Shown here: positions 1 to 64,000 of the stretch, piece after piece
Position numbering within the stretch: the stretch's first letter is position 1
Layout of the letters: every line of letters begins with the position of its first letter
Translations under genes and position numbers: made by a program
NCBI RefSeq assembly: GCF_020991275.1
Contig: NZ_JAJLQY010000004.1
Coordinates: 1 to 64,000, forward strand
Source of the DNA: Actinocorallia sp. API 0066
Lineage (GTDB): Bacteria; Actinomycetota; Actinomycetes; Streptosporangiales; Streptosporangiaceae
Direction: 5' to 3'
DNA: 64,000 nucleotides
The notes under the pieces: generated by a model
The model's database searches: none
What the model was told of the DNA's origin: nothing
Seen by the model: only the letters and a program-made list of their open reading frames with translations

Positions 1-72
1 GTCCTTTATTGGTTGATGAGTCTTTAGTCCGCTTTATGGGGTCGAGGGTGGCGGGGTGTCCCACCCCAGCGC

Positions 73-87
73 CTTTACGTAGTAAGG
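73..87. promoter_or_regulatory. CYTTACNNAGTAAGG operator, copy 1
   Basis: The sequence is CTTTACGTAGTAAGG: arms of six bases (one mismatch) around GTA. The same 15-bp element recurs at 2296, 4113 and 13023. This copy lies past the stop of the minus-strand hydrolase, so it most likely serves a gene left of the window. The repeat is seen; the operator role is inferred. Confidence 0.5.
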
Positions 88-90
88 TAA

Positions 91-126
91 GTCTCGGGCC
101 GTTCCCGACAGGGGGCGGCCCGAGAC
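91..126 (-). terminator. Rho-independent-type terminator of the hydrolase gene
   Basis: A perfect 11-bp stem (GTCTCGGGCCG at 91-101, CGGCCCGAGAC at 116-126) with a 14-nt loop sits just past the stop codon at 134 of the minus-strand gene. The U-tract on that strand is weak (TTACCTTACT), as is common in actinomycetes. Confidence 0.65.
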
Positions 127-133
127 TGGGGGG

Positions 134-1483
134 TCAGGGGGTGGGGGTTCGGGTGAGGGGTGGGGGGGTGAAGGGGGTGTAGCGGGGGGTGCCGCCTGTC
201 TTCTTGACGGCGGTGTTCAGGGACTCTGGGGTGGCGGTGGACCAGGTGCCGGTGGTGAGGCGGTGTTCCAGGGCGTGGAGGGCGGCGATCGTCTCCTGGG
301 GTTGGAAGGCGCAGTGGCCGGGGGCCCGCACAAAAGCCTGGTGGAGGTCGGGGGCGTGGCCCGCAGTGGTGACGCGGGCGGCGTACCAGTGGGCGTGTCC
401 GACGGGGACGATGTCGTCGGCGGTGGTGTGGATGCCCAGGACGGGCACCTTCAGCGCCCCCGTGGGTGTTGACGTGTTCAGGAGGTTCCGCACGGCCTTC
501 GGGTCGGGTTCGACCGAGGCGTCTCGGGTGAGGGCGGCGAGGTCGGCGGCCAGGTCGAGGCCGGCGCGCCGGTACAGGTGGTGGACCTGGTCGGCGGTGG
601 CGCTGCGGAGCAGCACCGCCCGGTAGTCCACGCCCCTGTTGCCCGAGCTGTTGCCGCCCGCCGCCAGCTCGATCTGCCGCCGCGCGTCGGTGAACTGGCC
701 GATCCGGCCCTCGGTCAGGATCCGGAACTGGTGCTCCTGCTGCGCCGCGTGGTCGCGCGGGCCGGGCGGGTCCTCGGCGTCCTGGCTCCAGGTCGGCAGG
801 TTCAGCAGCGCGGCGGCGAGGGCGAGCCGGGCGCGGCCCCGCGGGGTCTTCTGCGCCTTGACGGCCGCGTCCTGAAGCAGGTCGGTCGTCTCCTTGGTCT
901 GCTTGTCGTCCCGGTAGCGGACGAGCGGGACGTCGCGGCCGGGCAGCAGCAGCCGGGACAGCGCGTACTCGCCGTCGAGTTGGACGTCGTTCACGGTGAC
1001 GGCGCCCGCGACGAGCCCGCACGTGGTGAGCACCCCGTCGATCTTCCCGCGCGGGTCCTCGGCCTGCCGGGCCGCGACGAGCCCGCCCATGGACAGGCCG
1101 AGCGCGATCGTCCGGCGGGCCGGGCCGATCCGGCGCTCCAGCGCGTCGAGGGCGGCGAACTGGTCGTCCGCCGCGGTCTCCAGCGGCCACAGCGACGGCC
1201 CCGAGTAGGACGAGCCGACGAGCGCGTACCCCTCGGCGAGAAGCCGGTCCTTCGTCTCGTCGTCGGGCGCGGAGCGCGCGGTGAGCTCGCCGTACCCGTG
1301 CGCGTACAGGACGGCGGTGCCGTTCCACTCCTCGGGCACGTCGGCGACCCAGGTGGCGCCGCTCGGCAGCGTCCCGGACTGGCCGCCGCGCGGGCGCGGT
1401 GACTCGCGGGCCTCGCCCAGCGCGCACGCCGCGCACGCGAGGGCCACGGCCGCCGCCGCGAGACCCGATCTCAGCTTCCCCAT
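134..1483 (-). CDS. Secreted alpha/beta-hydrolase lipoprotein
   Basis: A 449-residue predicted exported hydrolase. The N-terminus is a typical signal peptide (MGKLRSGLAAAAVALACAAC) with Cys residues that fit a lipobox, so it is probably a membrane-anchored lipoprotein. The nucleophile elbow GLSMGG, preceded by YAHGYGE (oxyanion region), and a late GHCAF motif carrying the likely catalytic His mark an alpha/beta-hydrolase, possibly an esterase or peptidase of the large prolyl oligopeptidase-like group. The substrate cannot be told. The start is ATG after a GGGGAAG ribosome site. It is divergent from the TetR gene at 1568, and a perfect palindrome lies between them, so it is very likely that regulator's target. 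Confidence 0.85.
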   Translation of the reverse strand: MGKLRSGLAAAAVALACAACALGEARESPRPRGGQSGTLPSGATWVADVPEEWNGTAVLYAHGYGELTARSAPDDETKDRLLAEGYALVGSSYSGPSLWPLETAADDQFAALDALERRIGPARRTIALGLSMGGLVAARQAEDPRGKIDGVLTTCGLVAGAVTVNDVQLDGEYALSRLLLPGRDVPLVRYRDDKQTKETTDLLQDAAVKAQKTPRGRARLALAAALLNLPTWSQDAEDPPGPRDHAAQQEHQFRILTEGRIGQFTDARRQIELAAGGNSSGNRGVDYRAVLLRSATADQVHHLYRRAGLDLAADLAALTRDASVEPDPKAVRNLLNTSTPTGALKVPVLGIHTTADDIVPVGHAHWYAARVTTAGHAPDLHQAFVRAPGHCAFQPQETIAALHALEHRLTTGTWSTATPESLNTAVKKTGGTPRYTPFTPPPLTRTPTP

Positions 1484-1506
1484 CGAACCACTTCCCCGTT
1501 CACTCG

Positions 1507-1537
1507 CGATTAATGGCTACAGCGTTGCCATTAATCG
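1507..1537. promoter_or_regulatory. Perfect 31-bp inverted repeat between hydrolase and TetR genes
   Basis: CGATTAATGGC (1507-1517) and GCCATTAATCG (1527-1537) are exact reverse complements separated by nine bases. It sits 23 bp before the hydrolase ATG and 30 bp before the TetR GTG. Its AT-richness stands out from the surroundings. Length, symmetry and place fit an autoregulatory TetR operator. Confidence 0.8.
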
Positions 1538-1567
1538 GGGATGTGTCAAGTGGGCGATACTTGCCGG

Positions 1568-2245
1568 GTGGCGACGACACACGACGACGAGGCGGGCACC
1601 GGCGCGGCGCGCGGGCGGCGCGGCAGGCCGCCCGTGCCGCCGGAGCGGATCCTCGCGACGGCGCTGCTGATCGTCGACGAGGAGGGCGCCGACGCCCTGT
1701 CGATGCGGGCGCTCGCGCAGCGGCTCGGCTCGGGCACCGCGACGCTCTACCGCCACTTCGACGACCGCGCCGCCCTCGTCGCCGGGATCGCCGACCGCCT
1801 CTACGGCGAGATCGACGTCCCGGCCGGCACGTTCGACCCCGGCACCGACTGGCGCGAAGCCTGCCGCGCCCTCGCCCTGGCCATGTTCGACACCCTGGCC
1901 CGGCACCGGAACGTGGCGCCGCTCCTGGTCGGCCAGACCCCCACCGGGCCGCACGCGACGGCGCTGCGCGAACGCCACCTCACCGTCCTGCTCGGCGCGG
2001 GCTTCTCCCCCGCCACCGCCGCCCGCGCGCACGCCACCCTCTCCCGCCACGTCCTCGGCTTCGCCGTCCAGCTCACCCCGCCCCCCCAGGACGCGCCGCA
2101 CGAGCCGCCCGCCCCGGCGGACCCCCGGCGCCTCCCGGCGACGGCGGCCGTGGCGGACGTCCTGCCGATCCCGCTGGAGGAGGAGTTCGCCTTCGGCCTC
2201 GACCTGATCCTGGGCGGCCTCAGCGCCCTACGCGACACCCGGTGA
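1568..2245 (+). CDS. TetR/AcrR-family transcriptional regulator
   Basis: A 225-residue TetR-type repressor. After a basic arm (ARGRRGRPPVPPERI), the helix-turn-helix runs over about residues 20-65 (LSMRALAQRLGSGTATLYRHF). The C-terminal ligand domain resembles the TetR_C_11 type with the usual acidic run near the end (LEEEFAFGLDLILGGL). I chose GTG at 1568 over ATG at 1541 because the upstream ATG lies close to the operator and adds a non-conserved MCQVGDTCR leader. It is divergent from the lipoprotein hydrolase and probably represses both through the palindrome at 1507-1537. The ligand is unknown. Confidence 0.85.
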   Translation: MATTHDDEAGTGAARGRRGRPPVPPERILATALLIVDEEGADALSMRALAQRLGSGTATLYRHFDDRAALVAGIADRLYGEIDVPAGTFDPGTDWREACRALALAMFDTLARHRNVAPLLVGQTPTGPHATALRERHLTVLLGAGFSPATAARAHATLSRHVLGFAVQLTPPPQDAPHEPPAPADPRRLPATAAVADVLPIPLEEEFAFGLDLILGGLSALRDTR

Positions 2246-2295
2246 GAACGGGACGCGGCAGGTCGCGCGGGGTGAGGCGGTCGGCTTGGGGTGGG

Positions 2296-2310
2296 CTTTA
2301 CCTAGTAAGG
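2296..2310. promoter_or_regulatory. CYTTACNNAGTAAGG operator, copy 2
   Basis: CTTTACCTAGTAAGG ends eight bases before the nitrilase-family ATG at 2318 and nearly touches its ribosome site (GAGGGG). A protein bound here would block transcription or translation start, which fits repression. Same element as at 73, 4113 and 13023. Confidence 0.6.
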
Positions 2311-2317
2311 TGAGGGG

Positions 2318-3109
2318 ATGGAGACGTTGCGGGTGGGGGCGGCGCAGGTTCCTTCGGCGCCGGGGGACGTGCGGCGGAACGCGCGGACGGCGGCGGAGGT
2401 GGTGCGGCGGGCCGGGGAGCTCGGGGTCCGGCTTGTGGTGTTCCCCGAACTGTCGCTCATCGGCTACGACCTCGCCGCCGTCCGCGACCGGGAGAACGTG
2501 GTGACCGCCGACGACGTCCGCCTCGACGTGCTCCGCGACACCGCGCGCGCCGCCGGGGTCACCGCCGTCGTCGGCGCCGCGTGCCGCCGCGAGGGCGGCG
2601 CGGTGTGGATCGCCGCGCTCGCCGCCTGCCCCGACGGGCAGGTCCACGTGCACGGCAAGCGGTACCTGCACGGCCCGGAACGCGACCTGTTCCAGCCCGG
2701 CGGCGAGGGCGTCGTCCTCAACGTCGACGGCTGGAAGGTCGCGCTGGCCGTCTGCTACGACGCGGGCGTGCCCGACCACGCGGCCGAGGCGGCGCGCCGG
2801 GGCGCCGAGGTGTACGCGGGGTCGGTCCTGTACGACACGGGCGAGGCGCGCAGGTTCGACGTGCACTTCGCCGCCCGCGCCATGGACCACCGGATGTACG
2901 CGGTGGCCGCGAACTACCCGTGCGGTGAGGCGGGGCTCGGCGCGGGCTGGGCGTCGTGCGGCGCGAGCGGCGTCTGGCACCCCGACGGCCGCCGGATCCA
3001 CCGCGCGGGCGCCGACTCCGGCCTCCTGCTCGCCGACCTGGCGCACGCCGAACTCCAGGCGCTGCGGGCCAGGGACACCCGCGCGGGCTACCCCAGGGGC
3101 GCGACCTGA
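2318..3109 (+). CDS. Carbon-nitrogen hydrolase (nitrilase superfamily)
   Basis: A 263-residue cytoplasmic amidase-type enzyme. The catalytic triad is visible: Glu44 (VVFPELS), Lys114 (HGKRYLHG) and Cys146 (AVCYDAG). The length fits the superfamily. It hydrolyses a non-peptide C-N bond, but the substrate is not set by sequence. The operator copy at 2296 ties it to the agmatine/DDAH operon, so an omega-amide or carbamoyl product of guanidine breakdown is a reasonable guess. The histidine phosphatase gene follows 52 bp downstream on the same strand. Confidence 0.85.
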   Translation: METLRVGAAQVPSAPGDVRRNARTAAEVVRRAGELGVRLVVFPELSLIGYDLAAVRDRENVVTADDVRLDVLRDTARAAGVTAVVGAACRREGGAVWIAALAACPDGQVHVHGKRYLHGPERDLFQPGGEGVVLNVDGWKVALAVCYDAGVPDHAAEAARRGAEVYAGSVLYDTGEARRFDVHFAARAMDHRMYAVAANYPCGEAGLGAGWASCGASGVWHPDGRRIHRAGADSGLLLADLAHAELQALRARDTRAGYPRGAT

Positions 3110-3161
3110 CGCCCGGCTCGGTAACGTCTGGGGCGAGTCTTTTCCTCCCGGGGGGTCGTCC

Positions 3162-3806
3162 ATGCCCGTCATCCATCTGGTGCGGCACGCGCAGGCGTCG
3201 TTCGGCGCCGCCGACTACGACGCGCTGTCGCCGGTCGGCCCGGACCAGGCAGCCGTCGTCGGCAGGGCGCTCGCCGCGCGCAAGCCGCGCGAGCCGCTGA
3301 TCACCGCGGGCACGCTGGTGCGGCAGCGGGAGACGGCGCTGGGCCTGGCCGGGACGGCGGGGTTCGCCGGTCCGGTGGACACCGACGCGCGCTGGAACGA
3401 GTACGACTTCCTGCACCTGGTCGCCGAGGCCGCCGAGGTCGGCCAGGCGCGGTCGAACGCGGACTTCCAGGGCCTGCTCGACGTGGCGTTGCGCGCGTGG
3501 ATCGAGGAGGACGCGCCGGACGGGTGGCGGGCGTTCGCCGACGGCGCGCTGGCCGCCGTCACCGCGCTGGCCGAGCGGCTCGGCCGGGGCAGGGACGGGA
3601 TCGCGGTCACCTCCGGCGGGGTGATCGCGGCGATCTGCGGGGCGCTGCTGGACGCGCCTCCGGCCGGGGTGGTGGCGCTGAACCGGGTCATGGTGAACGC
3701 CTCGATCACCACGCTGCTCGTGGGGTCGTCGGGCCTCACGTTGCTCACGGTCAACGATCACGCGCACTTCACCGGCGACGGCAGGGCGCTGCTCACCTAC
3801 CGCTGA
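3162..3806 (+). CDS. Histidine phosphatase family protein
   Basis: A 214-residue protein of the phosphoglycerate mutase-like branch. The phosphate-binding RHG-type motif is near the N-terminus (VIHLVRHAQAS, with His acting as phospho-acceptor) and a TSGGVIAA segment occupies the place of the second conserved block. The start ATG is chosen because it begins immediately at the conserved MPVIHLVRHA strand and the region upstream overlaps the preceding nitrilase gene. Substrate unknown; members dephosphorylate small metabolites or phosphoproteins. It may be cotranscribed with the nitrilase gene. Confidence 0.85.
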   Translation: MPVIHLVRHAQASFGAADYDALSPVGPDQAAVVGRALAARKPREPLITAGTLVRQRETALGLAGTAGFAGPVDTDARWNEYDFLHLVAEAAEVGQARSNADFQGLLDVALRAWIEEDAPDGWRAFADGALAAVTALAERLGRGRDGIAVTSGGVIAAICGALLDAPPAGVVALNRVMVNASITTLLVGSSGLTLLTVNDHAHFTGDGRALLTYR

Positions 3807-3818
3807 CGGCCCCGCCGG

Positions 3819-4046
3819 TCACTGCCGGTACCGCTCGACCTCGTCGGCGGGGCGGGCGTGCGCCTCGCCGGGGTTGACGCCGTACTCGCGGGCGGCGCGG
3901 CGCTGGCGCAGCAGGTCCCAGCAGACGTCGAGCTCCTCCTCCAGCGCCCTCACCCGGGCCGCGTTGCCGGGCTCGCCGGACGCGCGCAGCTCGTGTTCCT
4001 CGGCGATCATCCGTTTGATCCGCTCCAGGATCTGTTCGTCACCCAT
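3819..4046 (-). CDS. DUF2630 family small protein
   Basis: A 75-residue acidic, helical protein matching the actinobacterial DUF2630 pattern: an N-terminal ILERIKRMIAEEHELR helix, then LEEELDVCWDLLRQRRA, and a C-terminal VERYRQ. No function is known for the family. I start at ATG 4046 because the conserved region begins at MGDEQ and the longer reading adds 15 unrelated residues. It is convergent with the phosphatase gene and stands alone. Confidence 0.85.
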   Translation of the reverse strand: MGDEQILERIKRMIAEEHELRASGEPGNAARVRALEEELDVCWDLLRQRRAAREYGVNPGEAHARPADEVERYRQ

Positions 4047-4112
4047 GTGCGCAGCATTCCCCGGCGGCACGCGTCCAGTCACCCGCACCACGGGAACCGC
4101 CCCACCCGGCGA

Positions 4113-4127
4113 CTTTACGCAGTAAGG
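4113..4127. promoter_or_regulatory. CYTTACNNAGTAAGG operator, copy 3
   Basis: CTTTACGCAGTAAGG lies 33 bp before the VOC gene start, where a core promoter would be expected. Same element as at 73, 2296 and 13023. Confidence 0.6.
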
Positions 4128-4160
4128 TTACTTGAGGTCGCGGAGGGGAAGGACGGTCGG

Positions 4161-4574
4161 ATGAACTGGACCCTGGAAGTCGTCGTGGTGCCCGTCGCGG
4201 ACGTGCCGCGCGCCGTCGCGTTCTACGCCGACCGGCTCGGCTGGTCCCTCGACCACCACACGCCGCTGCCGGACGGCCGCGCGATGGCCCAGCTCACCCC
4301 GCCCGGCTCCGGCTGCTCGATCGTCGTGTCCGACGGGCTCACCGAGATGCCGCCGGGCTCGCTGCGCGGCCTCCAGCTCGTCGTCAACGACCTGCGCGCC
4401 GCGCACGCCGAGCTGCTCGAACGCGGTGTGGAGACCGGCGACATCGTCGTCTACGGGCGCACCGGCCAGCGCCCCTCCGACCTCGGCGACGACCTCAACA
4501 ACGTCGGCTTCCTCCACTTCACCGACCCCGACGGCAACGCCTGGGCCGTCCAGCAGATCACCGACCGGCCCTGA
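4161..4574 (+). CDS. VOC (glyoxalase/dioxygenase) family protein
   Basis: A 137-residue protein with the beta-alpha-beta-beta-beta repeats of the vicinal oxygen chelate fold: first half LEVVVVPVADVPRAVAFYADRLGW, second half beginning LQLVVNDL and ending FTDPDGNAWAVQQ. Glu/His metal ligands at conserved ends are only partly evident, so it may be an enzyme or a binding protein. It is convergent with the DDAH gene and carries its own copy of the shared operator, which suggests the same inducer as the agmatine/DDAH operon. The substrate is unknown. Confidence 0.85.
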   Translation: MNWTLEVVVVPVADVPRAVAFYADRLGWSLDHHTPLPDGRAMAQLTPPGSGCSIVVSDGLTEMPPGSLRGLQLVVNDLRAAHAELLERGVETGDIVVYGRTGQRPSDLGDDLNNVGFLHFTDPDGNAWAVQQITDRP

Positions 4575-4604
4575 CCCCGGCGAGCGCGGACAGCACCCGG
4601 CGGC

Positions 4605-5372
4605 TCACCGGACCCGCACGCTGAGGCAGGTGACGCAGCCTTCGAGCTTCTCGAACTCGGAGATGTCGACCATCTCCACCGGGTACCCGAGGCCGGTGAG
4701 GAGCGCGGCGGTCTCCGGCGCGGCCGAGCTGAGCAGCAGCGCGGCACCGAGCAGCACGACGTGCGCGCCCGCCTCCTCCGGGACGGCCAGGAACCGGTCG
4801 AACAGGGACGGGTCGTCCACCAGCGGCGGGTACCCGATGACCGTCCCGTCCGGCAGCGCGGTGACCGCGCTCTTCAGGTGCATCGCCCTGGTCACCGGGA
4901 CCGCCGTCACCGTGTAGCCGTGCGGTTCGACGAGCGCGGCGAGCTGGGCGACGCCGTCGGCGTTGGTGCTGGCCGTCAGCCCGACGTACACCCGTGTGCC
5001 GATCTTGAGCACGTCGCCGCCGTCGAGGGTGGCGGGCGCGGTGATCGTCGCGACGGGCAGGCCGAGGCCGCGCACGAACGCCTCGACCGCGACGGTCTCC
5101 GGGCCGCGCGGCGCGGCGGGCCTGGTCACCACGGCGAGGTCCCCGAACATGACGACGGAGTCCTCGATGAACACCGAGTCGGGCAGCGTGTCGTCACCGG
5201 GCACCTGGAGGGTCGGCCAGCCGTGCCGCTCCAGCGCGGCGAGGTAGCCGGCCCACTGGCGGCGGGCGAGGTCGAGGTCGATCTCCTGGCGTTCGGCGAA
5301 GAGGACGACGCCGTCGGCGAGGGTCGCGGCGGGCGGCCGGACGAGCGCGACGGGGCGGGTGAGCGTGGGCAT
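4605..5372 (-). CDS. Dimethylarginine dimethylaminohydrolase (DDAH) family
   Basis: A 255-residue member of the guanidino-group modifying superfamily. DDAH turns N-methylated arginines into citrulline plus methylamines. Visible family signatures are FIEDSVV, LDGGDVL, the catalytic His165 (AMHLKSAV) and the nucleophile Cys249 near the C-terminus (CVTCLSVR). Length matches bacterial DDAH. Last gene of the nine-gene operon, 50 bp after the amidase gene. Some actinobacterial homologues may act on other arginine analogues, so the exact substrate is open. Confidence 0.88.
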   Translation of the reverse strand: MPTLTRPVALVRPPAATLADGVVLFAERQEIDLDLARRQWAGYLAALERHGWPTLQVPGDDTLPDSVFIEDSVVMFGDLAVVTRPAAPRGPETVAVEAFVRGLGLPVATITAPATLDGGDVLKIGTRVYVGLTASTNADGVAQLAALVEPHGYTVTAVPVTRAMHLKSAVTALPDGTVIGYPPLVDDPSLFDRFLAVPEEAGAHVVLLGAALLLSSAAPETAALLTGLGYPVEMVDISEFEKLEGCVTCLSVRVR

Positions 5373-5422
5373 GTGTTCCTCCCGGGTGGTGCGCGGCCCT
5401 GCGACGGGCCGGGGCGGACGGG

Positions 5423-6352
5423 TCAGCGGGCGAGCGCCGCGTAGGTGTCGGGGCGGCGGGTGCGCAGGAACGGGAACAGGGCGAGCCAGTCGGCGCGCTG
5501 CGCGAGGTCGAGCCGGGCGACGAGCACGGCGTCCTCGTCGCGGGGCGCCTGGACGAGGACGCGCCCGTAGGGGTCGCTGATGAACGACGACCCGTAGAAG
5601 GTCAGCAGCCCTTCGGCGCCCCACCGGTTCGGCACGACCATGAACAGCCCGTTCGCGATGCCGTTCCCGACGATGACCTGGCGCCACAGCGGCGCGGTGT
5701 CGAAGTCGGGGTGGTCGGGCTCGGAGCCGATCGCCGTCGCGTAGACGAGGAGTTCCGCGCCGCCCAGGGAGTAGGCGCGGGCGACCTCGGGGAACCACTC
5801 GTCCCAGCAGGTCGGCATGCCGAGCCGGGGCGCGCCCGGCAGGTCCAGGTCGAGCACCGGGTAGGGGTCGCCGTCGGCGGGCCCCGGCCGGAAGTAGGCG
5901 TCCTCGTAGTACCCGGCGGTGACGGGAATGTGGAGCTTGCGGGTGCGGGCCGCGATCCGCCCGTCGGGGCCGACGAGGATCGCCGTGTTGTAGCCCAGCC
6001 CGTCTTCCGCGTCGGCCCTCTCGTACAGGGACGCGTGGACGTGCACGCCGTGCGCGGCGGCCGTCTCGGCGGCGAACGCGTGGGTCGGGCCGCCTTCGAG
6101 CGGCTCGGCGAGGTCGGCGGGGGTGCCCTCGGGCTTGGTGTCGGCCGGGTAGCGGGACAGCGTCAGCTCCGGCAGGAACACCACCTGAGCGCCCCGCGCG
6201 GCGGCCGCGGCGATCCCGGCGGCGAGCACGGCGCGGTGCTCGGCCGGGTCGGCGTGCCAGCGGGTCTGCACGGCGGCGACGGTCAGCGGCTCGCGTCCGG
6301 TGGCGGTGACGCGGGCGGGCGAGCCGTGTTCGGGGGCGACGATGACCTTCAT
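5423..6352 (-). CDS. aguB: N-carbamoylputrescine amidase-like carbon-nitrogen hydrolase
   Basis: A 309-residue nitrilase-superfamily enzyme. The triad is Glu62 (FLPELTLSR), Lys139 (RTRKLHIP) and Cys182 (PTCWDEWFPEVAR). The CWDEWFPE block is typical of N-carbamoylputrescine amidases, which release ammonia, CO2 and putrescine. The ATG overlaps the stop of the agmatine deiminase gene (ATGA), so the two are translationally coupled, in keeping with successive steps of agmatine to putrescine. An N-terminal extension of about 22 residues precedes the first strand. Confidence 0.85.
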   Translation of the reverse strand: MKVIVAPEHGSPARVTATGREPLTVAAVQTRWHADPAEHRAVLAAGIAAAAARGAQVVFLPELTLSRYPADTKPEGTPADLAEPLEGGPTHAFAAETAAAHGVHVHASLYERADAEDGLGYNTAILVGPDGRIAARTRKLHIPVTAGYYEDAYFRPGPADGDPYPVLDLDLPGAPRLGMPTCWDEWFPEVARAYSLGGAELLVYATAIGSEPDHPDFDTAPLWRQVIVGNGIANGLFMVVPNRWGAEGLLTFYGSSFISDPYGRVLVQAPRDEDAVLVARLDLAQRADWLALFPFLRTRRPDTYAALAR

Positions 6353-7389
6353 GGCTCCTCCTTCGGGGCGGGGAGTGCGGGCTGCTGCTGGGTGATGCAG
6401 TGGACGCCGCCGCCGCGCGCGAACAGCGGCCTGGCGTCCACCGGGACGACCGCGCGGCCCGGGTAGGCGGCGGCGAGGATCTCCAGCGCCTCGGCGTCGT
6501 GCGGGTCGGCGAACGCGCACGCGATGACGGCGCCGTTGGCGACGAAGTGGTTGACGTAGCTGTAGTCGACGAACCCGTCGGCGTCCCGGAGCGTGGCGGG
6601 CGCGGGCAGGCGGGTCACCTCCAGGCGGCGGCCGCGCGCGTCGGTCGCCCGCGACAGCAGGGCGATGAGTTCGGCGGAGACGGCCGCGTCGGGGTGGGCC
6701 GGGTCGCGCTGGTCGTGCACGAGGACCCGGCCGGGCGCGGGGAACGTCGCGACGATGTCGACGTGGCCGCGGGTGCCGTACCGCTCGGAGTCGCGGGTGA
6801 GGCCGCGCGGCAGCCACAGCGTCTTCTCCGCCCCGACGGTCCTGGCGAGTTCGGCCTCGACGTCGGCCTCGGTCCAGCCGGGGTTGCGGCGCGGGTCGAG
6901 CTGGACGGTCCTGGTGGCCAGGAACGTGCCCTCGCCGTCGGTGTGCAGGCCGCCGCCCTCGTTGACCAGCGGCGACGTGATCGGTTCCGCGCCGGACGCG
7001 GCGGTGGCGATCTCGCTGGCGCGCGCGTCGTGCTTCCAGGACGCCCACTCCTGCGCGCCCCATCCGTTGAACACCCAGTTCACCGCGCCGAGCCCGGCGG
7101 GCCCGACGACGAAGGTGGGGCCGGTGTCGCGGTACCAGGCGTCGTCGAGGTCGGCCTCGTGCACGGTGACGGCCGCGCCGAGCAGCCGCCGCGCCTCGGC
7201 CCGCTCGACCGGCGGGACGATCATGTGCAGGGGTTCGTGTTCGGCGACCGCGTTGGCGACCGCCGCCCAGGTGCCGCGCGCGAGGTCGGCCTCGGCGCGG
7301 GTGTCGCCGAGCGTGTAGGCGGCCGACGGCCACGCCATCCAGGCGGCGTCGTGCGGGGCGGTCTCGGCGGGCATGCTCCAGCCGGTCAC
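6349..7389 (-). CDS. aguA: Agmatine deiminase (peptidyl-arginine deiminase family)
   Basis: A 346-residue cytosolic enzyme hydrolysing agmatine to N-carbamoylputrescine. Visible signatures: AWYRDTGPTF, VNEGGGLHTDGEG, RGHVDIVATF and the C-terminal catalytic GGGVHCITQQQP with Cys331. The start is GTG at 7389, whose last bases form GTGA with the stop of the TetR gene; an in-frame ATG at 7374 is a fallback. Overlap with the amidase downstream supports one pathway. Length is slightly below the usual 360 or so. Confidence 0.9.
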   Translation of the reverse strand: MTGWSMPAETAPHDAAWMAWPSAAYTLGDTRAEADLARGTWAAVANAVAEHEPLHMIVPPVERAEARRLLGAAVTVHEADLDDAWYRDTGPTFVVGPAGLGAVNWVFNGWGAQEWASWKHDARASEIATAASGAEPITSPLVNEGGGLHTDGEGTFLATRTVQLDPRRNPGWTEADVEAELARTVGAEKTLWLPRGLTRDSERYGTRGHVDIVATFPAPGRVLVHDQRDPAHPDAAVSAELIALLSRATDARGRRLEVTRLPAPATLRDADGFVDYSYVNHFVANGAVIACAFADPHDAEALEILAAAYPGRAVVPVDARPLFARGGGVHCITQQQPALPAPKEEP

Positions 7390-7994
7390 GCCGTGCCCCC
7401 GGACGTCCAGGGGAGCTGCGGGCCGGTGAAGCGGGCCAGGATGCGCATGGCGCGGTCGCGGGTGAGCGGCCGGTAGCCGACGACGACGCGGATGGTCAGG
7501 CCGTCCAGCAGCGCGGCGACGCCCTCGATGACGTCCTCGACGTCCAGGTCGGCGGGCAGCTCGCCGCGCTCCTTGCCGTACTCGGCGATCTCGCGGAGCA
7601 GCCCGAGCCAGGCGGCCTCCAGCTCGGTGATGAGGTCGTGGACCGCCTCGTGGTGGACGGCCAGCGCCCACGCCTCAAGCCACATGAGCAGGCCGCTGTC
7701 GTGCAGGCCCATGGGGGCGCCCGCCTCCATCAGCCAGTCCCACCGCTCACGGGCGGACTCCCGTTCGGTGAACGCGGCGCGCGCCCGGTCCCGCAGGTCC
7801 TGTTCGACGACGCGCAGGGCGGCCATGAACAGGTCGTTCTTCGACTCGAAGTAGTAGAGCAGGTGGGCGCCCGACATGCCGAGGCTGGCGCCGATGTCCT
7901 GGAGGCGCACGTTGCCGAGGCCCTGCTCGCTGAGCGGGCCGATCGCGGCGCGCGCGATCTCGGCCGCCTTCTCCTGGCGTCGTGTGGTCTTCAC
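7386..7994 (-). CDS. TetR-family regulator inside the agmatine/DDAH operon
   Basis: A 202-residue repressor. The HTH spans about residues 9-55 (VRLQDIGASLGMSGAHLLYYFESKNDLF), followed by a TetR_C_6-like ligand domain as in BetI-type regulators. The GTG start at 7994 forms GTGA with the upstream ATPase stop, and the stop overlaps the agmatine deiminase start. It sits between transporter and enzyme genes, which makes it the best candidate to bind the CYTTACNNAGTAAGG sites at this operon and at the nitrilase and VOC genes. Its inducer would then be the transported guanidino compound; this is inference. Confidence 0.85.
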   Translation of the reverse strand: MKTTRRQEKAAEIARAAIGPLSEQGLGNVRLQDIGASLGMSGAHLLYYFESKNDLFMAALRVVEQDLRDRARAAFTERESARERWDWLMEAGAPMGLHDSGLLMWLEAWALAVHHEAVHDLITELEAAWLGLLREIAEYGKERGELPADLDVEDVIEGVAALLDGLTIRVVVGYRPLTRDRAMRILARFTGPQLPWTSGGTA

Positions 7995-8824
7995 TGCCGG
8001 TCCTTTCCCGACGGCGCCGCGCTGAGGGTGGGGGCGGCGGCGATGAGCTCGCGCGTGTAGGGCTCGGCGGGATCGCTGAGGATCTCCGCCACCGGGCCCG
8101 ACTCTACGATCTTGCCCGCGCGCATCACGACGGCCGTGTCGCACAGGTAGCGGACGAGGTCGAGGTCGTGGCTGACCGCGACGAGCGTCACGCCGGTGGT
8201 GGCACGCAGCTCGGCGAGCAGGTCGAGCACCGACGCCTGCACCACGACGTCGAGGGCGCTGGTCGCCTCGTCGGCGATGAGGAGGCGGGGTTCCAGGGCG
8301 AGCGCGCGGGCGATCGCGACGCGCTGCTTCTGCCCGCCCGACAGCCGGTGCGGGCGCGTTCCGGCGACCCCGTGCGGGAGCCGCACCAGGTCGAGCAGGT
8401 CCGTGACCCGCGCGGCGACCCGGTCGGCCGGGACGATCCGGTGCACCCGCAGCAGTTCGGCGAGGATCGACCCGCAGGTCCGGGCCGGGTTGAGGGTGGT
8501 GCCGGGGTCCTGGAAGACCATCTGGACGGCGCGGCGGGTCGCGGTGTCGCGGCGCGGCCCGAGCGGACGGCCGTCCAGCCGGATCGTCCCGGCGGTCGGC
8601 GGCACGAGGCCGAGGACGGCGCGCATGAGGGTGGACTTGCCCGAGCCGGACTCGCCGACGACGCCGACGGCGCCGCCGCGCGGCACGGTGAGGCTGACGC
8701 CGTCCACCGCGCGGACCCCTCCGCCGGGCGCGCCCTTCACGCCGCGCCGGACGGCGCGGGCGAGCGGGCCGGGCCCGCCGAACCTGACGGTCAGCCCGTC
8801 GATCTCCAGCAGCGGTGTGCTCAC
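7991..8824 (-). CDS. Peptide/nickel-type ABC transporter ATPase (DppF-like)
   Basis: A 277-residue nucleotide-binding subunit. Walker A GESGSGKST, signature LSGGQKQR, Walker B LLIADEATSALD and the switch His (VSHDLD) are all present. It would pair with the ATPase at 8821-9579 to power import. The usual C-terminal Cys-rich extension of this subfamily is absent. The GTG start overlaps the upstream stop (GTGA). Confidence 0.92.
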   Translation of the reverse strand: MSTPLLEIDGLTVRFGGPGPLARAVRRGVKGAPGGGVRAVDGVSLTVPRGGAVGVVGESGSGKSTLMRAVLGLVPPTAGTIRLDGRPLGPRRDTATRRAVQMVFQDPGTTLNPARTCGSILAELLRVHRIVPADRVAARVTDLLDLVRLPHGVAGTRPHRLSGGQKQRVAIARALALEPRLLIADEATSALDVVVQASVLDLLAELRATTGVTLVAVSHDLDLVRYLCDTAVVMRAGKIVESGPVAEILSDPAEPYTRELIAAAPTLSAAPSGKDRQ

Positions 8825-9579
8825 GCCGACTCCTTAGGCCGGGCCGCGAGCCTGCGGGCCAGGTTGGCCTCCAGCAGTTCGCGGGTGTACGGGTGGCGGG
8901 GCTCGGTCAGGACCCGCGCGGCGGGCCCCTCCTCGACGAGGCTCCCGGCGCGCATGACGGCGATCCGCGCGCACACCGACGCGACGACGGCGAGGTCGTG
9001 GCTGACGAACACCAGCGCCATGCCCCGGTCGGCGATCAGGCCGCGCAGCAGCGCGAGGATCCGCGCCTGGACCCTGACGTCGAGGGCGGTGGTCGGTTCG
9101 TCGCACAGCAGGACGCGCGGGTCGGTGGCGAGCGCGGCGGCGATCATCACGCGCTGCCGCATGCCGCCGGACAGCTCGTGCGGCCAGGCGCGCGTCCGGG
9201 CGGCCGGGTCGGCGATCCCCACCTGGGCGAGGAGGTCGACGGTGGCGGCGCGGGCGGCGGCGCGGCTCGCGCCCGGGTGGTGGCGGCGCCACGTCCCGGC
9301 GACGAACGAGCCGACCCGCAGGGTCGGGTTCAGCGCGGTCGCGGGCTCCTGGAAGACCATCGCGGCGCGCCCGTCGCGGCGGATGCCACCGGTGGCCTCC
9401 AGCGTGGGCGGCAGGATGCCGAGGGCGGCGCGCAGGGTGAGGCTCTTGCCGCTGCCGGACTCCCCCACGATCCCGAGGGTGCCGCCCGCCTCCACGGCGA
9501 GGGACACGTCGGTGACGAGGGCGGCGCCGTCGGCGCGGCGGCGCACCCCGAGCCGGTCGAGGCTGAGCACGGCGGTCAT
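8821..9579 (-). CDS. Peptide/nickel-type ABC transporter ATPase (DppD-like)
   Basis: A 252-residue ATPase with Walker A GESGSGKSLT, signature LSGGMRQRVMIA, Walker B VLLCDEPTTALD and switch VSHDLA. It is shorter than typical DppD (about 330) because the C-terminal Cys-motif tail is missing; it ends soon after the RHPYTRELLEA block. The ATG overlaps the stop of the permease gene (ATGA). Cytoplasmic face of the importer. Confidence 0.92.
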   Translation of the reverse strand: MTAVLSLDRLGVRRRADGAALVTDVSLAVEAGGTLGIVGESGSGKSLTLRAALGILPPTLEATGGIRRDGRAAMVFQEPATALNPTLRVGSFVAGTWRRHHPGASRAAARAATVDLLAQVGIADPAARTRAWPHELSGGMRQRVMIAAALATDPRVLLCDEPTTALDVRVQARILALLRGLIADRGMALVFVSHDLAVVASVCARIAVMRAGSLVEEGPAARVLTEPRHPYTRELLEANLARRLAARPKESA

Positions 9580-10415
9580 CGGCGTCCCGTCCCGTCCTGG
9601 AGGCCGTCGCCGAGCAGGGCGAGGCCGAACGCGAGGACGGCGATGACGAGGCCGGGCACGACCGTCAGCCACGGCGCGGCGTCCAGGTAGGGCTGGGCGG
9701 CGGCGATCATCGCGCCCCACTCGGGGGTGGGCTGCTGGACGCCGAACCCGAGGAAGGAGAACGCGGCGAGCGCGGTCACCGCGAAGACGAGGTCGGAGGT
9801 GAGGTACACGAACGTCTGCCTCAGGGTGTTGGGGAGCACGTGCAGGGCGATGATCCGGGGCGCGCGCAGGCCGCCGGTGACGGCGGCCGCGACGTACTCG
9901 GCGGAGCGGACGCGGGCGACCTCGCCGCGCACCAGCCGGGCGTAGACGACCCAGCCGACGGCGGTGAAGCTGATCAGCAGCGACGACGTGCCGGGGCCCA
10001 GGCCGAACACCAGGACGATCATGAGGATGTACATGGGGAACGCCTGGAGCAGGTCGCTGACCCGCATCACCACGGCGTCCGCCCAGCCGCCGAAGTACCC
10101 GGCGACGACGCCGAGCGCGGTGCCGAGCAGGCACGGCAGCAGCGTCACCGCGAGCGCGATCGGCAGGTCGATGGACGCGCCGGTGAGGATCCGGCTGAGC
10201 ACGTCCCGGCCGAGTTCGTCGGTGCCGAGCCAGTGCCCGCCCGACGGCGGCGCGAGCGCGTTCGCGACGTCCTGGGCGAGCGGGTCGGCCGGGCGCAGCC
10301 ACGGCGCGAGCAGCGCGACCAGCACGTACAGGCCGGTGATGGACAGCCCGACCGTGATCTTGGTGCGGCTGCCGTCGCGCCGGGCGCGCGACTGGGAGAC
10401 GGCGACGGCGGTCAT
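9576..10415 (-). CDS. Dipeptide-type ABC permease (DppC-like)
   Basis: A 279-residue membrane protein with an N-terminal helix (ITGLYVLVALLAPWL) and five further hydrophobic segments. The DppC-type features LGTDELGRDVLSRI and the coupling region (FLGFGVQQPTPEWGAMI) are present. ATGA overlap with the upstream permease gene. Forms the channel with the DppB-like subunit. Confidence 0.92.
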   Translation of the reverse strand: MTAVAVSQSRARRDGSRTKITVGLSITGLYVLVALLAPWLRPADPLAQDVANALAPPSGGHWLGTDELGRDVLSRILTGASIDLPIALAVTLLPCLLGTALGVVAGYFGGWADAVVMRVSDLLQAFPMYILMIVLVFGLGPGTSSLLISFTAVGWVVYARLVRGEVARVRSAEYVAAAVTGGLRAPRIIALHVLPNTLRQTFVYLTSDLVFAVTALAAFSFLGFGVQQPTPEWGAMIAAAQPYLDAAPWLTVVPGLVIAVLAFGLALLGDGLQDGTGRR

Positions 10416-11368
10416 GCGCTGATCCTCACGCGGGGGTCGGTGGCGGCGGTGACGAGGTCGGACAGCAGGTGCAGCAGCACGACGAGCACGGCGAACACCA
10501 GCGTGTAGCCCTGCACCAGCGGGAAGTCGCGGGTGCCCGCCGCCGTCACCAGGCCCTGGCCCATGCCGGGCAGCCCGAACGCGACCTCGACCACGACGGT
10601 GCCGAACAGCGCGTACCCGGCCTGCGCCGCCGTCACGGTGACGAGCGGCGGGAGCGCGTTGCGGGCCTGGAACAGCCGCAGCAGGTCGACGCCCCGGTAG
10701 CCGAGGGCGCGGGCCGCGACGACGAACTCGGCGTCGTGCAGCTCGATCATGGCCGCGCGCAGCGAACGGACCATCGGCGGCACGATCCCGAGCGCGACGA
10801 CCACGGCGGGCAGCACCAGCGCGCGGGCGTGCCCGGCGGCGTCCGCGCCCCAGCCCGCGACCGGGAACCAGCCGGTCGGCAGCGCCACCAGCCTGATCAG
10901 CATGATCGCGACCCAGAAGCCGGGCAGGCCGAGCGCGAGCGCCCCGAACACCCGGACGGCCTGGTCGACCGGCCCGCCGGGGCGGCGCGCGGCCAGCACC
11001 GCGAGCGGCACCGCGAGCGCCAGCGCCAGCAGCACCCCGGCGGCGGCCACCGCGACCGTCACCGGGAGCTGCGCGGCGATCTGCTCGGACACCGACTGGC
11101 CGGTCTTGAAGGACGTGCCCAGGTCGCCGGTCAGGACGTCGCCGACGTAGTGGAGGTAGCGCTCCCAGACGGGCAGGTCGAGCCCCAGTTGGCGGGCGAC
11201 GGCGTCCACCTCGTCCTGTCCTGCGCGCGGCCCGGCCACCATCCGGGCGGCGCTGCCGGGGGTGACGCTGAGCAGCAGCATCACCAGGAACAGGATGCCC
11301 GCGAGCAGCGGCACGAGGCTGAGCGCGCGCCGCCCGACAAAGCCGTAGCGCGATCCCCGCACCGTCAC
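10412..11368 (-). CDS. Dipeptide-type ABC permease (DppB-like)
   Basis: A 318-residue permease with about six membrane helices, starting with LVPLLAGILFLVMLLL. The family pattern YLHYVGDVLTGDLGTSF before helix 2 and EVAFGLPGMGQGLVTA near the end are clear. The GTG at 11368 overlaps the TGA of the binding-protein gene; a second GTG lies two codons in. The same GTGACGGTGCG overlap is found at the paralogous gene at 45123. Confidence 0.92.
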   Translation of the reverse strand: MTVRGSRYGFVGRRALSLVPLLAGILFLVMLLLSVTPGSAARMVAGPRAGQDEVDAVARQLGLDLPVWERYLHYVGDVLTGDLGTSFKTGQSVSEQIAAQLPVTVAVAAAGVLLALALAVPLAVLAARRPGGPVDQAVRVFGALALGLPGFWVAIMLIRLVALPTGWFPVAGWGADAAGHARALVLPAVVVALGIVPPMVRSLRAAMIELHDAEFVVAARALGYRGVDLLRLFQARNALPPLVTVTAAQAGYALFGTVVVEVAFGLPGMGQGLVTAAGTRDFPLVQGYTLVFAVLVVLLHLLSDLVTAATDPRVRISA

Positions 11369-12909
11369 TCCGACTTCCAGACGGTGTCGAGGTAGTAGGT
11401 GCCCCACGGGGTGATCTCGGCGCCCTTCACCACGGTCCGCTGGCCCTCCAGCGCCGACACGTGCGCCAGCGCGAGGAACGGCGCCTGCTCGAACAGGATG
11501 TCCTGCACGCGGGTGACCGCCGCCGCCTTGGCCTTGACGTCGTCGGTGCCGGCGTAGTCGCCGAGCGCGGCGACGAGCGGGTCGGGGTTCAGGCCGGTGA
11601 ACATCGAGCGGGTGCCCGCGACGTACCAGGCGGGGTCGGACACGTCGGGCGAGATCGCGTTGTAGGAGAACATGCCGAGCTGGTAGTCGCCGCCGGAGAC
11701 CGTCGCGAAGGTCGAGGAGGCGTCGCCGGACTGGAGCTCCACGGTGACGCCGACCGCGCCCAGGTTCCGCTGGACGATCTGCGCGACAAGCCCGGAGCTG
11801 GGGTCGTTGGCGTAGTGCAGGGTCAGCTTCGCCGGGCCCGCCGTGCCGAGCAGGGACTTGGCCTTGGCGGGGTCGTGCGCGAAGTACGGCTTGCTGGGCG
11901 CCGCCCAGTTCTTGCTGTTGGTCGGCAGCGCGCCGGACGGGACGGTGCCGAAGCCCTTGTAGGCGCTGGTGACGAGCGCGGAGTAGTCGAGCGCGTAGCC
12001 GATGGCCTGCCTGACCTTCGGGTCGGCCAGCGCCGGGTCCTCGGTGTTCATCAGCAGCACCGGCGTGAGGTGCTCGGGCTGGGACTTCACGTACTCCTTG
12101 GGCAGGGTGCTCGCGGTGACCGCCCAGATCTCGTCGGCCATGTCGGCCTGCCCGGAGCGCAGCCGCAGCCCGATCGTGTTGGGGTCGGCGGCGAACGTGC
12201 TGACGACCTGGTCAAGGTGCGGGAGTCCATCACGCCAGTAGCGCGGGTTCTTCTTCAGCACGACCTCGCCGTTGGCGCTCCACTTCTCCACCGTGAAGGC
12301 GCCCGCGCCCACGGGCTTCTGCCAGAACTCCTTGGCGGGCTTCCCGCCGAAGTCGTCGGGCACCACGCCCGCCGAGCTCCACGACAGGAACGCGGGAAGC
12401 GCGGTGTCGGGGTAGGCGAGGCGGAACTCGACGGTGTGCTCGTCCACCGCCTTGGCCTTGGCGATGACGGCGTAGGTCGCGCCGTAGTTGGAGCCGGACT
12501 TCCACGTCTCGGCGGAGAACACGACGTCCTCGGCCGTCACGGGCGTGCCGTCGCTGAACACGGCGTCGGGCTGGAGCTTCAGGGTCAGCACCGTGTTGCC
12601 CGCGTTGTAGGACCAGGACGCGGCGAGGCCGGGTTCGAGGGTCTTGCCGTCGGCGCCCGCGCGGATGAGCGGCTCCAGCACCGCGTCGGAGATCTGGAAC
12701 GACGAATTGAGGGTCTGCTTGTCCAGTTCGAATCCCTCGAACGGGTTGGCGCGCATGACGTTGAGGGTCCCGCCGGCGACGGGATTCCCGCTGCCGGAAT
12801 TCTCGGCGGGAGCCGAGGAACAGGCGGTGAGGCCGGTGGCGAGCAGGGCGGTCGCGACGGCGATCCGCAGGTGAGCACGGTCGCGACGGACCGGAAGGCG
12901 GCGTGGCAT
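11365..12909 (-). CDS. ABC transporter substrate-binding lipoprotein, family 5
   Basis: A 514-residue extracellular binding protein. A signal peptide with lipobox LTACSS anchors it in the membrane. The family-5 segments (LEPGLAASW, FSDGTPVTAEDVVFS, NPRYWRDGLPHLDQV, RQAIGYALDY) are in order. Start is ATG 12909, preceded by AGGGAAAGG; a longer reading adds 21 residues that do not look like a signal peptide. First gene of the operon that continues to the DDAH gene. Family members bind peptides, nickel, opines or other small solutes; the downstream enzymes suggest an arginine-derived or guanidino ligand. Confidence 0.92.
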   Translation of the reverse strand: MPRRLPVRRDRAHLRIAVATALLATGLTACSSAPAENSGSGNPVAGGTLNVMRANPFEGFELDKQTLNSSFQISDAVLEPLIRAGADGKTLEPGLAASWSYNAGNTVLTLKLQPDAVFSDGTPVTAEDVVFSAETWKSGSNYGATYAVIAKAKAVDEHTVEFRLAYPDTALPAFLSWSSAGVVPDDFGGKPAKEFWQKPVGAGAFTVEKWSANGEVVLKKNPRYWRDGLPHLDQVVSTFAADPNTIGLRLRSGQADMADEIWAVTASTLPKEYVKSQPEHLTPVLLMNTEDPALADPKVRQAIGYALDYSALVTSAYKGFGTVPSGALPTNSKNWAAPSKPYFAHDPAKAKSLLGTAGPAKLTLHYANDPSSGLVAQIVQRNLGAVGVTVELQSGDASSTFATVSGGDYQLGMFSYNAISPDVSDPAWYVAGTRSMFTGLNPDPLVAALGDYAGTDDVKAKAAAVTRVQDILFEQAPFLALAHVSALEGQRTVVKGAEITPWGTYYLDTVWKSE

Positions 12910-12937
12910 AGGGGGCGACCTTTCCCTGGCGCAAAAC

Positions 12938-12954
12938 TTTGAACTGGATTCAAA
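12938..12954. promoter_or_regulatory. TTTGAA-N5-TTCAAA inverted repeat before the ABC/agmatine operon
   Basis: Perfect 6-bp arms (12938-12943, 12949-12954) around CTGGA, 29 bp before the binding-protein ATG. TTCAA/TTGAA is repeated nearby at about 12961-12977. It may be a second operator or part of the promoter. Confidence 0.4.
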
Positions 12955-13022
12955 CACCGGTTCAAGACGCAATTCAAGCCCCTCGGGTAACTCCGCGGTT
13001 AAGTCGGCGTTACGCCGCGCGC

Positions 13023-13037
13023 CCTTACGTAGTAAGG
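13023..13037. promoter_or_regulatory. CYTTACNNAGTAAGG operator, copy 4
   Basis: CCTTACGTAGTAAGG is the fully symmetric copy (CCTTAC, GTA, GTAAGG). It lies 113 bp before the binding-protein gene start and just past the stop of the LuxR regulator, so it should act on the ABC/agmatine/DDAH operon. Same element as at 73, 2296 and 4113. Confidence 0.6.
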
Positions 13038-13044
13038 TGGCCGG

Positions 13045-13692
13045 TCAGCGGCCAAAACCCGCCTGGCGGGCCCGGACGATCGCCTGCGCCCGGTCGGCCA
13101 CCTGGAGCTTGGCGAAGATCGCCGACACGTTGTTGCGGACCGTCTTGGGCGACAGGAACAGCCGCTCGGCGATCTGCGGGTTGGACAGGCCCGCCGCGAT
13201 GAGGTCCAGCACGTCCCGCTCCCGCGAGGTGAGCTGCGGGAACGCCTCCTCGGTCGGCGGCTTGGCGCCGACCAGCAGCGCGAAGTACCGGGTGATCCGC
13301 GCCGCCAGCGCCGGACCGAAGATCACCTCGCCGTGCGCGACCGCCTTGATCGCGCGCAGGATCTCCTCCTGGTCGGCGCCCTTCACCAGGTAGCCGCGCG
13401 CGCCCGCGAGCATCGCCGCGAACACGCTCTCGTCGTCGTCGTGCATGGTGAGCGCCAGCACCGCCGCCGCGGGCTCCCCCGACGTCAGCCGCCGGGTCGC
13501 CTCGATCCCGTCGAGCACCGGCATCTGCAGGTCCATCACCACCACGTCCGGGGCCAGTTCGGCCGCCAGCGCGACCGCCTCGCCGCCGTCGGCCGCCGTG
13601 CCGACGACCTCGACCTCCCCGGTCGAGGTCAGCATCAGCCGCAGCCCGTCCCGGTACACCGGGTGGTCGTCGGCGATGAGCACCCGCGGCAT
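13045..13692 (-). CDS. LuxR/NarL-family response regulator
   Basis: A 215-residue response regulator. The receiver domain has Asp8/Asp9, phospho-acceptor Asp54 (VVVMDLQMP), a conserved Thr (ALTMHDD) and Lys about 104 (YLVKGA). The C-terminal LuxR HTH runs from LTSRERDVLDLIAAGLSN to VRNNVSAIFAKL. The ATG overlaps the kinase stop by one base (TGATG), so the kinase at 13692-15818 is its partner. No target is evident in the window. Confidence 0.93.
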   Translation of the reverse strand: MPRVLIADDHPVYRDGLRLMLTSTGEVEVVGTAADGGEAVALAAELAPDVVVMDLQMPVLDGIEATRRLTSGEPAAAVLALTMHDDDESVFAAMLAGARGYLVKGADQEEILRAIKAVAHGEVIFGPALAARITRYFALLVGAKPPTEEAFPQLTSRERDVLDLIAAGLSNPQIAERLFLSPKTVRNNVSAIFAKLQVADRAQAIVRARQAGFGR

Positions 13693-15818
13693 CACGCGCC
13701 CACCCCCACCGGGCGGGCCTGCTCCCCCACCGGGATGATCGCGCGCACCGTCGTGCCGCCGCCCGGCCGTGGCGCGATCGCGCACCTGCCGCCCAGCTCC
13801 TCGGCCCGCTCCCGCATCGCCACCAGCCCCACCCCGACCAGCGCGCGTTCCGGCACCCCGCTGCCGTCGTCGCTCACCTCCACCCGCACCGTGCCCTCCC
13901 CCGACTCCAGCCGGACGGTGCAGCGTCCGGCGCCCGAATGCCGCGCGACGTTGCTCAGCGCCTCGCCCGCGATCCTGAACACCGCGACCTCGACGGCGGC
14001 GGGCAGCTCGTCCAGGTCGCCCTCGGCCACCACGCCGATCGCCAGCCGACCGCCGCCGAACCGCTCGGCCTGCCGCTGGATCGCGCCGACGAGGCCGAAC
14101 TGGTCGAGCGCGGGCGGCCGCAGGTCGTGCACCAGGCGGCGCACGTCCGCGAGGATCGTGGAGAGGTCGCCGCCGACCTCGGCGAGGGTCCGGTCGGCCG
14201 CCGCCCGGTCGCGGCGCGCGAGGTTGCGGGCCGCCTGGATCTTCAGCCCGGACGCGGCCAGCGCCGGGCCCAGGCCGTCGTGCAGGTCCCGGCGGAGCCT
14301 GCGCCGCTCCTCGGCGATCCCCTTCACCAGCTCCTCGCGGCTGCGCTGCAGCTCCTCGGTGAGCGCCGTGGCGCGGGCCGCTGCCGCCGCCTGCCGCACC
14401 ACGTCGGCGAGCAGCCGCTGGTCGCCGTCCGACAGCGGCGAGCCGGGGCGCGGCACCAGCGTGAGCCGCCCGATCGGCACGTCCCGGTAGGCGAACGGCA
14501 GGCACACCGCGTCCGCGTGCGGGCTGCCGTGCTCGACGATGACGGTCGTGCCGTCCGGCCGGTCCAGCTCCACCCGCACGTAGGGGGACCGGAACGCCTG
14601 CGCGACGCCCCGGGCCGTCGCCTCCAGCAGCTCGTCGGGGCCCGGCGACTCCTCCAGCCGCCGGGCCAGCGCCGACACCACGTCGTAGGGCTCCCCGCGC
14701 CCGGTGACGAGCCGGTTCACCCACCGCTGCAACCGCACCCGCACCGGCCCGTACAGCACCGCGACGACGGCCGCCGCGACGACGCCCGCGAACCTGTCCT
14801 CCACCAGGGCGCCCGCCCCGACGAACACCGCGAGGTCCACCCCGACCACCACAGCGGCGAGCGCGCCGTACAGCAGCGTCCAGCCGATGAGCAGGTCCAC
14901 CTGGTACAGCCGGTACCGGGTGACCGCGACGAGCACGGCCAGCGACAGCGTCAGGTTCTCGAAGACGAACAGGAGGTCCACCACGATCCCCGACAGCGAC
15001 CTCGGGTCGTAGGGCACGTGCACCTGGTACAGCAGCGTGCCGATCATCGTGCCGACCGTCACCGCGCCCGCGAGCAGCATCCACCGCAGCTGCGCGCGCA
15101 GCTCCCCCTGCGCGCCCCGGAACCGTCCGGCGAACACCAGGACGCCGGACACCAGCGACGCCGTCGCGATCACCTTGAACCCTGAGGTGCCGTAGGAGTT
15201 CCACACGGCGTCGGGGACGAACGGGGGCGTCAGGAGGTCCAGGTCGAACCCGGCGAGCAGGTGCGCCATCGGGTCGCCCTGCGCGTAGACGTCCCACGGC
15301 ATCGCGACGATCAGGCCGATCGCGAAGACCATCGAGGCGAGCGACGCCACCCCCGCCCAGCGCGACCGGCGGCCCTGCGGGAGGCGCCCGGTCGGGAACA
15401 GGACGAGCAGGGCGGGCACCGCCAGATGGATGAGCGGGCCGAACTTGCCACCGGCGAACACCGCGAGCGCCGTCAGCGGCAGCTCGCCGCCGTGCGCGAG
15501 CAGCGAGTACCGGGCGTACTCGCAGCCGAACGCCGCGGCGACCGAGCTGCCGCCGGTCAGCACCAGCAGCCAGCCCAGCCAGTGCCGGGGCAGCCGCAGC
15601 GCGAGCAGCAGCCCGGGGACGGCGAGGGCGACGCCCGAGGCGACCGAGCCCCAGTACAGCCAGTCGAGCATCGCGGGCACCGGGCCCGGCGGGGTCGCCG
15701 CCGACAGCCAGACCGCGGCGCCGCCCGCGACGAACGTGGCGGCCACGCACACGACGGCCGTGAGGCGCAGCGCGCGGTCGGCGGCGGGCCGCGCGGCCGG
15801 GGGGTCTTCGGAAGGCAC
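13692..15818 (-). CDS. Membrane sensor histidine kinase, HisKA_3 type
   Basis: A 708-residue kinase. About eight hydrophobic segments fill the first 380 residues, followed by a GAF-like region (from about 400), the dimerization/phospho-acceptor helix RRLRRDLHDGLGPALA, and a C-terminal HATPase with DDGSGVP and a late RPGGGTTV motif. Start GTG 15818 is chosen because the first membrane segment begins 18 residues later and upstream sequence is arginine-rich shadow. It would sense a signal at or in the membrane and phosphorylate the adjacent LuxR regulator. Confidence 0.9.
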   Translation of the reverse strand: MPSEDPPAARPAADRALRLTAVVCVAATFVAGGAAVWLSAATPPGPVPAMLDWLYWGSVASGVALAVPGLLLALRLPRHWLGWLLVLTGGSSVAAAFGCEYARYSLLAHGGELPLTALAVFAGGKFGPLIHLAVPALLVLFPTGRLPQGRRSRWAGVASLASMVFAIGLIVAMPWDVYAQGDPMAHLLAGFDLDLLTPPFVPDAVWNSYGTSGFKVIATASLVSGVLVFAGRFRGAQGELRAQLRWMLLAGAVTVGTMIGTLLYQVHVPYDPRSLSGIVVDLLFVFENLTLSLAVLVAVTRYRLYQVDLLIGWTLLYGALAAVVVGVDLAVFVGAGALVEDRFAGVVAAAVVAVLYGPVRVRLQRWVNRLVTGRGEPYDVVSALARRLEESPGPDELLEATARGVAQAFRSPYVRVELDRPDGTTVIVEHGSPHADAVCLPFAYRDVPIGRLTLVPRPGSPLSDGDQRLLADVVRQAAAAARATALTEELQRSREELVKGIAEERRRLRRDLHDGLGPALAASGLKIQAARNLARRDRAAADRTLAEVGGDLSTILADVRRLVHDLRPPALDQFGLVGAIQRQAERFGGGRLAIGVVAEGDLDELPAAVEVAVFRIAGEALSNVARHSGAGRCTVRLESGEGTVRVEVSDDGSGVPERALVGVGLVAMRERAEELGGRCAIAPRPGGGTTVRAIIPVGEQARPVGVGA

Positions 15819-16013
15819 CCACCCAGGGTGGCACGCGCCGCGTCCCGCGTCGCGGGAGCGTTGTCCCGAACGTCCGGGGACAGGCGTCCCCGAACCACGC
15901 CCCCGGATCCGTGACCGGGGCGGACACCGGAATCCCTGGCCGCCCGGGACGCGCCCCGCCGATCCTGGAGGCTCCCCCGGCACCCCCGCCGGGTGGTTCG
16001 CGCGAGGAGAGCG

Positions 16014-16643
16014 ATGTCGATCAGGGTCGAGCGCAGCGAGGTCCACCCGTCGGGGCCGCCGCCGCCCGGACGGCCGGGGGCCTCGGTGGTCCGGCTGGTC
16101 GGCGTCGTCCTCGCCGGGGGCGCGGTCGGGTGGGGGGTGGCGCTGCTGTCCGTCGGCGGCGGGCAGGACCTGACGATCCACGCCGTCGACATGCTGACGT
16201 CCAGCGTGTACCTGGTGGGGCTCGTCGGGTTGTGCGTCGTCGTCGCCCTCGCCGGGGCCGCCGGGGCGGGGCGGGGACGCTGGCTCGCGTGGGCGCCGAT
16301 GGCGCTGCTGCCGTTCGGCGTCGTCACCAACACCGTGGCCCTCGGGTACACGTCCTACGCGGACGTGCCGGGCTGGATGAAGATCCTCGACCTGTCGTGG
16401 CCGCTGTCGCAGCTCGCGGTGCTCGTCATGGCCGTCGCGATCGCGCGGGTCGGGCGGTGGCGCGGCCCGCTGCGGTGGCTGCCGCTCGGCGGCGCGCTCT
16501 GGCTCGTCAGCGTGATGGCCGTGCGGTCCTTCGCGCCGCCGATGGCGGCCGCCTGGTTCTTCCTCGTCTGGATGACCGCCACCTACGGGGCGCTCGGCGC
16601 GCTCCTGGCGGCCAGACCCGAGGCGGCACGCGGCAGGTGCTGA
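16014..16643 (+). CDS. Six-helix membrane protein of unknown function
   Basis: A 209-residue protein with six hydrophobic stretches (from VVRLVGVVLAGGAVGW to FFLVWMTATYGALGALLAA) and a basic, proline-rich N-terminus. ATG 16014 is preceded by GAGGAGAGCG. No family recognised. It is divergent from the sensor kinase, separated by 195 bp that hold both promoters, so it could be a target or accessory of that system. Confidence 0.75.
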   Translation: MSIRVERSEVHPSGPPPPGRPGASVVRLVGVVLAGGAVGWGVALLSVGGGQDLTIHAVDMLTSSVYLVGLVGLCVVVALAGAAGAGRGRWLAWAPMALLPFGVVTNTVALGYTSYADVPGWMKILDLSWPLSQLAVLVMAVAIARVGRWRGPLRWLPLGGALWLVSVMAVRSFAPPMAAAWFFLVWMTATYGALGALLAARPEAARGRC

Positions 16644-16664
16644 CCCGGAACCGGCCGCAGACGA

Positions 16665-16706
16665 ACGCGGAACGGCCGTGCCCCCGGGGGCACGGCCGTT
16701 CCGCGT
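16665..16706. terminator. 42-bp perfect palindrome, bidirectional terminator
   Basis: Arms of 21 bp without spacer, centred between 16685 and 16686 (AACGGCCGTGCCCCC on the left, its complement on the right). It lies 22 bp after one stop and 14 bp before the convergent stop at 16720, so it can end transcription from both sides. Confidence 0.8.
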
Positions 16707-16719
16707 CGGGAGCCGCCCG

Positions 16720-18399
16720 TCAGTGGAGGCCGGGGCGGTGCCGGTGGTCGCCCGGCGCGTGCTTGTGCCAGTGGTGCCGCATCCACCGGCTCGGCGGGCC
16801 GGACGCGTGGTGCGCGCCCCACGGGCACGGCGCGGCCCGGTGGTGGGGCCCGCCGTGGTGGTGGTGCCAGTGCGGTTTCGTCTGGTGCGGCCTGTCGTAG
16901 TGCTTCCGGCCCCACACCCAGACCTCAAGGCAGTCGCTGCCGCCCGGCCAGACCACCGAGTTGCGGATCTCCCCGGCCCGCACCGCGCGGATCCGGTAGG
17001 TGACGACGGCCGTCTGGCCCGCCGCCAGGTCGCCGGTCCAGTTGAGGAACGGGCTTTCGAGGTCGACGGTGCCGGTGCTCGCGGTGGGTCCGCTGATGAT
17101 CTCGGCGTGCCGGAGCACGTCGGTGAGGTCGTCGGTGAAGGACGCGCCGATGAGCGGCTCCGTCCCGTGGTTGGTCGCGGTCAGCGTGTAGGTGAGGGTC
17201 TGGCCGACGTCGATGTGCCGCCGGTTGGCGCTCTTGTCCACGGTGAAGTCGCCCGGCGGCGTCGGGCTCGGCGTCGGCGTGGTGGGCGTCGGCGTCGGGG
17301 TCGGGGTGGCCCCGCAGTCGAGGGTCGCGGCGAACGGGAAGTGGTGGAACTCCCCGCCGTTGTCGTCGGCCGTCCCGTGGGTGAGCTGCGCGACCACGAT
17401 GTCGCCCTCGATGTTCGAGGAGTTCTCGTCGATCAGGTGCGCCCTCGGCGCGTACAGGGTGCCTTCGAGGGACGCCCCGGCGGACGCGGGCAGCGTGATG
17501 GTGGTCGCGGTGGCGAAGTTCCACAGCACGTACCGCGCCTGCTCGCCGCCGAGGCCGATGTTCGGCACCGCCCAGGTGAACGCGTCGTCCACGCCCGCCG
17601 TGTCCACGTCCACGAGCAGCGGCGCCGTCGCCGACGGCGACGTGTCGAAGATGAGGTCGGCGACGTTCGCGAGGTTCTCCGCGCTGATCCTCAACACGTT
17701 GGTGACGCCGGGCGTCAGCTCGATCCGGATGTTGCTGCCCGCCGGAACCGAGCCCTGGTCGGGCAGCGGCCTGCCGTTGTCGTCGTACAGGATCACCGTG
17801 TTGGCGCACTCGGCGAGCTCCGCCGACCGCTCCCGGTAGGTCGCGAACAGGGACGTGAAGTCCAGGCCGGTCGCCGCGCCGACCGAGGGTACCGGCTGCT
17901 GCACGGTCAGCTCGACGTGCGGGGTGCTGTCGTATCCGGCGCCCGTCGCGACCACCCGGGTGTTCACGGACGCGCCGTTGGAGTCGGCGTTGAGGACCGT
18001 GGCGTTGCTCAGGTCGCCGATCTTGGCGTACCTGCCGCTGAGCACCTGGAGCGTGGCGCCCGGCGTGCTGCCGGTGAAGTCCACCTGCCCGCCGACGACG
18101 AGCGCGGTCGCGACGGTGTCGCCGGGGAAGGTGAAGCCGCCCTGCCCCTGGTTCCCGACCCGGTAGTTCCCGGCGAGTGTGAGGTTCCCGCCGACGGCGA
18201 GACTCCCCTCGTTCTCGTTGCTCGTGACGCGCGCGTCGCCCTCCACGATGACGGAGAAGCCCTGGTTGCCCGCGACCGGGTCGATCGGCGCGCCCGGCGC
18301 GGCCCCCACGGCTCCCGTGGCGAGGCCGCCCACGGTCGCGGCGAGGCTGCCCGCGAGCGCGACCGCCGCCGCGGCCAGCGCGGTGATGGTGATCTGCAT
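16720..18399 (-). CDS. Secreted choice-of-anchor A family protein with histidine-rich tail
   Basis: A 559-residue exported protein. After a signal peptide (MQITITALAAAAVALAGSLA) comes a choice-of-anchor A domain (about 40-345: FSVIVEGDARVTSNENEGSL, then NILR-type ISAENL and YAPRAHLID), a Thr-Pro linker (about 350-375), a DUF11-type repeat (about 378-478: FTVDKSANRRHIDVGQTLTY) and a final segment of about 63 residues with 18 histidines. No LPXTG or anchor helix is seen, so how it is held at the surface is unclear; the tail could bind metal or wall polymer. Start ATG 18399 follows a GGGG site. Confidence 0.85.
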   Translation of the reverse strand: MQITITALAAAAVALAGSLAATVGGLATGAVGAAPGAPIDPVAGNQGFSVIVEGDARVTSNENEGSLAVGGNLTLAGNYRVGNQGQGGFTFPGDTVATALVVGGQVDFTGSTPGATLQVLSGRYAKIGDLSNATVLNADSNGASVNTRVVATGAGYDSTPHVELTVQQPVPSVGAATGLDFTSLFATYRERSAELAECANTVILYDDNGRPLPDQGSVPAGSNIRIELTPGVTNVLRISAENLANVADLIFDTSPSATAPLLVDVDTAGVDDAFTWAVPNIGLGGEQARYVLWNFATATTITLPASAGASLEGTLYAPRAHLIDENSSNIEGDIVVAQLTHGTADDNGGEFHHFPFAATLDCGATPTPTPTPTTPTPSPTPPGDFTVDKSANRRHIDVGQTLTYTLTATNHGTEPLIGASFTDDLTDVLRHAEIISGPTASTGTVDLESPFLNWTGDLAAGQTAVVTYRIRAVRAGEIRNSVVWPGGSDCLEVWVWGRKHYDRPHQTKPHWHHHHGGPHHRAAPCPWGAHHASGPPSRWMRHHWHKHAPGDHRHRPGLH

Positions 18400-18448
18400 C
18401 CCCCGATGATCACGCACCGTGGCCGCGTGGGCAACGACCGTGATCGCG

Positions 18449-19114
18449 TCAGGCGGGGCGTTCGGCGGTCAGCCGCGCCGTCTCGGCCGACGGGCGGGCC
18501 AGCAGGAGCGCCGCGACGAGGTCCACGGTGTGGCTGGTGAACAGCCTGTCGTCGGTGTGCGGCGCGGTCTGGGCGCGGCGCGCGAGCTCGGTGATGGTGA
18601 ACCGGTAGGTGACGAACCGCCGGTGCAGCCGCAGCGACGTCGGGTCGAGCAGCGGGGTCAGCAGGGTGCGCCACCGGTAGAGGCTGTTGGCGGGGTCGCC
18701 CATGGCCGCCGGGTCGATCCAGGGGCGGGGCCGGTTGGCGAGGTCGGCGAGCAGCCGCAGGTAGGACGGGCCGCCGTCGTCGGCGAGCTTCGCGGCCAGC
18801 GGCCGGACGAGCGCCCCGGCCAGGGCCCGCACGTCCGGTTCGCCCTGCGCCTCGTAGGCGTCGAGCAGGATGTGCCGCCGCGCCTCGACGTCGGGCGTGT
18901 GCCGGGCCAGGACGGCGCGCAGCAGGCCGTCCCGGTCGCCGAAGTGGTACTGCAGCGCCGTCGCGTTGCGGGCGCCGGACGCGCGGACGATCTCGCGCAG
19001 GCTGACCGCGTCGATCCCCTGCGCGGCGAACAGCTCCGCGGCCGCCGTGATGAGCCGCTCGCGGGTGCCCGTGCCGCCCGCCGTGTCCGCCACCGCGCCT
19101 CCAGACGACCGCAT
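18449..19114 (-). CDS. TetR-family regulator of the acyl-CoA dehydrogenase operon
   Basis: A 221-residue repressor with HTH over about residues 15-60 (IDAVSLREIVRASGARNATALQYHFGDR). The QYHFGDRDGLL form is common in TetR proteins controlling lipid genes. ATG 19114 is used; a GTG seven codons in is possible. Divergent from the acyl-CoA dehydrogenase, with an imperfect palindrome in the 64-bp gap. Confidence 0.85.
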   Translation of the reverse strand: MRSSGGAVADTAGGTGTRERLITAAAELFAAQGIDAVSLREIVRASGARNATALQYHFGDRDGLLRAVLARHTPDVEARRHILLDAYEAQGEPDVRALAGALVRPLAAKLADDGGPSYLRLLADLANRPRPWIDPAAMGDPANSLYRWRTLLTPLLDPTSLRLHRRFVTYRFTITELARRAQTAPHTDDRLFTSHTVDLVAALLLARPSAETARLTAERPA

Positions 19115-19115
19115 T

Positions 19116-19144
19116 GACCGTTAATGCAGCCGTATTATACGGTC
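19116..19144. promoter_or_regulatory. GACCGT-N17-ACGGTC candidate TetR operator
   Basis: Arms GACCGT (19116-19121) and ACGGTC (19139-19144) enclose TAAT and ATTA-like halves, giving an AT-rich dyad next to the TetR start codon. Position in a divergent gap supports an operator for both genes. Confidence 0.5.
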
Positions 19145-19178
19145 GCGGCGCCCAGCACAACCGCCTTGAGGAGGCGTC

Positions 19179-20480
19179 ATGTGGGACTTCTCCACCGAAC
19201 CGGAGTTCCAGGAGAAACTCGACTGGATGGACGCGTTCATCCGGGACGAGGTCGAACCGCTCGAACTCGTCTGGGGCGGCGGGATCCACCGGGCGCTCAA
19301 GGGCGAGCTGCGGCCCGTCCTGGAGCCGCTGAAGCAGCGGGTGAAGGAGCAGGGCCTGTGGGCGTGCCACCTGGGCCCCGAGCTGGGCGGCCAGGGCTAC
19401 GGCCAGCTCAAGCTCGCGCTGATGAACGAGCTGATCGGACGCTCCGCGCTCGCCCCCTGGGTGTTCGGCTGCCAGGCCCCCGACACCGGCAACGCCGAGA
19501 TCCTCGCGATGTTCGGCACCGAGGAACAGCGGAAGCGCTACCTTCACCCGCTGCTCAACGGCGAGTGCTTCAGCGCGTTCTCGATGACGGAGCCGCACGG
19601 CGGCGCCGACCCGCGGCTGTTCACCTGCGCCGCGGTCCCCGACGGCGACGGCTGGGTGATCAGCGGCGAGAAGTACTTCACCTCCAACGCCGACATCGCC
19701 GACTTCCTCATCGTCATGGCCGTCACCGACCCCGACGCCGACCCGCGCCGCCGCATGTCGATGTTCCTCGTGCCCGCCGACACCCCCGGCGTCGAGATCC
19801 TGCGGAACGTCGCCACCATGGGCGAGCGGTCCGAGCAGGGCCACCACGCCCACCTCCGGTACCACGACGTCAGGGTCGGCGGCGACGCGCTGCTCGGCGA
19901 GCGCGGCGGGGCGTTCGCCGTCTCCCAGGCCCGGCTCGGCGGCGGCCGTATCCACCACGCGATGCGCACCGTCGCGGCGGTCAGGCTGGCGTTCGACATG
20001 ATGTGCGAGCGGGCGCTTTCCCGTGAGGTGTACGGCGGGCGGCCGCTGGCGTCCAAGCAGCTCGTGCAGGCCGCGATCGCCGACTCCCACATCCAGATCC
20101 AGCAGTTCCGGCTGATGATCCTGCACACCGCGTGGCTCATCGACCGGTCGTCCACCAAGGAGGCGCGCACCCAGATCGCCGCGTGCAAGGTCGCGGCGGC
20201 CCGCGTCTTCCACGACGTCGTGTACCGGGCGATGCACCTGCACGGCGCGCTGGGTGTGTCGCGCGACACCCCGCTGGCCCGCCTCTGGCAGCAGGCGCCG
20301 CTGATGGGCATCATGGACGGGCCCACCGAGGTGCACCAGAGCTCGATAGCGCGGCGCGTGCTCGCCGACTACGAGCCGTCCCCAACCGACTGGCCGACCC
20401 AGTACCTCCCGGACCGGCGCGCCGCCGCCCGAGCCGCGTACGAGGGACCGGCCCCAACCCGAGGCAGCCACTCTTCATGA
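19179..20480 (+). CDS. Acyl-CoA dehydrogenase family protein (ACAD10/11-like)
   Basis: A 433-residue flavoenzyme. Signatures of the family are FSMTEPHGGADP, WVISGEKYFTSNADIADF and the C-terminal MHLHGALGVSRDTPLARL. The long, ACAD10/11-like form pairs with the phosphotransferase whose ATG overlaps its stop (ATGA). ACAD10/11 proteins join a kinase and a dehydrogenase domain to process 4-hydroxyacyl-CoAs; here the two parts are separate genes. Ribosome site GAGGAGG precedes the ATG. Confidence 0.9.
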   Translation: MWDFSTEPEFQEKLDWMDAFIRDEVEPLELVWGGGIHRALKGELRPVLEPLKQRVKEQGLWACHLGPELGGQGYGQLKLALMNELIGRSALAPWVFGCQAPDTGNAEILAMFGTEEQRKRYLHPLLNGECFSAFSMTEPHGGADPRLFTCAAVPDGDGWVISGEKYFTSNADIADFLIVMAVTDPDADPRRRMSMFLVPADTPGVEILRNVATMGERSEQGHHAHLRYHDVRVGGDALLGERGGAFAVSQARLGGGRIHHAMRTVAAVRLAFDMMCERALSREVYGGRPLASKQLVQAAIADSHIQIQQFRLMILHTAWLIDRSSTKEARTQIAACKVAAARVFHDVVYRAMHLHGALGVSRDTPLARLWQQAPLMGIMDGPTEVHQSSIARRVLADYEPSPTDWPTQYLPDRRAAARAAYEGPAPTRGSHSS

Positions 20481-21511
20481 CAACCCCGCCGGAAGCCGTC
20501 GATCTCGCCGCACTGTCCTCGTGGATGGACGACCAGGGCCTACCGCCCGGTCCCATCGAGGAGGTCGCGGAACTCGGCGGCGGCACCCAGAACATCCTCC
20601 TGCTCTTCCGGCGGGGCGGTGTCCGGTACGTGCTGCGGCGCGGCCCGCGCCACCTGCGCCCCCGCACGAACGACGTGCTGCTCCGCGAGGCCCGCGTGCT
20701 CACCGCCCTGGACGGCACCGACGTGCCCGCGCCGCGCGTCCTCGCCGTCTGCGCCGACACCGACGTCATGGGCGGCGCCGTCTTCTACCTGATGACGCCG
20801 GTCGACGGGTTCAACGCGACCACCCGGCTACCCGAGCCGCACGCCGGGTCCGCCGAGATCCGGCACCGGATGGGCATCGAGGCCGTCTCGGCGCTGGCCA
20901 GCCTCGGCGCGGTGGACCACGTCGCGGTCGGTCTGGACGGGTACGGGTCGCCGGAGGGGTTCCTGGAGCGGCAGGTCCCGCGCTGGATGAGCGAGCTGGA
21001 GGGGTACGGCAAGCTCGACGGGTATCCCGGCCCGGAGATCCCCGGCCTGGAGCACGTCGCGTCGTGGCTGGAGGACAACCGTCCGGCGGACTGGCGTCCC
21101 GGCATCATGCACGGCGACTACCACCTGGCGAACCTCATGTTCTCGCCGACCGGGCCGGAGGTCGCCGCGATCGTCGACTGGGAGATGTCCACGATCGGCG
21201 ACCCGCTCCTCGACCTCGGCTGGCTCCTGGCGACCTGGCCGCACGGCGACGCCGTCTCCATCGCGGGCCCCCTCGGCGCCGCGGGCGGCCTGGCCACCCG
21301 CGACGAGCTCATCGCCGCCTACGCCGCCCGCTCCAGCCGCTCCCTGGACGCCGTCGACTGGTACGAGGTCCTGGCCTGCTTCAAGCTCGGCATCGTCCTG
21401 GAGGGCACGCACGCCCGAGCCCACGCGGGCAAGGCCGACAAGGGCACCGGCGACCTCCTCCACGCGATGACCCTCGGCCTCTTCACCCGGGCCCGCCGCA
21501 TCACCGGCTGA
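20477..21511 (+). CDS. APH-type phosphotransferase (ACAD10/11 kinase-like)
   Basis: A 344-residue aminoglycoside phosphotransferase-fold kinase. Visible: nucleotide loop region ELGGGTQNILLLF, Lys/Arg-rich RYVLRRGPR, Brenner-type motif HGDYHLANLM and metal-binding VDWEMSTIGDPLLDL. This subtype lies next to acyl-CoA dehydrogenases throughout actinobacteria, so a 4-hydroxyacyl or similar acyl substrate is more likely than an antibiotic. Translationally coupled to the dehydrogenase. Confidence 0.88.
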   Translation: MTTPPEAVDLAALSSWMDDQGLPPGPIEEVAELGGGTQNILLLFRRGGVRYVLRRGPRHLRPRTNDVLLREARVLTALDGTDVPAPRVLAVCADTDVMGGAVFYLMTPVDGFNATTRLPEPHAGSAEIRHRMGIEAVSALASLGAVDHVAVGLDGYGSPEGFLERQVPRWMSELEGYGKLDGYPGPEIPGLEHVASWLEDNRPADWRPGIMHGDYHLANLMFSPTGPEVAAIVDWEMSTIGDPLLDLGWLLATWPHGDAVSIAGPLGAAGGLATRDELIAAYAARSSRSLDAVDWYEVLACFKLGIVLEGTHARAHAGKADKGTGDLLHAMTLGLFTRARRITG

Positions 21512-21548
21512 CCGCCCTTCCGGGCGGGGCCCGACCCGGCCCCGCCCG

Positions 21549-21576
21549 AAAGTAGTTAGGCATGCCTTACTTTTGT
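21549..21576. promoter_or_regulatory. Near-palindromic operator upstream of the PPOX-family gene
   Basis: AGTTAGGCATGCCTTACT-type dyad centred at GGCATGCC (21559-21566); ten of fourteen base pairs match across the centre. It ends 25 bp before the ATG and overlaps an AT-rich stretch (TTATATATTC) that could be the -10 region. It resembles iron boxes in part but matches the consensus only about 11 of 19, so the regulator is open. Confidence 0.45.
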
Positions 21577-21601
21577 CAGGGGCGGCTTATATATTCGGGT
21601 C

Positions 21602-22234
21602 ATGGACGTCTCCGGGATCAGCGTGGTGCGGAGTGAGGACGAGCTTCGGGGGATCGTGAAGGAGCCCGTGAAGCCCGTCTGGGAGAAGGACATCGGACGG
21701 ATCGACGAGCACGCGCGGACGATCATCGCGCACTCGCCGTTCGTGCTGCTGGCCACGGCCAACGAGGACGGCACGTGCGACGTCTCGCCGCGCGGGGACC
21801 CGGCCGGGTCGGTGCTGGTGCTGGACGACCAGCGGCTCGTCCTGGCCGACCGGCCCGGGAACCGGCGGCTCGACAGCTTCCGCAACGTGCTGCGCAACCC
21901 GCACGTGGGGCTGCTGTTCCTCGTGCCGGGCATGAACGAGACACTCCGGGTGAACGGCCGCGCGACGCTCGTGTCGGACGCGCCGTTCTTCGCCGACCTC
22001 GCCGTCCAGGGCAAACGCCCGCAACTCGCGGTCCTCGTGGACGTCGAGGAGCTGTACATGCACTGCGCGAAGGCGTTCCTGCGCTCGTCCCTGTGGGACC
22101 CCGAGACCTGGCCGGACCGCAGGACCCTGCCGACGCTCGGCCGGATCACCAAGGACCAGATGGGCCTCAAGGGCGTCCCCGCGAAGGTCATCGACGCGGG
22201 CCTCGCGCTGGACTCCAAAACCAACCGGTACTGA
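21602..22234 (+). CDS. Pyridoxamine 5'-phosphate oxidase-fold FMN protein
   Basis: A 210-residue flavin-binding protein of the PPOX split-barrel group (the MSMEG_1061-like subfamily). Diagnostic parts: FVLLATANEDGTCDVSPRGDPAG, LADRPGNRRLDSFRNVLRNPHVGLLFLVPG, and LRVNGRATLVSD. It likely binds FMN or F420 and reduces an unknown small molecule. It stands alone between a candidate operator and a terminator. Confidence 0.88.
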   Translation: MDVSGISVVRSEDELRGIVKEPVKPVWEKDIGRIDEHARTIIAHSPFVLLATANEDGTCDVSPRGDPAGSVLVLDDQRLVLADRPGNRRLDSFRNVLRNPHVGLLFLVPGMNETLRVNGRATLVSDAPFFADLAVQGKRPQLAVLVDVEELYMHCAKAFLRSSLWDPETWPDRRTLPTLGRITKDQMGLKGVPAKVIDAGLALDSKTNRY

Positions 22235-22246
22235 CACACGACGCGC

Positions 22247-22280
22247 GGAGGACCGCCCCGGCCACCTGGGACGGTCCTCC
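22247..22280 (+). terminator. Terminator after the PPOX-family gene
   Basis: Perfect 9-bp stem GGAGGACCG / CGGTCCTCC with a 16-nt loop, starting 13 bp after the stop codon and followed by CTGCTTGTCG. Confidence 0.7.
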
Positions 22281-22297
22281 CTGCTTGTCGTCAGCGG

Positions 22298-22432
22298 CGG
22301 ACTTTGCTGCGGCCAGGCGTACGCGTGCCCGAGCGTGTGCTCGTGATCGGGTACGACGACCCCGAGGGTTACGCTCGCCAGCGGATCCTGTTCCAGCCCG
22401 AACTCGTCGTGCGGGAGTCGACAACGCCGTGA
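22298..22432 (+). pseudogene. C-terminal stump of a LacI-family regulator
   Basis: In frame from about 22298 to TGA 22430-22432 the reading is a recognisable LacI C-terminus: GVRVPERVLVIGYDD, then RILFQPELVVRESTTP. No start or upstream domain is present; the PPOX terminator lies just before. Its stop overlaps the lutA GTG (CCGTGA), so a full regulator gene was probably once the first gene here, or diverged copies exist elsewhere. Only about 43 codons survive. Confidence 0.65.
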
Positions 22433-23157
22433 AGATCGCCCTGTTCGCCACCTGCGTGAACGACACGCTCCACCCCGGCACGGCCCAGGCCGTCGTCACG
22501 GTGCTGGAGCGGCTCGGCCACCACGTGGTCTTCCCCGAGGCGCAGACCTGCTGCGGGCAGCTGCACCTCAACACCGGCTATCCCGAAGAGGCCCTGCCGC
22601 TGGTGCGGTCCTTCACCGAGACCTTCGAGGACCACGACGCCGTCGTCGCCCCGTCCGGCTCGTGCGCCGCGATGGTCCGCGACTGGCACGGCAAGCTCGC
22701 CGCCCGCCAGGGCGACCACCGGCTCGCCGAACGCGCCCACGCGCTCACCCCGAGGGTGCACGAGCTGAGCGAGCTGCTCGTGGACGTGCTGGGCGTCACC
22801 GACGTCGGCGCCGTCTTCCCGCACCGGGTCACCTACCATCCGACCTGCCACGGGCTGCGCGTGCTGAAGCTCGGCGACAAGCCGCTCCAACTGCTGCGCG
22901 CCGTCAAGGAGATCGACCTCGTGGACCTGCCCGACGCCACCGAGTGCTGCGGCTTCGGCGGCACCTTCGCGCTGAAGAACGCCGACGTGTCCGCCGCGAT
23001 GTGCGCGGACAAGACGGCGGCGGTCAAGCAGACCCGCGCCGAGGTGCTGTGCGCGGTGGACAACTCGTGCCTCACGCACATCGGCGGCACCCTGTCCCGG
23101 CAGCGCAGCGGGGTGCGGGTCATGCACCTCGCCGAGATCCTGGCGAGCGGCGCGTGA
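22429..23157 (+). CDS. lutA: L-lactate utilisation protein LutA (Fe-S oxidoreductase)
   Basis: A 242-residue CCG-domain protein. Two cysteine-rich motifs typical of LutA/GlcF are present: ETCCGQ-type QTCCGQLHLN and HPTCHGLR/ECCGFGGTF. With LutB and LutC it oxidises L-lactate to pyruvate. Start GTG 22429 overlaps the stop of the LacI stump. It heads a tightly coupled lutABC operon. Confidence 0.92.
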   Translation: MKIALFATCVNDTLHPGTAQAVVTVLERLGHHVVFPEAQTCCGQLHLNTGYPEEALPLVRSFTETFEDHDAVVAPSGSCAAMVRDWHGKLAARQGDHRLAERAHALTPRVHELSELLVDVLGVTDVGAVFPHRVTYHPTCHGLRVLKLGDKPLQLLRAVKEIDLVDLPDATECCGFGGTFALKNADVSAAMCADKTAAVKQTRAEVLCAVDNSCLTHIGGTLSRQRSGVRVMHLAEILASGA

Positions 23158-24665
23158 GCCGCCTGGACGCCTCGCCCGCCGAAGTGCTCCGGCGCGCCGA
23201 GCCCGAACACGACGGGCTTCACGCCGACGAGACAGCCGCGCGGATGCCCACCTACGTGGGGATGCCGTCGTTCCCGGAGGCGGCGCACGACGCCGTCGCC
23301 GACACCCAGTTGCGGCGCAACCTCGCGCACGCGACCGGGACGATCCGGGCGCGCCGGGCCGCCGCCGTCGCCGAGCTCGACGACTGGGCGGAGCTGCGCG
23401 ACGCGGGCAGGCGGATCAAGGACCACACGCTCCAGTACCTCGGGCACTACCTGCGGCTCCTTGAGGAGAACGTCACGGCGGCCGGGGGCGTCGTGCACTG
23501 GGCGCGGGACGCCGGGGAGGCCAACACGATCGTCGCGCGGCTCGTCGCGGAGACGGGCGAGCGCGAGGTCGTCAAGGTCAAGTCGATGGCCACGCAGGAG
23601 ATCGGGCTGAACGAGGCGCTGGCCGAGCACGGCATCACCGCCTACGAGACCGACCTCGCCGAGCTGATCGTGCAGCTCGCCGACGACAGGCCGTCGCACA
23701 TCCTCGTCCCGGCCATCCACAAGAACCGGGCGGAGATCCGCGACCTGTTCAGCAGGCGGATGCCGTCCGCGCCCGCCGACCTGTCCGACGAGCCCGCCGA
23801 GCTGGCCGAGGCGGCGCGGCGCCACCTGCGCGCCAAGTTCCTGTCGGCGAAGGTCGCGGTGTCCGGGGCGAACTTCGCGATCGCCGAGACGGGCACCGTG
23901 CTCGTCGTGGAGTCCGAGGGCAACGGGCGGATGTGCCTGACGCTGCCCGACACGCTCATCACCGTCATGGGCATCGAGAAGCTCCTGCCGACCGCGCGCG
24001 ACCTTGAAGTGTTCCTCCAGTTGCTGCCGCGCTCCTCGACGGCCGAGCGGATGAACCCGTACACGTCGGCGTGGACGGGCGTGACGCCGGGCGACGGGCC
24101 GCGCAACTTCCACCTCGTACTGCTGGACAACGGGCGCACCGAGATCAGGGACGAGGAGGTCGGACGGCAGGCGCTGCGCTGCATCCGCTGCTCGGCCTGC
24201 CTGAACGTGTGCCCGGTGTACGCGCGGGCGGGCGGGCACGCCTACGGGTCGCCCTATCCGGGGCCGATCGGGGCGATCCTGTCGCCGCAGATCCGGGGCA
24301 TCGGCTCGACGGTGGACGCGTCGCTGCCGTTCGCTTCGTCGCTGTGCGGGGCCTGCTACGACGTGTGCCCCGTCGCGATCGACATCCCCGAGGTGCTCGT
24401 GCACCTGCGGGCCAAGACCGCGAAGAAGCTTCCCGAGAAGGCGGTGATGGGGCTCGCCGCGTGGGGGCTGCGCTCGCCCGCCCGGCTCGCCCTGGGCCAG
24501 GCGGTGGCGAGCCGGATGCGGCGGATCGCGCCGCATGTCCGGTTCCCCCGTGCCTGGGCCGACACCCGCGACCTGCCCGCGATCCCGAAGGAGTCCTTCC
24601 GCGCCTGGTGGAAGCGGACTCGGGGCTTCGCGGCGGCGCCCGACCGGAAGGACGGCTCCCGATGA
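23154..24665 (+). CDS. lutB: Lactate utilisation iron-sulfur protein LutB
   Basis: A 503-residue protein. An N-terminal LUD domain (KVKSMATQEIGLNEAL; GTVLVVESEGNGRMCLTLP) is followed by a ferredoxin-like part with CIRCSACLNVCPVY and CGACYDVCPV that binds two 4Fe-4S clusters. GTG at 23154 overlaps the lutA stop (GTGA), and its stop overlaps lutC (ATGA). Confidence 0.93.
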   Translation: MSRLDASPAEVLRRAEPEHDGLHADETAARMPTYVGMPSFPEAAHDAVADTQLRRNLAHATGTIRARRAAAVAELDDWAELRDAGRRIKDHTLQYLGHYLRLLEENVTAAGGVVHWARDAGEANTIVARLVAETGEREVVKVKSMATQEIGLNEALAEHGITAYETDLAELIVQLADDRPSHILVPAIHKNRAEIRDLFSRRMPSAPADLSDEPAELAEAARRHLRAKFLSAKVAVSGANFAIAETGTVLVVESEGNGRMCLTLPDTLITVMGIEKLLPTARDLEVFLQLLPRSSTAERMNPYTSAWTGVTPGDGPRNFHLVLLDNGRTEIRDEEVGRQALRCIRCSACLNVCPVYARAGGHAYGSPYPGPIGAILSPQIRGIGSTVDASLPFASSLCGACYDVCPVAIDIPEVLVHLRAKTAKKLPEKAVMGLAAWGLRSPARLALGQAVASRMRRIAPHVRFPRAWADTRDLPAIPKESFRAWWKRTRGFAAAPDRKDGSR

Positions 24666-25327
24666 GCGCCCGCACCGACATCCTCGCCCGGCTCGGCACG
24701 CCCGAGGGCGACCCCGAGACCGAGTACCGGCTGCTGCGCCGCGCCTACCGGGAGCGGCACCACGACGGCGACGTCACCGGGCTCTTCGCCGAGCGGGTCG
24801 CCCACTACAAGGCGGTCGTCCACCGCCTGTCCGAGGCGGAACTACCCGACGCCCTCGCCGCCGCCCTGCGCCCCCGCCCGGAGTCCGGGCACTCCCGGCA
24901 AGTCCAGGGCTCGCCGAGCGCGCGGCCTCCAGGCCCCGACAAGCACAGCCCTTACGTGTTGCCGGACGGCTTCCCTGAGGCGTGGGCGGCCGGGATCGAC
25001 GCGTCCCTGCGCGCTCCGCGCGACGCCGACCTGGACACGGTGTCCGGGGTCGTCACCGCGTGCGCGGTCGCGATCGCCGAGACCGGCACCATCGTGCTGG
25101 ACCACGGCCCCGGCCAGGGCCGACGGGCGCTGACCCTGGTGCCGGACCACCATCTTGTCGTCGTCAAGACCTCACAGATCGCCCCCGACGTACCCGGTGC
25201 GCTCGCCCGGCTCGACATCACCCGGCCGCTCACGTTCATCTCGGGGCCCTCCGCCACCAGCGACATCGAGCTGTCCCGCGTGGAGGGCGTCCACGGCCCC
25301 CGCACGCTGGAGGTCTTCCTCATCTGA
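24662..25327 (+). CDS. lutC: Lactate utilisation protein LutC
   Basis: A 221-residue LUD-domain protein. The conserved segments are ACAVAIAETGTIVLDHGPGQGRR, TLVPDHHLVVV and FISGPSATSDIELSRVEGVHGP near the C-terminus. Third subunit of the lactate oxidation complex. An alanine/proline-rich insertion at about 70-95 separates the two halves. Confidence 0.92.
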   Translation: MSARTDILARLGTPEGDPETEYRLLRRAYRERHHDGDVTGLFAERVAHYKAVVHRLSEAELPDALAAALRPRPESGHSRQVQGSPSARPPGPDKHSPYVLPDGFPEAWAAGIDASLRAPRDADLDTVSGVVTACAVAIAETGTIVLDHGPGQGRRALTLVPDHHLVVVKTSQIAPDVPGALARLDITRPLTFISGPSATSDIELSRVEGVHGPRTLEVFLI

Positions 25328-25469
25328 CCACCCGGTTCCGGGCGGTCGGGAAGAATCCCATATTTCCCATTGATTTCGTAGGGAATTGGGGGGATCATCG
25401 CTGTGACCTGACGTGAGGGTGGGTTCGGGGGCCGCCCGTGGACGGCTGAATGCCGTGGAAAGGCACGCG

Positions 25470-25622
25470 ATGAGCGACCCCGACAAGCCCGCTGTCGCGC
25501 CCCCGCCGACCGAGGGCGAGAGCAAGACCGCGTTCAACGAGGACTGGGCGGCCACCATCCTCGGCCTGCTCCTGCTGGCGCTGGTCCTCACCGGCGTCAT
25601 CCCGACCGGGGTGGTGCCGTAA
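25470..25622 (+). CDS. Small single-helix protein, likely split N-terminus of the YeiH transporter
   Basis: A 50-residue protein: hydrophilic 25 residues, then FNEDWAATILGLLLLALVLTG as one membrane helix, ending in GVVP. Many actinobacterial YeiH-type proteins start with an NEDW-type helix in the same chain. Here the stop TAA overlaps the next ATG (TAATG), so the two are made together. ATG 25470 has a GGAAAGG site; a GTG-led longer form looks non-coding. Confidence 0.75.
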   Translation: MSDPDKPAVAPPPTEGESKTAFNEDWAATILGLLLLALVLTGVIPTGVVP

Positions 25623-26755
25623 TGAGCACCGAACCGCAGGCGGCGCCCGCCGAGCCCACCCCCGAGTCCTCCTCCCCCGCCCAGAACGCCCTCGTGTGGG
25701 GCCTGCTCGGCTTCCTCGTCGTCCTCGTGATCGGGGCGCTCACGCGGCTGCTGGAGACCAAGGTCCCCGAGTGGTTCGACGGCTCGGACCTCGCGTCCGC
25801 GATCGAGTACCCCGTCTACGCGATCCTCCTCGGCCTGGCCGGGAACGCCATCCTCACCATCACCGGGGTGCGCGACAGACTCGCGGGCGGCTTCCGCACC
25901 GAGTTCCTGATCAAGACGGGCCTCGTGCTGCTGGGCGCGTCCATCAACCTCAAGGTCATCGTGACCGCCGCCGGGCCCGCGATCATCCAGGGGCTCATCC
26001 TCATCAGCTCGGTGTTCCTGTTCACCTGGTGGCTGGGCGGCAAGCTGGGCCTGGACGACAAGCTGCGGGCGCTGCTCTCGGCGGCCGTCTCGATCTGCGG
26101 GGTGAGCGCGGCGATCGCCGCGGCCGGTGCGGTGCAGGCGCGGCGCGAGCAGCTCGCCTACAGCGCGAGCCTGGTCATCGCGTTCGCGCTGCCGTCCATC
26201 TTCATCCTCCCGGCCCTGGCGTCGGTGTTCGGGCTGTCCGACGTCGTCGCGGGCGCCTGGATCGGCGGCAACATCGACACCACCGCCGCGGTGACGGCCG
26301 CCGGCGAGCTCGCCGGCGAGGACGCCCTGACCATCGCCGCGATCGTGAAGAGCACCCAGAACGCGCTCATCGGCGTTGTCGTCGTGGCGCTCACCGCCTG
26401 GTTCGCGTTCAAGATCGAGCGCACGCCGGGCTCGGCCCGCCCGTCGCTCGGCGCCTTCTGGCAGCGGTTCCCGAAGTTCATCATCGGGTTCGTGCTCGCC
26501 TCGGCCATCGCGACCTGGTACCTCACCACCGTCTCGTCGGCCGACGGCAAGGAGACCATCGGCGTCGTCAACGACCTGCGCACCTGGTTCCTCATCCTGG
26601 CCTTCGTCTCCATCGGCCTGGAGTTCAAGGTGACGGCCCTGAAGGAGGCCGGCTGGCGCCCCGTCATCGTCTTCGCCTCCGCCACCCTCGTCAACATCGT
26701 CCTGGCCCTCGGCCTGGCCCTCCTCCTCTTCCGCAACTTCACCATCCCCACCTGA
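25622..26755 (+). CDS. YeiH/UPF0324 family transporter (putative sulfate exporter)
   Basis: A 377-residue membrane protein with about ten helices. Family marks: GLVLLGASINLKVIV, SAAVSICGVSAAIAAAGAV, GAWIGGNIDTTAAVTAAGE and VKSTQNALIGV. The family is often named putative sulfate exporter, but the transported substrate has not been firmly shown. Preceded by a 142-bp region with an AT-rich stretch (25360-25390) and TTCCC/GGGAA halves that may hold the promoter and operator. Confidence 0.88.
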   Translation: MSTEPQAAPAEPTPESSSPAQNALVWGLLGFLVVLVIGALTRLLETKVPEWFDGSDLASAIEYPVYAILLGLAGNAILTITGVRDRLAGGFRTEFLIKTGLVLLGASINLKVIVTAAGPAIIQGLILISSVFLFTWWLGGKLGLDDKLRALLSAAVSICGVSAAIAAAGAVQARREQLAYSASLVIAFALPSIFILPALASVFGLSDVVAGAWIGGNIDTTAAVTAAGELAGEDALTIAAIVKSTQNALIGVVVVALTAWFAFKIERTPGSARPSLGAFWQRFPKFIIGFVLASAIATWYLTTVSSADGKETIGVVNDLRTWFLILAFVSIGLEFKVTALKEAGWRPVIVFASATLVNIVLALGLALLLFRNFTIPT

Positions 26756-26797
26756 CAACCCGACCCCGCCCAGGTCCCCCACCGGACGCCCACCCAA

Positions 26798-27137
26798 GAA
26801 CTTGACACCATCAAGATCTTCCGTGGGTGCCCGCCCGGGGGACCTGGCACCTCCCCCAACCCTCCTGCCCCTCGCGGACGCCGAGACGCAGGAACCTGGC
26901 ATCGTCAAGATCCCCCGAAGCCACTCGCCCACGGGAATCCGGCATCGCCGATCCCCCGCTGGTGCCCGCACGGGAACCTGGCATCGTCAAGATACGACAA
27001 CCTGACAGCGTCCGGACGTGGGAGCTCTCCCTCGACAAGATGTGAGAACTTGTCGCCGTCAAGATATGGGAACTTGCCACCGTCAGGATGCGGTACCTTG
27101 CCACTGTCAAGATGTTGGAACTTGTCGCCGACTAGAT
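26798..27137. repeat. Array of degenerate GAACYTG..GTCAAGAT repeats
   Basis: About eleven diverged copies of a 20-bp core (best copies GAACCTGGCATCGTCAAGAT at 26892 and 26974, GAACTTGTCGCCGTCAAGAT at 27046). Copies begin near 26798, 26840, 26892, 26934, 26974, 26997, 27020, 27046, 27070, 27094 and 27118. The last four are exactly 24 bp apart; the first five are 40-52 bp apart with GCCCGCACGG-like fillers. Within a unit CTTG and CAAG can pair. The whole 605-bp gap 26756-27360 has no gene I can support. Confidence 0.8.
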
Positions 27138-27138
27138 A

Positions 27139-27167
27139 GGGCCCGCTCCCCGCTGGGGGGCGGGCCC
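27139..27167 (+). terminator. Strong hairpin after the repeat array
   Basis: GGGCCCGC (27139-27146) pairs with GCGGGCCC (27160-27167), with four more C-G pairs inside and a short loop. GGTGTCTGGTTTTGG follows. Orientation suits plus-strand transcripts, so the array may lie inside the 3' region of the YeiH transcript. Confidence 0.6.
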
Positions 27168-27360
27168 GGTGTCTGGTTTTGGCCACTGGGGCGGGAGCTC
27201 TTTGGATTGACGTCGGGGCGGGGGGTGCCTACGGTCGGTGGAGGCCCGTCACCGCGTGCGTTCGGCAGGTGCGGTGGAGACCCGCCGGTCCGTCCTGGCC
27301 GCGTTCTCGGGCGGCGCGGGCGGGGCGGGGCCGGTGTGCTCCGATGGACGGGCTCGCGGG

Positions 27361-28371
27361 TCAGAGGCGGACGATCATCTTGCCGATGTTGTCGCCTCTG
27401 AGCAGGCCCAGGAAGGCGTCCAGGGCGCTGGCGATGCCGTCGGTGAAGGTCTCGCGGTAGCGGAGTTCGCCGGACGCGACGCGCGGGCCCATCTCGGCGA
27501 GGAACTCCGGGCGGAGGTCGAGGTGGTCGCCGACGAGGAAGCCCTCGATCCGGCCCCGCGTCTGGATGAGGCGGGAGAGGTTGTCGGGGCCCGGCGCGGG
27601 GCTCGTGTCGTTGTAGCGGGAGATCATGCCGCAGACCGCGATCCGGCCGCGCAGCCGCAGCGCGCCGAGCGCCGCCTGGAGGTGGTCCCCGCCGACGTTG
27701 TCGAAGTAGACGTCGACGCCGTCGGGCGCGGCCACGGCGAGCTGTTCGGCGACGGGCGCCTTCTTGTAGTCGAACGCGGCGTCGAAGCCGAACTCCTCGC
27801 GCAGCAGCCGCACCTTCTCGGGGCTGCCCGCGGATCCGACGACGAGCGAGGCCCCCCTGATCCTGGCGATCTGCCCGACGGTACTGCCCACCGCTCCGGC
27901 CGCGCCGGACACGAACACCCTGTCGCCCGGCTGGAAGGCCGCTGTCCGCAGCAGGCCCGCGTAGGCCGTCAGACCCGTCATGCCGAGCACACCCAGGTAG
28001 ACGCTGGCGGGGACCCCCTCCTGCGGGCGCAGGACGACACCCTGCCCGGCGTCCAGCACCGCGTACTCGCGCCAGCCCAGCATGTGCAGGACAAGATCAC
28101 CCGGATCGAATCCGTCGACCGTGGAGGCGACGACCTCGCCTATCGCGCCGCCCGTCATCGGCTCGCCCAGCCCGTACGGGGCGATGTAGGACGGCACGTC
28201 CGACATCCGGCCCCGCATGTAGGGGTCCACCGAGACGAACACGTTGCGGACGAGGAGCTGGCCCGGGTCCGGCACGGGGACCTCGACCGTCGCGAGGTCG
28301 AAGTCCCCGGGGACGGGCACACCGACGGGCCGCCGCAGGAGCCGCCATTCGCGGCCGGTGAGAGCTGCCAT
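27361..28371 (-). CDS. NADP-dependent MDR-family oxidoreductase (CurA-like)
   Basis: A 336-residue zinc-independent medium-chain reductase. The cofactor fold shows VFVSGAAGAVGSTVGQIARIRGA, with VYFDNVGGDHL and GRIAVCGMISRYND, all typical of prostaglandin/leukotriene reductase-like and curcumin reductase-like double-bond reductases. It reduces an enone using NADPH; the native substrate is unknown. Not coupled to neighbours; 24 bp separate it from the CBS protein gene behind it. Confidence 0.9.
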   Translation of the reverse strand: MAALTGREWRLLRRPVGVPVPGDFDLATVEVPVPDPGQLLVRNVFVSVDPYMRGRMSDVPSYIAPYGLGEPMTGGAIGEVVASTVDGFDPGDLVLHMLGWREYAVLDAGQGVVLRPQEGVPASVYLGVLGMTGLTAYAGLLRTAAFQPGDRVFVSGAAGAVGSTVGQIARIRGASLVVGSAGSPEKVRLLREEFGFDAAFDYKKAPVAEQLAVAAPDGVDVYFDNVGGDHLQAALGALRLRGRIAVCGMISRYNDTSPAPGPDNLSRLIQTRGRIEGFLVGDHLDLRPEFLAEMGPRVASGELRYRETFTDGIASALDAFLGLLRGDNIGKMIVRL

Positions 28372-28394
28372 GCCCCTCCCCTACCCGGCCGGGG

Positions 28395-29417
28395 TCACGT
28401 CCCGGTCAAGGACCAGCCCTGCCGTGGGTTCAGCCGCCGCAGCACGTCGGTGATCGTCACCACGCCGATCGGCTCGCCGCCCTCGGTGACGACGACGAGC
28501 TGGTTGCCGGTCTGCCGCATCTGGGCGAGCGCCGTGTAGACGGGCAGGTCGGCGTCCATCAGGTAGGCGGGCCGGACGAGCGCGTCGATCGGCGCGCCGT
28601 CGGGCAGCGCCAGGGTGTCGCGGACGTGCACGACGCCCCAGTCGGCCAGCGGCCCCGTCACCAGGATCCGCAGGTGCCCGGAGGTGCGGCTCACCTCCTG
28701 GACGTCGGCGACGGTCGAGCCCGGCGGGACGGCGCTGGGCGTCACCCCGCGCCGGACCAGCTCGCCGATCCTGAGGTTCTGCAGGTCGATGGCGAGCGAG
28801 AACTGGGCCGAGTAGCGCGGTTCCAGCGCGCCGACGTTCGCCGAGTGCTCGACCAGGTGGCGCAGCGCCGCCGGGTCCTGCCCTGCCGCGACGTGGTCGG
28901 CCGCCTCGACGCCGACCCGGCGCAGGCACCGGTTGGCCGCGTTGTTGAGGGCGATGAGCAGCGGCCGGGTCAGCCACATGAACGCCCGCATCGGCAGCGC
29001 CAGCAGCGTCGCGGACTTCTCCGGGTGGGCGATCGCCCAGGACTTGGGCGCCATCTCGCCGATCACCAGGTGCAGGAACGTGACGATCACCAGCGCCAGC
29101 ACGAACCCGGCGCCGTCGGCCAGCCACAGCGGCGCGCCCCAGCGCTCCAGGAGCGGGGTGAGCCAGTGGTGCACGGCGGGTTTGGTGATCGCGCCGAGCG
29201 CCAGGGTGCAGACGGTGATGCCGAGCTGGGATCCGGCGAGCAGCACGGTCAGTTCGGACGAGCTGCGCAGCGCCGCCCGCGCCGACCTGCTGGTCTGCGC
29301 GGCGTCCTCCAGCCGGTGCCGTTTGGCGCCGATCAGGGCGAACTCGACGGCGACAAAAAAGGCGCTCAGCGCGATGATCGCCGCCGTCACGACGATGACG
29401 ATCCACGGGTCGCTCAT
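28395..29417 (-). CDS. CNNM/CBS-domain membrane protein (HlyC/CorC family)
   Basis: A 340-residue protein. The CNNM transmembrane domain fills about residues 1-195 (IVVTAAIIALSAFFVAVEFALIGAK; LGITVCTLALGAITKP; HLVIGEMAPKSWAI), followed by two CBS repeats (about 205-335). Such proteins take part in Mg2+/Co2+ handling. ATG overlaps the stop of the upstream paralogue (ATGA), so the pair is likely a heteromeric unit. Confidence 0.9.
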   Translation of the reverse strand: MSDPWIVIVVTAAIIALSAFFVAVEFALIGAKRHRLEDAAQTSRSARAALRSSSELTVLLAGSQLGITVCTLALGAITKPAVHHWLTPLLERWGAPLWLADGAGFVLALVIVTFLHLVIGEMAPKSWAIAHPEKSATLLALPMRAFMWLTRPLLIALNNAANRCLRRVGVEAADHVAAGQDPAALRHLVEHSANVGALEPRYSAQFSLAIDLQNLRIGELVRRGVTPSAVPPGSTVADVQEVSRTSGHLRILVTGPLADWGVVHVRDTLALPDGAPIDALVRPAYLMDADLPVYTALAQMRQTGNQLVVVTEGGEPIGVVTITDVLRRLNPRQGWSLTGT

Positions 29418-30787
29418 TCCGCGCTCCCCTCGTCGGTCTCCTCGGCGGGTTCGTCGACCTCAAGGCGGATGGACGACGGGACGTGGTTGTCGATCTCCAG
29501 GACCTCCACGTGGATCCAGCGGCGGGGCGGGTCGTCGGCGTGGGCGAGGTCGGCCGGGTCGGGCGGCAGCTCGATGTGGAGCTTTGTGCCGACGGACGGG
29601 AGCGCGCCGTGCTCGGCGATCACCAGCCCGGCGATCGTCTCGTAGTCGCCCTCGGGGAGCGCGTGGTCGATGGTCCGCTCGACCTCGTCCACGTGGAAGT
29701 CGCCGGGGATGATCCAGGCGTCGCCGCCCGCGGGGGCGGGTTCGTCCTCGTCCACGTCGTGCTCGTCGGTGATCTCGCCGACGAGTTCCTCGGAGAGGTC
29801 CTCCAGGGTGATGATCCCGGCGAAGCCCCCGAACTCGTCGACGACGCAGGCGAGTTGGGCCCGCGCGGCGGTCATCGCGTCCAGGGCGGCGGGCAGCGCC
29901 ATGAGGGTCGCCACCACGGTCGCCGGACGCATGATCTTGGTGGCGGGCACCGTGTTGTCGGGCGCGGCGAGCACGTCGTCGAGGTGGACGACGCCGACCA
30001 CGCGGTCGTCGTCGTCCAGGACGGGGTAGCGGGAGTGTCCGGCGCTCATCGTCATCCGGACGTCGGCGACGGTGTCGTCGGCCTCCACGACGTCCACCCG
30101 GGAGCGGGGGATCATGGCGTGTTCGACGTCGCGTTGGGGGAAGTCGAGGATCCGGTCGAGCAGGATCGACAGGTCGGGGGGCAGGTCGCCGGAGCGCCGC
30201 GAGTCCTTGACGATGTGGGCGAGGTCGCGGGCCGTCGCGGAGTGCTCGACGTCGTGGACGGGCTCGATCCGCAGCATCCGGAGCAGCGTGTTCGACGCCT
30301 GGTCGAACACCCAGATCAGCCAGCCGAACGCCTTGAGGTAGCCGAGGGTCGAGCGGGACAGCCAGCCCGCGACGGGCTCGGGCCTGGCGATCGCGAGGTT
30401 CTTCGGGAACAGTTCGCCGAAGACCATCTGCACGATGGTCGAGAAGGCCAGCGCCAGCACGGTGCCGACGGCGACGCCCACGCCGACCGGGACCCCGGTG
30501 ACGCCGAGGAGGTCGCCGAGCGCGCGGCCGATGAGGGGTTCGGCGACGTAGCCGACGAGCAGGCCGGTCACGGTGATGCCCAGTTGGGCGCCGGACAGCA
30601 TGAAGGAGGTGCGGCGGGTCACTCGGAGTGAGCGCGCCGCTGTCTTGTCACCGGCGTCGGCCCTGGCGTGGAGCCGTGAGCGGTCCACCGCCATGAAGGC
30701 GAACTCCTGGGCCACGAAGTAGCCGGTGAGCGCCGTGATCAGGAACACCACCGCGACGCCGAGCAGCAGTGAGAGCACCGCGGTCAT
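29414..30787 (-). CDS. CNNM/CBS-domain membrane protein with CorC_HlyC domain
   Basis: A 457-residue paralogue of the following gene. CNNM domain about 1-195 (TALTGYFVAQEFAFMAVDRSR; GAQLGITVTGLLVGYVAEP; QMVFGELFPKNLAIA), CBS pair about 210-330 (AMIPRSRVDVVEADD; CVVDEFGGFAGIITLEDL) and a C-terminal CorC_HlyC domain from about 350 (GDFHVDEVERTIDHALPEGDYETIAGLVI). This is the full-length member; the partner lacks the last domain. Likely metal-ion homeostasis. Confidence 0.9.
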   Translation of the reverse strand: MTAVLSLLLGVAVVFLITALTGYFVAQEFAFMAVDRSRLHARADAGDKTAARSLRVTRRTSFMLSGAQLGITVTGLLVGYVAEPLIGRALGDLLGVTGVPVGVGVAVGTVLALAFSTIVQMVFGELFPKNLAIARPEPVAGWLSRSTLGYLKAFGWLIWVFDQASNTLLRMLRIEPVHDVEHSATARDLAHIVKDSRRSGDLPPDLSILLDRILDFPQRDVEHAMIPRSRVDVVEADDTVADVRMTMSAGHSRYPVLDDDDRVVGVVHLDDVLAAPDNTVPATKIMRPATVVATLMALPAALDAMTAARAQLACVVDEFGGFAGIITLEDLSEELVGEITDEHDVDEDEPAPAGGDAWIIPGDFHVDEVERTIDHALPEGDYETIAGLVIAEHGALPSVGTKLHIELPPDPADLAHADDPPRRWIHVEVLEIDNHVPSSIRLEVDEPAEETDEGSAE

Positions 30788-30969
30788 CGGCGGCCCGCCA
30801 GGGGCTCGGTGGTGTCGGGACTAGGAGGATGGTCGGGGTCCAAGGTCGCTCTCTGCTGGTTGGATTCGGTCACGGATACAACGATCAGCACGGATGTCCG
30901 GTTCCCGGCCGATCACTCAGGTCATACCCGTCGCGCGGGGTGCGTCCGACACCGCCCCCTGGCGAAGGC

Positions 30970-31002
30970 CGGACGGCGCCGGGGCGGGCCCGGCGCCGTC
31001 CG
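30970..31002 (-). terminator. Terminator of the DUF6745 unit
   Basis: Perfect 11-bp stem CGGACGGCGCC / GGCGCCGTCCG with an 11-nt loop, 4 bp past the minus-strand stop at 31007. The rest of the 30788-31006 gap shows only the likely promoter of the CNNM pair. Confidence 0.65.
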
Positions 31003-31006
31003 GGGG

Positions 31007-31477
31007 TCAGTCGGCCACGAGGAGGGCGCGGCGGCCGTACAGCTCGCGCTGGCGGCGCACCGCGTAGACGCCGGGCGCGCACCCGGACGCGCCGTGTTCG
31101 GGGTGCAGGAGGTGGACGGGTTCGGTCGCCTCGAACAGGGCGACGGCGAGGCCGTCCCGGTCGTGGGGCCGCACGGTGTACCGGCAGGCGCCGGGGTCGG
31201 CGACGAGGGTGTGCGGGTTGCCGCCGTCGGCGCCGCGCACGAGCACGACGCCCTCGGGCGGCACCGGGGTCCACGGGGCGCTCGGGTGGTTCCGGCAGCC
31301 CGGCCGGTCGCCGCACGGCTGGACGCGGTCGGCGATCATCGGGAGGGGGACGACGATGAGGTCGCCCTGGGCCTGGATCCCGGCGGTCACGGGGATCGTG
31401 ACGGCGAACTCCAGGTGGTCGAGGGCGGTCATCCCGGTCTGGTGGCAGAGGTCGGCGAGGGTCACGGAAGAGGTCAT
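31007..31477 (-). CDS. DUF6745-associated small protein of unknown function
   Basis: A 156-residue protein. After a 25-residue leader come IQAQGDLIVVPLPM, VVLVRGADGGNPHTLVAD, VHLLHPEHG and a C-terminal VYAVRRQRELYGRRALLVAD. I know this QGD / HPEHG / RQREL layout as a small protein that travels with DUF6745 genes; no function is known. ATG 31477 has GAAGG at proper spacing; ATG 31483 is too close to it. Twelve bp after the DUF6745 gene, same strand. Confidence 0.75.
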   Translation of the reverse strand: MTSSVTLADLCHQTGMTALDHLEFAVTIPVTAGIQAQGDLIVVPLPMIADRVQPCGDRPGCRNHPSAPWTPVPPEGVVLVRGADGGNPHTLVADPGACRYTVRPHDRDGLAVALFEATEPVHLLHPEHGASGCAPGVYAVRRQRELYGRRALLVAD

Positions 31478-31488
31478 CGGCATCACCT

Positions 31489-32571
31489 TCAGGTCCGGCG
31501 GGTCAGGGTGGCGTACTCGTCGCGGGCCAGGCCGTACGTCCAGGCCGCGGCGGCGACGGGATCGGTGAAGCCCTCCGGCACGGTGAGCCCGTACCGGCGG
31601 CGGCGCCCGTCCCGTTCGACGGAGCCGTTGACGGCGAGCAGCACCCGCGTCCCGTCCCGTCCGAGGTCGTAGAGGCGCAGTTCCGCGCCGGGGTTGCCGG
31701 GGTCGGGGGCGGTCGCGAGCAGGGCGAGGCCCGCCTCGTCGAGGTAGCGGGCCCAGCCGATCCGCTCGATCGCGCAGCGCCGCACCTCGGCGTTGCGCTC
31801 CCGGCCGATCCGGCCGGGGTCGGGGTCGTCGATCACCCAGGCGGGCACCGTGGTGCCGTGCCAGGCGTGCAGGGCCCACCCGTCGGCGTAGCGGACGGCC
31901 GGTCCGTCGGCCCGGTGGAGGCGGACGGCGTCCGGCCGGTCGGCGGGCTCGGTGTGCAGCTCCACGGGCCGCTCGGCGACGACGCACACCCGCTGGCGCG
32001 GCCACCATGGGCCCGTGGACCGCGCGGCGGCCGTCCACAGGTCGAGGAGCCGCCGGAGGTCGGGGGCGAGGTGCAGGCCGGCGAGGCGGCACAGCGTGTC
32101 GTGGTGGGCGGCCCACGGCGCCGCCAGCGCGGTGTACCAGCCCCTGCCCCCGGCGTAGGGGTCGTCGTCGGCGGCGCGGAGGATCCGGTCGTGGACGGCG
32201 GCCTGGGTGGCGTTCAGCGGCACGTGGAGCATCGGCCTGAGGAGCCTGTCGGCGGTGACGTGGCCCGGCCGCAGCGCGGCGTCGGCGGCGAGGCCGAATC
32301 CCGTGACGAGGTGCCTGAGCGCCCTGACGACGGGCCAGGAGTCGAGGTCAGCGACGTCCTCGGCGCCGTCCCGGTGGCCGGGCGGCCGGGTGTGCAGGGC
32401 GGCGAAGGGCGAGGGGACCCAGTGGAACCGTGGTGGGGGGTGTCCGGCGAGCTGGTAGAGGCCGGAGATCGCGGCCTCGGCGGCCGGGCGGTCGGCGGGC
32501 GCGGTGGACAGCATCGTGTCCCGCCAGGCTTCTCGGATGGGCGCGACTTCCCGTCGCCCGAGAAGGCTCAT
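31489..32571 (-). CDS. DUF6745 domain protein
   Basis: A 360-residue soluble protein. The DUF6745 hallmark is the central LHRADGPAVRYADGWALHAWHGTTVPAWVI, followed by NAEVRRCAIERIGWARYL and a C-terminal VPEGFTDPVAAAAWTYGL. The N-terminal half is helical. The family is widespread in actinobacteria and cyanobacteria but has no assigned role. Forms a two-gene unit with the gene at 31007. Confidence 0.85.
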   Translation of the reverse strand: MSLLGRREVAPIREAWRDTMLSTAPADRPAAEAAISGLYQLAGHPPPRFHWVPSPFAALHTRPPGHRDGAEDVADLDSWPVVRALRHLVTGFGLAADAALRPGHVTADRLLRPMLHVPLNATQAAVHDRILRAADDDPYAGGRGWYTALAAPWAAHHDTLCRLAGLHLAPDLRRLLDLWTAAARSTGPWWPRQRVCVVAERPVELHTEPADRPDAVRLHRADGPAVRYADGWALHAWHGTTVPAWVIDDPDPGRIGRERNAEVRRCAIERIGWARYLDEAGLALLATAPDPGNPGAELRLYDLGRDGTRVLLAVNGSVERDGRRRRYGLTVPEGFTDPVAAAAWTYGLARDEYATLTRRT

Positions 32572-32611
32572 CGCAGGGGGGCTTCGAGCCCCTTTCGCTT
32601 GATCATGTCCC

Positions 32612-33103
32612 TCAGGGTGCCAGAGGCCCGGCGCGGCTGTCCAGCCCCCGGCCTCCGGCCGGGACCTCGGCCAGCGCGGCGACGAGCGGCGCGAGCCGCG
32701 GGTTCTCGGCGGCGGCGGCCAACGCCTCGCGGAGCGCGCGGTCGTTGGTGGGGCGGGCTTCGGCGAGCAGTTCCAGGCCCGCGGGGGTGACGTCGGTGTA
32801 GATGCCGCGCCGGTCGGTCGGGCAGAGGTGGCGGGCGAGCAGGCCGCGGTTCTCCAGCCGGGTGACGAGCCGGGTCGTGGCGCTCTGGCTGAGCACGACG
32901 GCGTCGGCGACCTGCTTCATCTGGAGGTGGCCGCCCTCGCCCGCGTGCTGGCGGCTGAGCACGTCGAGGAGGGAGAACTCCCGGACGCTCAGGCCGTGCC
33001 CGGCCTGGAGCGCCCGTTCGAGGTGGGCGTCGATCCTGCCGTGCAGGAGGGACAGCGCGCACCAGCCCTGGGCCAGGGCCGTCGGCTCGGGGTGGGCGGT
33101 CAT
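32612..33103 (-). CDS. MarR-family transcriptional regulator
   Basis: A 163-residue winged-helix regulator. The core reads LSVREFSLLDVLSRQ, LQMKQVADAVVLSQSATTRLVTRLENRGLL, then the wing CPTDRRGIYTDVTPAG. ATG 33103 is chosen because the longer form adds 14 unlike residues. Divergent from the MFS gene at 33211, which it most likely represses. Confidence 0.9.
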   Translation of the reverse strand: MTAHPEPTALAQGWCALSLLHGRIDAHLERALQAGHGLSVREFSLLDVLSRQHAGEGGHLQMKQVADAVVLSQSATTRLVTRLENRGLLARHLCPTDRRGIYTDVTPAGLELLAEARPTNDRALREALAAAAENPRLAPLVAALAEVPAGGRGLDSRAGPLAP

Positions 33104-33139
33104 GCGCACAGCGTACCAAGACAGGCCGGTATCCCGCGC

Positions 33140-33162
33140 TTGCAAGTAATCGGCGTATGCAA
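33140..33162. promoter_or_regulatory. TTGCA-N13-TGCAA candidate MarR operator
   Basis: Arms at 33140-33144 and 33158-33162 in the MarR/MFS gap; CTTGCAAG at 33139-33146 is itself a palindrome. The AT-rich context (AACTATTG) could be a -10 element. The dyad is seen; binding is inferred. Confidence 0.45.
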
Positions 33163-33210
33163 CTATTGTCTTCGCCTGTTAAGTGTGGACGCAATCTTTG
33201 GGGGACCCAC

Positions 33211-34383
33211 ATGCCCGTCGCGCTCCTGGCCCTGGCCATCGGGGCCTTTGCCATCGGCACCACCGAGTTCGCCATGATGGGCCTGCTGCCGCTCACCGCC
33301 GCCTCGTTCGACGTGTCCATCCCGACCGCGGGCTGGCTCGTCACCGGATACGCGCTCGGCGTCGTCGTGGGCGCACCCGTGATGACGGCGCTGGGCACCC
33401 GGGTCTCACGCAAGCGGATGCTCATGCTGCTCATGGTGCTCTTCGTCGTCGGCAACGCGCTGTCGGCGCTCGCGCCCACCTTCGGGATCATGCTCACCGG
33501 ACGGGTCGTCGCCTCGCTCAGCCACGGCGCGTTCTTCGGCATCGGCTCGGTCGTCGCCGCCGGGCTCGTCGCGCCCGAGCGGGCCACCGCCGCCATCGCC
33601 GCGATGTTCACCGGGCTGACCGTGGCCAACCTCGTCGGCGTGCCGCTCGGCACGCACGTCGGGCAGGTGTTCGGGTGGCGCGCCACGTTCTGGGCGGTCG
33701 CCCTGCTCGGCGTCGCCGGGCTCGTCGGGATCGCCCGGCTCGTCCCGGAGATCCCCGCTCCTGAGGGCGTCCGGCTGCGGCACGAGATCCGCGCGCTCGG
33801 CGACGCGCAGGTGCTCCTGGCCATGGCCATGACGGTGCTGGGCTTCGGCGCGGTCTTCGCCGCCGTCACCTACCTCGCGCCGATGATGACCGAGACCGCC
33901 GGGTTCGCGGCGTCGTCGGTGAGCTGGCTGCTCGTACTGCTCGGCCTCGGCATGGTCGCCGGGAACCTGCTCGGCGGGCGGTTCGCCGACCGGGCGCTCC
34001 TCCCGACGCTCTACCTCTCGCTCGCCGGGCTCGCCGTCGTGCTGACGTTGTTCGCGTTCACCGCGCACGCCAAGCTGCCCGCCGCCGTCACGCTCGTGCT
34101 CGTCGGCGGGCTCGGCATGGCGACCGTGCCGCCGCTGCAGAAGCGCGTCCTGGACGGGGCCGCCGCCGCGCCCACGCTGGCGTCGGCGGTCAACGTCGGG
34201 GCGTTCAACCTCGGCAACGCGCTCGCCGCCTGGCTCGGCGGGCTCGTGATCGCCGCCGGGCACGGGTACACCGCGCCGAACTGGGTCGGGGCCGGGCTCG
34301 CGGGCGCGGCGCTCGCCGTCACCGGGCTGTCCCACGCGCTGGAGCGGCGGGCCGCCGGAGCGCCCGTGCCCGTCGCCGTGTGA
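33211..34383 (+). CDS. MFS transporter (DHA1, AraJ/YdhP-like)
   Basis: A 390-residue 12-helix transporter. Typical segments: ALAIGAFAIGTTEFAMMGLLP (helix 1 of the arabinose-efflux-like group), ALGTRVSRKRMLM (motif A), GRVVASLSHGAFFGIGSVVA and NLVGVPLGTHVGQVFGWRATF (motif C). Such proteins export drugs or sugars. ATG 33211 after GGGGGA. Controlled most likely by the divergent MarR. Confidence 0.9.
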   Translation: MPVALLALAIGAFAIGTTEFAMMGLLPLTAASFDVSIPTAGWLVTGYALGVVVGAPVMTALGTRVSRKRMLMLLMVLFVVGNALSALAPTFGIMLTGRVVASLSHGAFFGIGSVVAAGLVAPERATAAIAAMFTGLTVANLVGVPLGTHVGQVFGWRATFWAVALLGVAGLVGIARLVPEIPAPEGVRLRHEIRALGDAQVLLAMAMTVLGFGAVFAAVTYLAPMMTETAGFAASSVSWLLVLLGLGMVAGNLLGGRFADRALLPTLYLSLAGLAVVLTLFAFTAHAKLPAAVTLVLVGGLGMATVPPLQKRVLDGAAAAPTLASAVNVGAFNLGNALAAWLGGLVIAAGHGYTAPNWVGAGLAGAALAVTGLSHALERRAAGAPVPVAV

Positions 34384-34695
34384 CGGCCGCCCGGTACGGG
34401 CAATCCATCCGTAACGGCCACGGAACGGGACGGACACCGGAATAAGCCAACTTGGTCGTCAACGGACGCGGCGGCCAGAATGGACGCCGGGAGACGGCCA
34501 CGGACGGAGGTGGGACGGGTGCGGACAGCGGGTGACCTGCGGCGGCTCGTCCACCGGACCGCGTGGACGCGCGGCAGAGTCGCGCACGGGAGACAACGGG
34601 ACCAGGCTGTAACAGCCTGAGCGCAGCACCGGACGCGCCCGCGTCCGGCCGGGGCCGCGCGCCCCTCCCCCCGCTCTCCCGAAACGGAGTCCCCG
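34384..34695 (+). other. 312-bp non-coding leader before the Rieske gene, with a 17-bp palindrome
   Basis: No gene is supported here. CAGGCTGT-A-ACAGCCTG (34603-34619) is a perfect palindrome with one central base, 77 bp before the Rieske ATG; it could be a dimeric operator or a short hairpin in a transcribed leader. The preceding part is purine-rich (GGAGACGGCC, GGGAGACAACGGG). I could not fit it to any riboswitch class. Confidence 0.5.
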
Positions 34696-35724
34696 ATGAC
34701 CGCGACCGAGTCGCTGCCGCGCGGCTGCACCTTCGACCCCGCCGACTGGGCCATCCTCGCCCGGCACTGGTACCCCGTCGCCCTTACCCGCGAGGTGGAT
34801 GGCGCGCCCTTGGCCGTCACCCTTCTCGACGAGCGCCTCGTCGTCTACCGGGCCAACGGCTCCGTCGTCGTCGCGCCCGACCTGTGCCCGCACCGCGGCC
34901 TGCCGCTCAGCATGGGCTCCGGCGACGGCACCGCGCTCGCCTGCGCCTACCACGGGCTGCGGTTCGGCGAGGGCGGCAGATGCGTCGGGATCCCCGCGCA
35001 CCCGACAGCGAAGATCCCCGAGCGGATGCACCTGGCGACGTACCCGTCGGTCGAGCGGTACGGGCTGGTGTGGACGTGCCTGCGGCCGACATCGGACGAG
35101 CCGGACATCCCGCGCATGGCACTGTGGGACGAACCAGGATTCCAGCGGATCAACTGCCCGTGGATCGACATCGCCGCGTTCGCCGGACGCCAGGTCGAGG
35201 GGTTCCTCGACGTCGCCCACTTCGGGTTCGTCCACCTGGAGTCCTTCGGCGACCCCGGCAACACCGAGGTGCCCGAGTACACCCCCGTCCGGCACGAGAA
35301 GGGCTTCTCCGTCGACTACTGGAGCACCGTCAGCAACTACGCCCGAGGCGGACCCAAGGCGCCCGACGGGTACCTGTGGCTGCGGCACTTCGACGTGCAC
35401 CTCCCCTTCACCGCGACGCTCGTCGTGCACTTCCCGGGCGGCGGAAGGCTCAACATCATGAACGCGGCCTCGCCCGTGTCGGCGCGCCGGACCCGGATGT
35501 TCGCGCCGATAGCCCGGGACTTCGACACCGACCAGCCCGTGCAGGGCGTGTACGACTTCAACCGGACGGTCTTCGAGGAGGACGCCCGCATCGTCGAGGC
35601 GCAGCGGCCGGAGAACCTGCCGCTCGACCCCCGGATCGAGGTCAACATCCCGGCCGACCGCAGCTCCGTCGCCTACCGGCGCGGCCTGCGCGACCTCGGC
35701 CTCAGCCACTTCTTCACCGCCTGA
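34696..35724 (+). CDS. Rieske non-heme iron oxygenase, alpha subunit type
   Basis: A 342-residue ring-hydroxylating or demethylating oxygenase. The Rieske 2Fe-2S ligands are Cys64-x-His66 (CPHRG) and Cys83-x2-His86 (CAYHG). The catalytic iron region follows with a two-His pattern (FLDVAHFGFVHLESFGD). The size resembles O- or N-demethylases such as VanA and NdmA-like enzymes. A separate reductase is needed and is not nearby. The next gene, a nucleoside deaminase 22 bp on, hints at a purine or related N-heterocycle as substrate (inference). Confidence 0.88.
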   Translation: MTATESLPRGCTFDPADWAILARHWYPVALTREVDGAPLAVTLLDERLVVYRANGSVVVAPDLCPHRGLPLSMGSGDGTALACAYHGLRFGEGGRCVGIPAHPTAKIPERMHLATYPSVERYGLVWTCLRPTSDEPDIPRMALWDEPGFQRINCPWIDIAAFAGRQVEGFLDVAHFGFVHLESFGDPGNTEVPEYTPVRHEKGFSVDYWSTVSNYARGGPKAPDGYLWLRHFDVHLPFTATLVVHFPGGGRLNIMNAASPVSARRTRMFAPIARDFDTDQPVQGVYDFNRTVFEEDARIVEAQRPENLPLDPRIEVNIPADRSSVAYRRGLRDLGLSHFFTA

Positions 35725-35746
35725 ACCCCACCCGAGGAGAACACCC

Positions 35747-36355
35747 ATGGACGTCTCGACCCTCGCCACCTCGTTCGGCGCGCGGCTGCCCGCGTGGGTG
35801 CTGGCGGAGCTGGCGGACGTGCCCGCCGCCGCGCCGTCCGACGCCGAGCGGCTCGCCCTCACCAACCGGCTCGCGGCCCGCAACCACCGGGAGGACACCG
35901 GCGGCCCGTTCGCGGCGCTCGTGGTGGAACGCGACAGCGGTCTGATCATCTCGGCGGGCGTGAACGTCGTGCTCGCGTCCGGGCTGTCGTCGGTGCACGC
36001 CGAGGTCACCGCGCTCTCGCTCGCGCAGACCCGGCTCGGCCGCTGGGACCTCGGCGCGCCCGGCACGCCCGACCTCGAACTCGTCGTCAACTGGCGGCCC
36101 TGCGTGATGTGCTACGGCGCCGCCATGTGGTCGGGCGTGCGGCGGCTGCTCATCGCGGGCGACGGCCCCGAACTGGAGGAGCTGACCGGCTTCGACGAGG
36201 GCCCGATGCGCGAGGACTGGGCGGCCCAGTTCGCCGCCCGCGGCATCGAGGTCGCCTTCGGCGACGCCCGCGAGGAGGCCATCGCCGTCTTCGCCGAGTA
36301 CGGCGCCCGAGACGACGCCGTCGTCTACAACGCCCGAGGCACCGCCACCGTCTGA
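35747..36355 (+). CDS. Nucleoside/guanine deaminase-type zinc hydrolase
   Basis: A 202-residue member of the cytidine deaminase-like fold. Zinc-site motifs are HAE (SSVHAEVTAL, His ligand and catalytic Glu) and PCxxC (RPCVMCYGAAMWSGV). An FDEGP loop and C-terminal helix resemble guanine or tRNA-type deaminases. ATG 35747 follows GAGGAGA. Shares an operon with the Rieske gene; ends before a bidirectional terminator. Confidence 0.88.
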   Translation: MDVSTLATSFGARLPAWVLAELADVPAAAPSDAERLALTNRLAARNHREDTGGPFAALVVERDSGLIISAGVNVVLASGLSSVHAEVTALSLAQTRLGRWDLGAPGTPDLELVVNWRPCVMCYGAAMWSGVRRLLIAGDGPELEELTGFDEGPMREDWAAQFAARGIEVAFGDAREEAIAVFAEYGARDDAVVYNARGTATV

Positions 36356-36367
36356 GCCCCTCCCCCT

Positions 36368-36393
36368 CCCCTGACCCGCGCGCGGGTCAGGGG
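36368..36393. terminator. 26-bp perfect palindrome between convergent genes
   Basis: CCCCTGACCCGCG and its exact complement abut at 36380/36381, just past the deaminase stop (36355) and covering the TetR stop (36387-36389). Works as a terminator in both directions. Confidence 0.75.
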
Positions 36394-36989
36394 GCGGGGG
36401 CCTGGGCGGCGGCGGTGAGCATGGCGGTGAGGTCGGCGGTGAAGACGTCGTGGGGCAGGAGCGGGGGGTCGGGGCGGGCGGCGCGGTCGGCGAGGACGGC
36501 GGTGAGGAAGGCGATGAGGGCGGCGACCCGCTCCAGGGCGACCGGCTCCGGCAGGCGCGCCATGAGTGCCTTCTCCAGGACGGAGAGCTGGCGGGAGATC
36601 TCGGTGCCCGCGAGGAACGCCGGGGACTCGCGGGTGCGCACCCCGGCCTGGCCCGCGACCTGGGCGACGACCCGCAGGAAGTGGCGGCCCTCGTCGGTGC
36701 GCAGCTCGGCGGCGATCGGCGCGACGATCGCGGCGACGATCTCCGGCACGTCGGCGGCGGCGAGGTCGGCGGCGGCGCGGACGGGCTCCATCCGGTCCAT
36801 CCCGGCCTGGAGGATCGCTTCGAGCAGGCCGCGCCGCGAACCGAAGTGATAGGTGATCGCCGAGTCGTTGCCCTGGCCGGCGAGCCACACGATGTCGCGC
36901 GTCTTCGCGGCGTCCACACCCTGCTCGGCGAACAGGCGCGCGCCGGCCCGCACGAGCCGGGCCCTCGTTCCGGTTGCGTCCCTGGCCAT
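36387..36989 (-). CDS. TetR-family regulator, divergent from P450
   Basis: A 200-residue repressor; HTH about residues 10-55 (VDAAKTRDIVWLAGQGNDSAITYHFGSR). The YHFGSRRGLLEAIL form and TetR_C part resemble lipid- or drug-responsive members. ATG 36989 is chosen because the dyads at 37000-37030 lie immediately upstream. Likely autoregulated and controlling the P450 at 37103. Confidence 0.87.
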   Translation of the reverse strand: MARDATGTRARLVRAGARLFAEQGVDAAKTRDIVWLAGQGNDSAITYHFGSRRGLLEAILQAGMDRMEPVRAAADLAAADVPEIVAAIVAPIAAELRTDEGRHFLRVVAQVAGQAGVRTRESPAFLAGTEISRQLSVLEKALMARLPEPVALERVAALIAFLTAVLADRAARPDPPLLPHDVFTADLTAMLTAAAQAPAP

Positions 36990-36999
36990 GGGGTGATAG

Positions 37000-37030
37000 T
37001 AACAGGAGGTGTTAATAACGGGGTCCGTTA
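37000..37030. promoter_or_regulatory. Two adjacent dyads in the TetR/P450 gap
   Basis: TAACA-GGAGG-TGTTA (37000-37014) and TAACGG-GGT-CCGTTA (37016-37030) are perfect inverted repeats with centres 16 bp apart. Shared TAAC/GTTA ends suggest two binding sites for the same TetR, one at each promoter. Confidence 0.6.
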
Positions 37031-37102
37031 GTTCGGGTCGATCGGCGCGGTCGGCTCGGCGGGCGGGCTCCGTGCCGCCGCCCACCCCCGGCGAGGTGCC
37101 CG

Positions 37103-38314
37103 ATGCGTTACGACCCGTTCGACCCCGCGTTCCAGGCCGACCCGTATCCCGCCTACCGCGTCCTGCGCGACACCGAGCCGGTGCACCGGCACCCGGCGCC
37201 GCACTACTGGGCGCTGTCCCGGTTCGCCGACGTCTGGGCCGCGGTGCGCGATCCGGCGACGTTCTCCTCGGCGCGGGGCCTCACCTTCGCGCCCGACGAG
37301 ATCACCGCGCTGGGCCTGCCGCCGACACTCGTCATGCTGGACCCGCCACGGCACACCGCGCTGCGGCGGCTGATCTCGGCCGGGTTCACGCCACGCCGGA
37401 TCGCCGCGATGGAGGAGGAGTTGCGCGGGTTCGTCCGGGGGCGGCTCGCCGCGATGGAGCGCACCGCCGCCGAGGGCGGCGTGCCCGACCTGCACCGCGA
37501 CTACTCCTCGCCGCTCCCCACCTTCGCGCTGGCCCGGCTGCTCGGCGTGCCGGAAACCGACAGGGCCCGGTTCGACCCGTGGGTCACCGCGCTCACCACG
37601 ATCCAGGACGAGGGCCTGTCCCTGGACGACACGGCGGCCGTCACCGCCGTCGGCGAGATGTTCGAGTACTTCGGCGCGCTCATCACCGCCCGCCGCGCCG
37701 ACCCGGCCGACGACCTCATCAGCGCCCTCACCCGCGTCGGGCTCGACGGGCCCGACGGCGAGCGCCTCACCGACTGGGACATCCTCGGCTTCTGCTTCGT
37801 CATGGTCGCGGGCGGCAACGACACGACCGGCAACCTCATCTCCCACGCCGTCGTCCTGCTGGACTCCGACCACGCCCAACGCGAACGCCTCGTCGCCGAC
37901 TTCTCCCTCATCCCGAACGCCCTCATGGAGTTCCTCCGCCTGGAGGGCTCCGTCCAGGCCCTGGCCCGCACCACCACCCGCCCCGTCACCCTGCACGGCG
38001 TCGAGATCCCCGAGGGCGAGAAGGTGATGATGCTCTACGGCTCCGCCAACCGCGACGAACGCGAGTACGGCCCCACCGCCGCCGCCCTCGACATCACCCG
38101 CCCCCACCCCCGCCACCTCGGCTTCGCCAGCGGCCCCCACTTCTGCATCGGCTCCCACCTGGCCAAACTCCAAGCCCGCGTCGCCCTCGAAGAGCTCTAC
38201 ACCCGCCACCCCCACCTCTCCGTAGACCTCCCCTCCGCCCACCGCATCTCCTCCCCCTTCACCCGAGGCTGGCACTCCCTCCCCACCCCCACCCTCAACA
38301 ACCCACCCCCCTGA
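37103..38314 (+). CDS. Cytochrome P450 (canonical, class I bacterial)
   Basis: A 403-residue soluble P450. I-helix VAGGNDTTGNL with the acid-Thr pair, K-helix ExxR (EFLRLEG), and heme loop GFASGPHFCIGSHLAK are all canonical. It needs ferredoxin and reductase from elsewhere. It resembles actinobacterial P450s of the CYP142/CYP125-neighbour or xenobiotic type; substrate unknown. Codon use in the 3' half turns strongly to C in third positions (Pro/His/Thr-rich tail). Confidence 0.92.
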   Translation: MRYDPFDPAFQADPYPAYRVLRDTEPVHRHPAPHYWALSRFADVWAAVRDPATFSSARGLTFAPDEITALGLPPTLVMLDPPRHTALRRLISAGFTPRRIAAMEEELRGFVRGRLAAMERTAAEGGVPDLHRDYSSPLPTFALARLLGVPETDRARFDPWVTALTTIQDEGLSLDDTAAVTAVGEMFEYFGALITARRADPADDLISALTRVGLDGPDGERLTDWDILGFCFVMVAGGNDTTGNLISHAVVLLDSDHAQRERLVADFSLIPNALMEFLRLEGSVQALARTTTRPVTLHGVEIPEGEKVMMLYGSANRDEREYGPTAAALDITRPHPRHLGFASGPHFCIGSHLAKLQARVALEELYTRHPHLSVDLPSAHRISSPFTRGWHSLPTPTLNNPPP

Positions 38315-38331
38315 CCCCAACCGCCCCCGCC

Positions 38332-38397
38332 TCCCTCCTCGAACGCCTCCACGCCACCCTTCCCCCACCCGACACCCCCACAAGCCCACAACACTGA
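38332..38397 (+). pseudogene. Partial copy of the zinc-ribbon gene's 3' end
   Basis: Reads SLLERLHATLPPPDTPTSPQ before TGA. The intact gene at 38631-39152 ends SLLERL, about 24 other residues, HATLPPPDTPAGPQP. So this is the same 3' end with an internal deletion, lying 17 bp after the P450 stop. The rest of the gap to 38630 (316 bp in all) holds no gene; ACCCAACCGCCCCCGCC-like words repeat in it. Confidence 0.6.
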
Positions 38398-38630
38398 CCC
38401 AACCGCCCCCGCCGCCCCCACCTCCCTATCCGGCATCTCCACGACGACGAAGGACATCCGCGCGCCGCCCACGAGGCTCCACGACCCGTGGCGACCCGCG
38501 CCGCACGCGAGGGGTTCCAAGACCCGTGGCGACCCTCGCCGCCCGACTCCCACGGCGGCACTGTCGGCGCCTTGCGGCGGGCGTCCCCCGGGCCGTGCAC
38601 ACGCCCGGGGAACTCTGGCAGGGTGGGCGG

Positions 38631-39152
38631 ATGGCCGCAAAGGGGCATCGCGCACGTTTCCAGGACCGGCGCGAGCACCTGTACGACTTTCTGGACGAGG
38701 TGCTGGTCCGGTGCCCCCGCTGCACGGCCTGCGCCGTCGTCGTACCCCGGCCCAGCACTCCGCCAGACAGAACCAAGCCTCCCGGAGCCCCGCACCCCGA
38801 CCGACGACTCCGCTGCGACACCTGCGCCCTCGTCCGGGACACCACCGCCACCACCCTCACCTTCGGCACCCCGCACGACCCCTACTTCCACCACCCGCTC
38901 TGGCTCCAGGCCGACGTCCGCGGCCACATCCTCTGGGCCTACAACGCCCAACACCTCACCCTCCTGGAAACCTACGTGTCCGCCCACCTCCGTGAACGCG
39001 GCACCGCCGCCCCCGCCGCTCCCACCTCCCTACTCGAACGCCTACCCACCTGGATCAAGTCCGCGAAGAACCGAACCAAGATCCTCCAGACCATCCACCA
39101 CCTCCACGCCACCCTCCCCCCACCCGACACCCCCGCAGGCCCACAACCCTGA
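38631..39152 (+). CDS. Zinc-ribbon protein of unknown function
   Basis: A 173-residue protein. A basic helix (RARFQDRREHLYDFLDEVL) precedes CPRCTAC, and after about 40 residues RCDTCAL; the first pair plus CxxC could bind one zinc. The second half (YFHHPLWLQADVRGHILWAYNAQHL) looks globular and conserved. I know it as a recurrent actinobacterial hypothetical called TFIIB-type zinc ribbon-containing protein. ATG 38631 begins at the conserved MAAKGHRARF. Confidence 0.75.
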   Translation: MAAKGHRARFQDRREHLYDFLDEVLVRCPRCTACAVVVPRPSTPPDRTKPPGAPHPDRRLRCDTCALVRDTTATTLTFGTPHDPYFHHPLWLQADVRGHILWAYNAQHLTLLETYVSAHLRERGTAAPAAPTSLLERLPTWIKSAKNRTKILQTIHHLHATLPPPDTPAGPQP

Positions 39153-39162
39153 CCCGCGAACG

Positions 39163-39413
39163 GGGTTTGTGGTGAGGCCGCGACCCATCCATCGCACCGC
39201 GCGCTTCGCCTCCGTGCGGGCGCTGGCGGGTGGAGGTGTCGCGCTGGTGAGAGGCGGCGGGCGAGGAGAGTGGGCTGTTGGGCTTTGGCGTGGGAGGGCG
39301 GATGGGCGTGGCTTGGGTTTGTGGTGAGGCCACAACCCATCCACCGCACCGGGACTTCGCCTTCCCGGGTGCGCTGGTTGTTGGAGGTGTTGCGTTGGTG
39401 AGGGGTGGCGGGC
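39163..39413. repeat. Two ~100-bp direct repeats in a 377-bp non-coding gap
   Basis: Copy 1 (39163-39262) and copy 2 (39315-39413) both start GGGTTTGTGGTGAGGCC, share ACCCATCCA.CGCACCG and GCTGG, and end TGGTGAG-GGCGGGC; they are about 80% alike with an offset of 152 bp. The rest of the gap 39153-39529 is very G-rich plus-strand sequence without a gene. Confidence 0.75.
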
Positions 39414-39529
39414 TTTGGCGGGGTGCGGTGGGTGGGGAGAGCGGGTTGGGGGTGGCCCCCGGGCTTGGTTTGGGGTGGTAGGGCCCGGGGGCGTTTTTTG
39501 TTCGGCGGGGGTGGGGTGGTTGGGGGCGG

Positions 39530-41353
39530 TCAGGGGGTTCGGTGGGTGTTGGGGGGTTGGGGGCCTATGTGGAGGGTGGAGGGGGTGGGGGTGGCTAGGT
39601 GGAGGCGGCGGGGGGTTGGGGAGGTGGGGAGAGTGGTCCAGGGGTTGGTGGTCGGGGGGGATTCGGGGAGGTAGTCGGGGTAGTCGCTGCTGGTGATGTC
39701 GAGGGACAGGGTGTGGCCTGGGGGGAGGCGGTAGGCGATGGGTTGGAGGTCGATGATGACGGGGGAGGCGGAGGCGCCGGTGGGGAGGTGGGTTTGGCCC
39801 TTGGTGATGAGGTGGGCGGTGCCGTCCGGGGACAGGTCCAGGAGGCGGGCGTGGATGTTCGCGCCTTCCGGGGCGTCCAGGAGGAGGCGGGCGACGGCCC
39901 AGCCGATGAGGTCCACCGGGGTGCGGACGGGGGTGCCGGTGAAGCGGAGGACGTCCGGGCGGTCGGCGAGCGGAGCGAGGTCGGGGCGGTCGTGCAGGGC
40001 GGCGAACGGGTTCGCGCTCACGGACGGCACCAGGTTCGCCGGGTCGTGCACCCAGACGGCTTCGCCCCCCTCGTCCGGATCATGCAGCGAGACCGGTTCG
40101 TCTTCAGCGGCCGGATCGTGCGGCCGGGCGGCTTCGCCCTCCTCGTCCGGATCGCGCAGGCGGGCGGCCTGGCTCTCCGGCTCCGGGGCGTGGACCGAGA
40201 TGGCTTCTTCGCCCTCGGGGTGTGGGTCGGGCGCCCAGGAGGCTTCGGTGAGGAGGCGGCCGCCTGGGGCCAGGGGGAAGGTCCAGGAGGGGGTTCCGGA
40301 CGGGGGGAAGGAGACGTCGTCGGGGACGGTTCGCCACTCGCCGTGGCAGATCTCGTAGGTCAGGCGGGGGACGGGAGAGGAGGAGCGGCCCAGGACCGCG
40401 TCGAAGAACTCCAGGGCCGGGTCCAGGTACTCCGGGAGGAGGCGGGACCGGGCGGCGGGGTTCAGGGTGTGGTCGTCCTCGGGTCGGATCGGGGAGCGGG
40501 ACAGGCGGTTGTTCTCGTGGTCGATGGCCTCGACGCGCAGGTGCAGTGTGTCGGCCCAGCCGGGGGTCGCGGTGAGCGCCCGGACGTCGAGCCACGACCA
40601 GAGCGCGCAGTTGTCGAACCAGCCGATCGTGTAGAGGGCGGGCACCGGCGGCGCGGCGGGCAGCTCCTTCGGTGACGGCGGCACAAAGCCGGGGCCGTCG
40701 CCGAACTCCGCGTCGAAGTTCGCGGAGCGGCGGCCCAGCGCGGCGAAGAACCGTTCGAACTCGGCGCGGAGCGGCCGTGCCGTCCAGTCGACCTCCCACT
40801 CGTAGGTGTCGCGGTCCACGAAGTGGGTGGCGAAGTACACCTTGCGGGCGGTCTGTTCGACGTCGCGGGTGCCGTCGCCGTGGTCGAGCACCGTGGAGAG
40901 TTGCGACCCGGTGACGCGCGGCGCGATCGCCCGCAGCGCCGGATGCCCGCCGATCGCGGCGGCGATCGCGGTGTAGCCGAAGTAGGAGTCGCCCCACATG
41001 ACGATGTCGCCGGTGCACCAGGGCTGGGCGGCGATCCACGTCAGGGTGTCCTGCCCGTCCTCCACCTCGTGCACCCCGAACTCGGGGACGCCCTCGGACC
41101 GGAACTTGCCCCGGACGTCCTGGACCACGACCGTGTACCCGCGCGCCCGGAAGTACCGGGCGATCTCCGGCAGGAAGCAGTACTCGCCGTCCTTGTCGTA
41201 CGGGACACGGGTGAGGATCACGGGAGCGCGCCCGTCGGCGGTGTCCGCCCGGTAGACGTCGGCGGCCAGCCGGACACCGTCCCGCATCGGGACGAGCACC
41301 TGTTCGGCGTCCGCCGGAACAGGCGCGGGCGTGATCCGATCAATCGTCGGCAT
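39530..41353 (-). CDS. CocE/NonD family hydrolase (X-Pro dipeptidyl-peptidase-like)
   Basis: A 607-residue serine hydrolase. The N-terminal peptidase S15-like domain has MRDGVRLAADVYRAD, RGKFRSEG and the nucleophile WGDSYFGYTA (GxSxxG). A jelly-roll X-Pro dipeptidyl-peptidase C-domain follows from about 350 to the end. Between the two, residues about 378-437 consist of five 12-residue repeats (HDPDEEGEA-like). Members cleave cocaine-like esters, cephalosporin esters or X-Pro peptides. Own GGAGAA site; 116 bp behind the ABC operon on the same strand, so possibly its substrate-processing enzyme. Confidence 0.9.
   Translation of the reverse strand: MPTIDRITPAPVPADAEQVLVPMRDGVRLAADVYRADTADGRAPVILTRVPYDKDGEYCFLPEIARYFRARGYTVVVQDVRGKFRSEGVPEFGVHEVEDGQDTLTWIAAQPWCTGDIVMWGDSYFGYTAIAAAIGGHPALRAIAPRVTGSQLSTVLDHGDGTRDVEQTARKVYFATHFVDRDTYEWEVDWTARPLRAEFERFFAALGRRSANFDAEFGDGPGFVPPSPKELPAAPPVPALYTIGWFDNCALWSWLDVRALTATPGWADTLHLRVEAIDHENNRLSRSPIRPEDDHTLNPAARSRLLPEYLDPALEFFDAVLGRSSSPVPRLTYEICHGEWRTVPDDVSFPPSGTPSWTFPLAPGGRLLTEASWAPDPHPEGEEAISVHAPEPESQAARLRDPDEEGEAARPHDPAAEDEPVSLHDPDEGGEAVWVHDPANLVPSVSANPFAALHDRPDLAPLADRPDVLRFTGTPVRTPVDLIGWAVARLLLDAPEGANIHARLLDLSPDGTAHLITKGQTHLPTGASASPVIIDLQPIAYRLPPGHTLSLDITSSDYPDYLPESPPTTNPWTTLPTSPTPRRLHLATPTPSTLHIGPQPPNTHRTP
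40041..40220. repeat. 36-bp tandem repeat within the CocE-type gene
   Basis: Five units of exactly 36 bp, each beginning GGRTCGTGCA-like (40041, 40077, 40113, 40149, 40185) and containing GGCTTCGCCCTCCTCG-like text. Being a multiple of three, they keep the reading frame and encode a 12-residue acidic repeat next to the conserved VHDPANLVPS. Confidence 0.8.
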
Positions 41354-41469
41354 AACGGGTTCTCCTGTTTGTCGTGGTCCAGAGGGCGCGTCACGGCCCG
41401 ATGTCGTCGGGCGCGCGCGATCCCCGGGAGTGGTTCGAGTGGGGCGGCGAGAGCCCCGTGAGGCGAGGG

Positions 41470-42315
41470 TCAGGGGACGTCGAGGGCTCGGCGGCCCGCC
41501 GCGACGCGGTCGGGGTCCCAGCCGGGGCCCGGGACGGAGTCGAGCAGCAGCCGGGTGTAGGGGTGCCGCGGGGCGCGGAGCAGGTCCTCGGTCTCGCCGC
41601 GTTCCACGACCTGGCCGCCGCGCATCACGAGGGCGCTGTCGGTGAGGTACCTGACGACGGCGAGGTCGTGGCTGACGAACAGGTAGGCGATGCCGGTGTC
41701 GCGGCGCAGCCCGTCCAGCAGCGTCAGGATCTGCGCCTGGATGGACACGTCGAGCGCCGCGACCGCCTCGTCGAGGATGAGCACCCGAGGCCGCACGGCC
41801 AGGGCCCGCGCGATCGCGGCGCGCTGCCGCTGCCCGCCGGACAGCTCGCGCGGCAGCGCCGCCCCGAGCCGCTCGTTCAGCCCGACCTGGTCGAGCAGCT
41901 CGGCGACGCGGGCGCGCCGCGCGGCGGCCGGTCCCGGCGCGTGCAGCCGCAGCGGTTCGGCGACGGACTCCGCGACGGTCCGGCGCGGGTCGAACGAGCC
42001 GTACGGGTCCTGGAAGATCATCTGGAGCGCGGCGGCCTGCCGGAGCCGGTCGCGCCGCGACCGTCCCCCCAAGGGCCGCCCCTCCAGCAGCACCGTCCCG
42101 GCGGTCTGGTGTTCGAGCCCGGCGAGGATCCGCGCGACGGTCGTCTTGCCGGAGCCTGACTCGCCGACGATGCCGAGCGACTGGCCGGGCAGCAGCGTGA
42201 AGTCCACCCCGTCGACGGCGGTGAAGGACCCGAACCGCTTCACCAGCCCGGCGACCTCAAGCAGCGGCGCGCCGCCCGTCGCCCCCGAGGGCAACCCCTT
42301 CCCCGCGCCGCTCAT
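41470..42315 (-). CDS. Dipeptide-type ABC transporter ATPase (second system)
   Basis: A 281-residue ATPase: Walker A GESGSGKTTV, signature LSGGQRQR, Walker B VLILDEAVAALD, switch VSHDLA. The Ala-Val in place of Pro-Thr after the Walker B Glu is a mild change. ATG 42315 overlaps the partner's stop (ATGA). Last gene of the second transport operon before the hydrolase. Confidence 0.92.
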   Translation of the reverse strand: MSGAGKGLPSGATGGAPLLEVAGLVKRFGSFTAVDGVDFTLLPGQSLGIVGESGSGKTTVARILAGLEHQTAGTVLLEGRPLGGRSRRDRLRQAAALQMIFQDPYGSFDPRRTVAESVAEPLRLHAPGPAAARRARVAELLDQVGLNERLGAALPRELSGGQRQRAAIARALAVRPRVLILDEAVAALDVSIQAQILTLLDGLRRDTGIAYLFVSHDLAVVRYLTDSALVMRGGQVVERGETEDLLRAPRHPYTRLLLDSVPGPGWDPDRVAAGRRALDVP

Positions 42316-43307
42316 GCCGCCTCCTTCCCGGGCCGCAGGCAGGCGACCGCTGAAAGCCCGTGCGAGCGCGTCTCGGGAACCCCGGCCGCGCACTCCTCCA
42401 CGGCACGCGGACATCGGTCCCGGAACGCACACCCGGAAGGCGCCTCCGCCAGCGCGCGCGGCGCCCCCTTGATCGCCCTGATCTCCGCCCGCCCGTGCAG
42501 CGACGGGCTGGCCTCCAGCAGCGCCCGCGTGTACGGGTGGGCGGGCTCGGCGAACAGCGCGGCGCCGGGCGCCTCCTCGACGATCCGGCCCGCGTACATG
42601 ACGTAGATCCGGTCGCAGATCGCGGCGGCGAGGTCGAGGTCGTGCGTCACGAACAGCATCCCGGTGCCGCGTTCGGCCTGGAGCCGCCGCAGCAGCCCGA
42701 CGACCTCGGCCTGGGTGGTGACGTCGAGCGCCGTCGTGGGCTCGTCGGCGAGCAGCAGGTCGGGTTCGGCGGCGAGCGCCCCGGCGATCATGACGCGTTG
42801 GAGCATGCCGCCGGAGAACTCGTGCGGGTAGCGGCGCAGCGCCCCGCGCGGGTCCCGGATGCCGACCTGGGCGAGCAGGTCGGCGGCGCGCGAGCGGGCC
42901 GCCTTCGCCGGGACGCCACGGGCGCGCAGCCCCTCGGTGAGGTGGTCGCCGACCCGGCGCACCGGGTTGATGGCCGACCTCGGGTCCTGGAAGACCATCG
43001 CGGCCCGGTGCCGCCGCACGTCCCGCAGCGCGGCCCGGCCCGCGCCGAGCACGTCGCGTCCGGCGACGGTGACCCGGCCGGTGGCGCGCGCCCCGCGCGG
43101 CAGCATGCCGAGGGCGCTGCGCGCGGTGAGGGACTTGCCCGAGCCGGACTCCCCCACGAGGCCGACGGTCTCGCCGCGCGCGACCCGCACGGTGACGTCG
43201 GCGAGCAGCGGCACCGGCCCGAGGGAGAGGCCGAGCCCGCGGATGTCCAGGGCGTCGGCGGCGGTGCCGTCCGTGGTGTCCTTCGCTCTCTTCTCCAGCA
43301 CTTTCAC
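42312..43307 (-). CDS. Dipeptide-type ABC transporter ATPase with Cys-rich C-terminus
   Basis: A 331-residue DppD-like ATPase: Walker A GESGSGKSLT, signature FSGGMLQRVMIA, Walker B LLLADEPTTALD. Unlike its counterpart in the first operon it keeps the C-terminal GCAFRDRCPRAVEECAAGVPE block of the family. GTG at 43307 overlaps the permease stop (GTGA). Confidence 0.92.
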   Translation of the reverse strand: MKVLEKRAKDTTDGTAADALDIRGLGLSLGPVPLLADVTVRVARGETVGLVGESGSGKSLTARSALGMLPRGARATGRVTVAGRDVLGAGRAALRDVRRHRAAMVFQDPRSAINPVRRVGDHLTEGLRARGVPAKAARSRAADLLAQVGIRDPRGALRRYPHEFSGGMLQRVMIAGALAAEPDLLLADEPTTALDVTTQAEVVGLLRRLQAERGTGMLFVTHDLDLAAAICDRIYVMYAGRIVEEAPGAALFAEPAHPYTRALLEASPSLHGRAEIRAIKGAPRALAEAPSGCAFRDRCPRAVEECAAGVPETRSHGLSAVACLRPGKEAA

Positions 43308-44167
43308 GTGTCCTGCTTTCTGGCGATGGTCCCGCCGAGGTGCCCGCCCAGCACGTTGACGGCGATGACGGTGAGCAGCACCGCGACGCCGGGGACGAGG
43401 CCGCTCCACGGGGAGCCCTGGAGGATGGCGCTCTGCGCCTGGCTGATCATGGAGCCCCAGTCGGCGGCCGGGGGCCGGACGCCGAGGCCCAGGTAGGACA
43501 GCGACGCGAGGTCCACCAGCGCGTATCCGAAGGCGAGGGCGCTCTGTGCGACGAGCACGGGCAGGATGTTCGGGAGCAGGTGCCGCAGCGTCACCGACAC
43601 CTCCCCGTACCCGAGGACGCGTGACGCCTCCAGGTACGGCCGGGCGCCTTCCTGGACGGCGGCGCTCCGCACGATCCGTCCGATGAACGGCGTGTAGGCG
43701 ACGGCCAGCGCGCACACGGGCGCGGTGAGCCCTGGCCCGGTGACGGCCGACGCGAGGATCGCGAGGAGCAGGCCGGGGAAGGCGAACACCACGTCCATGC
43801 CGCGTGAGATGACGGCGTCGGCCCAGCCTCCGGCGCGCGCGGCGAGCAGCCCGAGCGCGGTGCCGAGCACGAGGGACAGCGCGACGACGCCGAGCGGGGC
43901 GAGCAGCGACAGCCGGGCCCCGTACATGACGCGCGACAGCACGTCGCGTCCGGTGGAGTCGGTGCCGAGGAGGTGGCCTTCGGTGCCGGGCGGCGCGAGC
44001 GAGTTCAGCAGGCTCGTCGTGTCGGGGTCGTGCGGCGCGAGCAGCGGCGCGAGCAGGCCCGCGAGCGCGACGACCACGAGGAACCCGGCGGAGGCGACGA
44101 CGGCCGCCGGATGCCTGCGCCGGAGCCGGAGCCGACCGGGCCGGAGTTTGGCGACGGCGAGCGTCAT
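43304..44167 (-). CDS. Dipeptide-type ABC permease (DppC-like, second system)
   Basis: A 287-residue permease with about six helices; LLGTDSTGRDVLSRVMYGAR and YLGLGVRPPAADWGSMI are the family marks. ATGA overlap with the upstream permease. Confidence 0.92.
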   Translation of the reverse strand: MTLAVAKLRPGRLRLRRRHPAAVVASAGFLVVVALAGLLAPLLAPHDPDTTSLLNSLAPPGTEGHLLGTDSTGRDVLSRVMYGARLSLLAPLGVVALSLVLGTALGLLAARAGGWADAVISRGMDVVFAFPGLLLAILASAVTGPGLTAPVCALAVAYTPFIGRIVRSAAVQEGARPYLEASRVLGYGEVSVTLRHLLPNILPVLVAQSALAFGYALVDLASLSYLGLGVRPPAADWGSMISQAQSAILQGSPWSGLVPGVAVLLTVIAVNVLGGHLGGTIARKQDT

Positions 44168-45123
44168 GCCTTCACCCCCCGGGCGGTGCGCGGGTCGAGC
44201 AGCGGCAGCACCAGGTCCACGACCGTGTTGACCACGACGAACAGGAGCACGGCGATGAGCGCGATGCCCTGCACGACGGGGAAGTCGCGGCGGGAGACGG
44301 CGGTGATGAGCAGCGAGCCGACCCCGTCGAGCCCGAACGCCGTCTCCACCACGGCGGTGCCGACGAACAGGCTCGCGACCATGACGCCGATGACCGTCAC
44401 CAGCGGCGCGAGCGCGTTGCGCACCACGTGCCGGGCGATCAGGGCGGCGCCGCCGACGCCGCGCCCGCGCGCCGCCTCGACGTGTTCGCGGTCGAGTTCG
44501 GCGCGCAGCGCGGCGTGCCCGACCCGGGCGAGCACCCCGAACACGGCGATCGCCATGGCGACGGCCGGGAGCGTCAGGTGCCAGAGCCGGTCGGCGAAGC
44601 CGCTGCCCGCGCCGGTCGCGGGGAACCAGCCGAGCCCGACGGCGAACACCGCGAGCAGGATGATCGCCGCGACGAACGAGGGCGTCGCGGTGGCGACGGC
44701 GGCGGCCGCGGTGGCGATCCGGTCGGCGAGCCCGCCGCGCACCGCCGACACGAGCGCGGTGCCGAGGCCGAGCACGAGCGCGAGGATCGCGGCGTACGCG
44801 ATGAGCAGGCCGGACACGCCGAGCCGGGCCGAGACGAGCGTGCCGACCTCGGTCTGGAAGCTCAGCGACGTGCCCAGGTCGAGCCGGAGCGCGTGCCCGA
44901 GCCAGTCCAGGTAGCCGGTGACGACGCCCTGGTCGAGCCCGTACCGCTGGCGCAGCGCCTCGATCTGGTCGGGCGACAGGCGGCTGGCTCCGCTGACGGC
45001 CAGGACGGGGTCGCCCGGCATCAGCCGCAGCGACCCGTACACCGCCGCCGAGGCGACGAGGACCGTGGCCGCCGCGCCGAGGACGCGGCGGCCGCAGTGG
45101 ACGGCGAAGGAACGCACCGTCAC
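44164..45123 (-). CDS. Dipeptide-type ABC permease (DppB-like, second system)
   Basis: A 319-residue permease. LRLMPGDPVLAV, YLDWLGHALRLDLGTSLSF and ETAFGLDGVGSLLITAV are DppB-type. GTG at 45123 overlaps the TGA of the binding-protein gene in the same GTGACGGTGCG arrangement as the first operon, which argues that the two operons share ancestry. Confidence 0.92.
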   Translation of the reverse strand: MTVRSFAVHCGRRVLGAAATVLVASAAVYGSLRLMPGDPVLAVSGASRLSPDQIEALRQRYGLDQGVVTGYLDWLGHALRLDLGTSLSFQTEVGTLVSARLGVSGLLIAYAAILALVLGLGTALVSAVRGGLADRIATAAAAVATATPSFVAAIILLAVFAVGLGWFPATGAGSGFADRLWHLTLPAVAMAIAVFGVLARVGHAALRAELDREHVEAARGRGVGGAALIARHVVRNALAPLVTVIGVMVASLFVGTAVVETAFGLDGVGSLLITAVSRRDFPVVQGIALIAVLLFVVVNTVVDLVLPLLDPRTARGVKA

Positions 45124-46754
45124 TTCCCGCCGAGGGAGGCGGCCCACGGCGTGTACACGTCGCGGTGGGAGGGGGCGAGCCCGGTCAGCTTCGATCCGTA
45201 GTACACGTTGACGTACTGCGTGGCGATCGGGATGTTCACCAGGTCGGCGGCCATCACGGCCTGCGCCTTGACGACGTGTCCGGCGCGCTTGACGGGGTCC
45301 TCCTCGCCCTGCGCGGCGGCGACGGCCTTGTCGTAGTCGGTGTTGCGGTATCCGGCGAAGTTGTAGAAGTTCCCGGTGGTGAAGTACGAGTAGTAGGCGA
45401 CCGGCTCGGGGAAGTCGAGGTAGCCGGTGACGATGAACGCGTCGAGTTCGGCGCGCGCCTCGGCGGAGGAGAAGATCCCGCCGTACTGCTGCGGGTTGAG
45501 CGGCCGCAGTTCGACGTTCAGCCCGGCCTGCGCGGCGGAGTCGCCGATCGCGGTGGCGATGCGGGTCTCCTCCTCGCTGGAGGTCGCGTAGGCCAGGACG
45601 ATCTTCTCCTTGGCCTTGGCGGAGCCCGCGGCGAGCTTCTTGGCGCCGTCGAGGTCCTGGGCGGGCTCGGGCAGCGCGTCGTATCCGGCCTTCAGGGCCT
45701 CGGGCGCGTAGCCCCAGGCGCCGGGCGGGACGAGGGAGCGCAGCGGCTGGGCGGTGCCGCCGTAGACGGACTCCAGGATGCCCCGGTAGTCGATGACCTT
45801 CTGGAGGGCGGCGCGGACGGCGGGGTCGCCGAGCGCGCCGTCCTGCTTGAGCACCGCGAGGAAGGTGGCGCCCAGGCCGGTGTTGAACAGCAGGTTGCCC
45901 TTGCCGGCGAGCTGGGCGTGCGCGGCGCGCGGCGCGGTGAACTGGCCGTCGACGTCGCCGCTGGCCAGCGCGGCGGCCTGGGCGGCGGGGTCGGTGACGA
46001 ACGTGAAGTCGACCTTGCCGACCTTCGGCTTGGCCGTCTCCGCGTTCCACCAGCCGTCGTTCCGCTCGATGGTGATGCGCTGGCCCTGGGCCCAGGTGCC
46101 GAGCTTGTAGGCGCCGGTGCACATGAGGCCGCCCTGGGCGGTGCCGAACGCCTTCCCGGCCCGCTCGGCGTACTTCTTCTGCACGACGCTGAACGCGGGC
46201 GTGGCCAGGAAGTTCGGGACGAGCACGTCGGCCTTGCGGAGCCGGATGGTGATCTCGTGCGCGCCGGTGACGCGCACGTCGCGCAGGTGCGCCGACCAGC
46301 CGATCCAGGCGGAGCCGAGCGCCGGGTTGAGGATGCGCTGGATGCTGTACAGGACGTCGTCGGCGGTGACGGGGTCGCCGTTCCAGAACCTGACGCCCTC
46401 GCGGAGCTTGACGACGTAGGTCAGCGGGTCGGGGTGCGCCAGGTCGGTGGCGAGCGCGGGCAGGCGCTCGTAGCCGGGGCCGAAGGTGAACAGGCTCTCG
46501 CAGAGGTTGGCGACGACGGTGCTGACCGGCTCGATCGAGGACGCCGCCGGGTCGAGGACGGGCGGTTCGCCGCTCGGGATGTTCCAGGTGATCGAGGCGA
46601 CCTCGGACGTCGGGGCGGGCACGGCGGTGGTGACGGGTACCGGCGCGGTCCCGGCCGGGTCGGCGCCCTTGCCGCCGCCGGAGCCGGAGCAGGCGGCGAG
46701 GGGGACGAGTCCGGCGAGGACCGCGGCGACGGCGGTCAGACGAGAACGGTGCAT
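45120..46754 (-). CDS. ABC substrate-binding lipoprotein, family 5 (second system)
   Basis: A 544-residue binding protein with signal peptide and lipobox LAACSG. After a Pro/Thr-rich linker come PVLDPAASSIEPV, FWNGDPVTADDVLYS and RNDGWWNAETAKPKV of family 5. First gene of a minus-strand operon that runs to 41470 and perhaps the CocE-type hydrolase. Ligand unknown; peptides or esters would suit that neighbour. Confidence 0.92.
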   Translation of the reverse strand: MHRSRLTAVAAVLAGLVPLAACSGSGGGKGADPAGTAPVPVTTAVPAPTSEVASITWNIPSGEPPVLDPAASSIEPVSTVVANLCESLFTFGPGYERLPALATDLAHPDPLTYVVKLREGVRFWNGDPVTADDVLYSIQRILNPALGSAWIGWSAHLRDVRVTGAHEITIRLRKADVLVPNFLATPAFSVVQKKYAERAGKAFGTAQGGLMCTGAYKLGTWAQGQRITIERNDGWWNAETAKPKVGKVDFTFVTDPAAQAAALASGDVDGQFTAPRAAHAQLAGKGNLLFNTGLGATFLAVLKQDGALGDPAVRAALQKVIDYRGILESVYGGTAQPLRSLVPPGAWGYAPEALKAGYDALPEPAQDLDGAKKLAAGSAKAKEKIVLAYATSSEEETRIATAIGDSAAQAGLNVELRPLNPQQYGGIFSSAEARAELDAFIVTGYLDFPEPVAYYSYFTTGNFYNFAGYRNTDYDKAVAAAQGEEDPVKRAGHVVKAQAVMAADLVNIPIATQYVNVYYGSKLTGLAPSHRDVYTPWAASLGGK

Positions 46755-46886
46755 GGGGACGGGGACCCTTCGTGTCAGGTGCGGGATGCGGTGATCTGCG
46801 CGGCCCGCTCAGGCGGCGCGGCGAGGGGTGGGGGCGACCCGATCCAGGTCTTCGGGGTCGAGCATGGACGCGGCCGAATTGATTGT

Positions 46887-47118
46887 CAATACTGCAAAAC
46901 TAAAACGTCATCGACCGGGCCGGAAGGTGAACGGCGGGCACCCCGGGCGCACAGCGGCGCAGCTCGGGACGGGTGCGGGGGCATGCGGGCAGCACCGCAT
47001 GAGGGCTTGCCGAGGCCCCGGTTTGCGGCGGCGCGGGACCCCTTGGCATGCTCGGAGGCCCCGGACGGGACCCGGTGCCCACACGGCACCGGGTTATTGA
47101 GCAATATTGCAGAACTAA
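46887..47118. promoter_or_regulatory. Two 17-bp repeats CAATAYTGCARAACTAA flanking the divergent promoters
   Basis: CAATACTGCAAAACTAA (46887-46903) and CAATATTGCAGAACTAA (47102-47118) match at 15 of 17 bases; the second contains the palindrome GCAATATTGC. One lies on the transporter side, the other 21 bp before the TetR start. They are the likely operators. The 385-bp gap 46755-47139 holds no gene. Confidence 0.6.
47071..47093 (+). terminator. Hairpin in the leader of the TetR gene
   Basis: Perfect 9-bp stem CCCGGTGCC / GGCACCGGG with a 5-nt loop, followed by TTATTGAGCAATATT. Its place between the promoter region and the operator copy at 47102 could mean an attenuator or a block to read-through; role uncertain. 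Confidence 0.4.
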
Positions 47119-47139
47119 TCAGGAGAAGGGCGGATCCCG

Positions 47140-47757
47140 GTGGGAAGACCGAGCCTCGCCGGACAGCGGCGGCGGGAGATCCTGGAGGCCGCGGCGCGGG
47201 CCGTCGCCAAGCACGGGCTGGCCGGCGCCACCCAGGAGCGGATCGCGCTTGAGGCGGGCATGAGCAGGTCGCACGTCCGGCACTACGTGGGCAACCGGGA
47301 CGAGCTCCTGCACGCGCTGTGGGAGCACGAGATGACCCCCTACCTCGCCGGGACGCGCGCCGCGACCGAGGGGCGGGAGCCGCGCGCGGCGCTCGGGGCG
47401 CTGGTGGACTTCCTGTTCGGGCCGCAGATGGCGCGCAACGACGACGACCTGGTGATCGAGAACCTCATCAGCGGCGCGATGCACGACGTAAGGCTCCGCG
47501 GCCGCATCTACGAGACCTACCGGGGGCTGGAGCGGGACATCGCGGCGGCCGTCCGGGCGGCGGTGCCCGGCTGTGACGCGGCCGAGAGCAGGCAGCTCGC
47601 CTACTCCCTCATCTGCATGGCGTTCGGCCACTCGATGCTGGCCGGGCTGCCCTTCCCCGCGTCCCGGCAGGCCGGGATGAAGGAGCTCGCCCGCCAGCTC
47701 ACCGACGCCCTCGCGGCCCGGACGCCCGACCCCGAGCGGCCCGACACGGACGTCTGA
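47140..47757 (+). CDS. TetR-family regulator of the second ABC operon
   Basis: A 205-residue repressor; HTH about residues 12-55 (LAGATQERIALEAGMSRSHVRHYVGNRDELLHAL). GTG 47140 follows AGGAGAAGGG. The C-terminal domain is of the TetR_C_6/BetI-like type. Divergent from the binding protein at 46754. Confidence 0.87.
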   Translation: MGRPSLAGQRRREILEAAARAVAKHGLAGATQERIALEAGMSRSHVRHYVGNRDELLHALWEHEMTPYLAGTRAATEGREPRAALGALVDFLFGPQMARNDDDLVIENLISGAMHDVRLRGRIYETYRGLERDIAAAVRAAVPGCDAAESRQLAYSLICMAFGHSMLAGLPFPASRQAGMKELARQLTDALAARTPDPERPDTDV

Positions 47758-47763
47758 GCGCGC

Positions 47764-47799
47764 GGCCCCCGCCCGGCCGCCGCGCCGCGCGCGGGGGCC
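47764..47799. terminator. Terminator between convergent TetR genes
   Basis: GGCCCCCGC (47764-47772) pairs perfectly with GCGGGGGCC (47791-47799), with further GCG/CGC pairing inside an 18-nt loop. It lies 6 bp after one TetR stop and 37 bp before the other. Confidence 0.55.
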
Positions 47800-47836
47800 G
47801 GGAACCGGGGACGTGCCGGGTCGCGCCATCGTGCGC

Positions 47837-48421
47837 CTAGGAGGGCCGGGGGGCGGCGGCGAGCAGTCCGACGAGCCTGTCGATCACGGGGACGACCCGT
47901 CCCTCGTGCCAGCGTTCGGGGTCCTCCAGGCTGGACAGGTAGAAGCCGCGCAGCACGAGGTGCAGGACGTCGGCCACGAAGGCCGGGTCGGGGGCGTTCG
48001 CGTCGGCGGCGGCGGCCGCGATGGTCTCCTGGCCGCTCCTGGCGTCCGCGCGGACGACGGCGAGGGCGGCCGAGCCCGGCTCCTCGCGGCCGAGCATCTC
48101 CATGAGCAGCCGCCGCAACACCACGTCGTCGCCGCCGGTGGAGCACGCCCACCGGGTGGAGACGGCGAGCCGCTCGTGCGGCGGCACCCCGTCCAGCGCC
48201 TCCTCCATCTCCGCCCCCCAGTTCCGGACGGCGTGCTCCAGCGCGTTGCCGAGCAGCGCCGCCCTGGTGGGCAGATAGTTGGTGACGAGCGTCGTGGAGC
48301 CGCCGACGCGCTGGGCGACGGCCCTGATGGTCACCCCGTCCACCCCGTCCTCCGCGACGATCCGCAGGGTCGCGTCGGCGATGGTCTGGAGGCGCTGGGC
48401 CACATCGATCTCAACCGGCAT
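47837..48421 (-). CDS. TetR-family regulator, divergent from amidase
   Basis: A 194-residue repressor; HTH about 10-55 (VDGVTIRAVAQRVGGSTTLVTNYLPTRAALL). The TTLVTNYL recognition helix is unlike the other TetR proteins here. ATG 48421 chosen so that the coding region does not run into the operator cluster at 48447-48484. Likely controls the amidase gene. Confidence 0.87.
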   Translation of the reverse strand: MPVEIDVAQRLQTIADATLRIVAEDGVDGVTIRAVAQRVGGSTTLVTNYLPTRAALLGNALEHAVRNWGAEMEEALDGVPPHERLAVSTRWACSTGGDDVVLRRLLMEMLGREEPGSAALAVVRADARSGQETIAAAAADANAPDPAFVADVLHLVLRGFYLSSLEDPERWHEGRVVPVIDRLVGLLAAAPRPS

Positions 48422-48446
48422 GGCGGCAGCGTAACGGTGACCACGG

Positions 48447-48484
48447 CGTTGTACAACACTATTGTACATTGGCGTTGCATAACG
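48447..48484. promoter_or_regulatory. Triple TTGTACAA-like operator cluster
   Basis: CGTTGTACAAC (perfect palindrome at 48448-48457), ATTGTACATT (48461-48470) and CGTTGCATAACG (48473-48484) follow at about 13-bp steps, all sharing TTGYAYAA. Such phased half-sites suggest that two or more TetR dimers bind side by side. Confidence 0.6.
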
Positions 48485-48558
48485 TACGGTGTGCTGCCAT
48501 CACCGATCGCGGCGGACCCGTCGGGCCCGCCGCGTCATGGACGCCGAGGAGCGCACAC

Positions 48559-49977
48559 ATGGAGCTGTGGCAGTTGCCCGCGACCCGGCTGGCGGCGGGG
48601 ATCAGGGACCGCGAGTTCTCCGCGACGGAGGTCGCCCGCGCGAGCCTGGACCGGATCGCGGCGGTCAACCCGACCGTGAACGCCCTTGTCGAACTGCGGC
48701 CGGAGGAGACCCTCGCCGAGGCGGCCCGCGCCGACGCCGCCGTCGCGGCGGGCGCACCGCTCGGGCCACTGCACGGGGTGCCGGTCTCCACCAAGATCAA
48801 CACGGCGGAGAAAGGCAAACTGGCCAGCCAGGGCCTGTCCGCGCTCGTCAACCAGTACGCGCCCGGCGACGAGGGCTGTATCAGCGCGCTGCGCGCGGCG
48901 GGCCCGGTCTTCCTGGGCCGCAGCAACGCGCCGGCGTTCTCGATGCGCTGGTTCTCCACCAACGACCCGCACGGCAGGACGCTCAACCCCTACGACGCCG
49001 CGCGCACGCCGGGCGGCTCCAGCGGCGGCGCCGCCGCAGGCGTCGCGACCGGGATGACGCCGATCGCGCAGGGCAACGACATCGGCGGCTCGATCCGCTA
49101 CCCGGCCGCCTGCTGCGGCGTCGTCGGGGTCCGGCCGACGGTCGGGCTGGTGTCCAACTGGATGCCGCCGCTCGACATCGAGCTGGAGGGGCCGCTGACG
49201 TTCCAGACGTGGGCGGTGCAGGGCCCGCTGGCCAGGACCGTCGAGGACGCCAGGCTGGCGCTGCACGCGATGGTCTCCCCCGACCTGCGCGACCCCTTCG
49301 GCATCCCGGCCGCGCCGCCCTCCACCGCCGGACGTCCCCCGGCGAAGGTCAAGGTGGTGCGGGACGTGGGCCTGGCCAAGTCGCTGCCCGCGATGGACGC
49401 CGGGGTGGACCGGGCGGCGGCCTGGCTCGCCGAGGCGGGCCACCAGGTCGAGGAGATCGACCTCCCGCTGCTCGGCGAGGCGGCCCGCCTGTGGTCGCTG
49501 CTCCTGTTCGAGGACATGCGGCCGATGCTGCCCCAGATGCGCGCGATGGGCGACGAGGCGACCCGCCGGGGCCTCGTCCACTGCTACGAGGCGGCGGCCG
49601 AACTGTGGGGCGCGGAACCGGGCGTCACCGCCTACATCCAGGGCTGGGCGCGCCGCGCCACCCTCATCACCAGGCTCCAGGAACTCCTGGGCGACGACAC
49701 GGTGCTCCTCACCCCGGCGTCCGCCGAGCCCGCGTTCGAGCAGGACGCCGACTACCTCGACGGCGCGAGGGCCCGCAGCCTCTTCGCCGCCCAGTGGCCG
49801 ATGATCGCGGTGCCCGTACTCGGGTTCCCCGCAGTAAGCGTCCCCACCGGCCAAGACACCGGCCTCCCCATCGGCGTCCAACTCATCGGCGGCCGGTTCA
49901 CCGAGGACCTCCTCCTGGACACCGCCGCCGCCATCGAGGCACACAGCGGCTTCGGCACACCCATCGACCCGCGCTGA
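48559..49977 (+). CDS. Amidase signature family hydrolase
   Basis: A 472-residue amidase. Catalytic Lys in VSTKINTA, the signature GGSSGGAAAGVATGMTPIAQG and the catalytic Ser in GNDIGGSIRYPAACCG are present. It hydrolyses a carboxylic amide; the natural substrate is unknown. Not linked to a gatB partner, so not the tRNA-dependent type. ATG 48559 is preceded by GAGGAGCG. Divergent from TetR 47837. Confidence 0.92.
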   Translation: MELWQLPATRLAAGIRDREFSATEVARASLDRIAAVNPTVNALVELRPEETLAEAARADAAVAAGAPLGPLHGVPVSTKINTAEKGKLASQGLSALVNQYAPGDEGCISALRAAGPVFLGRSNAPAFSMRWFSTNDPHGRTLNPYDAARTPGGSSGGAAAGVATGMTPIAQGNDIGGSIRYPAACCGVVGVRPTVGLVSNWMPPLDIELEGPLTFQTWAVQGPLARTVEDARLALHAMVSPDLRDPFGIPAAPPSTAGRPPAKVKVVRDVGLAKSLPAMDAGVDRAAAWLAEAGHQVEEIDLPLLGEAARLWSLLLFEDMRPMLPQMRAMGDEATRRGLVHCYEAAAELWGAEPGVTAYIQGWARRATLITRLQELLGDDTVLLTPASAEPAFEQDADYLDGARARSLFAAQWPMIAVPVLGFPAVSVPTGQDTGLPIGVQLIGGRFTEDLLLDTAAAIEAHSGFGTPIDPR

Positions 49978-49983
49978 CACGGA

Positions 49984-50015
49984 GGCGGCGGGCTCCCCCC
50001 AAGGCGCCCGCCGCC
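49984..50015 (+). terminator. Terminator of the amidase gene
   Basis: Perfect 10-bp stem GGCGGCGGGC / GCCCGCCGCC with a 12-nt loop, 6 bp past the stop. Confidence 0.7.
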
Positions 50016-50323
50016 CGTCAGCCCGCCACCCCCTCCAACCGAACAACCACACACACATTCCGCCATCCGCGATCATCAGAGAGGCCCACAGGTGCCTTTC
50101 CCCCGCCCCGCGTGGTCGCCCCTCGGCGATCATGGATGGATGCGCGGCGATCGAGACCGATCCCGATAGCCGACCATGAGGGACGGAACTATCCGTCCCC
50201 TCTGAGGAGATAGGCGCTAGGCACCAGACATCCTCCAGGGTTAGCCTCGTCTCATGGAAGCTCAAAATCTTGGGACGCGTGGGCTACGAAGTGGCCATAC
50301 GACGCAAACCGGGTGAGGCGGAA
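50016..50323 (+). other. Gap with hairpin and remnant of a lost HTH start
   Basis: No complete gene. GGGACGGA-ACTA-TCCGTCCC (50180-50199) is a perfect 8-bp stem. From ATG 50254 a short frame reads MEAQNLGTRGLRSGH and stops at 50316; it looks like the first residues of an XRE-type HTH regulator that is then interrupted. The sequence becomes clearly less GC-rich from about 50200. Confidence 0.5.
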
Positions 50324-51244
50324 GTGAAACGACGCAAATTTCTCGCCAGCATGGCGTCCGTTAGTTTGGTGCCGAGCGCCAACGGTAACCCCTACCGAGA
50401 TCCGGAATATGTAAGCCTACTCTCAGGCAAGATCAGAGAATCTTACTACGGATCGGGGGGATTTTCCGCGCTCCAAGACGCCACCCGGCACCTTCGCCGT
50501 GTCCAGAGTGTCATCACTAACAGTAAGGACACCCGACTCCTCAGCGCGGCGTCGTCACTGGCCCGGCAGGTCTCGCTCGTACACTACGACATCAAGGATC
50601 TTCCGCAGGCCCAGGAGGCGGGAAAGCTCGCCGCCGTCTTCGCTGAACGAGCAGGAGACAGCGATGGGCAAGCCAGCGCGCTCAACGAACTCTCCGTGTT
50701 CTACCTTTATGATAAAGATGGGCAACGCGGGCAGTACTACGCGCGTCGCGCGCTGACGGTTCCAGATATATCGATAGAGCGGGAATCGCAGGCGCACGCG
50801 AATCTCGGCGGTGCGCTCGGAATACTCAACGAAAAGAAGAACGCGTCCACACACCTGAACCGAGCACAGGAGATCGGCGTCGAACTGCCAGACTTCCGAC
50901 GTGCGATTGTGGTGGGAGACGTAGGTGTCTCGCACTACCATCAAGGTAACTGGAAAGCGGCACAGAGCACCCTCGGCGAAGCGGTGAAACTCCTGGATTC
51001 CACATCTCCCCTGCTCGGAGCAAACTACCTGGCCCGGCAAGTTCTCGTGGCCTTGCGAACGAACCAGCCGCTGCTGGCCGCCGAATTGATGGGCACCCTA
51101 GGCCGTATCGCTCCGATGGTCTCCTCAGCTCGTCTGGACGGCTACCTGGCTGAGATCTTCGCCCTTTCCCACTCCCCCGCCCCGTGGCGAGACGGGCGAG
51201 AGATCAAGACCATGCGCCAGCAGTTGCGAACGTTGCTGATGTAG
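50324..51244 (+). CDS. TPR-domain protein lacking its N-terminal HTH
   Basis: A 306-residue helical protein resembling the C-terminal part of actinobacterial XRE-TPR regulators. It opens with VKRRKFLASMASVSLVPSANG, the RR-FL segment that in those proteins follows the HTH, then tetratricopeptide-like helices (QASALNELSVFYLYDKDGQ; SQAHANLGGALGILNEKKNA; GVSHYHQGNWKAAQSTLGEA). GTG 50324 has a GAGGCGG site; translation could instead begin further up at TTG 50270. GC content is visibly lower than in all neighbours, which suggests horizontal gain. Without an HTH it may be a truncated, nonfunctional copy. Confidence 0.7.
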   Translation: MKRRKFLASMASVSLVPSANGNPYRDPEYVSLLSGKIRESYYGSGGFSALQDATRHLRRVQSVITNSKDTRLLSAASSLARQVSLVHYDIKDLPQAQEAGKLAAVFAERAGDSDGQASALNELSVFYLYDKDGQRGQYYARRALTVPDISIERESQAHANLGGALGILNEKKNASTHLNRAQEIGVELPDFRRAIVVGDVGVSHYHQGNWKAAQSTLGEAVKLLDSTSPLLGANYLARQVLVALRTNQPLLAAELMGTLGRIAPMVSSARLDGYLAEIFALSHSPAPWRDGREIKTMRQQLRTLLM

Positions 51245-51287
51245 CAGGGCGTGCCCTGTTGACGGGGCTGGAGTTTGACTCCGCCCC
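51245..51287 (+). terminator. Two consecutive hairpins after the TPR gene
   Basis: CAGGGC-GT-GCCCTG (51245-51258) follows the stop codon directly; GGGGC-T-GGAGT pairs with ACTCC-GCCCC at 51264-51287 around TTG. Together they are a likely terminator. Confidence 0.6.
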
Positions 51288-51328
51288 GCTGCCCGGACAA
51301 CGCGTCAAAGGGTCATGAACTGCGCGGA

Positions 51329-52525
51329 TCAGCTTCCGTCTAGGACGTCCAGGACGTGTTCGGCGATGGCCATGGCGGATGTGGCGGCGGGTGAGGGGGC
51401 GTTGCGGACGGCGGTGACGGGGCCGAGTCGGTGGATGCGGAAGTCGTCGACGAGTGTGCCGTCGCGGTCCAGGGCCTGGGCGCGGACGCCGGATCCGGCG
51501 CGCACCACGTCGGCCGCCCCGATCTCCGGGACATACCGCCTCGCCGATCTCATGTAGGCGCGCTTGGAGAAGGACCCGTACATCTCCCGGACGCCGGTGC
51601 GCCAGTGGCGTCGGGCCATCCGCCACATTCCGGGCCAGCCCGCGATGGCGGCGAGGTCGGCCGGGGAGACGTCCGACCGACGGTAGCCCTCCCGCGCGAA
51701 CGCCAGGACGGCGTTGGGGCCCACCTCGACGTCGCCGGAGACCCGCCGGGTGAAATGGACGCCGAGGAACGGGTAGCGCGGATCGGGCACGGGATAGATG
51801 AGGCCGCGCACCATGTCGCGCTTCTCGGGACGGATCACCATGTACTCGCCGCGGAACGGGATGATCCGGGGCTCGGGCGTGTCCCCGGCCATCCGGCCCA
51901 CCACGTCGGCGTGGATGCCCGCGCACAGGATCACCCTGTCCACCCTGACCGTCTCGGTTCCCGACGTCACCTCCATCCCTCCGGCGCTCTCACGCACCCC
52001 GGTGACGGGGAAGCCGAACCGGATCTCGCCGCCCGCCCCGGTGATCTCGGCCGCGAACGCCTCGGCGATCCCGACGTAGTCGGTGATCGCGGTGACGGGC
52101 GAGTGCAACGCCGCCAGGCCCGTCGCGTGCGGCTCGATCTCACGGATCCCGGCGGGGCCGATCCGGCGCAGACCCGGCACCGCGTTGGTGTCGGCCCGCC
52201 GGTGCAGCTCGTCCATCCGAGCCACGTCCTCCTGGGTGACCGCCACAACGAGCTTCCCGCACTCGTCATAAGGCAAGCCGCGCTCCTGGCAGTACTCCCG
52301 CAGCAGCAGCCTCCCCCGAGTACACAACTCCGCCTTGAGACTGCCCGGTTTGTAGTAGATCCCCGCATGCACAACACCGGAGTTGTGCCCCGTCTGATGG
52401 ACCGCGACCCGATCCTCCTTCTCCAGGACCACCACCCGCGTCCCAGGCCGCCGCCGAACGATCTCCCGCCCCACCGCCAACCCGACGATCCCCGCCCCAA
52501 CAATCCCCACACTCTCTTCACCCAT
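51329..52525 (-). CDS. lhgO: L-2-hydroxyglutarate oxidase family FAD enzyme
   Basis: A 398-residue flavoprotein. FAD-binding GIVGAGIVGLAVGREI and VVVLEKEDRVAVHQTGHNSG, followed by the family-specific GVVHAGIYYKPGSLKAELC and FRGEYMVIRPEKRDMVRGLIYPVPDP. It oxidises L-2-hydroxyglutarate to 2-oxoglutarate, feeding electrons to quinones. ATG 52525 (MGEESVGIVG) chosen over an upstream GTG at 52552 as it begins right at the FAD strand. Not linked to neighbours. Confidence 0.9.
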   Translation of the reverse strand: MGEESVGIVGAGIVGLAVGREIVRRRPGTRVVVLEKEDRVAVHQTGHNSGVVHAGIYYKPGSLKAELCTRGRLLLREYCQERGLPYDECGKLVVAVTQEDVARMDELHRRADTNAVPGLRRIGPAGIREIEPHATGLAALHSPVTAITDYVGIAEAFAAEITGAGGEIRFGFPVTGVRESAGGMEVTSGTETVRVDRVILCAGIHADVVGRMAGDTPEPRIIPFRGEYMVIRPEKRDMVRGLIYPVPDPRYPFLGVHFTRRVSGDVEVGPNAVLAFAREGYRRSDVSPADLAAIAGWPGMWRMARRHWRTGVREMYGSFSKRAYMRSARRYVPEIGAADVVRAGSGVRAQALDRDGTLVDDFRIHRLGPVTAVRNAPSPAATSAMAIAEHVLDVLDGS

Positions 52526-52612
52526 ACCCCGGCCAACCCGTCCGTCTCCCACGCACCCCGGCTGGCGCGCGCCTCACCCCCTAGTGAATCGCGACGGTGA
52601 GACGCCGAGCCG

Positions 52613-52703
52613 CGTGGGCCCGCCCCGGAGGTCGGGGCGGGCCCACGCCGTCGCCCTGGCACCCACCAGGGCCCCGGCCGTGCTTTTGTCGGCGCGGCCG
52701 GGG
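52613..52703 (-). terminator. Two hairpins downstream of the MFS-pentapeptide gene
   Basis: CCCCGGCCG/CGGCCGGGG (52672-52703) begins right after the minus-strand stop at 52705; a second perfect 14-bp stem (CGTGGGCCCGCCCC at 52613-52626 with its complement at 52634-52647, 7-nt loop) follows. A strong double terminator, also shielding lhgO. Confidence 0.75.
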
Positions 52704-52704
52704 G

Positions 52705-55269
52705 TCAGCCCGTTGTGGGGGCCGGGTCGAGGGCTGTGCCGTCCAGGCGGGTTGTCATTGTCTGGAGGGATTCGAGGGTGACGCCGTGGGCGCCGCGCAG
52801 GTCGGCGCCGGAGAGGTTGGTGTCGGTCAGGTCGGTGTTGCGCAGCCGGGCGCCGCGCAGGTCGGCGCCCTCCAGGTCGGCCCCGGCCAGGTTGACGCGG
52901 CGCAGGTCGGCGCCCGCCAGGGTGGCGCCGCGCAGGTCGGCGCCGGAGAGGTCGCCGCCGCGCACGCGGATCGCCGACAGGTCGAGGTGCTCTCCGGCGG
53001 CGCGCGGCTGCTCGGCGAGGACCCGCAGCGCGACGGCGACGTCGGGCGCCGGGGTGGCGGGCAGCGGCAGGTCCGGCGCCGGGTCGTGCTCGCGGACGAA
53101 CGCGGCGAGCACGCCACGGACGGCGGGCCGCTCACGCGGCGCGTCGGCCGCGACCCGCTCCAGCGCGTAGACCGCGCCCGTCCGGATCTCGGTCTTGGCC
53201 GAGCCGAGCTGCCGCACCGCCCGCGTGTACCGGTCGGCGGCCTGCGCCTCCTGGGCGACCCGGATGTTGTCGCGCGCGACGTCCACCTGGCCGTTGTCGC
53301 CGCGCACGGTGACGGCCCCGGCGACCAGGCCGACCACGGCGAGCGCGCCCACCACGAGCAGGGCGTTCCCGGTGATCCGCTCGCGCCGCCCGCCCGGCGT
53401 CAGGTGGCGCGGGCCCCGCGTCACCTTGGCCGCGACGTGCTTGGGCTCGGCGTGCCCGTCCCGGCCGCGCACCACGGGCATCCCGTCGGTCGTCTCGCCG
53501 ACCGTGAGCACCGCCTGGGGCCCGGTGGAGAGGAGCGCGTTCGGGCCGGTCGTGACCACCGCGAACCCCTCGGTGGGCGCCTCGGCGGAATCCCGGTGCG
53601 CTGACACGTCCGCCCGGACGGCCCCGGCCAGCACCGGCTCGGGTTCGGCATGCCCGCCGGTGAGGTCGGTGATCGTCGTCTCGGCGGGCCCTGCGACCAA
53701 GGGCTCCGCCGCCGCGTCGCCTTCGACGGGCTCGGCCGCGTGCAGGTCGAGGCTCTCGCGCAGCGCGGGCGGCTTGAGGAAGACGGCGGCGACGAGGCCG
53801 ACCACGGCGACGCCCAGCGAGACGAGGAAGATGTGCCCGGTCGCGTCACCGTAGGCGAAGCGGACGATCTCCTGGAGCGGGGCGGGCAGCGCGGCGATGT
53901 CGAGGTTGCCGCCCCGCGACCCGGACGGCGTGACGCCGATCTTCGCGAAGCCCTCCTTGATCAGGTCGGTGACGCGGGTGGCGAGGATCGCGCCCAGCAC
54001 CGAGACGCCGATCGTGCCGCCCAGGGAGCGGAAGAACGTCACGGCACCGCTGGCCGCGCCCATGTCCTGGAGGGACACGCTGTTCTGGACGACGAGGACG
54101 AGGTTCTGCAGGGACGCGCCGACGCCGATCCCGATCAGGGCCATGGCGAAGCCGATGTAGTACAGGCTCGTCTCGTGGTCGATCACCGACATGGCGGCGA
54201 ACCCGGCGATGAGGACGACGAGCCCGGCGATGATGTGCGGCCGGACGGTGCCGGTCCGGGAGATGATCCGGCCGGAGACCGTCGCGGCGACCAGCACGCC
54301 GAGCATCATCGGGATGGTGAGCAGGCCCGCCTCGGTCGGCGAGTAGCCGCGGCCGATCTGGAAGTACTGGCCGAGGAAGACCGAGCCGCCGAACATGGCC
54401 ATGCCGACGGCGAGGCTGGCGATGATCGCGAGCAGCGGGGTGCGCTGCCGCACGATGTGCACGGGCACCACGGGCTGCGGGTGGCGCAGTTCGACGACGG
54501 TCGCCAGGCCGAGCAGGGTGATGCTGCCGCCGACCATGGCGGCGGTCTCCCACGACCACCACGGGTAGCTGTCGCCCGCGAAGGTCACCCAGACCAGCAG
54601 CAGGCTGACGCCCGCCGCGATGAGGCCCGCTCCCCAGTAGTCGATCTTGACGTTCTCGGCCCGGACCGTCGCGACGTGCAGGAACCGGTGCAGGATCACC
54701 GACGCGATCAGCAGGAACGGCACCGCGATGAAGAAGCACCAGCGCCAGCCGAGCGGCGAGTCGGCGAGCACCCCGCCGAGCAGCGGGCCGCCGACCGTGG
54801 CGAACGCCATGACGCCGCCGAGGTAGCCGTTGTACTTGCCGCGCTCCTTCGGCGCGATCATCGCCGCGATGATCACCTGGACCAGGACCTGGAGCGCGCC
54901 CGCGCCGACGCCCTGGACCGCGCGGAACGCGATGAGCTGCCCGGTGTTCTGCGCGAACCCGCAGGCCAGGGACGCGATGACGAACATCACGATGCCCACC
55001 TGGAGCAGCATTTTCTGGTTGAAGAGGTCGGCGAGCCTGCCCCAGATGGGGGTGCTGGCCGTCATGGTCAGGAGCGTCGCGGTGACGACCCACGTGTACT
55101 GCGCCTGGGAGCCGCCGAGCGACCCCACGATCTGCGGCAGCGCCACCGACACGATGGTGCTGCTCATCAGGCCGATGCCCATGACCGTCAGCAGGCCGAC
55201 CAGGGATCGGTTGATCTCCTGCTGGCTCTTCGGTTCGGGAAGCACGGCCGCGGATGCCTTGTTTGTCAC
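52705..55269 (-). CDS. MFS drug exporter (DHA2) fused to a C-terminal pentapeptide-repeat domain
   Basis: An 854-residue, single-frame protein. Residues 1-500 are a 14-helix EmrB/QacA-type exporter (SVALPQIVGSLGGS; WVVTATLLTMTASTPIWGRLADLF; FRAVQGVGAGALQ). A 130-residue acidic linker follows, then one helix (about 634-655), a conserved AADRYTRAVRQLGSAKTEIRTGAVYALERVA block (676-706), and about eleven pentapeptide repeats (761-826, ADLRGATLAGADL pattern). Stand-alone pentapeptide proteins can shield DNA gyrase; membrane-anchored ones are of unknown role. GTG 55269 follows GGGGGA. Divergent from a TetR with a perfect operator between, as usual for exporters. Confidence 0.88.
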   Translation of the reverse strand: MTNKASAAVLPEPKSQQEINRSLVGLLTVMGIGLMSSTIVSVALPQIVGSLGGSQAQYTWVVTATLLTMTASTPIWGRLADLFNQKMLLQVGIVMFVIASLACGFAQNTGQLIAFRAVQGVGAGALQVLVQVIIAAMIAPKERGKYNGYLGGVMAFATVGGPLLGGVLADSPLGWRWCFFIAVPFLLIASVILHRFLHVATVRAENVKIDYWGAGLIAAGVSLLLVWVTFAGDSYPWWSWETAAMVGGSITLLGLATVVELRHPQPVVPVHIVRQRTPLLAIIASLAVGMAMFGGSVFLGQYFQIGRGYSPTEAGLLTIPMMLGVLVAATVSGRIISRTGTVRPHIIAGLVVLIAGFAAMSVIDHETSLYYIGFAMALIGIGVGASLQNLVLVVQNSVSLQDMGAASGAVTFFRSLGGTIGVSVLGAILATRVTDLIKEGFAKIGVTPSGSRGGNLDIAALPAPLQEIVRFAYGDATGHIFLVSLGVAVVGLVAAVFLKPPALRESLDLHAAEPVEGDAAAEPLVAGPAETTITDLTGGHAEPEPVLAGAVRADVSAHRDSAEAPTEGFAVVTTGPNALLSTGPQAVLTVGETTDGMPVVRGRDGHAEPKHVAAKVTRGPRHLTPGGRRERITGNALLVVGALAVVGLVAGAVTVRGDNGQVDVARDNIRVAQEAQAADRYTRAVRQLGSAKTEIRTGAVYALERVAADAPRERPAVRGVLAAFVREHDPAPDLPLPATPAPDVAVALRVLAEQPRAAGEHLDLSAIRVRGGDLSGADLRGATLAGADLRRVNLAGADLEGADLRGARLRNTDLTDTNLSGADLRGAHGVTLESLQTMTTRLDGTALDPAPTTG

Positions 55270-55317
55270 CAGACGTCCCCCAAGTAACGATTGCAACGCA
55301 CCGAGGTTACCTGCACT

Positions 55318-55335
55318 TTGTGCAAAGTTGCACAA
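55318..55335. promoter_or_regulatory. Perfect 18-bp operator TTGTGCAA-AG-TTGCACAA
   Basis: Exact 8-bp arms around AG in the 105-bp gap between the exporter and TetR genes, with further GTGCA/TTGCA words on either side (55290, 55312). Best candidate for the binding site of the TetR at 55375, controlling both genes. Confidence 0.75.
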
Positions 55336-55374
55336 TGGGCATCCTTGGCCGCGCAGCCGCGTACGATGTGGGGC

Positions 55375-55959
55375 ATGAGCAGCACGCGGGGCCTGCGCGA
55401 GCGGAAGAAGGCCGAGACCCGGCTGGCCGTCCACCGCGCCGCCCTCCGCCTCGCCACCGAGCGCGGATTCGACGGGATCACCGTCGAGGAGATCGCCGAC
55501 GCCGCGCGGGTGTCCCGGCGCACGTTCTTCAACTACTTCGCCGACAAGGCGGAGGCCGTCGTGTTCGGCGAGGAGGACCTGTGGCGGCGGCTGATCGAGC
55601 TGATGGACGAGCAGCCCGCCGCGCTGTCCGGCTGGCGCGCGCTGCGCGCCGCCTCCGAGCTGCTGCTCGCCCCGCTGGCCGAGCCCGACCGCGAGTGGGT
55701 CGCCCGCTCCAAGCTGGCCAGGCGCCACCCGTGCCTGCTGGCCAGGCTCCTGGCCAACCAGGCGGTCCTGGAACGTGATCTCGCGCGCCGGATCCGCGAG
55801 CGCGACGGCGGATCCCGCGTGCACGCCCGCGTCCTGGCCGCCGGCTACCTGTCGGCGATCCGCGCGGCGGGCCATGTGTGGTTCGACACCGACGACGACA
55901 CCCCGCTGTTCACCCTCATCGAAGCCGCCCTGGACGAACTGGCGCTCCCCTACGAGTGA
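55375..55959 (+). CDS. TetR-family regulator of the MFS-pentapeptide exporter
   Basis: A 194-residue repressor. RGLRERKKAETRLAVHRAALRLATERGFDGITVEEIADAARVSRRTFFNYFADK is the classic TetR HTH with the RRTFFNYF recognition helix. ATG 55375 chosen at MSSTRGLRERKK; three codons upstream an ATG is also possible. The C-terminal domain should bind the exported compound. Convergent with the ammonia-lyase gene. Confidence 0.9.
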   Translation: MSSTRGLRERKKAETRLAVHRAALRLATERGFDGITVEEIADAARVSRRTFFNYFADKAEAVVFGEEDLWRRLIELMDEQPAALSGWRALRAASELLLAPLAEPDREWVARSKLARRHPCLLARLLANQAVLERDLARRIRERDGGSRVHARVLAAGYLSAIRAAGHVWFDTDDDTPLFTLIEAALDELALPYE

Positions 55960-55969
55960 ACCGACGGAA

Positions 55970-55994
55970 GCGGCGGGGCCCCGGGCCCCGCCGC
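55970..55994. terminator. 25-bp hairpin between TetR and ammonia-lyase genes
   Basis: GCGGCGGGGCCC and GGGCCCCGCCGC flank a single C; it lies 10 bp past the TetR stop and 22 bp before the convergent ammonia-lyase stop. Bidirectional terminator. Confidence 0.7.
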
Positions 55995-56016
55995 GTCTGT
56001 CGGTGGTGTGGGTGGA

Positions 56017-57507
56017 TCAGATCAGGGCGCCGTCCAGCAGGTCGGCGGCGTCCCGGACGCGGACGGCCCACGGGCTGTCCGGGGCGAGCGCGGGCTCCAG
56101 CGCCTCCAGCAGGCGGGCGCCGTCGGCGGTGGTGGGCCGCCGGGCGCCGACCTTGACGGCCTGGACCAGCGCCACCGCGAGCGAGCCCTGGAGCAGCCGC
56201 AGCGTCCGCGCCTGCTCGTGCGCGGTGATCGCCGCCTGGGTGCCGAACGGGACGACGTCCTGGTTGTGGTGGTTGGTCGGCAGGCTCTGCATCGACGCGG
56301 GCATCGCGCGCCGCCGCATCCGCGCGACCAGCGACGTCGCCGCGAGCTGGACGCCCTGCACCCCGTGGTCGTGGCCCGGCACCTCGGCCAGCACCGGGTT
56401 GAGCCCGCCGTTGCGGTGCGGGTCGATGAGCAGGTCGAGCTGCCGTTCGGCGAGGTTGCCCATCTGCGTCGCGGTCACCGACATCAGGTCGGCCGCGAAC
56501 GCCACCTGCTGGCCGAAGAAGTTGCCGCCGTGCGCCACGACGTCGCGCTCGGGGAAGAACAGCGGGTTGTCGCTGACCCCGTTCAGGTCGTCGGTGACCA
56601 CCTGCCTGGCGTGCCGCAGGCTGCTCGCCGCCGCGCCCAGCAGGTGCGGGGCGCAGCGCAGCGAGTACGGCTCCTGGAGGGGGCGGTCGGCCCCCGGCCG
56701 GTGGTCGGCGAGCCGCTCGCGCAGGACGGCGGCCTGCCGCGCGGTGTCGTCGTGCCCGAGCGCCTCGTAGAGCTCGGGCACCACGAAGTCCGTGCGGCAG
56801 CCCAGGACGTCGGCCATCAGCGCGGTCAGCGCCGTCGCCGCGTTCAGGGAGCGGGTGAGGACGGTCAGCGCGAGGCCCGCCGCGGCGGCCGTCACCGAGG
56901 TGCCGTTGACCAGGGCGAGCGCGTCCCTGCCGTTGAGCGTCAGCGGGGCCAGGCCCGCCCCGGCCAGCGCCTCGTCGGCGGGCATCCGGACCGCGCCGAG
57001 ATAGGCGTGGCCCCGGCCCTGGAGCGCCCGGACGGCGTGCGCCATCGGGGCGAGGTCGCCGCTCGCGCCGACCGACCCGTACTCGGGGATCGCGGGCGCG
57101 AACGAGGTGGCGAGGGTGGCGCGCAGCGCGTCCACGACGGACAGCGCGACGCCCGATCTGCCGTGCGCGAGCGTCCACACCCGGGCCAGCAGCGCGGCGC
57201 GGGCCAGCGCGGGTGGCAGGTCGGGCCCCTGGCCGACCTCCAGATGGAACAGGAGGTTCTCGCACTGGTCGGCGGGCTGCCGCTGGCCCGCGAACCCGAC
57301 GAGCGGGCCGAACCCGGTGGTCGCGCCGTAGATCTCGCGGCCCTCGGCCAGGCACAGGTGCAGGTAGTCGTGGCACTGCGCGACCGACTTCTGTGCCGTC
57401 TCCTCCAGCGAGACGGCCAGCGGCCCGGCCGCCTGTTCGAGCGCCTCCGGGGTCAGGGTCGCGGGGAATACCAGTGTGGCCGTGGCGGGAAGCTGGTCTA
57501 CGGACAT
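56017..57507 (-). CDS. Aromatic amino acid ammonia-lyase, probably tyrosine-specific
   Basis: A 496-residue HAL/PAL/TAL-family enzyme. The Ala148-Ser149-Gly150 triad (GSVGASGDLAPM) forms the MIO electrophile; Tyr60 (EIYGATTGFG), NGT (LVNGTSVT), DNPLFFPE and QEPYSLRC are conserved. The selectivity dyad is His88-Leu89 (NLLFHLEVG), as in bacterial tyrosine ammonia-lyases, rather than Ser-His of HutH or Phe-Leu of PAL. It should release ammonia from tyrosine giving p-coumarate. An aminomutase cannot be excluded. It ends the minus-strand cluster, 29 bp behind the ketosynthase-like gene. Confidence 0.9.
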   Translation of the reverse strand: MSVDQLPATATLVFPATLTPEALEQAAGPLAVSLEETAQKSVAQCHDYLHLCLAEGREIYGATTGFGPLVGFAGQRQPADQCENLLFHLEVGQGPDLPPALARAALLARVWTLAHGRSGVALSVVDALRATLATSFAPAIPEYGSVGASGDLAPMAHAVRALQGRGHAYLGAVRMPADEALAGAGLAPLTLNGRDALALVNGTSVTAAAAGLALTVLTRSLNAATALTALMADVLGCRTDFVVPELYEALGHDDTARQAAVLRERLADHRPGADRPLQEPYSLRCAPHLLGAAASSLRHARQVVTDDLNGVSDNPLFFPERDVVAHGGNFFGQQVAFAADLMSVTATQMGNLAERQLDLLIDPHRNGGLNPVLAEVPGHDHGVQGVQLAATSLVARMRRRAMPASMQSLPTNHHNQDVVPFGTQAAITAHEQARTLRLLQGSLAVALVQAVKVGARRPTTADGARLLEALEPALAPDSPWAVRVRDAADLLDGALI

Positions 57508-57536
57508 GTCTCCTCCTGGTGGTTTGGGCGGCGGCC

Positions 57537-58112
57537 TCATCGGCCGGAGGCCGCCAGCAACTGGGCCTGTGCCGTGCCCGGGGAGCTCGGGTGGTCGCCG
57601 GGGTCCAGGGCGACGGCGAGGACTCGGTCGGCGTCCCCCGCCGCGATGAGGCGGGCCGCCCGCTCCCGGGCGGCGGCCAGCGGCCCGCCGACGGCCAGGA
57701 GGGTGACGAAGGGCCCGGTCAGCCCCCACAGCGCCGCGAGGTGACCGGGTGCCGTGCTCGGCACGTTCTGGAACAGCAGGTGCTTGGGCACCCGCTCGGC
57801 CGCCGCCGTCGCCGCGTCGATCGCCGCCTGGGTGACGGTGTCGCCGCGCGTCGCCGCGAGGACCAGGCCGACCCGGCGGCCGTCGGCCTCCGGCAGCGGC
57901 GGCGGCCCGAAGGCGGCGGTCAGGCACGGCTCGGCCGCCGCCATGAGCAGCGGCGCGAGGAACGAGACGTCCCAGCGCGGCACCTCCGGCAGGCGCGGCG
58001 CGGGATCGCCCTCCGGCGGCCACTGCGCCCGCGCGAGGACCGTGAGGGCGACGCGCCCGGGAGCCGTGGCTCCCGGGTGCGCGGTGGTGTGGGTGCGGAG
58101 ATCTGATTTCAT
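57537..58112 (-). CDS. Ketosynthase-like protein without visible active-site Cys
   Basis: A 191-residue protein resembling the N-terminal ketoacyl-synthase-like domain (Ketoacyl-synt_2). RVGLVLAATRGDTVTQAAID and LFQNVPSTAPGHLAALWGLTGP fit that fold, but no TACA-type Cys is present and the C-terminal half of a KS is missing. The ATG overlaps the full KS stop (ATGA), so the two are probably made as a pair, perhaps like a chain-length factor. Function inferred from context only. Confidence 0.75.
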   Translation of the reverse strand: MKSDLRTHTTAHPGATAPGRVALTVLARAQWPPEGDPAPRLPEVPRWDVSFLAPLLMAAAEPCLTAAFGPPPLPEADGRRVGLVLAATRGDTVTQAAIDAATAAAERVPKHLLFQNVPSTAPGHLAALWGLTGPFVTLLAVGGPLAAARERAARLIAAGDADRVLAVALDPGDHPSSPGTAQAQLLAASGR

Positions 58113-59170
58113 GGCGCCGCCAGGACGAGGGCGGTGCTGACACCGCCGAAACCGGTGTTGAGGCTGAGCATGTGCCCTGTCGCCGGGGCGGTCCCCGGTT
58201 CCAGGACGAGGTTCAGCGGGCAGTCCGCGTCGGGGCCGAGATAGCCCGCGTTCACGGGCACCTGCCCGTTGCGGAACGCCAGCGCGCACACGGCGAGCTC
58301 CACGAGCCCGGACGCCTCCAGGCAGTGGCCGTGCAGCGCCTTGGTGGAGCTGACGTGCGCGTCCGCGCCGTCGGGCGGCAGGCCGCGCAGGATCGCGGCG
58401 GCCTCGGCCGCGTCGAACGCGGGCGTCGCGGTGGCGTGCGCGTTGACGTACCCGATCCTCGGGTTGCCCGCCCTGGCCAGGGCCGCCTGGATGGCGGCGG
58501 CCGGTCCCCTGCCGTCGGGGCGCGGCCGGACCACGTGGTCGGCCTCGCAGGTGTTGCCCCAGCCCGTCACCCGCAGCCAGGACCCCGTGCCCCCGGCGGC
58601 GCGCGTGAGGACGGCGGCCGCCGCGCCGTCGCCCAGCACGGGCCCCTCCCGGCCCGCGCTGAACGGGCGGCTGACGCCCTCGGGCGTGAGGATGCCCGCG
58701 CTGTCGAACGCGGCGAACATGCTGGCGTCCACGAAGCTGGCGCCCGCCACCACCACCCGCTCCTCGGCGAGGTCGGCGACGAGTTCGGCGGCGTCGGCGA
58801 GCGCCGAGTTCGAGGCGGCGCACGCGGCGGTGTGCACCGCGAGGACCTCGCGCAGCCCGCAGGCGGCGGCGAGCGTCCGTGCCCGCGCGGCGGTGTCCCG
58901 TCCCGCGTGCAGCGCCAGCACCAGCGGGGTGCGGGCCCGCTGCTCCGGCGACAGCCCGGCCTCCTCGCACGCCTCGTCGATGAGGCCGCGCAGCGCCGCG
59001 AACGGGTCGGGGTCGCCGGGCAGGGTCGCCGCGTGGTGCGCGTGGCGGTGCGCGGTGTCGAACCGGGTGACCCGGCTCGTCGCCGGGGTCGCCGACTTCA
59101 GGCCGTCCCACAGCGCGGGCAGGCCGTGGCCGTAGGCGGTGAGCACCGCGAGCCCTGTGACGTCGGCCAT
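58109..59170 (-). CDS. Beta-ketoacyl synthase (FabF-like)
   Basis: A 353-residue condensing enzyme. Active-site Cys117 (HTAACAASNSA), His245 (VNAHATATP), Lys277 (SSTKALHGH) and His282, and the late NTGFGG loop are all present, so it should be catalytic. It is about 60 residues shorter than usual FabF proteins, mainly at the N-terminus. ATG overlaps the P450 stop by one base (TGATG). No ACP, KR or DH genes are visible in the window. Confidence 0.87.
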   Translation of the reverse strand: MADVTGLAVLTAYGHGLPALWDGLKSATPATSRVTRFDTAHRHAHHAATLPGDPDPFAALRGLIDEACEEAGLSPEQRARTPLVLALHAGRDTAARARTLAAACGLREVLAVHTAACAASNSALADAAELVADLAEERVVVAGASFVDASMFAAFDSAGILTPEGVSRPFSAGREGPVLGDGAAAAVLTRAAGGTGSWLRVTGWGNTCEADHVVRPRPDGRGPAAAIQAALARAGNPRIGYVNAHATATPAFDAAEAAAILRGLPPDGADAHVSSTKALHGHCLEASGLVELAVCALAFRNGQVPVNAGYLGPDADCPLNLVLEPGTAPATGHMLSLNTGFGGVSTALVLAAP

Positions 59171-60462
59171 CAGACCACCCCCGAGGCGGTGCGGGGCGTC
59201 CCGGCCAGGCCCGCCGACGGACGGAACGTGACGGGCGCCTCGGACAGGCCCGCCGTCACGTGGAACCGGGTGAACGGGCCCGTGCCGCCCGGACGCCAGC
59301 GCAGCTCCGCCAGCGGGACGGCCGGAGCCAGGTCGGGCAGGCCGCGCAGCACCGTCATCAGGGCGGTCCGGCACAGGTGCGCGCCGAGCGCCGGGGACAG
59401 GCAGTGGTGCGGGCCGTGCGAGAACGCGAGGTCGTGCACGACGACGCGGTCGGGATCGAGCCGGTTCGGCTCGGCGAACCGGTGCGGGTCGCGGTCGGCC
59501 AGGGCCAGGTGCACGACGATCGCCTCGCCCGGCCGCAGCTCCGCGCCGTGGAACTCCATCGGCCGGGTGACCAGGCGCGGCATCGGCGCGGCGACCGGGC
59601 TGGTGTAGCGGAGCAGCTCGTCCGTCGCCCCCTCGACCCGGTTGTGGTCGGCGGCCAGGGCCGGGCGCCACCACAGGCTGTACAGCGCCGTGGTGAGGAA
59701 GTCGGTGACGGGCTCGGTGACGGCCATGAGCATCGCGAAGACCGTGGAGGTCAGCTCCTGGTCGTCCATGCCGGTGGCATCGGCGTGCTCGATCATCGCG
59801 GTGACCGCGTCCGGGCCGGGGGTGCGGCGGCGCGCGGCGAGCAGGTCGTGGAGCAGCTCCACCATCTCCTCCCGCTCCACCCCGTACCGGACGCGTTCGG
59901 CCGACCCCGGCGGCTCGAACAGCGGCGACGGCGCCCACCTGGGCAGGGCGCGCAGCCGCTCGGTGATGTCGCGCGGGTACCCGAACAGGTCGGCGGCGAC
60001 GTCGAGGACGAACGGATGGCAGTAGTCGCGCACGAGGTCGGCCTCGCCGCGCCCGGCGACGGCGGCGAGCCGCCGGGCCGCGTGCCCGGCGGCGCGGTCG
60101 CCCGCGTACCGGGTGCGGTCGCCCGTCGCGGCGGCGCAGCCGAGCGCGCGCAGCCTGCGGTGCGCCTCGCCGTCGGTGTTGAACATGCTGCGCACGACGC
60201 TGTCGGTCGTCGGCTCGTCGGTGAACAGGAGGTACTCCTTCCACCTGGCGCCGCCCCGCTCGCTGAACGACCTGGCGAACGTCGGCTCGCCGAGCGCCTT
60301 GCGCGCCGCGTCGAAGCCCGTCACCGTCCAGACGAAGCTGCCGTCCGGGAGCGGCGCGCGCCAGACCGGCGGCTCGTCCCGGGTGTCGACGCCCTCGGCC
60401 TCCGGGCTGTGCCGCAGCCGCGCGTCCATGAGCGCGGTCGTGCCAGGTCCGGCTTCCACCAT
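59170..60462 (-). CDS. Atypical cytochrome P450
   Basis: A 430-residue P450. ExxR (ATDELLRYTSPVA) is normal and the heme loop keeps the Cys (FSHGPHHCLSPALG), but the usual Gly after CxG is Ser. The I-helix reads MLMAVTEPVTDFL instead of AGxDTT, so the proton-relay acid-Thr pair is altered. Such changes occur in biosynthetic P450s with unusual chemistry. ATG 60462 is backed by GGAGGGG; the annotated longer start adds nine Gly-rich residues. First gene of the minus-strand cluster, divergent from the CoA ligase. Confidence 0.87.
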   Translation of the reverse strand: MVEAGPGTTALMDARLRHSPEAEGVDTRDEPPVWRAPLPDGSFVWTVTGFDAARKALGEPTFARSFSERGGARWKEYLLFTDEPTTDSVVRSMFNTDGEAHRRLRALGCAAATGDRTRYAGDRAAGHAARRLAAVAGRGEADLVRDYCHPFVLDVAADLFGYPRDITERLRALPRWAPSPLFEPPGSAERVRYGVEREEMVELLHDLLAARRRTPGPDAVTAMIEHADATGMDDQELTSTVFAMLMAVTEPVTDFLTTALYSLWWRPALAADHNRVEGATDELLRYTSPVAAPMPRLVTRPMEFHGAELRPGEAIVVHLALADRDPHRFAEPNRLDPDRVVVHDLAFSHGPHHCLSPALGAHLCRTALMTVLRGLPDLAPAVPLAELRWRPGGTGPFTRFHVTAGLSEAPVTFRPSAGLAGTPRTASGVV

Positions 60463-60506
60463 GCAGCCACCCCTCCCACCCACAATCACACCAAGTAACT
60501 ATGATG

Positions 60507-60522
60507 TTGCCATCCGTAGCAA
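60507..60522. promoter_or_regulatory. TTGC-N8-GCAA dyad in the P450/ligase gap
   Basis: Short inverted repeat (60507-60510, 60519-60522) in the 115-bp divergent gap, within an AT-richer stretch (AAGTAACTATGATG). It could be a shared operator of the cluster. Weak evidence. Confidence 0.3.
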
Positions 60523-60577
60523 TTGCCGGGATGCGACTTTCCAAACGCCCATCTCCGACACCTCTCCAGGAGCGGAC

Positions 60578-62149
60578 ATGCCCGACCATCTCCTCAACCC
60601 CTCCACCACGCCGTCCCCCGCGTCGGACGCGGACACGAGCGCCGCGCCCGACGCGGCGCCCTCGGACGCGGGCCACGCCATGCCGTTCGGCGCGCTCGCC
60701 GCGGGGGGCGTCGGCGGGTGGCTGCGGCGCCGGGCCGAGCGCGGCGGCGCGCGGGTCGCGGTCCTGGTCCCCGACGGCGGCGCGGTGACGTACGCCGCGC
60801 TGTTCGACCGGGCGACCCGGATGGCCCGACTCCTGGAACGGGACGGAGTGGGCAAAGGGGACCGAGTCGCCTATCTAGGGCCGAACGAGCCGGGGTTCCT
60901 CGTCGCGCTGGGCGCCGCCGGGCTGCTCGGCGCCGTGTTCGTCCCGCTGAACACGCTGCTGTCCGGCCGGGAGATCGCGCACCAGGTCGCGGACTGCGGC
61001 GCGCGGGTGCTGCTGCACTCGGCGTCGGTCCCGCCGCCGCCGGTGGCGCTGCCGGTCCGGGAGGTCGGCGGGCCGGACGGGGAACGCGAACTCGCGCGGG
61101 CCTCGGCCGAACCCGTCACCACCGCCGTCGCGGCGGACGACCCGTGCCTCATCCTCTACACCTCCGGGACGACCGGGCAGCCCAAGGGCGCCGTCCTCAC
61201 CCACGGGAACGTGCTCGCCAACTGCCTCAACGCCTGGGCCGACCTCGACCTCACCGGCACCGAGACGGCGCTCGTCACCGCCCCGATGTTCCACGCCGCC
61301 GCGCTCGGCATGCTCGCGCTGCCCGTCCTGCTGAAGGGCGGGACGTGCCTGCTCACGCCGTCCTTCGACGCGGGCCGCGCCCTCGACCTCATCGGCGCGC
61401 GGCGCGTCACCTCGCTGTTCGCGGTGCCGACGATGCTGGAGCGGATGGCCGAGCACCCGGCCTGGGCCGACGCCGACCTCACGAGCCTGCGCACCCTGCT
61501 GTGTGGCGGCGCGCCCGTGCCGGAGAAACTCCTCGCGCGGTACGCCGAGCGGGGCGTCGCCGTCCGCGAGGGGTACGGGCTGACCGAGGCCGCGCCGGGC
61601 GTCCTGGTGGACGGCGGCACCGGCGCCGGGCTCGTCCCGCACCTGTACACCGACGTGCGGCTGGCCCCGCTGCCGGGCGCGCCCCCCGAGACGGGCGAGC
61701 TGCTCGTGCGGGGCCCGCAGGTGATGGCCGGGTACTGGGGCCGCCCCGCCGACACCGAGGCCGCCTTCACGGACGGCTGGCTCCGCACCGGCGACATCGC
61801 CCGCCGCCTCCCGGACGGCTCCTACCGGATCGTGGACCGCCTCAAGGAGGTCATCATCTCCGGCGGCGAGAACATCTACCCGGCCGAGGTGGAACGGGCC
61901 CTGCTCGCCGTGCCGGGGGTCGCCGAGTGCGCCGTCATCGGGGTGCCCGACGCGCGGTGGGGCGAAGTCGGGCGGGCCGTGCTCGTCGCCGCGCCCGGCG
62001 CCGCCCTCGACCCCGAGGCCGTCCTCGCCGCGCTGCGCGGCCGCCTGGCCACCTTCAAGATCCCGCGCTCGGCCGTCGTCGTCACCGACCTGCCGCACAC
62101 CCGCACCGGCAAGGTCCACCGCCGCGCCGTCAAGGACCGGCACGGCTGA
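60578..62149 (+). CDS. Acyl-CoA ligase (4-coumarate-CoA ligase-like)
   Basis: A 523-residue ANL-superfamily enzyme. Core motifs: ILYTSGTTGQPKGAVLTHGN (A3), GYGLTEAAPG (A5), RTGDIARRLPDGSY (A7), EVIISGGENIYPAEVE (A8) and the catalytic Lys in TRTGKVHRR (A10). A 35-residue Ala/Pro/Ser-rich leader precedes the fold. ATG 60578 follows CCAGGAGCG. Next to the ammonia-lyase it would activate p-coumarate or cinnamate with ATP and CoA. Confidence 0.9.
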   Translation: MPDHLLNPSTTPSPASDADTSAAPDAAPSDAGHAMPFGALAAGGVGGWLRRRAERGGARVAVLVPDGGAVTYAALFDRATRMARLLERDGVGKGDRVAYLGPNEPGFLVALGAAGLLGAVFVPLNTLLSGREIAHQVADCGARVLLHSASVPPPPVALPVREVGGPDGERELARASAEPVTTAVAADDPCLILYTSGTTGQPKGAVLTHGNVLANCLNAWADLDLTGTETALVTAPMFHAAALGMLALPVLLKGGTCLLTPSFDAGRALDLIGARRVTSLFAVPTMLERMAEHPAWADADLTSLRTLLCGGAPVPEKLLARYAERGVAVREGYGLTEAAPGVLVDGGTGAGLVPHLYTDVRLAPLPGAPPETGELLVRGPQVMAGYWGRPADTEAAFTDGWLRTGDIARRLPDGSYRIVDRLKEVIISGGENIYPAEVERALLAVPGVAECAVIGVPDARWGEVGRAVLVAAPGAALDPEAVLAALRGRLATFKIPRSAVVVTDLPHTRTGKVHRRAVKDRHG

Positions 62150-62218
62150 CCCGTCCGGCCCCGCCGGGGTCGTGGCGGATCGCCCCGGTTCGGGGGCGTC
62201 GGGCTCTAGGATCCGGGG

Positions 62219-62743
62219 ATGGCGAGGATGGGTGTGCCGCGCGTCACGAGCGGGGTGGCGGCGCTGGCCGGGGTCGGGGTGCTGTACTCCGTGACGACCG
62301 TGGCGGGCGCCGGGCTGCTGCCGGTGCTGGTCGCCGTGCTGTGCGTGGCGGTGGTCGTCGTCGTCATCGTCAAGGCGTGCGACCGGGCGACCAGGACGGT
62401 CGGGCTCGCCGTGCCGCTGCTCGTCCTCGCGCTGGCAGGCGGGCTCGCGGCGACCTCACTGCCCGAGCGGGCGATGCTGCTGCTCCTGCGCGGCGACCTG
62501 GAGCGGATCGCCGGACAGGACAGGCCCGGACGGGCCGGGCCGTACCGGATCGAGGCGCCGCTCCGGCAGGGGAGCGCCGTGCTCCTTGAAGTCTCCGGCT
62601 CGGGCTGGATCTTCGCGCACGGCGGCTACATCCACGCGCCCGACGGGGCCGGGACCGTGCCCGCGTTCGGCGAGTACGCGGAGTCCTTCAGATACCGGCA
62701 CCTGACGGGCCCCTGGTACACGTACTACATGATCGAGAGCTGA
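62219..62743 (+). CDS. Small membrane protein of unknown function
   Basis: A 174-residue protein with two or three helices in the first 75 residues (VAALAGVGVLYSVTTVAG; LPVLVAVLCVAVVVVVIVKA; VPLLVLALAGGLAATSL), then a hydrophilic domain (SAVLLEVSGSGWIFAHGGYIHAP; FRYRHLTGPWYTYY) that would face outside or inside as one unit. No family recognised. Own ATG at 62219 with weak GGGG site. Confidence 0.7.
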   Translation: MARMGVPRVTSGVAALAGVGVLYSVTTVAGAGLLPVLVAVLCVAVVVVVIVKACDRATRTVGLAVPLLVLALAGGLAATSLPERAMLLLLRGDLERIAGQDRPGRAGPYRIEAPLRQGSAVLLEVSGSGWIFAHGGYIHAPDGAGTVPAFGEYAESFRYRHLTGPWYTYYMIES

Positions 62744-62839
62744 GCGGCCGGCGCGCCCGGAGAACACGAGCGGGCCCGCGGGCGCGCCACGCCCCCGGGC
62801 CCCGTTCCGCGGCCTGCCGGTGCGGGAGGCTTCGGGGCG

Positions 62840-62935
62840 TCACAGCTTCTTCTTGAGGAGCTTCAGCAGGGCGCCGTCCTTGCGGAGGATGTCGAAGTGG
62901 TCCTTGCCCGCCTGCCTGAGGAAATCCGGGTGCAT
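62840..62935 (-). CDS. Small 31-residue cationic peptide gene
   Basis: A 31-codon frame beginning MHPDFLRQAG and ending LLKLLKKKL before TGA, preceded by a strong AGGAGA ribosome site seven bases before ATG. The C-terminal ALLKLLKKKL is an amphipathic cationic segment; acidic and basic residues fill the middle. No signal peptide or leader motif. Coding bias (C or G in almost every third position) supports it. Function unknown; a small antimicrobial, a regulator or a membrane-associated peptide are all possible. Confidence 0.6.
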   Translation of the reverse strand: MHPDFLRQAGKDHFDILRKDGALLKLLKKKL

Positions 62936-63038
62936 CGCGTCTCCTGGTGTCTCGTCGTTCCGACACCACCGAATCTCGCGCTAAGCCGCCCCGCCCCACA
63001 TCGGGCATCCGCCGTATCCCCCGGGCTCAGGAAGACGA

Positions 63039-63069
63039 GCCCGTCCCTAAGAAGGTCTCAGGGACGGGC
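63039..63069 (-). terminator. Terminator of the LuxR gene
   Basis: Perfect 10-bp stem GCCCGTCCCT / AGGGACGGGC with an 11-nt loop, 44 bp past the minus-strand stop at 63114. Confidence 0.6.
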
Positions 63070-63113
63070 CCGCACGGCTAAGACCCCGCCGCCCGCCGCC
63101 CAGGCGGGGCGGG

Positions 63114-64000
63114 TCAGGGGACGGGCACGCCCAGGCGGCGGGCCGTCGCGGCGGCCTCGGTGCGGGTGGCCGCGCCGAGCTTGGCGAGGATGTGGGAGAC
63201 GTGCACGCTGGCCGTCTTGGCCGAGATGAACAGCCGCTCGGCGATCTCGCGGTTGGAGCGGCCCAGGCTCAGATGGTGCAGGACCTCCAGCTCACGGGCG
63301 GTCAGGCCGTGCGCCGGGGAGGCGGAGCCGCCGACCCGGCGGGCCAGCTCGGTCGCCTCCCGGTGCAGGGCGCGCGCCCCCAGAGACTCGGCGAGCTCGG
63401 CGGCCCGGCCCAGGTGGGCGAGGGCGGCGGCGCGGTCGCCCGCCGACGCGGCGGCCGACGCCGCCGACACCAGCACGCGGGCCAGGGTGAGCGGCTGGCC
63501 GATCCGCTCCCAGCCGGCGAGCACCGGCGCCCAGTCCGCCGATCGGGGTTCGGACGCGTCCGACGTGCTCGGGCCCGGCCGGGCGCCCGGCCCCCCGGCC
63601 CCGGCGCGGAAACGCGCCGCCTCCGCCTGGAACGTGGCGTGCTGGAGTTCCTGGAGCGGGCCGAAGACGTCGGTGCGCGCGGCCCGCTCGGCGAACGGGG
63701 CGAACTCCTCGGGGGTGGCCGCGAGCCGGGCGGCGAGCAGCAGCACCGGCCAGGTGTAGCGGGAGTCGTCAGGGCGGCCGGTGAAGGCGAGCAGCGGCCG
63801 CACATGGTCGAGCGCCCGCGTCCGGCCGCCCAGCGCGACGGCCAGCTCGGCCTCGGACCTGACCAGCGGCCGGTACTCCTGGAGCCGCTGGTCGGTCTCC
63901 CAGGCGCGGCTCTCCCGGCAGCGCTCCAGCAGCGCCGCCGCGGCCCCGACCTCACCGCGGCACAGCATGATCTCGGCCTCCAGCTGCATCAGGCACAACT
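63114..64000 (-). CDS. LuxR-family regulator, C-terminal part (cut by window edge)
   Basis: The visible 295 codons encode the end of a large regulator. Helical TPR-like repeats (AEIMLCRGEVGAAAALLERC; DRAAALAHLGRAAELAESLG) are followed by a LuxR HTH: LTARELEVLHHLSLGRSNREIAERLFISAKTASVHVSHILAKL. This is the layout of LAL/MalT-like regulators with an N-terminal AAA ATPase. The start lies beyond the window, so domain content upstream cannot be told. Confidence 0.85.
   Translation of the reverse strand, partial: LCLMQLEAEIMLCRGEVGAAAALLERCRESRAWETDQRLQEYRPLVRSEAELAVALGGRTRALDHVRPLLAFTGRPDDSRYTWPVLLLAARLAATPEEFAPFAERAARTDVFGPLQELQHATFQAEAARFRAGAGGPGARPGPSTSDASEPRSADWAPVLAGWERIGQPLTLARVLVSAASAAASAGDRAAALAHLGRAAELAESLGARALHREATELARRVGGSASPAHGLTARELEVLHHLSLGRSNREIAERLFISAKTASVHVSHILAKLGAATRTEAAATARRLGVPVP

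What the first reader, a model, noticed from the sequence alone, without database searches (positions are those of the whole stretch)
56017..62149. Minimal p-coumaroyl cluster: TAL-type lyase, CoA ligase, KS, Cys-less KS partner and odd P450
The lyase has the His-Leu dyad for tyrosine, the ligase is 4CL-like, and one active FabF-type KS overlaps a half-length KS-like gene. No ACP, KR, DH or AT is present. This suggests a short aryl chain extension with borrowed fatty acid parts, or a direct CoA-based condensation, a setup I cannot match to a known pathway.
Basis: partly seen in the sequence, partly recalled or inferred. Interest (0 to 1): 0.8.

Follow-up and report, generated by a model that had tools for sequence, protein, structure and literature searches.

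The report
Five-gene p-coumaroyl ketosynthase cassette
A compact set of five bacterial genes, kept together in several actinomycetes, appears to turn the amino acid tyrosine into activated p-coumaric acid and then lengthen it with an unusual two-part condensing enzyme that has no carrier-protein gene of its own nearby; the end product is not known.

Summary
The five genes are real and were read almost correctly. P450, ketosynthase (KS), half-length KS-like partner and lyase form one tightly packed operon with a divergent CoA ligase. I found the operon in 9 distinct actinomycete loci (window plus 8) in at least four kinds of neighbourhood; the ligase is adjacent in 8 of 9. An ACP profile finds no carrier protein in any of the 9 loci but a strong one in 10 of 14 other KS/half-KS loci (8 of those 10 supplied training sequences). 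The KS keeps Cys-His-His; the partner has one thiolase half with Gly at the Cys site. The lyase is closest to a tyrosine-type lyase and has the His-Leu dyad in 9 of 9. The ligase is closest to a feruloyl-CoA synthetase. The P450 has Pro for the I-helix Thr in 9 of 9. Most likely p-coumaroyl-CoA primes the KS, malonyl comes from fatty acid ACP (or CoA), one or a few condensations follow, and the P450 finishes. Product unproven. New variant of a known kind.

The parts
60578..62149 (+). Hydroxycinnamate-type CoA ligase (ANL family), divergent from the operon
   Evidence: PF00501+PF13193; nearest solved structures 8wev (named feruloyl-CoA synthetase) and its near-twin 8weu (named fatty-acyl-CoA synthase), 481 bits with the window protein alone, next 296, 621-622 against 361 with the 4-row profile; adjacent and divergent in 8 of 9 loci
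59170..60462 (-). Cytochrome P450, first gene of the operon, I-helix Thr replaced by Pro
   Evidence: PF00067; heme Cys354 and ExxR kept, E-P in the I-helix in 9 of 9 loci; at the same place 5 control P450s have Thr (3) or Asn (2)
58109..59170 (-). Ketosynthase (KS) with Cys117/His245/His280, 353 aa
   Evidence: PF00109+PF02801; triad 9 of 9; own clade 100/100 inside the KS/half-KS group
57537..58112 (-). Half-length Cys-less KS-like partner (CYF/ApeC-like), 191 aa
   Evidence: PF00109 only; profile of 8 half-KS proteins matches FabF 4ddo residues 101-241 with Gly at the Cys site; modest model, best fold matches 7f28_A/C, then FabF and others; overlaps the KS gene by 4 bases
56017..57507 (-). 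Tyrosine ammonia-lyase-type MIO lyase, 496 aa
   Evidence: PF00221; best PDB relative 2o6y; His88-Leu89 and Asn415-Gln416 in 9 of 9
55366..55959 (+). TetR-family regulator, counterpart only beside the same-genus locus L031 (66%)
   Evidence: probably local control, not part of the core
52705..55245 (-). MFS exporter with a C-terminal pentapeptide-repeat region, counterpart beside L031 (70%); L032 and L033/L043 have another MFS gene (28-30%)
   Evidence: PF07690 + PF00805; possible export, not part of the core

Best explanation
A self-contained five-gene biosynthetic cassette. Step 1 (inferred from homology): the lyase removes ammonia from L-tyrosine to give p-coumaric acid. Step 2 (inferred from homology): the ligase makes p-coumaroyl-CoA. 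Step 3 (inferred): KS and its half-length partner form a heterodimer; p-coumaroyl is loaded on Cys117 from CoA and condensed with malonyl, most likely carried by the ordinary fatty acid ACP, possibly by CoA. With no KR or DH in the cassette the product keeps its keto group(s): a beta-keto diketide such as 5-(4-hydroxyphenyl)-3-oxopent-4-enoyl thioester, or a short poly-keto chain that cyclises. Step 4 (inferred): the P450, whose gene overlaps the KS gene and which lacks the usual I-helix Thr, oxidises this phenolic product, perhaps by a reaction other than plain hydroxylation. Shown here: the genes, their packing, their conservation, intact motifs, and no ACP gene nearby. Not shown: any enzyme activity, the heterodimer, the number of condensations, the carrier, the product.
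For: Order and orientation kept in 9 of 9 distinct loci with at least four kinds of flank; ligase next to it in 8 of 9, and a 57% relative on another contig in the ninth genome. Triad, MIO motif, HL dyad and P450 E-P in 9 of 9. dN/dS below 1 in every pair computed. Ligase nearest feruloyl-CoA synthetase by a wide margin. No ACP in 9 of 9, strong hit in 10 of 14 other KS/half-KS loci. Half-length partner: full-length profile match to the half-KS of other loci, 99.9%. Precedent for a KS with a short partner doing one C2 elongation: AmcF-AmcG (PMC10698177 passages).
Against: No activity data. That the KS pair acts on p-coumaroyl rests on gene neighbourhood only. The KS scores 125 bits on the AmcF model (cut-off 325), below the 219-250 bits that many ordinary KSs score, one of this genome's own (223 bits) included, so the cispentacin mechanism cannot be carried over by orthology. 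The partner is not directly recognisable as AmcG (hhalign 4-26%), and it matches the N-terminal half of full-length second KSs better (82%). In the AmcG-containing clusters of Hibi et al. the ACP is almost always present (section 9). Four of 14 other KS/half-KS loci also gave no strong ACP hit, so absence nearby need not mean that no ACP is used. The KS model failed (pLDDT 44), so nothing can be said on pocket or ACP surface.
Confidence: 0.5

Rival explanations
1. The KS pair does not elongate but acts as an acyltransferase: it takes p-coumaroyl from CoA and passes it to another acceptor made elsewhere, and the P450 tailors the acyl group.
For: No ACP in 9 of 9 loci, and no KR, DH, AT or thioesterase gene in the unit itself. 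KS-fold acyltransferases are known (recalled, no call).
Against: Both active-site His residues as well as Cys are intact in 9 of 9; apart from the five genes no gene is shared by all four kinds of neighbourhood.
Confidence: 0.17
2. It is a functional stand-in for a type III polyketide synthase: three condensations on p-coumaroyl give a tetraketide that cyclises to a chalcone, stilbene or styrylpyrone, and the P450 acts as in the Streptomyces clavuligerus naringenin pathway.
For: Similar inputs (lyase, p-coumaroyl-CoA, P450 beside the condensing enzyme) as tal/ncs/ncyP in S. clavuligerus, where deletion of the P450 gene nearly abolishes naringenin (PMC4640377 passages).
Against: AmcF-AmcG does one elongation only; no evidence on cavity size (KS model unusable); the condensing enzyme is not a type III PKS.
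Confidence: 0.15
3. Lyase and ligase serve a different pathway or p-coumarate turnover, and the KS pair uses another starter; they only share a locus.
For: In Streptomyces ruber the ligase is not beside the operon; feruloyl-CoA synthetases also act in catabolism (recalled).
Against: The lyase is in the same operon as the KS pair in 9 of 9 loci and the ligase adjoins in 8 of 9.
Confidence: 0.1
4. The lyase is a histidine ammonia-lyase or an aminomutase and the cassette is not about p-coumarate.
For: The NCBIfam model with the highest score is a HutH subfamily model, though below its cut-off (334 of 524 bits); tyrosine aminomutase models and structures match too, more weakly.
Against: HL dyad and Asn-Gln in 9 of 9 (meaning of these residues recalled); best solved relative is 2o6y; the genome has another, much stronger match to the family (600 against 416 bits), whose own residues were not compared.
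Confidence: 0.05

Closest known systems
Cispentacin KS-CYF pair AmcF-AmcG (Hibi et al. 2023, PMC10698177)
   Same: KS with Cys next to a short KS-like partner, plus an adenylate-forming ligase
   Different: AmcF/G use an ACP (AmcB) and a 2-oxoglutaryl-ACP ligase (AmcH); here no ACP in 9 of 9 loci, a feruloyl-CoA-synthetase-like ligase, a lyase and a P450; KS clade separate from the two AmcF rows, partner linked to AmcG only through intermediates
Aryl polyene KS-CLF ApeO-ApeC (PMC8358021; PDB 7f28, 6qsp)
   Same: Half-size, one-thiolase-fold partner of an active KS, aryl starter; 7f28_A is the best Foldseek match of the partner model by E-value, though with TM 0.48 and rmsd 8.5, no better than FabF in TM
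   Different: Aryl polyene clusters have two ACPs, KR, DH and a second KS; PF13723 (recalled as the ApeC-type family) finds nothing in this genome
Naringenin pathway of Streptomyces clavuligerus (tal, ncs, ncyP; PMC4640377)
   Same: Ammonia-lyase, p-coumaroyl-CoA, P450 next to the condensing enzyme
   Different: Condensing enzyme is a type III PKS there and a type II KS/half-KS pair here; tal is 47 kb away there
Highly reducing type II PKS ava/cma clusters (PMC10777205)
   Same: KS plus partner with an aryl starter and an acyl ligase
   Different: Two ACPs, reductase and chain length factor; p-coumarate is the product there and the presumed starter here
Feruloyl-CoA synthetase (PDB 8wev, 8weu)
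   Same: Closest solved relative of the ligase, nearly full length
   Different: Substrate of the present ligase untested

Membership tests
AmcF-AmcG type KS-CYF | Active KS (Cys-His-His) encoded beside a short KS-like partner without Cys at the active site | tested here: met
AmcF-AmcG type KS-CYF | Partner homologous to AmcG rather than just to KS in general | tested here: inconclusive
   Direct hhalign 4% and 26%, 13.8%; this partner to the half-KS of other loci 99.9%, those to AmcG 95%; but this partner to second-KS N-halves 82% and the other half-KS to them 87%
AmcF-AmcG type KS-CYF | KS belongs with AmcF | tested here: not met
   125 bits, cut-off 325; the two AmcF-like loci L045/L046 score 523/491, other KSs up to 249; tree separates the clades 100/99, with long-branch warnings
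AmcF-AmcG type KS-CYF | Dedicated ACP (AmcB) in the cluster | tested here: not met
   0 of 9 loci
AmcF-AmcG type KS-CYF | AmcH-type ligase for 2-oxoglutarate | tested here: not met
   Ligase nearest feruloyl-CoA synthetase, about 30% to the AmcH-like L075 protein over part of its length; activity untested
Aryl polyene ApeO-ApeC | Partner in the ApeC family PF13723 | tested here: not met
   0 matches in the genome; that PF13723 is the ApeC family is recalled
Aryl polyene ApeO-ApeC | Half-length one-thiolase-fold partner | tested here: met
   Pfam first domain only; model of modest quality (pLDDT 66.9, pTM 0.68) with 7f28_A first by E-value, 6qsp_B at rank 36
Highly reducing type II PKS | ACP, KR and DH in the cluster | tested here: not met
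   ACP 0 of 9; no KR or DH gene in the five-gene unit
Tyrosine ammonia-lyase | MIO motif and His-Leu selectivity dyad | tested here: met
   9 of 9, aligned with 2o6y; meaning of the dyad is recalled
Tyrosine ammonia-lyase | Turns tyrosine into p-coumarate | not testable with these tools
   needs an assay
Hydroxycinnamoyl-CoA ligase | Closest relatives are hydroxycinnamate CoA ligases | tested here: met
   among solved structures only; substrate not assayed
Type III PKS (chalcone synthase) pathway | Chalcone-synthase-type enzyme in the cluster | tested here: not met
   gene content of the module; the rest of the genome was not searched

The most novel reading that the evidence does not exclude
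A carrier-free type II-like condensing pair: KS and half-KS condense p-coumaroyl-CoA directly with malonyl-CoA, so that a type II KS/half-KS does the job which plants and some bacteria give to type III chalcone or benzalacetone synthases, and its coupled P450 with a Thr-less I-helix completes a hitherto unseen small aryl ketide.
Probability: 0.2. Interest if true: 0.85.

Novelty: new variant of a known kind. Interest (0 to 1): 0.57.

Why it matters
KS/half-KS pairs are a young branch of type II polyketide synthases; for the 'cyclization factor' kind the paper search showed only the cispentacin study. A five-gene version without an ACP gene, kept in order across at least three genera, is about the smallest such system one could test, and it would show whether type II condensing enzymes can work from CoA or by borrowing the fatty acid ACP. 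The wider group met here (neighbours that look like aminobenzoate, UbiD or hydroxyphenylpyruvate-type genes) suggests that aryl-primed KS/half-KS systems are an unexplored class.

Tried and rejected
Rejected: (1) 'The KS is an AmcF' from its NCBIfam hit: a scan of 394 genomes of the class showed many other KSs scoring 219-250 bits on that model, more than this KS (125); the same scan rang in E. coli and B. subtilis, where it can only be a housekeeping KS (inferred). (2) ApeC membership via PF13723: nothing in the genome. (3) Histidine lyase: see rivals. (4) Presence on plasmids: no match to the KS in PLSDB at 1e-50. (5) Finding the product by literature: the listings show no paper with this gene set; open-access PMC only, titles and abstract starts seen. 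(6) KS structure: model unusable (pLDDT 44), so not searched. (7) VIA-align second look: library not available. (8) Meaning of the missing I-helix Thr: one search gave a listing only, nothing read.

Limits of controls: the ACP profile was built from 9 ACPs, 8 of them from control loci; of the 10 control loci with a strong hit only L096 and L098 were outside the training set. With one member left out, L034, L038, L075, L095 and L101 were recovered (5 of 5 testable); L077 was not among the scanned loci, so its empty row means nothing. L037, L076, L099 and L100 gave no strong hit, so a missing ACP is not unique to this cassette. The two 'FabF-like' rows of the tree (L047, L053) were cut from frames of about 755 residues and are probably halves of double-KS proteins, not housekeeping FabF; five of the seven such rows asked for did not pass the motif filter. 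The row called noCYF_L038 there is misnamed: one search places a half-KS match directly after that KS.

Rows dropped: L033, L093 and L094 were not counted and not given, because I took them for the same contigs as L043, L044 and L041 (equal contig lengths). In one search the HutH-like paralog L103 was not extracted, so its dyad was not compared. In one search the ligase of L040 was left out and 3 ligase pairs were computed against 5 pairs for each other gene.
Full report
What is there. P450 and KS share one base, KS and half-KS four, and the half-KS/lyase gap is 29 bases, so the four minus-strand genes are almost certainly one operon. Family assignments are clear. Neighbours are a TetR regulator and an MFS exporter with a pentapeptide-repeat tail on one side, and a gene without a Pfam match and a LuxR-type regulator on the other.

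Is it a unit? The half-KS was sought in 297 genomes of the order; 4 of 297, the window's genome included, have a match below 1e-50 and hold the operon. A scan of genome contigs with the KS alignment gave 53 stretches, 5 confirmed, all five with P450-KS-half-KS-lyase: Streptomyces monomycini, Streptomyces sp. CB02923, S. ruber, Streptomonospora mangrovi and S. rimosus. In 392 genomes of the genus of G583 (Streptomyces, judged by contigs shared with named records) 3 have the module KS (about 600 bits), two of them contigs already seen, and 7 a more distant KS of 282-360 bits. After removing repeats of the same contig there are 9 distinct loci: window, L031, L032, L040, L041, L042, L043, L044, L092. 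The ligase is adjacent and divergent in 8 of 9; in S. ruber the best relative (57%) lies on another contig. Flanking genes fall into four groups (window and L031; L032 and L043; L040, L041, L044 and L092; L042), so the five genes, not the region, are what is kept. dN/dS is 0.17-0.67 over 23 gene pairs; the highest, 0.67, is the half-KS of two very close loci.

The lyase. Among solved structures it scores highest against 2o6y (250 bits; histidine lyase 225, tyrosine aminomutase 206). The table names 2o6y a putative histidine ammonia-lyase; that it is the Rhodobacter tyrosine lyase, and its neighbour 2o78 with Phe-Leu a changed form of it, is recalled. His88-Leu89 aligns with its His-Leu pair. 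HL, the ASG motif and Asn-Gln 415-416 are the same in 9 of 9. The genome has two other family members: a 600-bit one, presumably the housekeeping HutH, and one with a Phe-Leu dyad, 58% identical, inside a type I PKS-like locus. A histidine lyase is therefore unlikely.

The ligase. Its nearest solved structures are 8wev, named feruloyl-CoA synthetase, and its near-twin 8weu (621-622 bits with the profile against 361 for the next; 481 against 296 with the single sequence). This points to hydroxycinnamate and to CoA as acceptor.

The KS pair. The KS has Cys117, His245, His280 in 9 of 9. The partner has only the first KS domain; a profile of 8 half-KS proteins aligns with FabF residues 101-241 with Gly where FabF has Cys, and this Gly is the same in 9 of 9 (S. 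ruber has a Cys two residues earlier). Its model is of modest quality; by E-value the best match is 7f28_A, a 203-residue chain of the ApeO-ApeC structure, but with TM 0.48 and rmsd 8.5, and FabF structures are as good by TM. [quoted passage not shown] The cispentacin paper shows a KS with a short partner (AmcG, 'cyclization factor') that does one C2 elongation and a ring closure on an ACP (PMC10698177: abstract, passages, sections 9 and 10). By profile the partner here matches the half-KS of other actinomycete loci at 99.9% and these match AmcG at 95%, but the direct match to AmcG is weak, 4-26%, and weaker than that to the N-terminal halves of full-length second KSs, 82%. The KS forms a 100/100 clade within a group of 21 KSs, all with a half-KS match beside them (L038), split from two AmcF, two other KSs and four second KSs by a 100/99 branch; the program warns of long branches. 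Its full-length hit to the AmcF model is not evidence of orthology, because many other KSs, one of this genome's own included, score higher.

No carrier. A profile of 9 ACPs finds no ACP-like frame (E<10) in any of the 9 module loci, including all 64 kb of the window, and finds one strongly in 10 of 14 other KS/half-KS loci, of which 8 supplied training sequences and 2 did not; with single members left out 5 of 5 were recovered. Hibi et al. state that almost all of their clusters contain an ACP homolog (section 9). The present cassette therefore must borrow an ACP, or work from CoA. Four of the 14 other loci also lack a strong ACP hit, so the trait may be wider.

The P450. Heme Cys and ExxR are normal, but the I-helix has E-P in 9 of 9, Pro where Thr is usual; 5 control P450s from the same loci have Thr (3) or Asn (2) there. 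Its two best solved relatives carry only general names (7wex, 3wvs); then come macrolide P450s such as PikC and EryF. What the change means for the reaction is open.

Interpretation. Tyrosine to p-coumarate to p-coumaroyl-CoA is likely (about 0.85). That KS and half-KS form a heterodimer is likely (about 0.9, from precedent). That this pair extends p-coumaroyl with malonate is the best reading (about 0.6), and the whole scheme as stated about 0.5. The ring closure by aldol seen for 2-oxoglutaryl in cispentacin cannot be copied directly, since a p-coumaroyl diketide has no ketone at the matching carbon (inference); so either the product stays open (benzalacetone type), or more C2 units are added, or the P450 brings about the closure.

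Verdict. Observation confirmed; interpretation partly supported; a new, conserved variant of a known kind (KS with half-length partner) without an ACP gene nearby, product unknown.

Noticed in passing
L034:1214-12507, L035, L036: Uncharacterised KS/half-KS clusters with an ACP and a small ACP-like gene, a second KS, a glyoxalase/hydroxyphenylpyruvate-dioxygenase-like protein, a PhyH dioxygenase and TPP-enzyme E1 subunits (Pfam on L034 only).
   Followed up: partly
L095, L096, L097, L098 (about 3-15 kb): KS/half-KS clusters beside a large protein whose start resembles aminodeoxychorismate synthase (judged by eye), with AMP ligases, ACP and a second KS: suggests an aminobenzoate starter.
   Followed up: no
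L099:5729-10124 and L100:6001-9885: KS/half-KS pair beside UbiD- and, in L099, UbiX-like genes (judged by eye), also without an ACP hit.
   Followed up: no
L106:8478-10112 (G000:C12): A second biosynthetic-type lyase, 58% identical to the module lyase but with a Phe-Leu dyad, beside large KS-bearing (type I PKS-like) genes of the same genome.
   Followed up: partly
window 52705-55245: MFS drug-exporter-like protein with a pentapeptide-repeat tail.
   Followed up: no
L031:10962-12263: Class III aminotransferase gene between the lyase and the TetR gene in the same-genus locus only.
   Followed up: no
L038:8524-10640: KS with ACP and small ACP-like gene; its half-KS (G173:C52:53523-53978) was missed by my gene caller, which put other genes there.
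   Followed up: no
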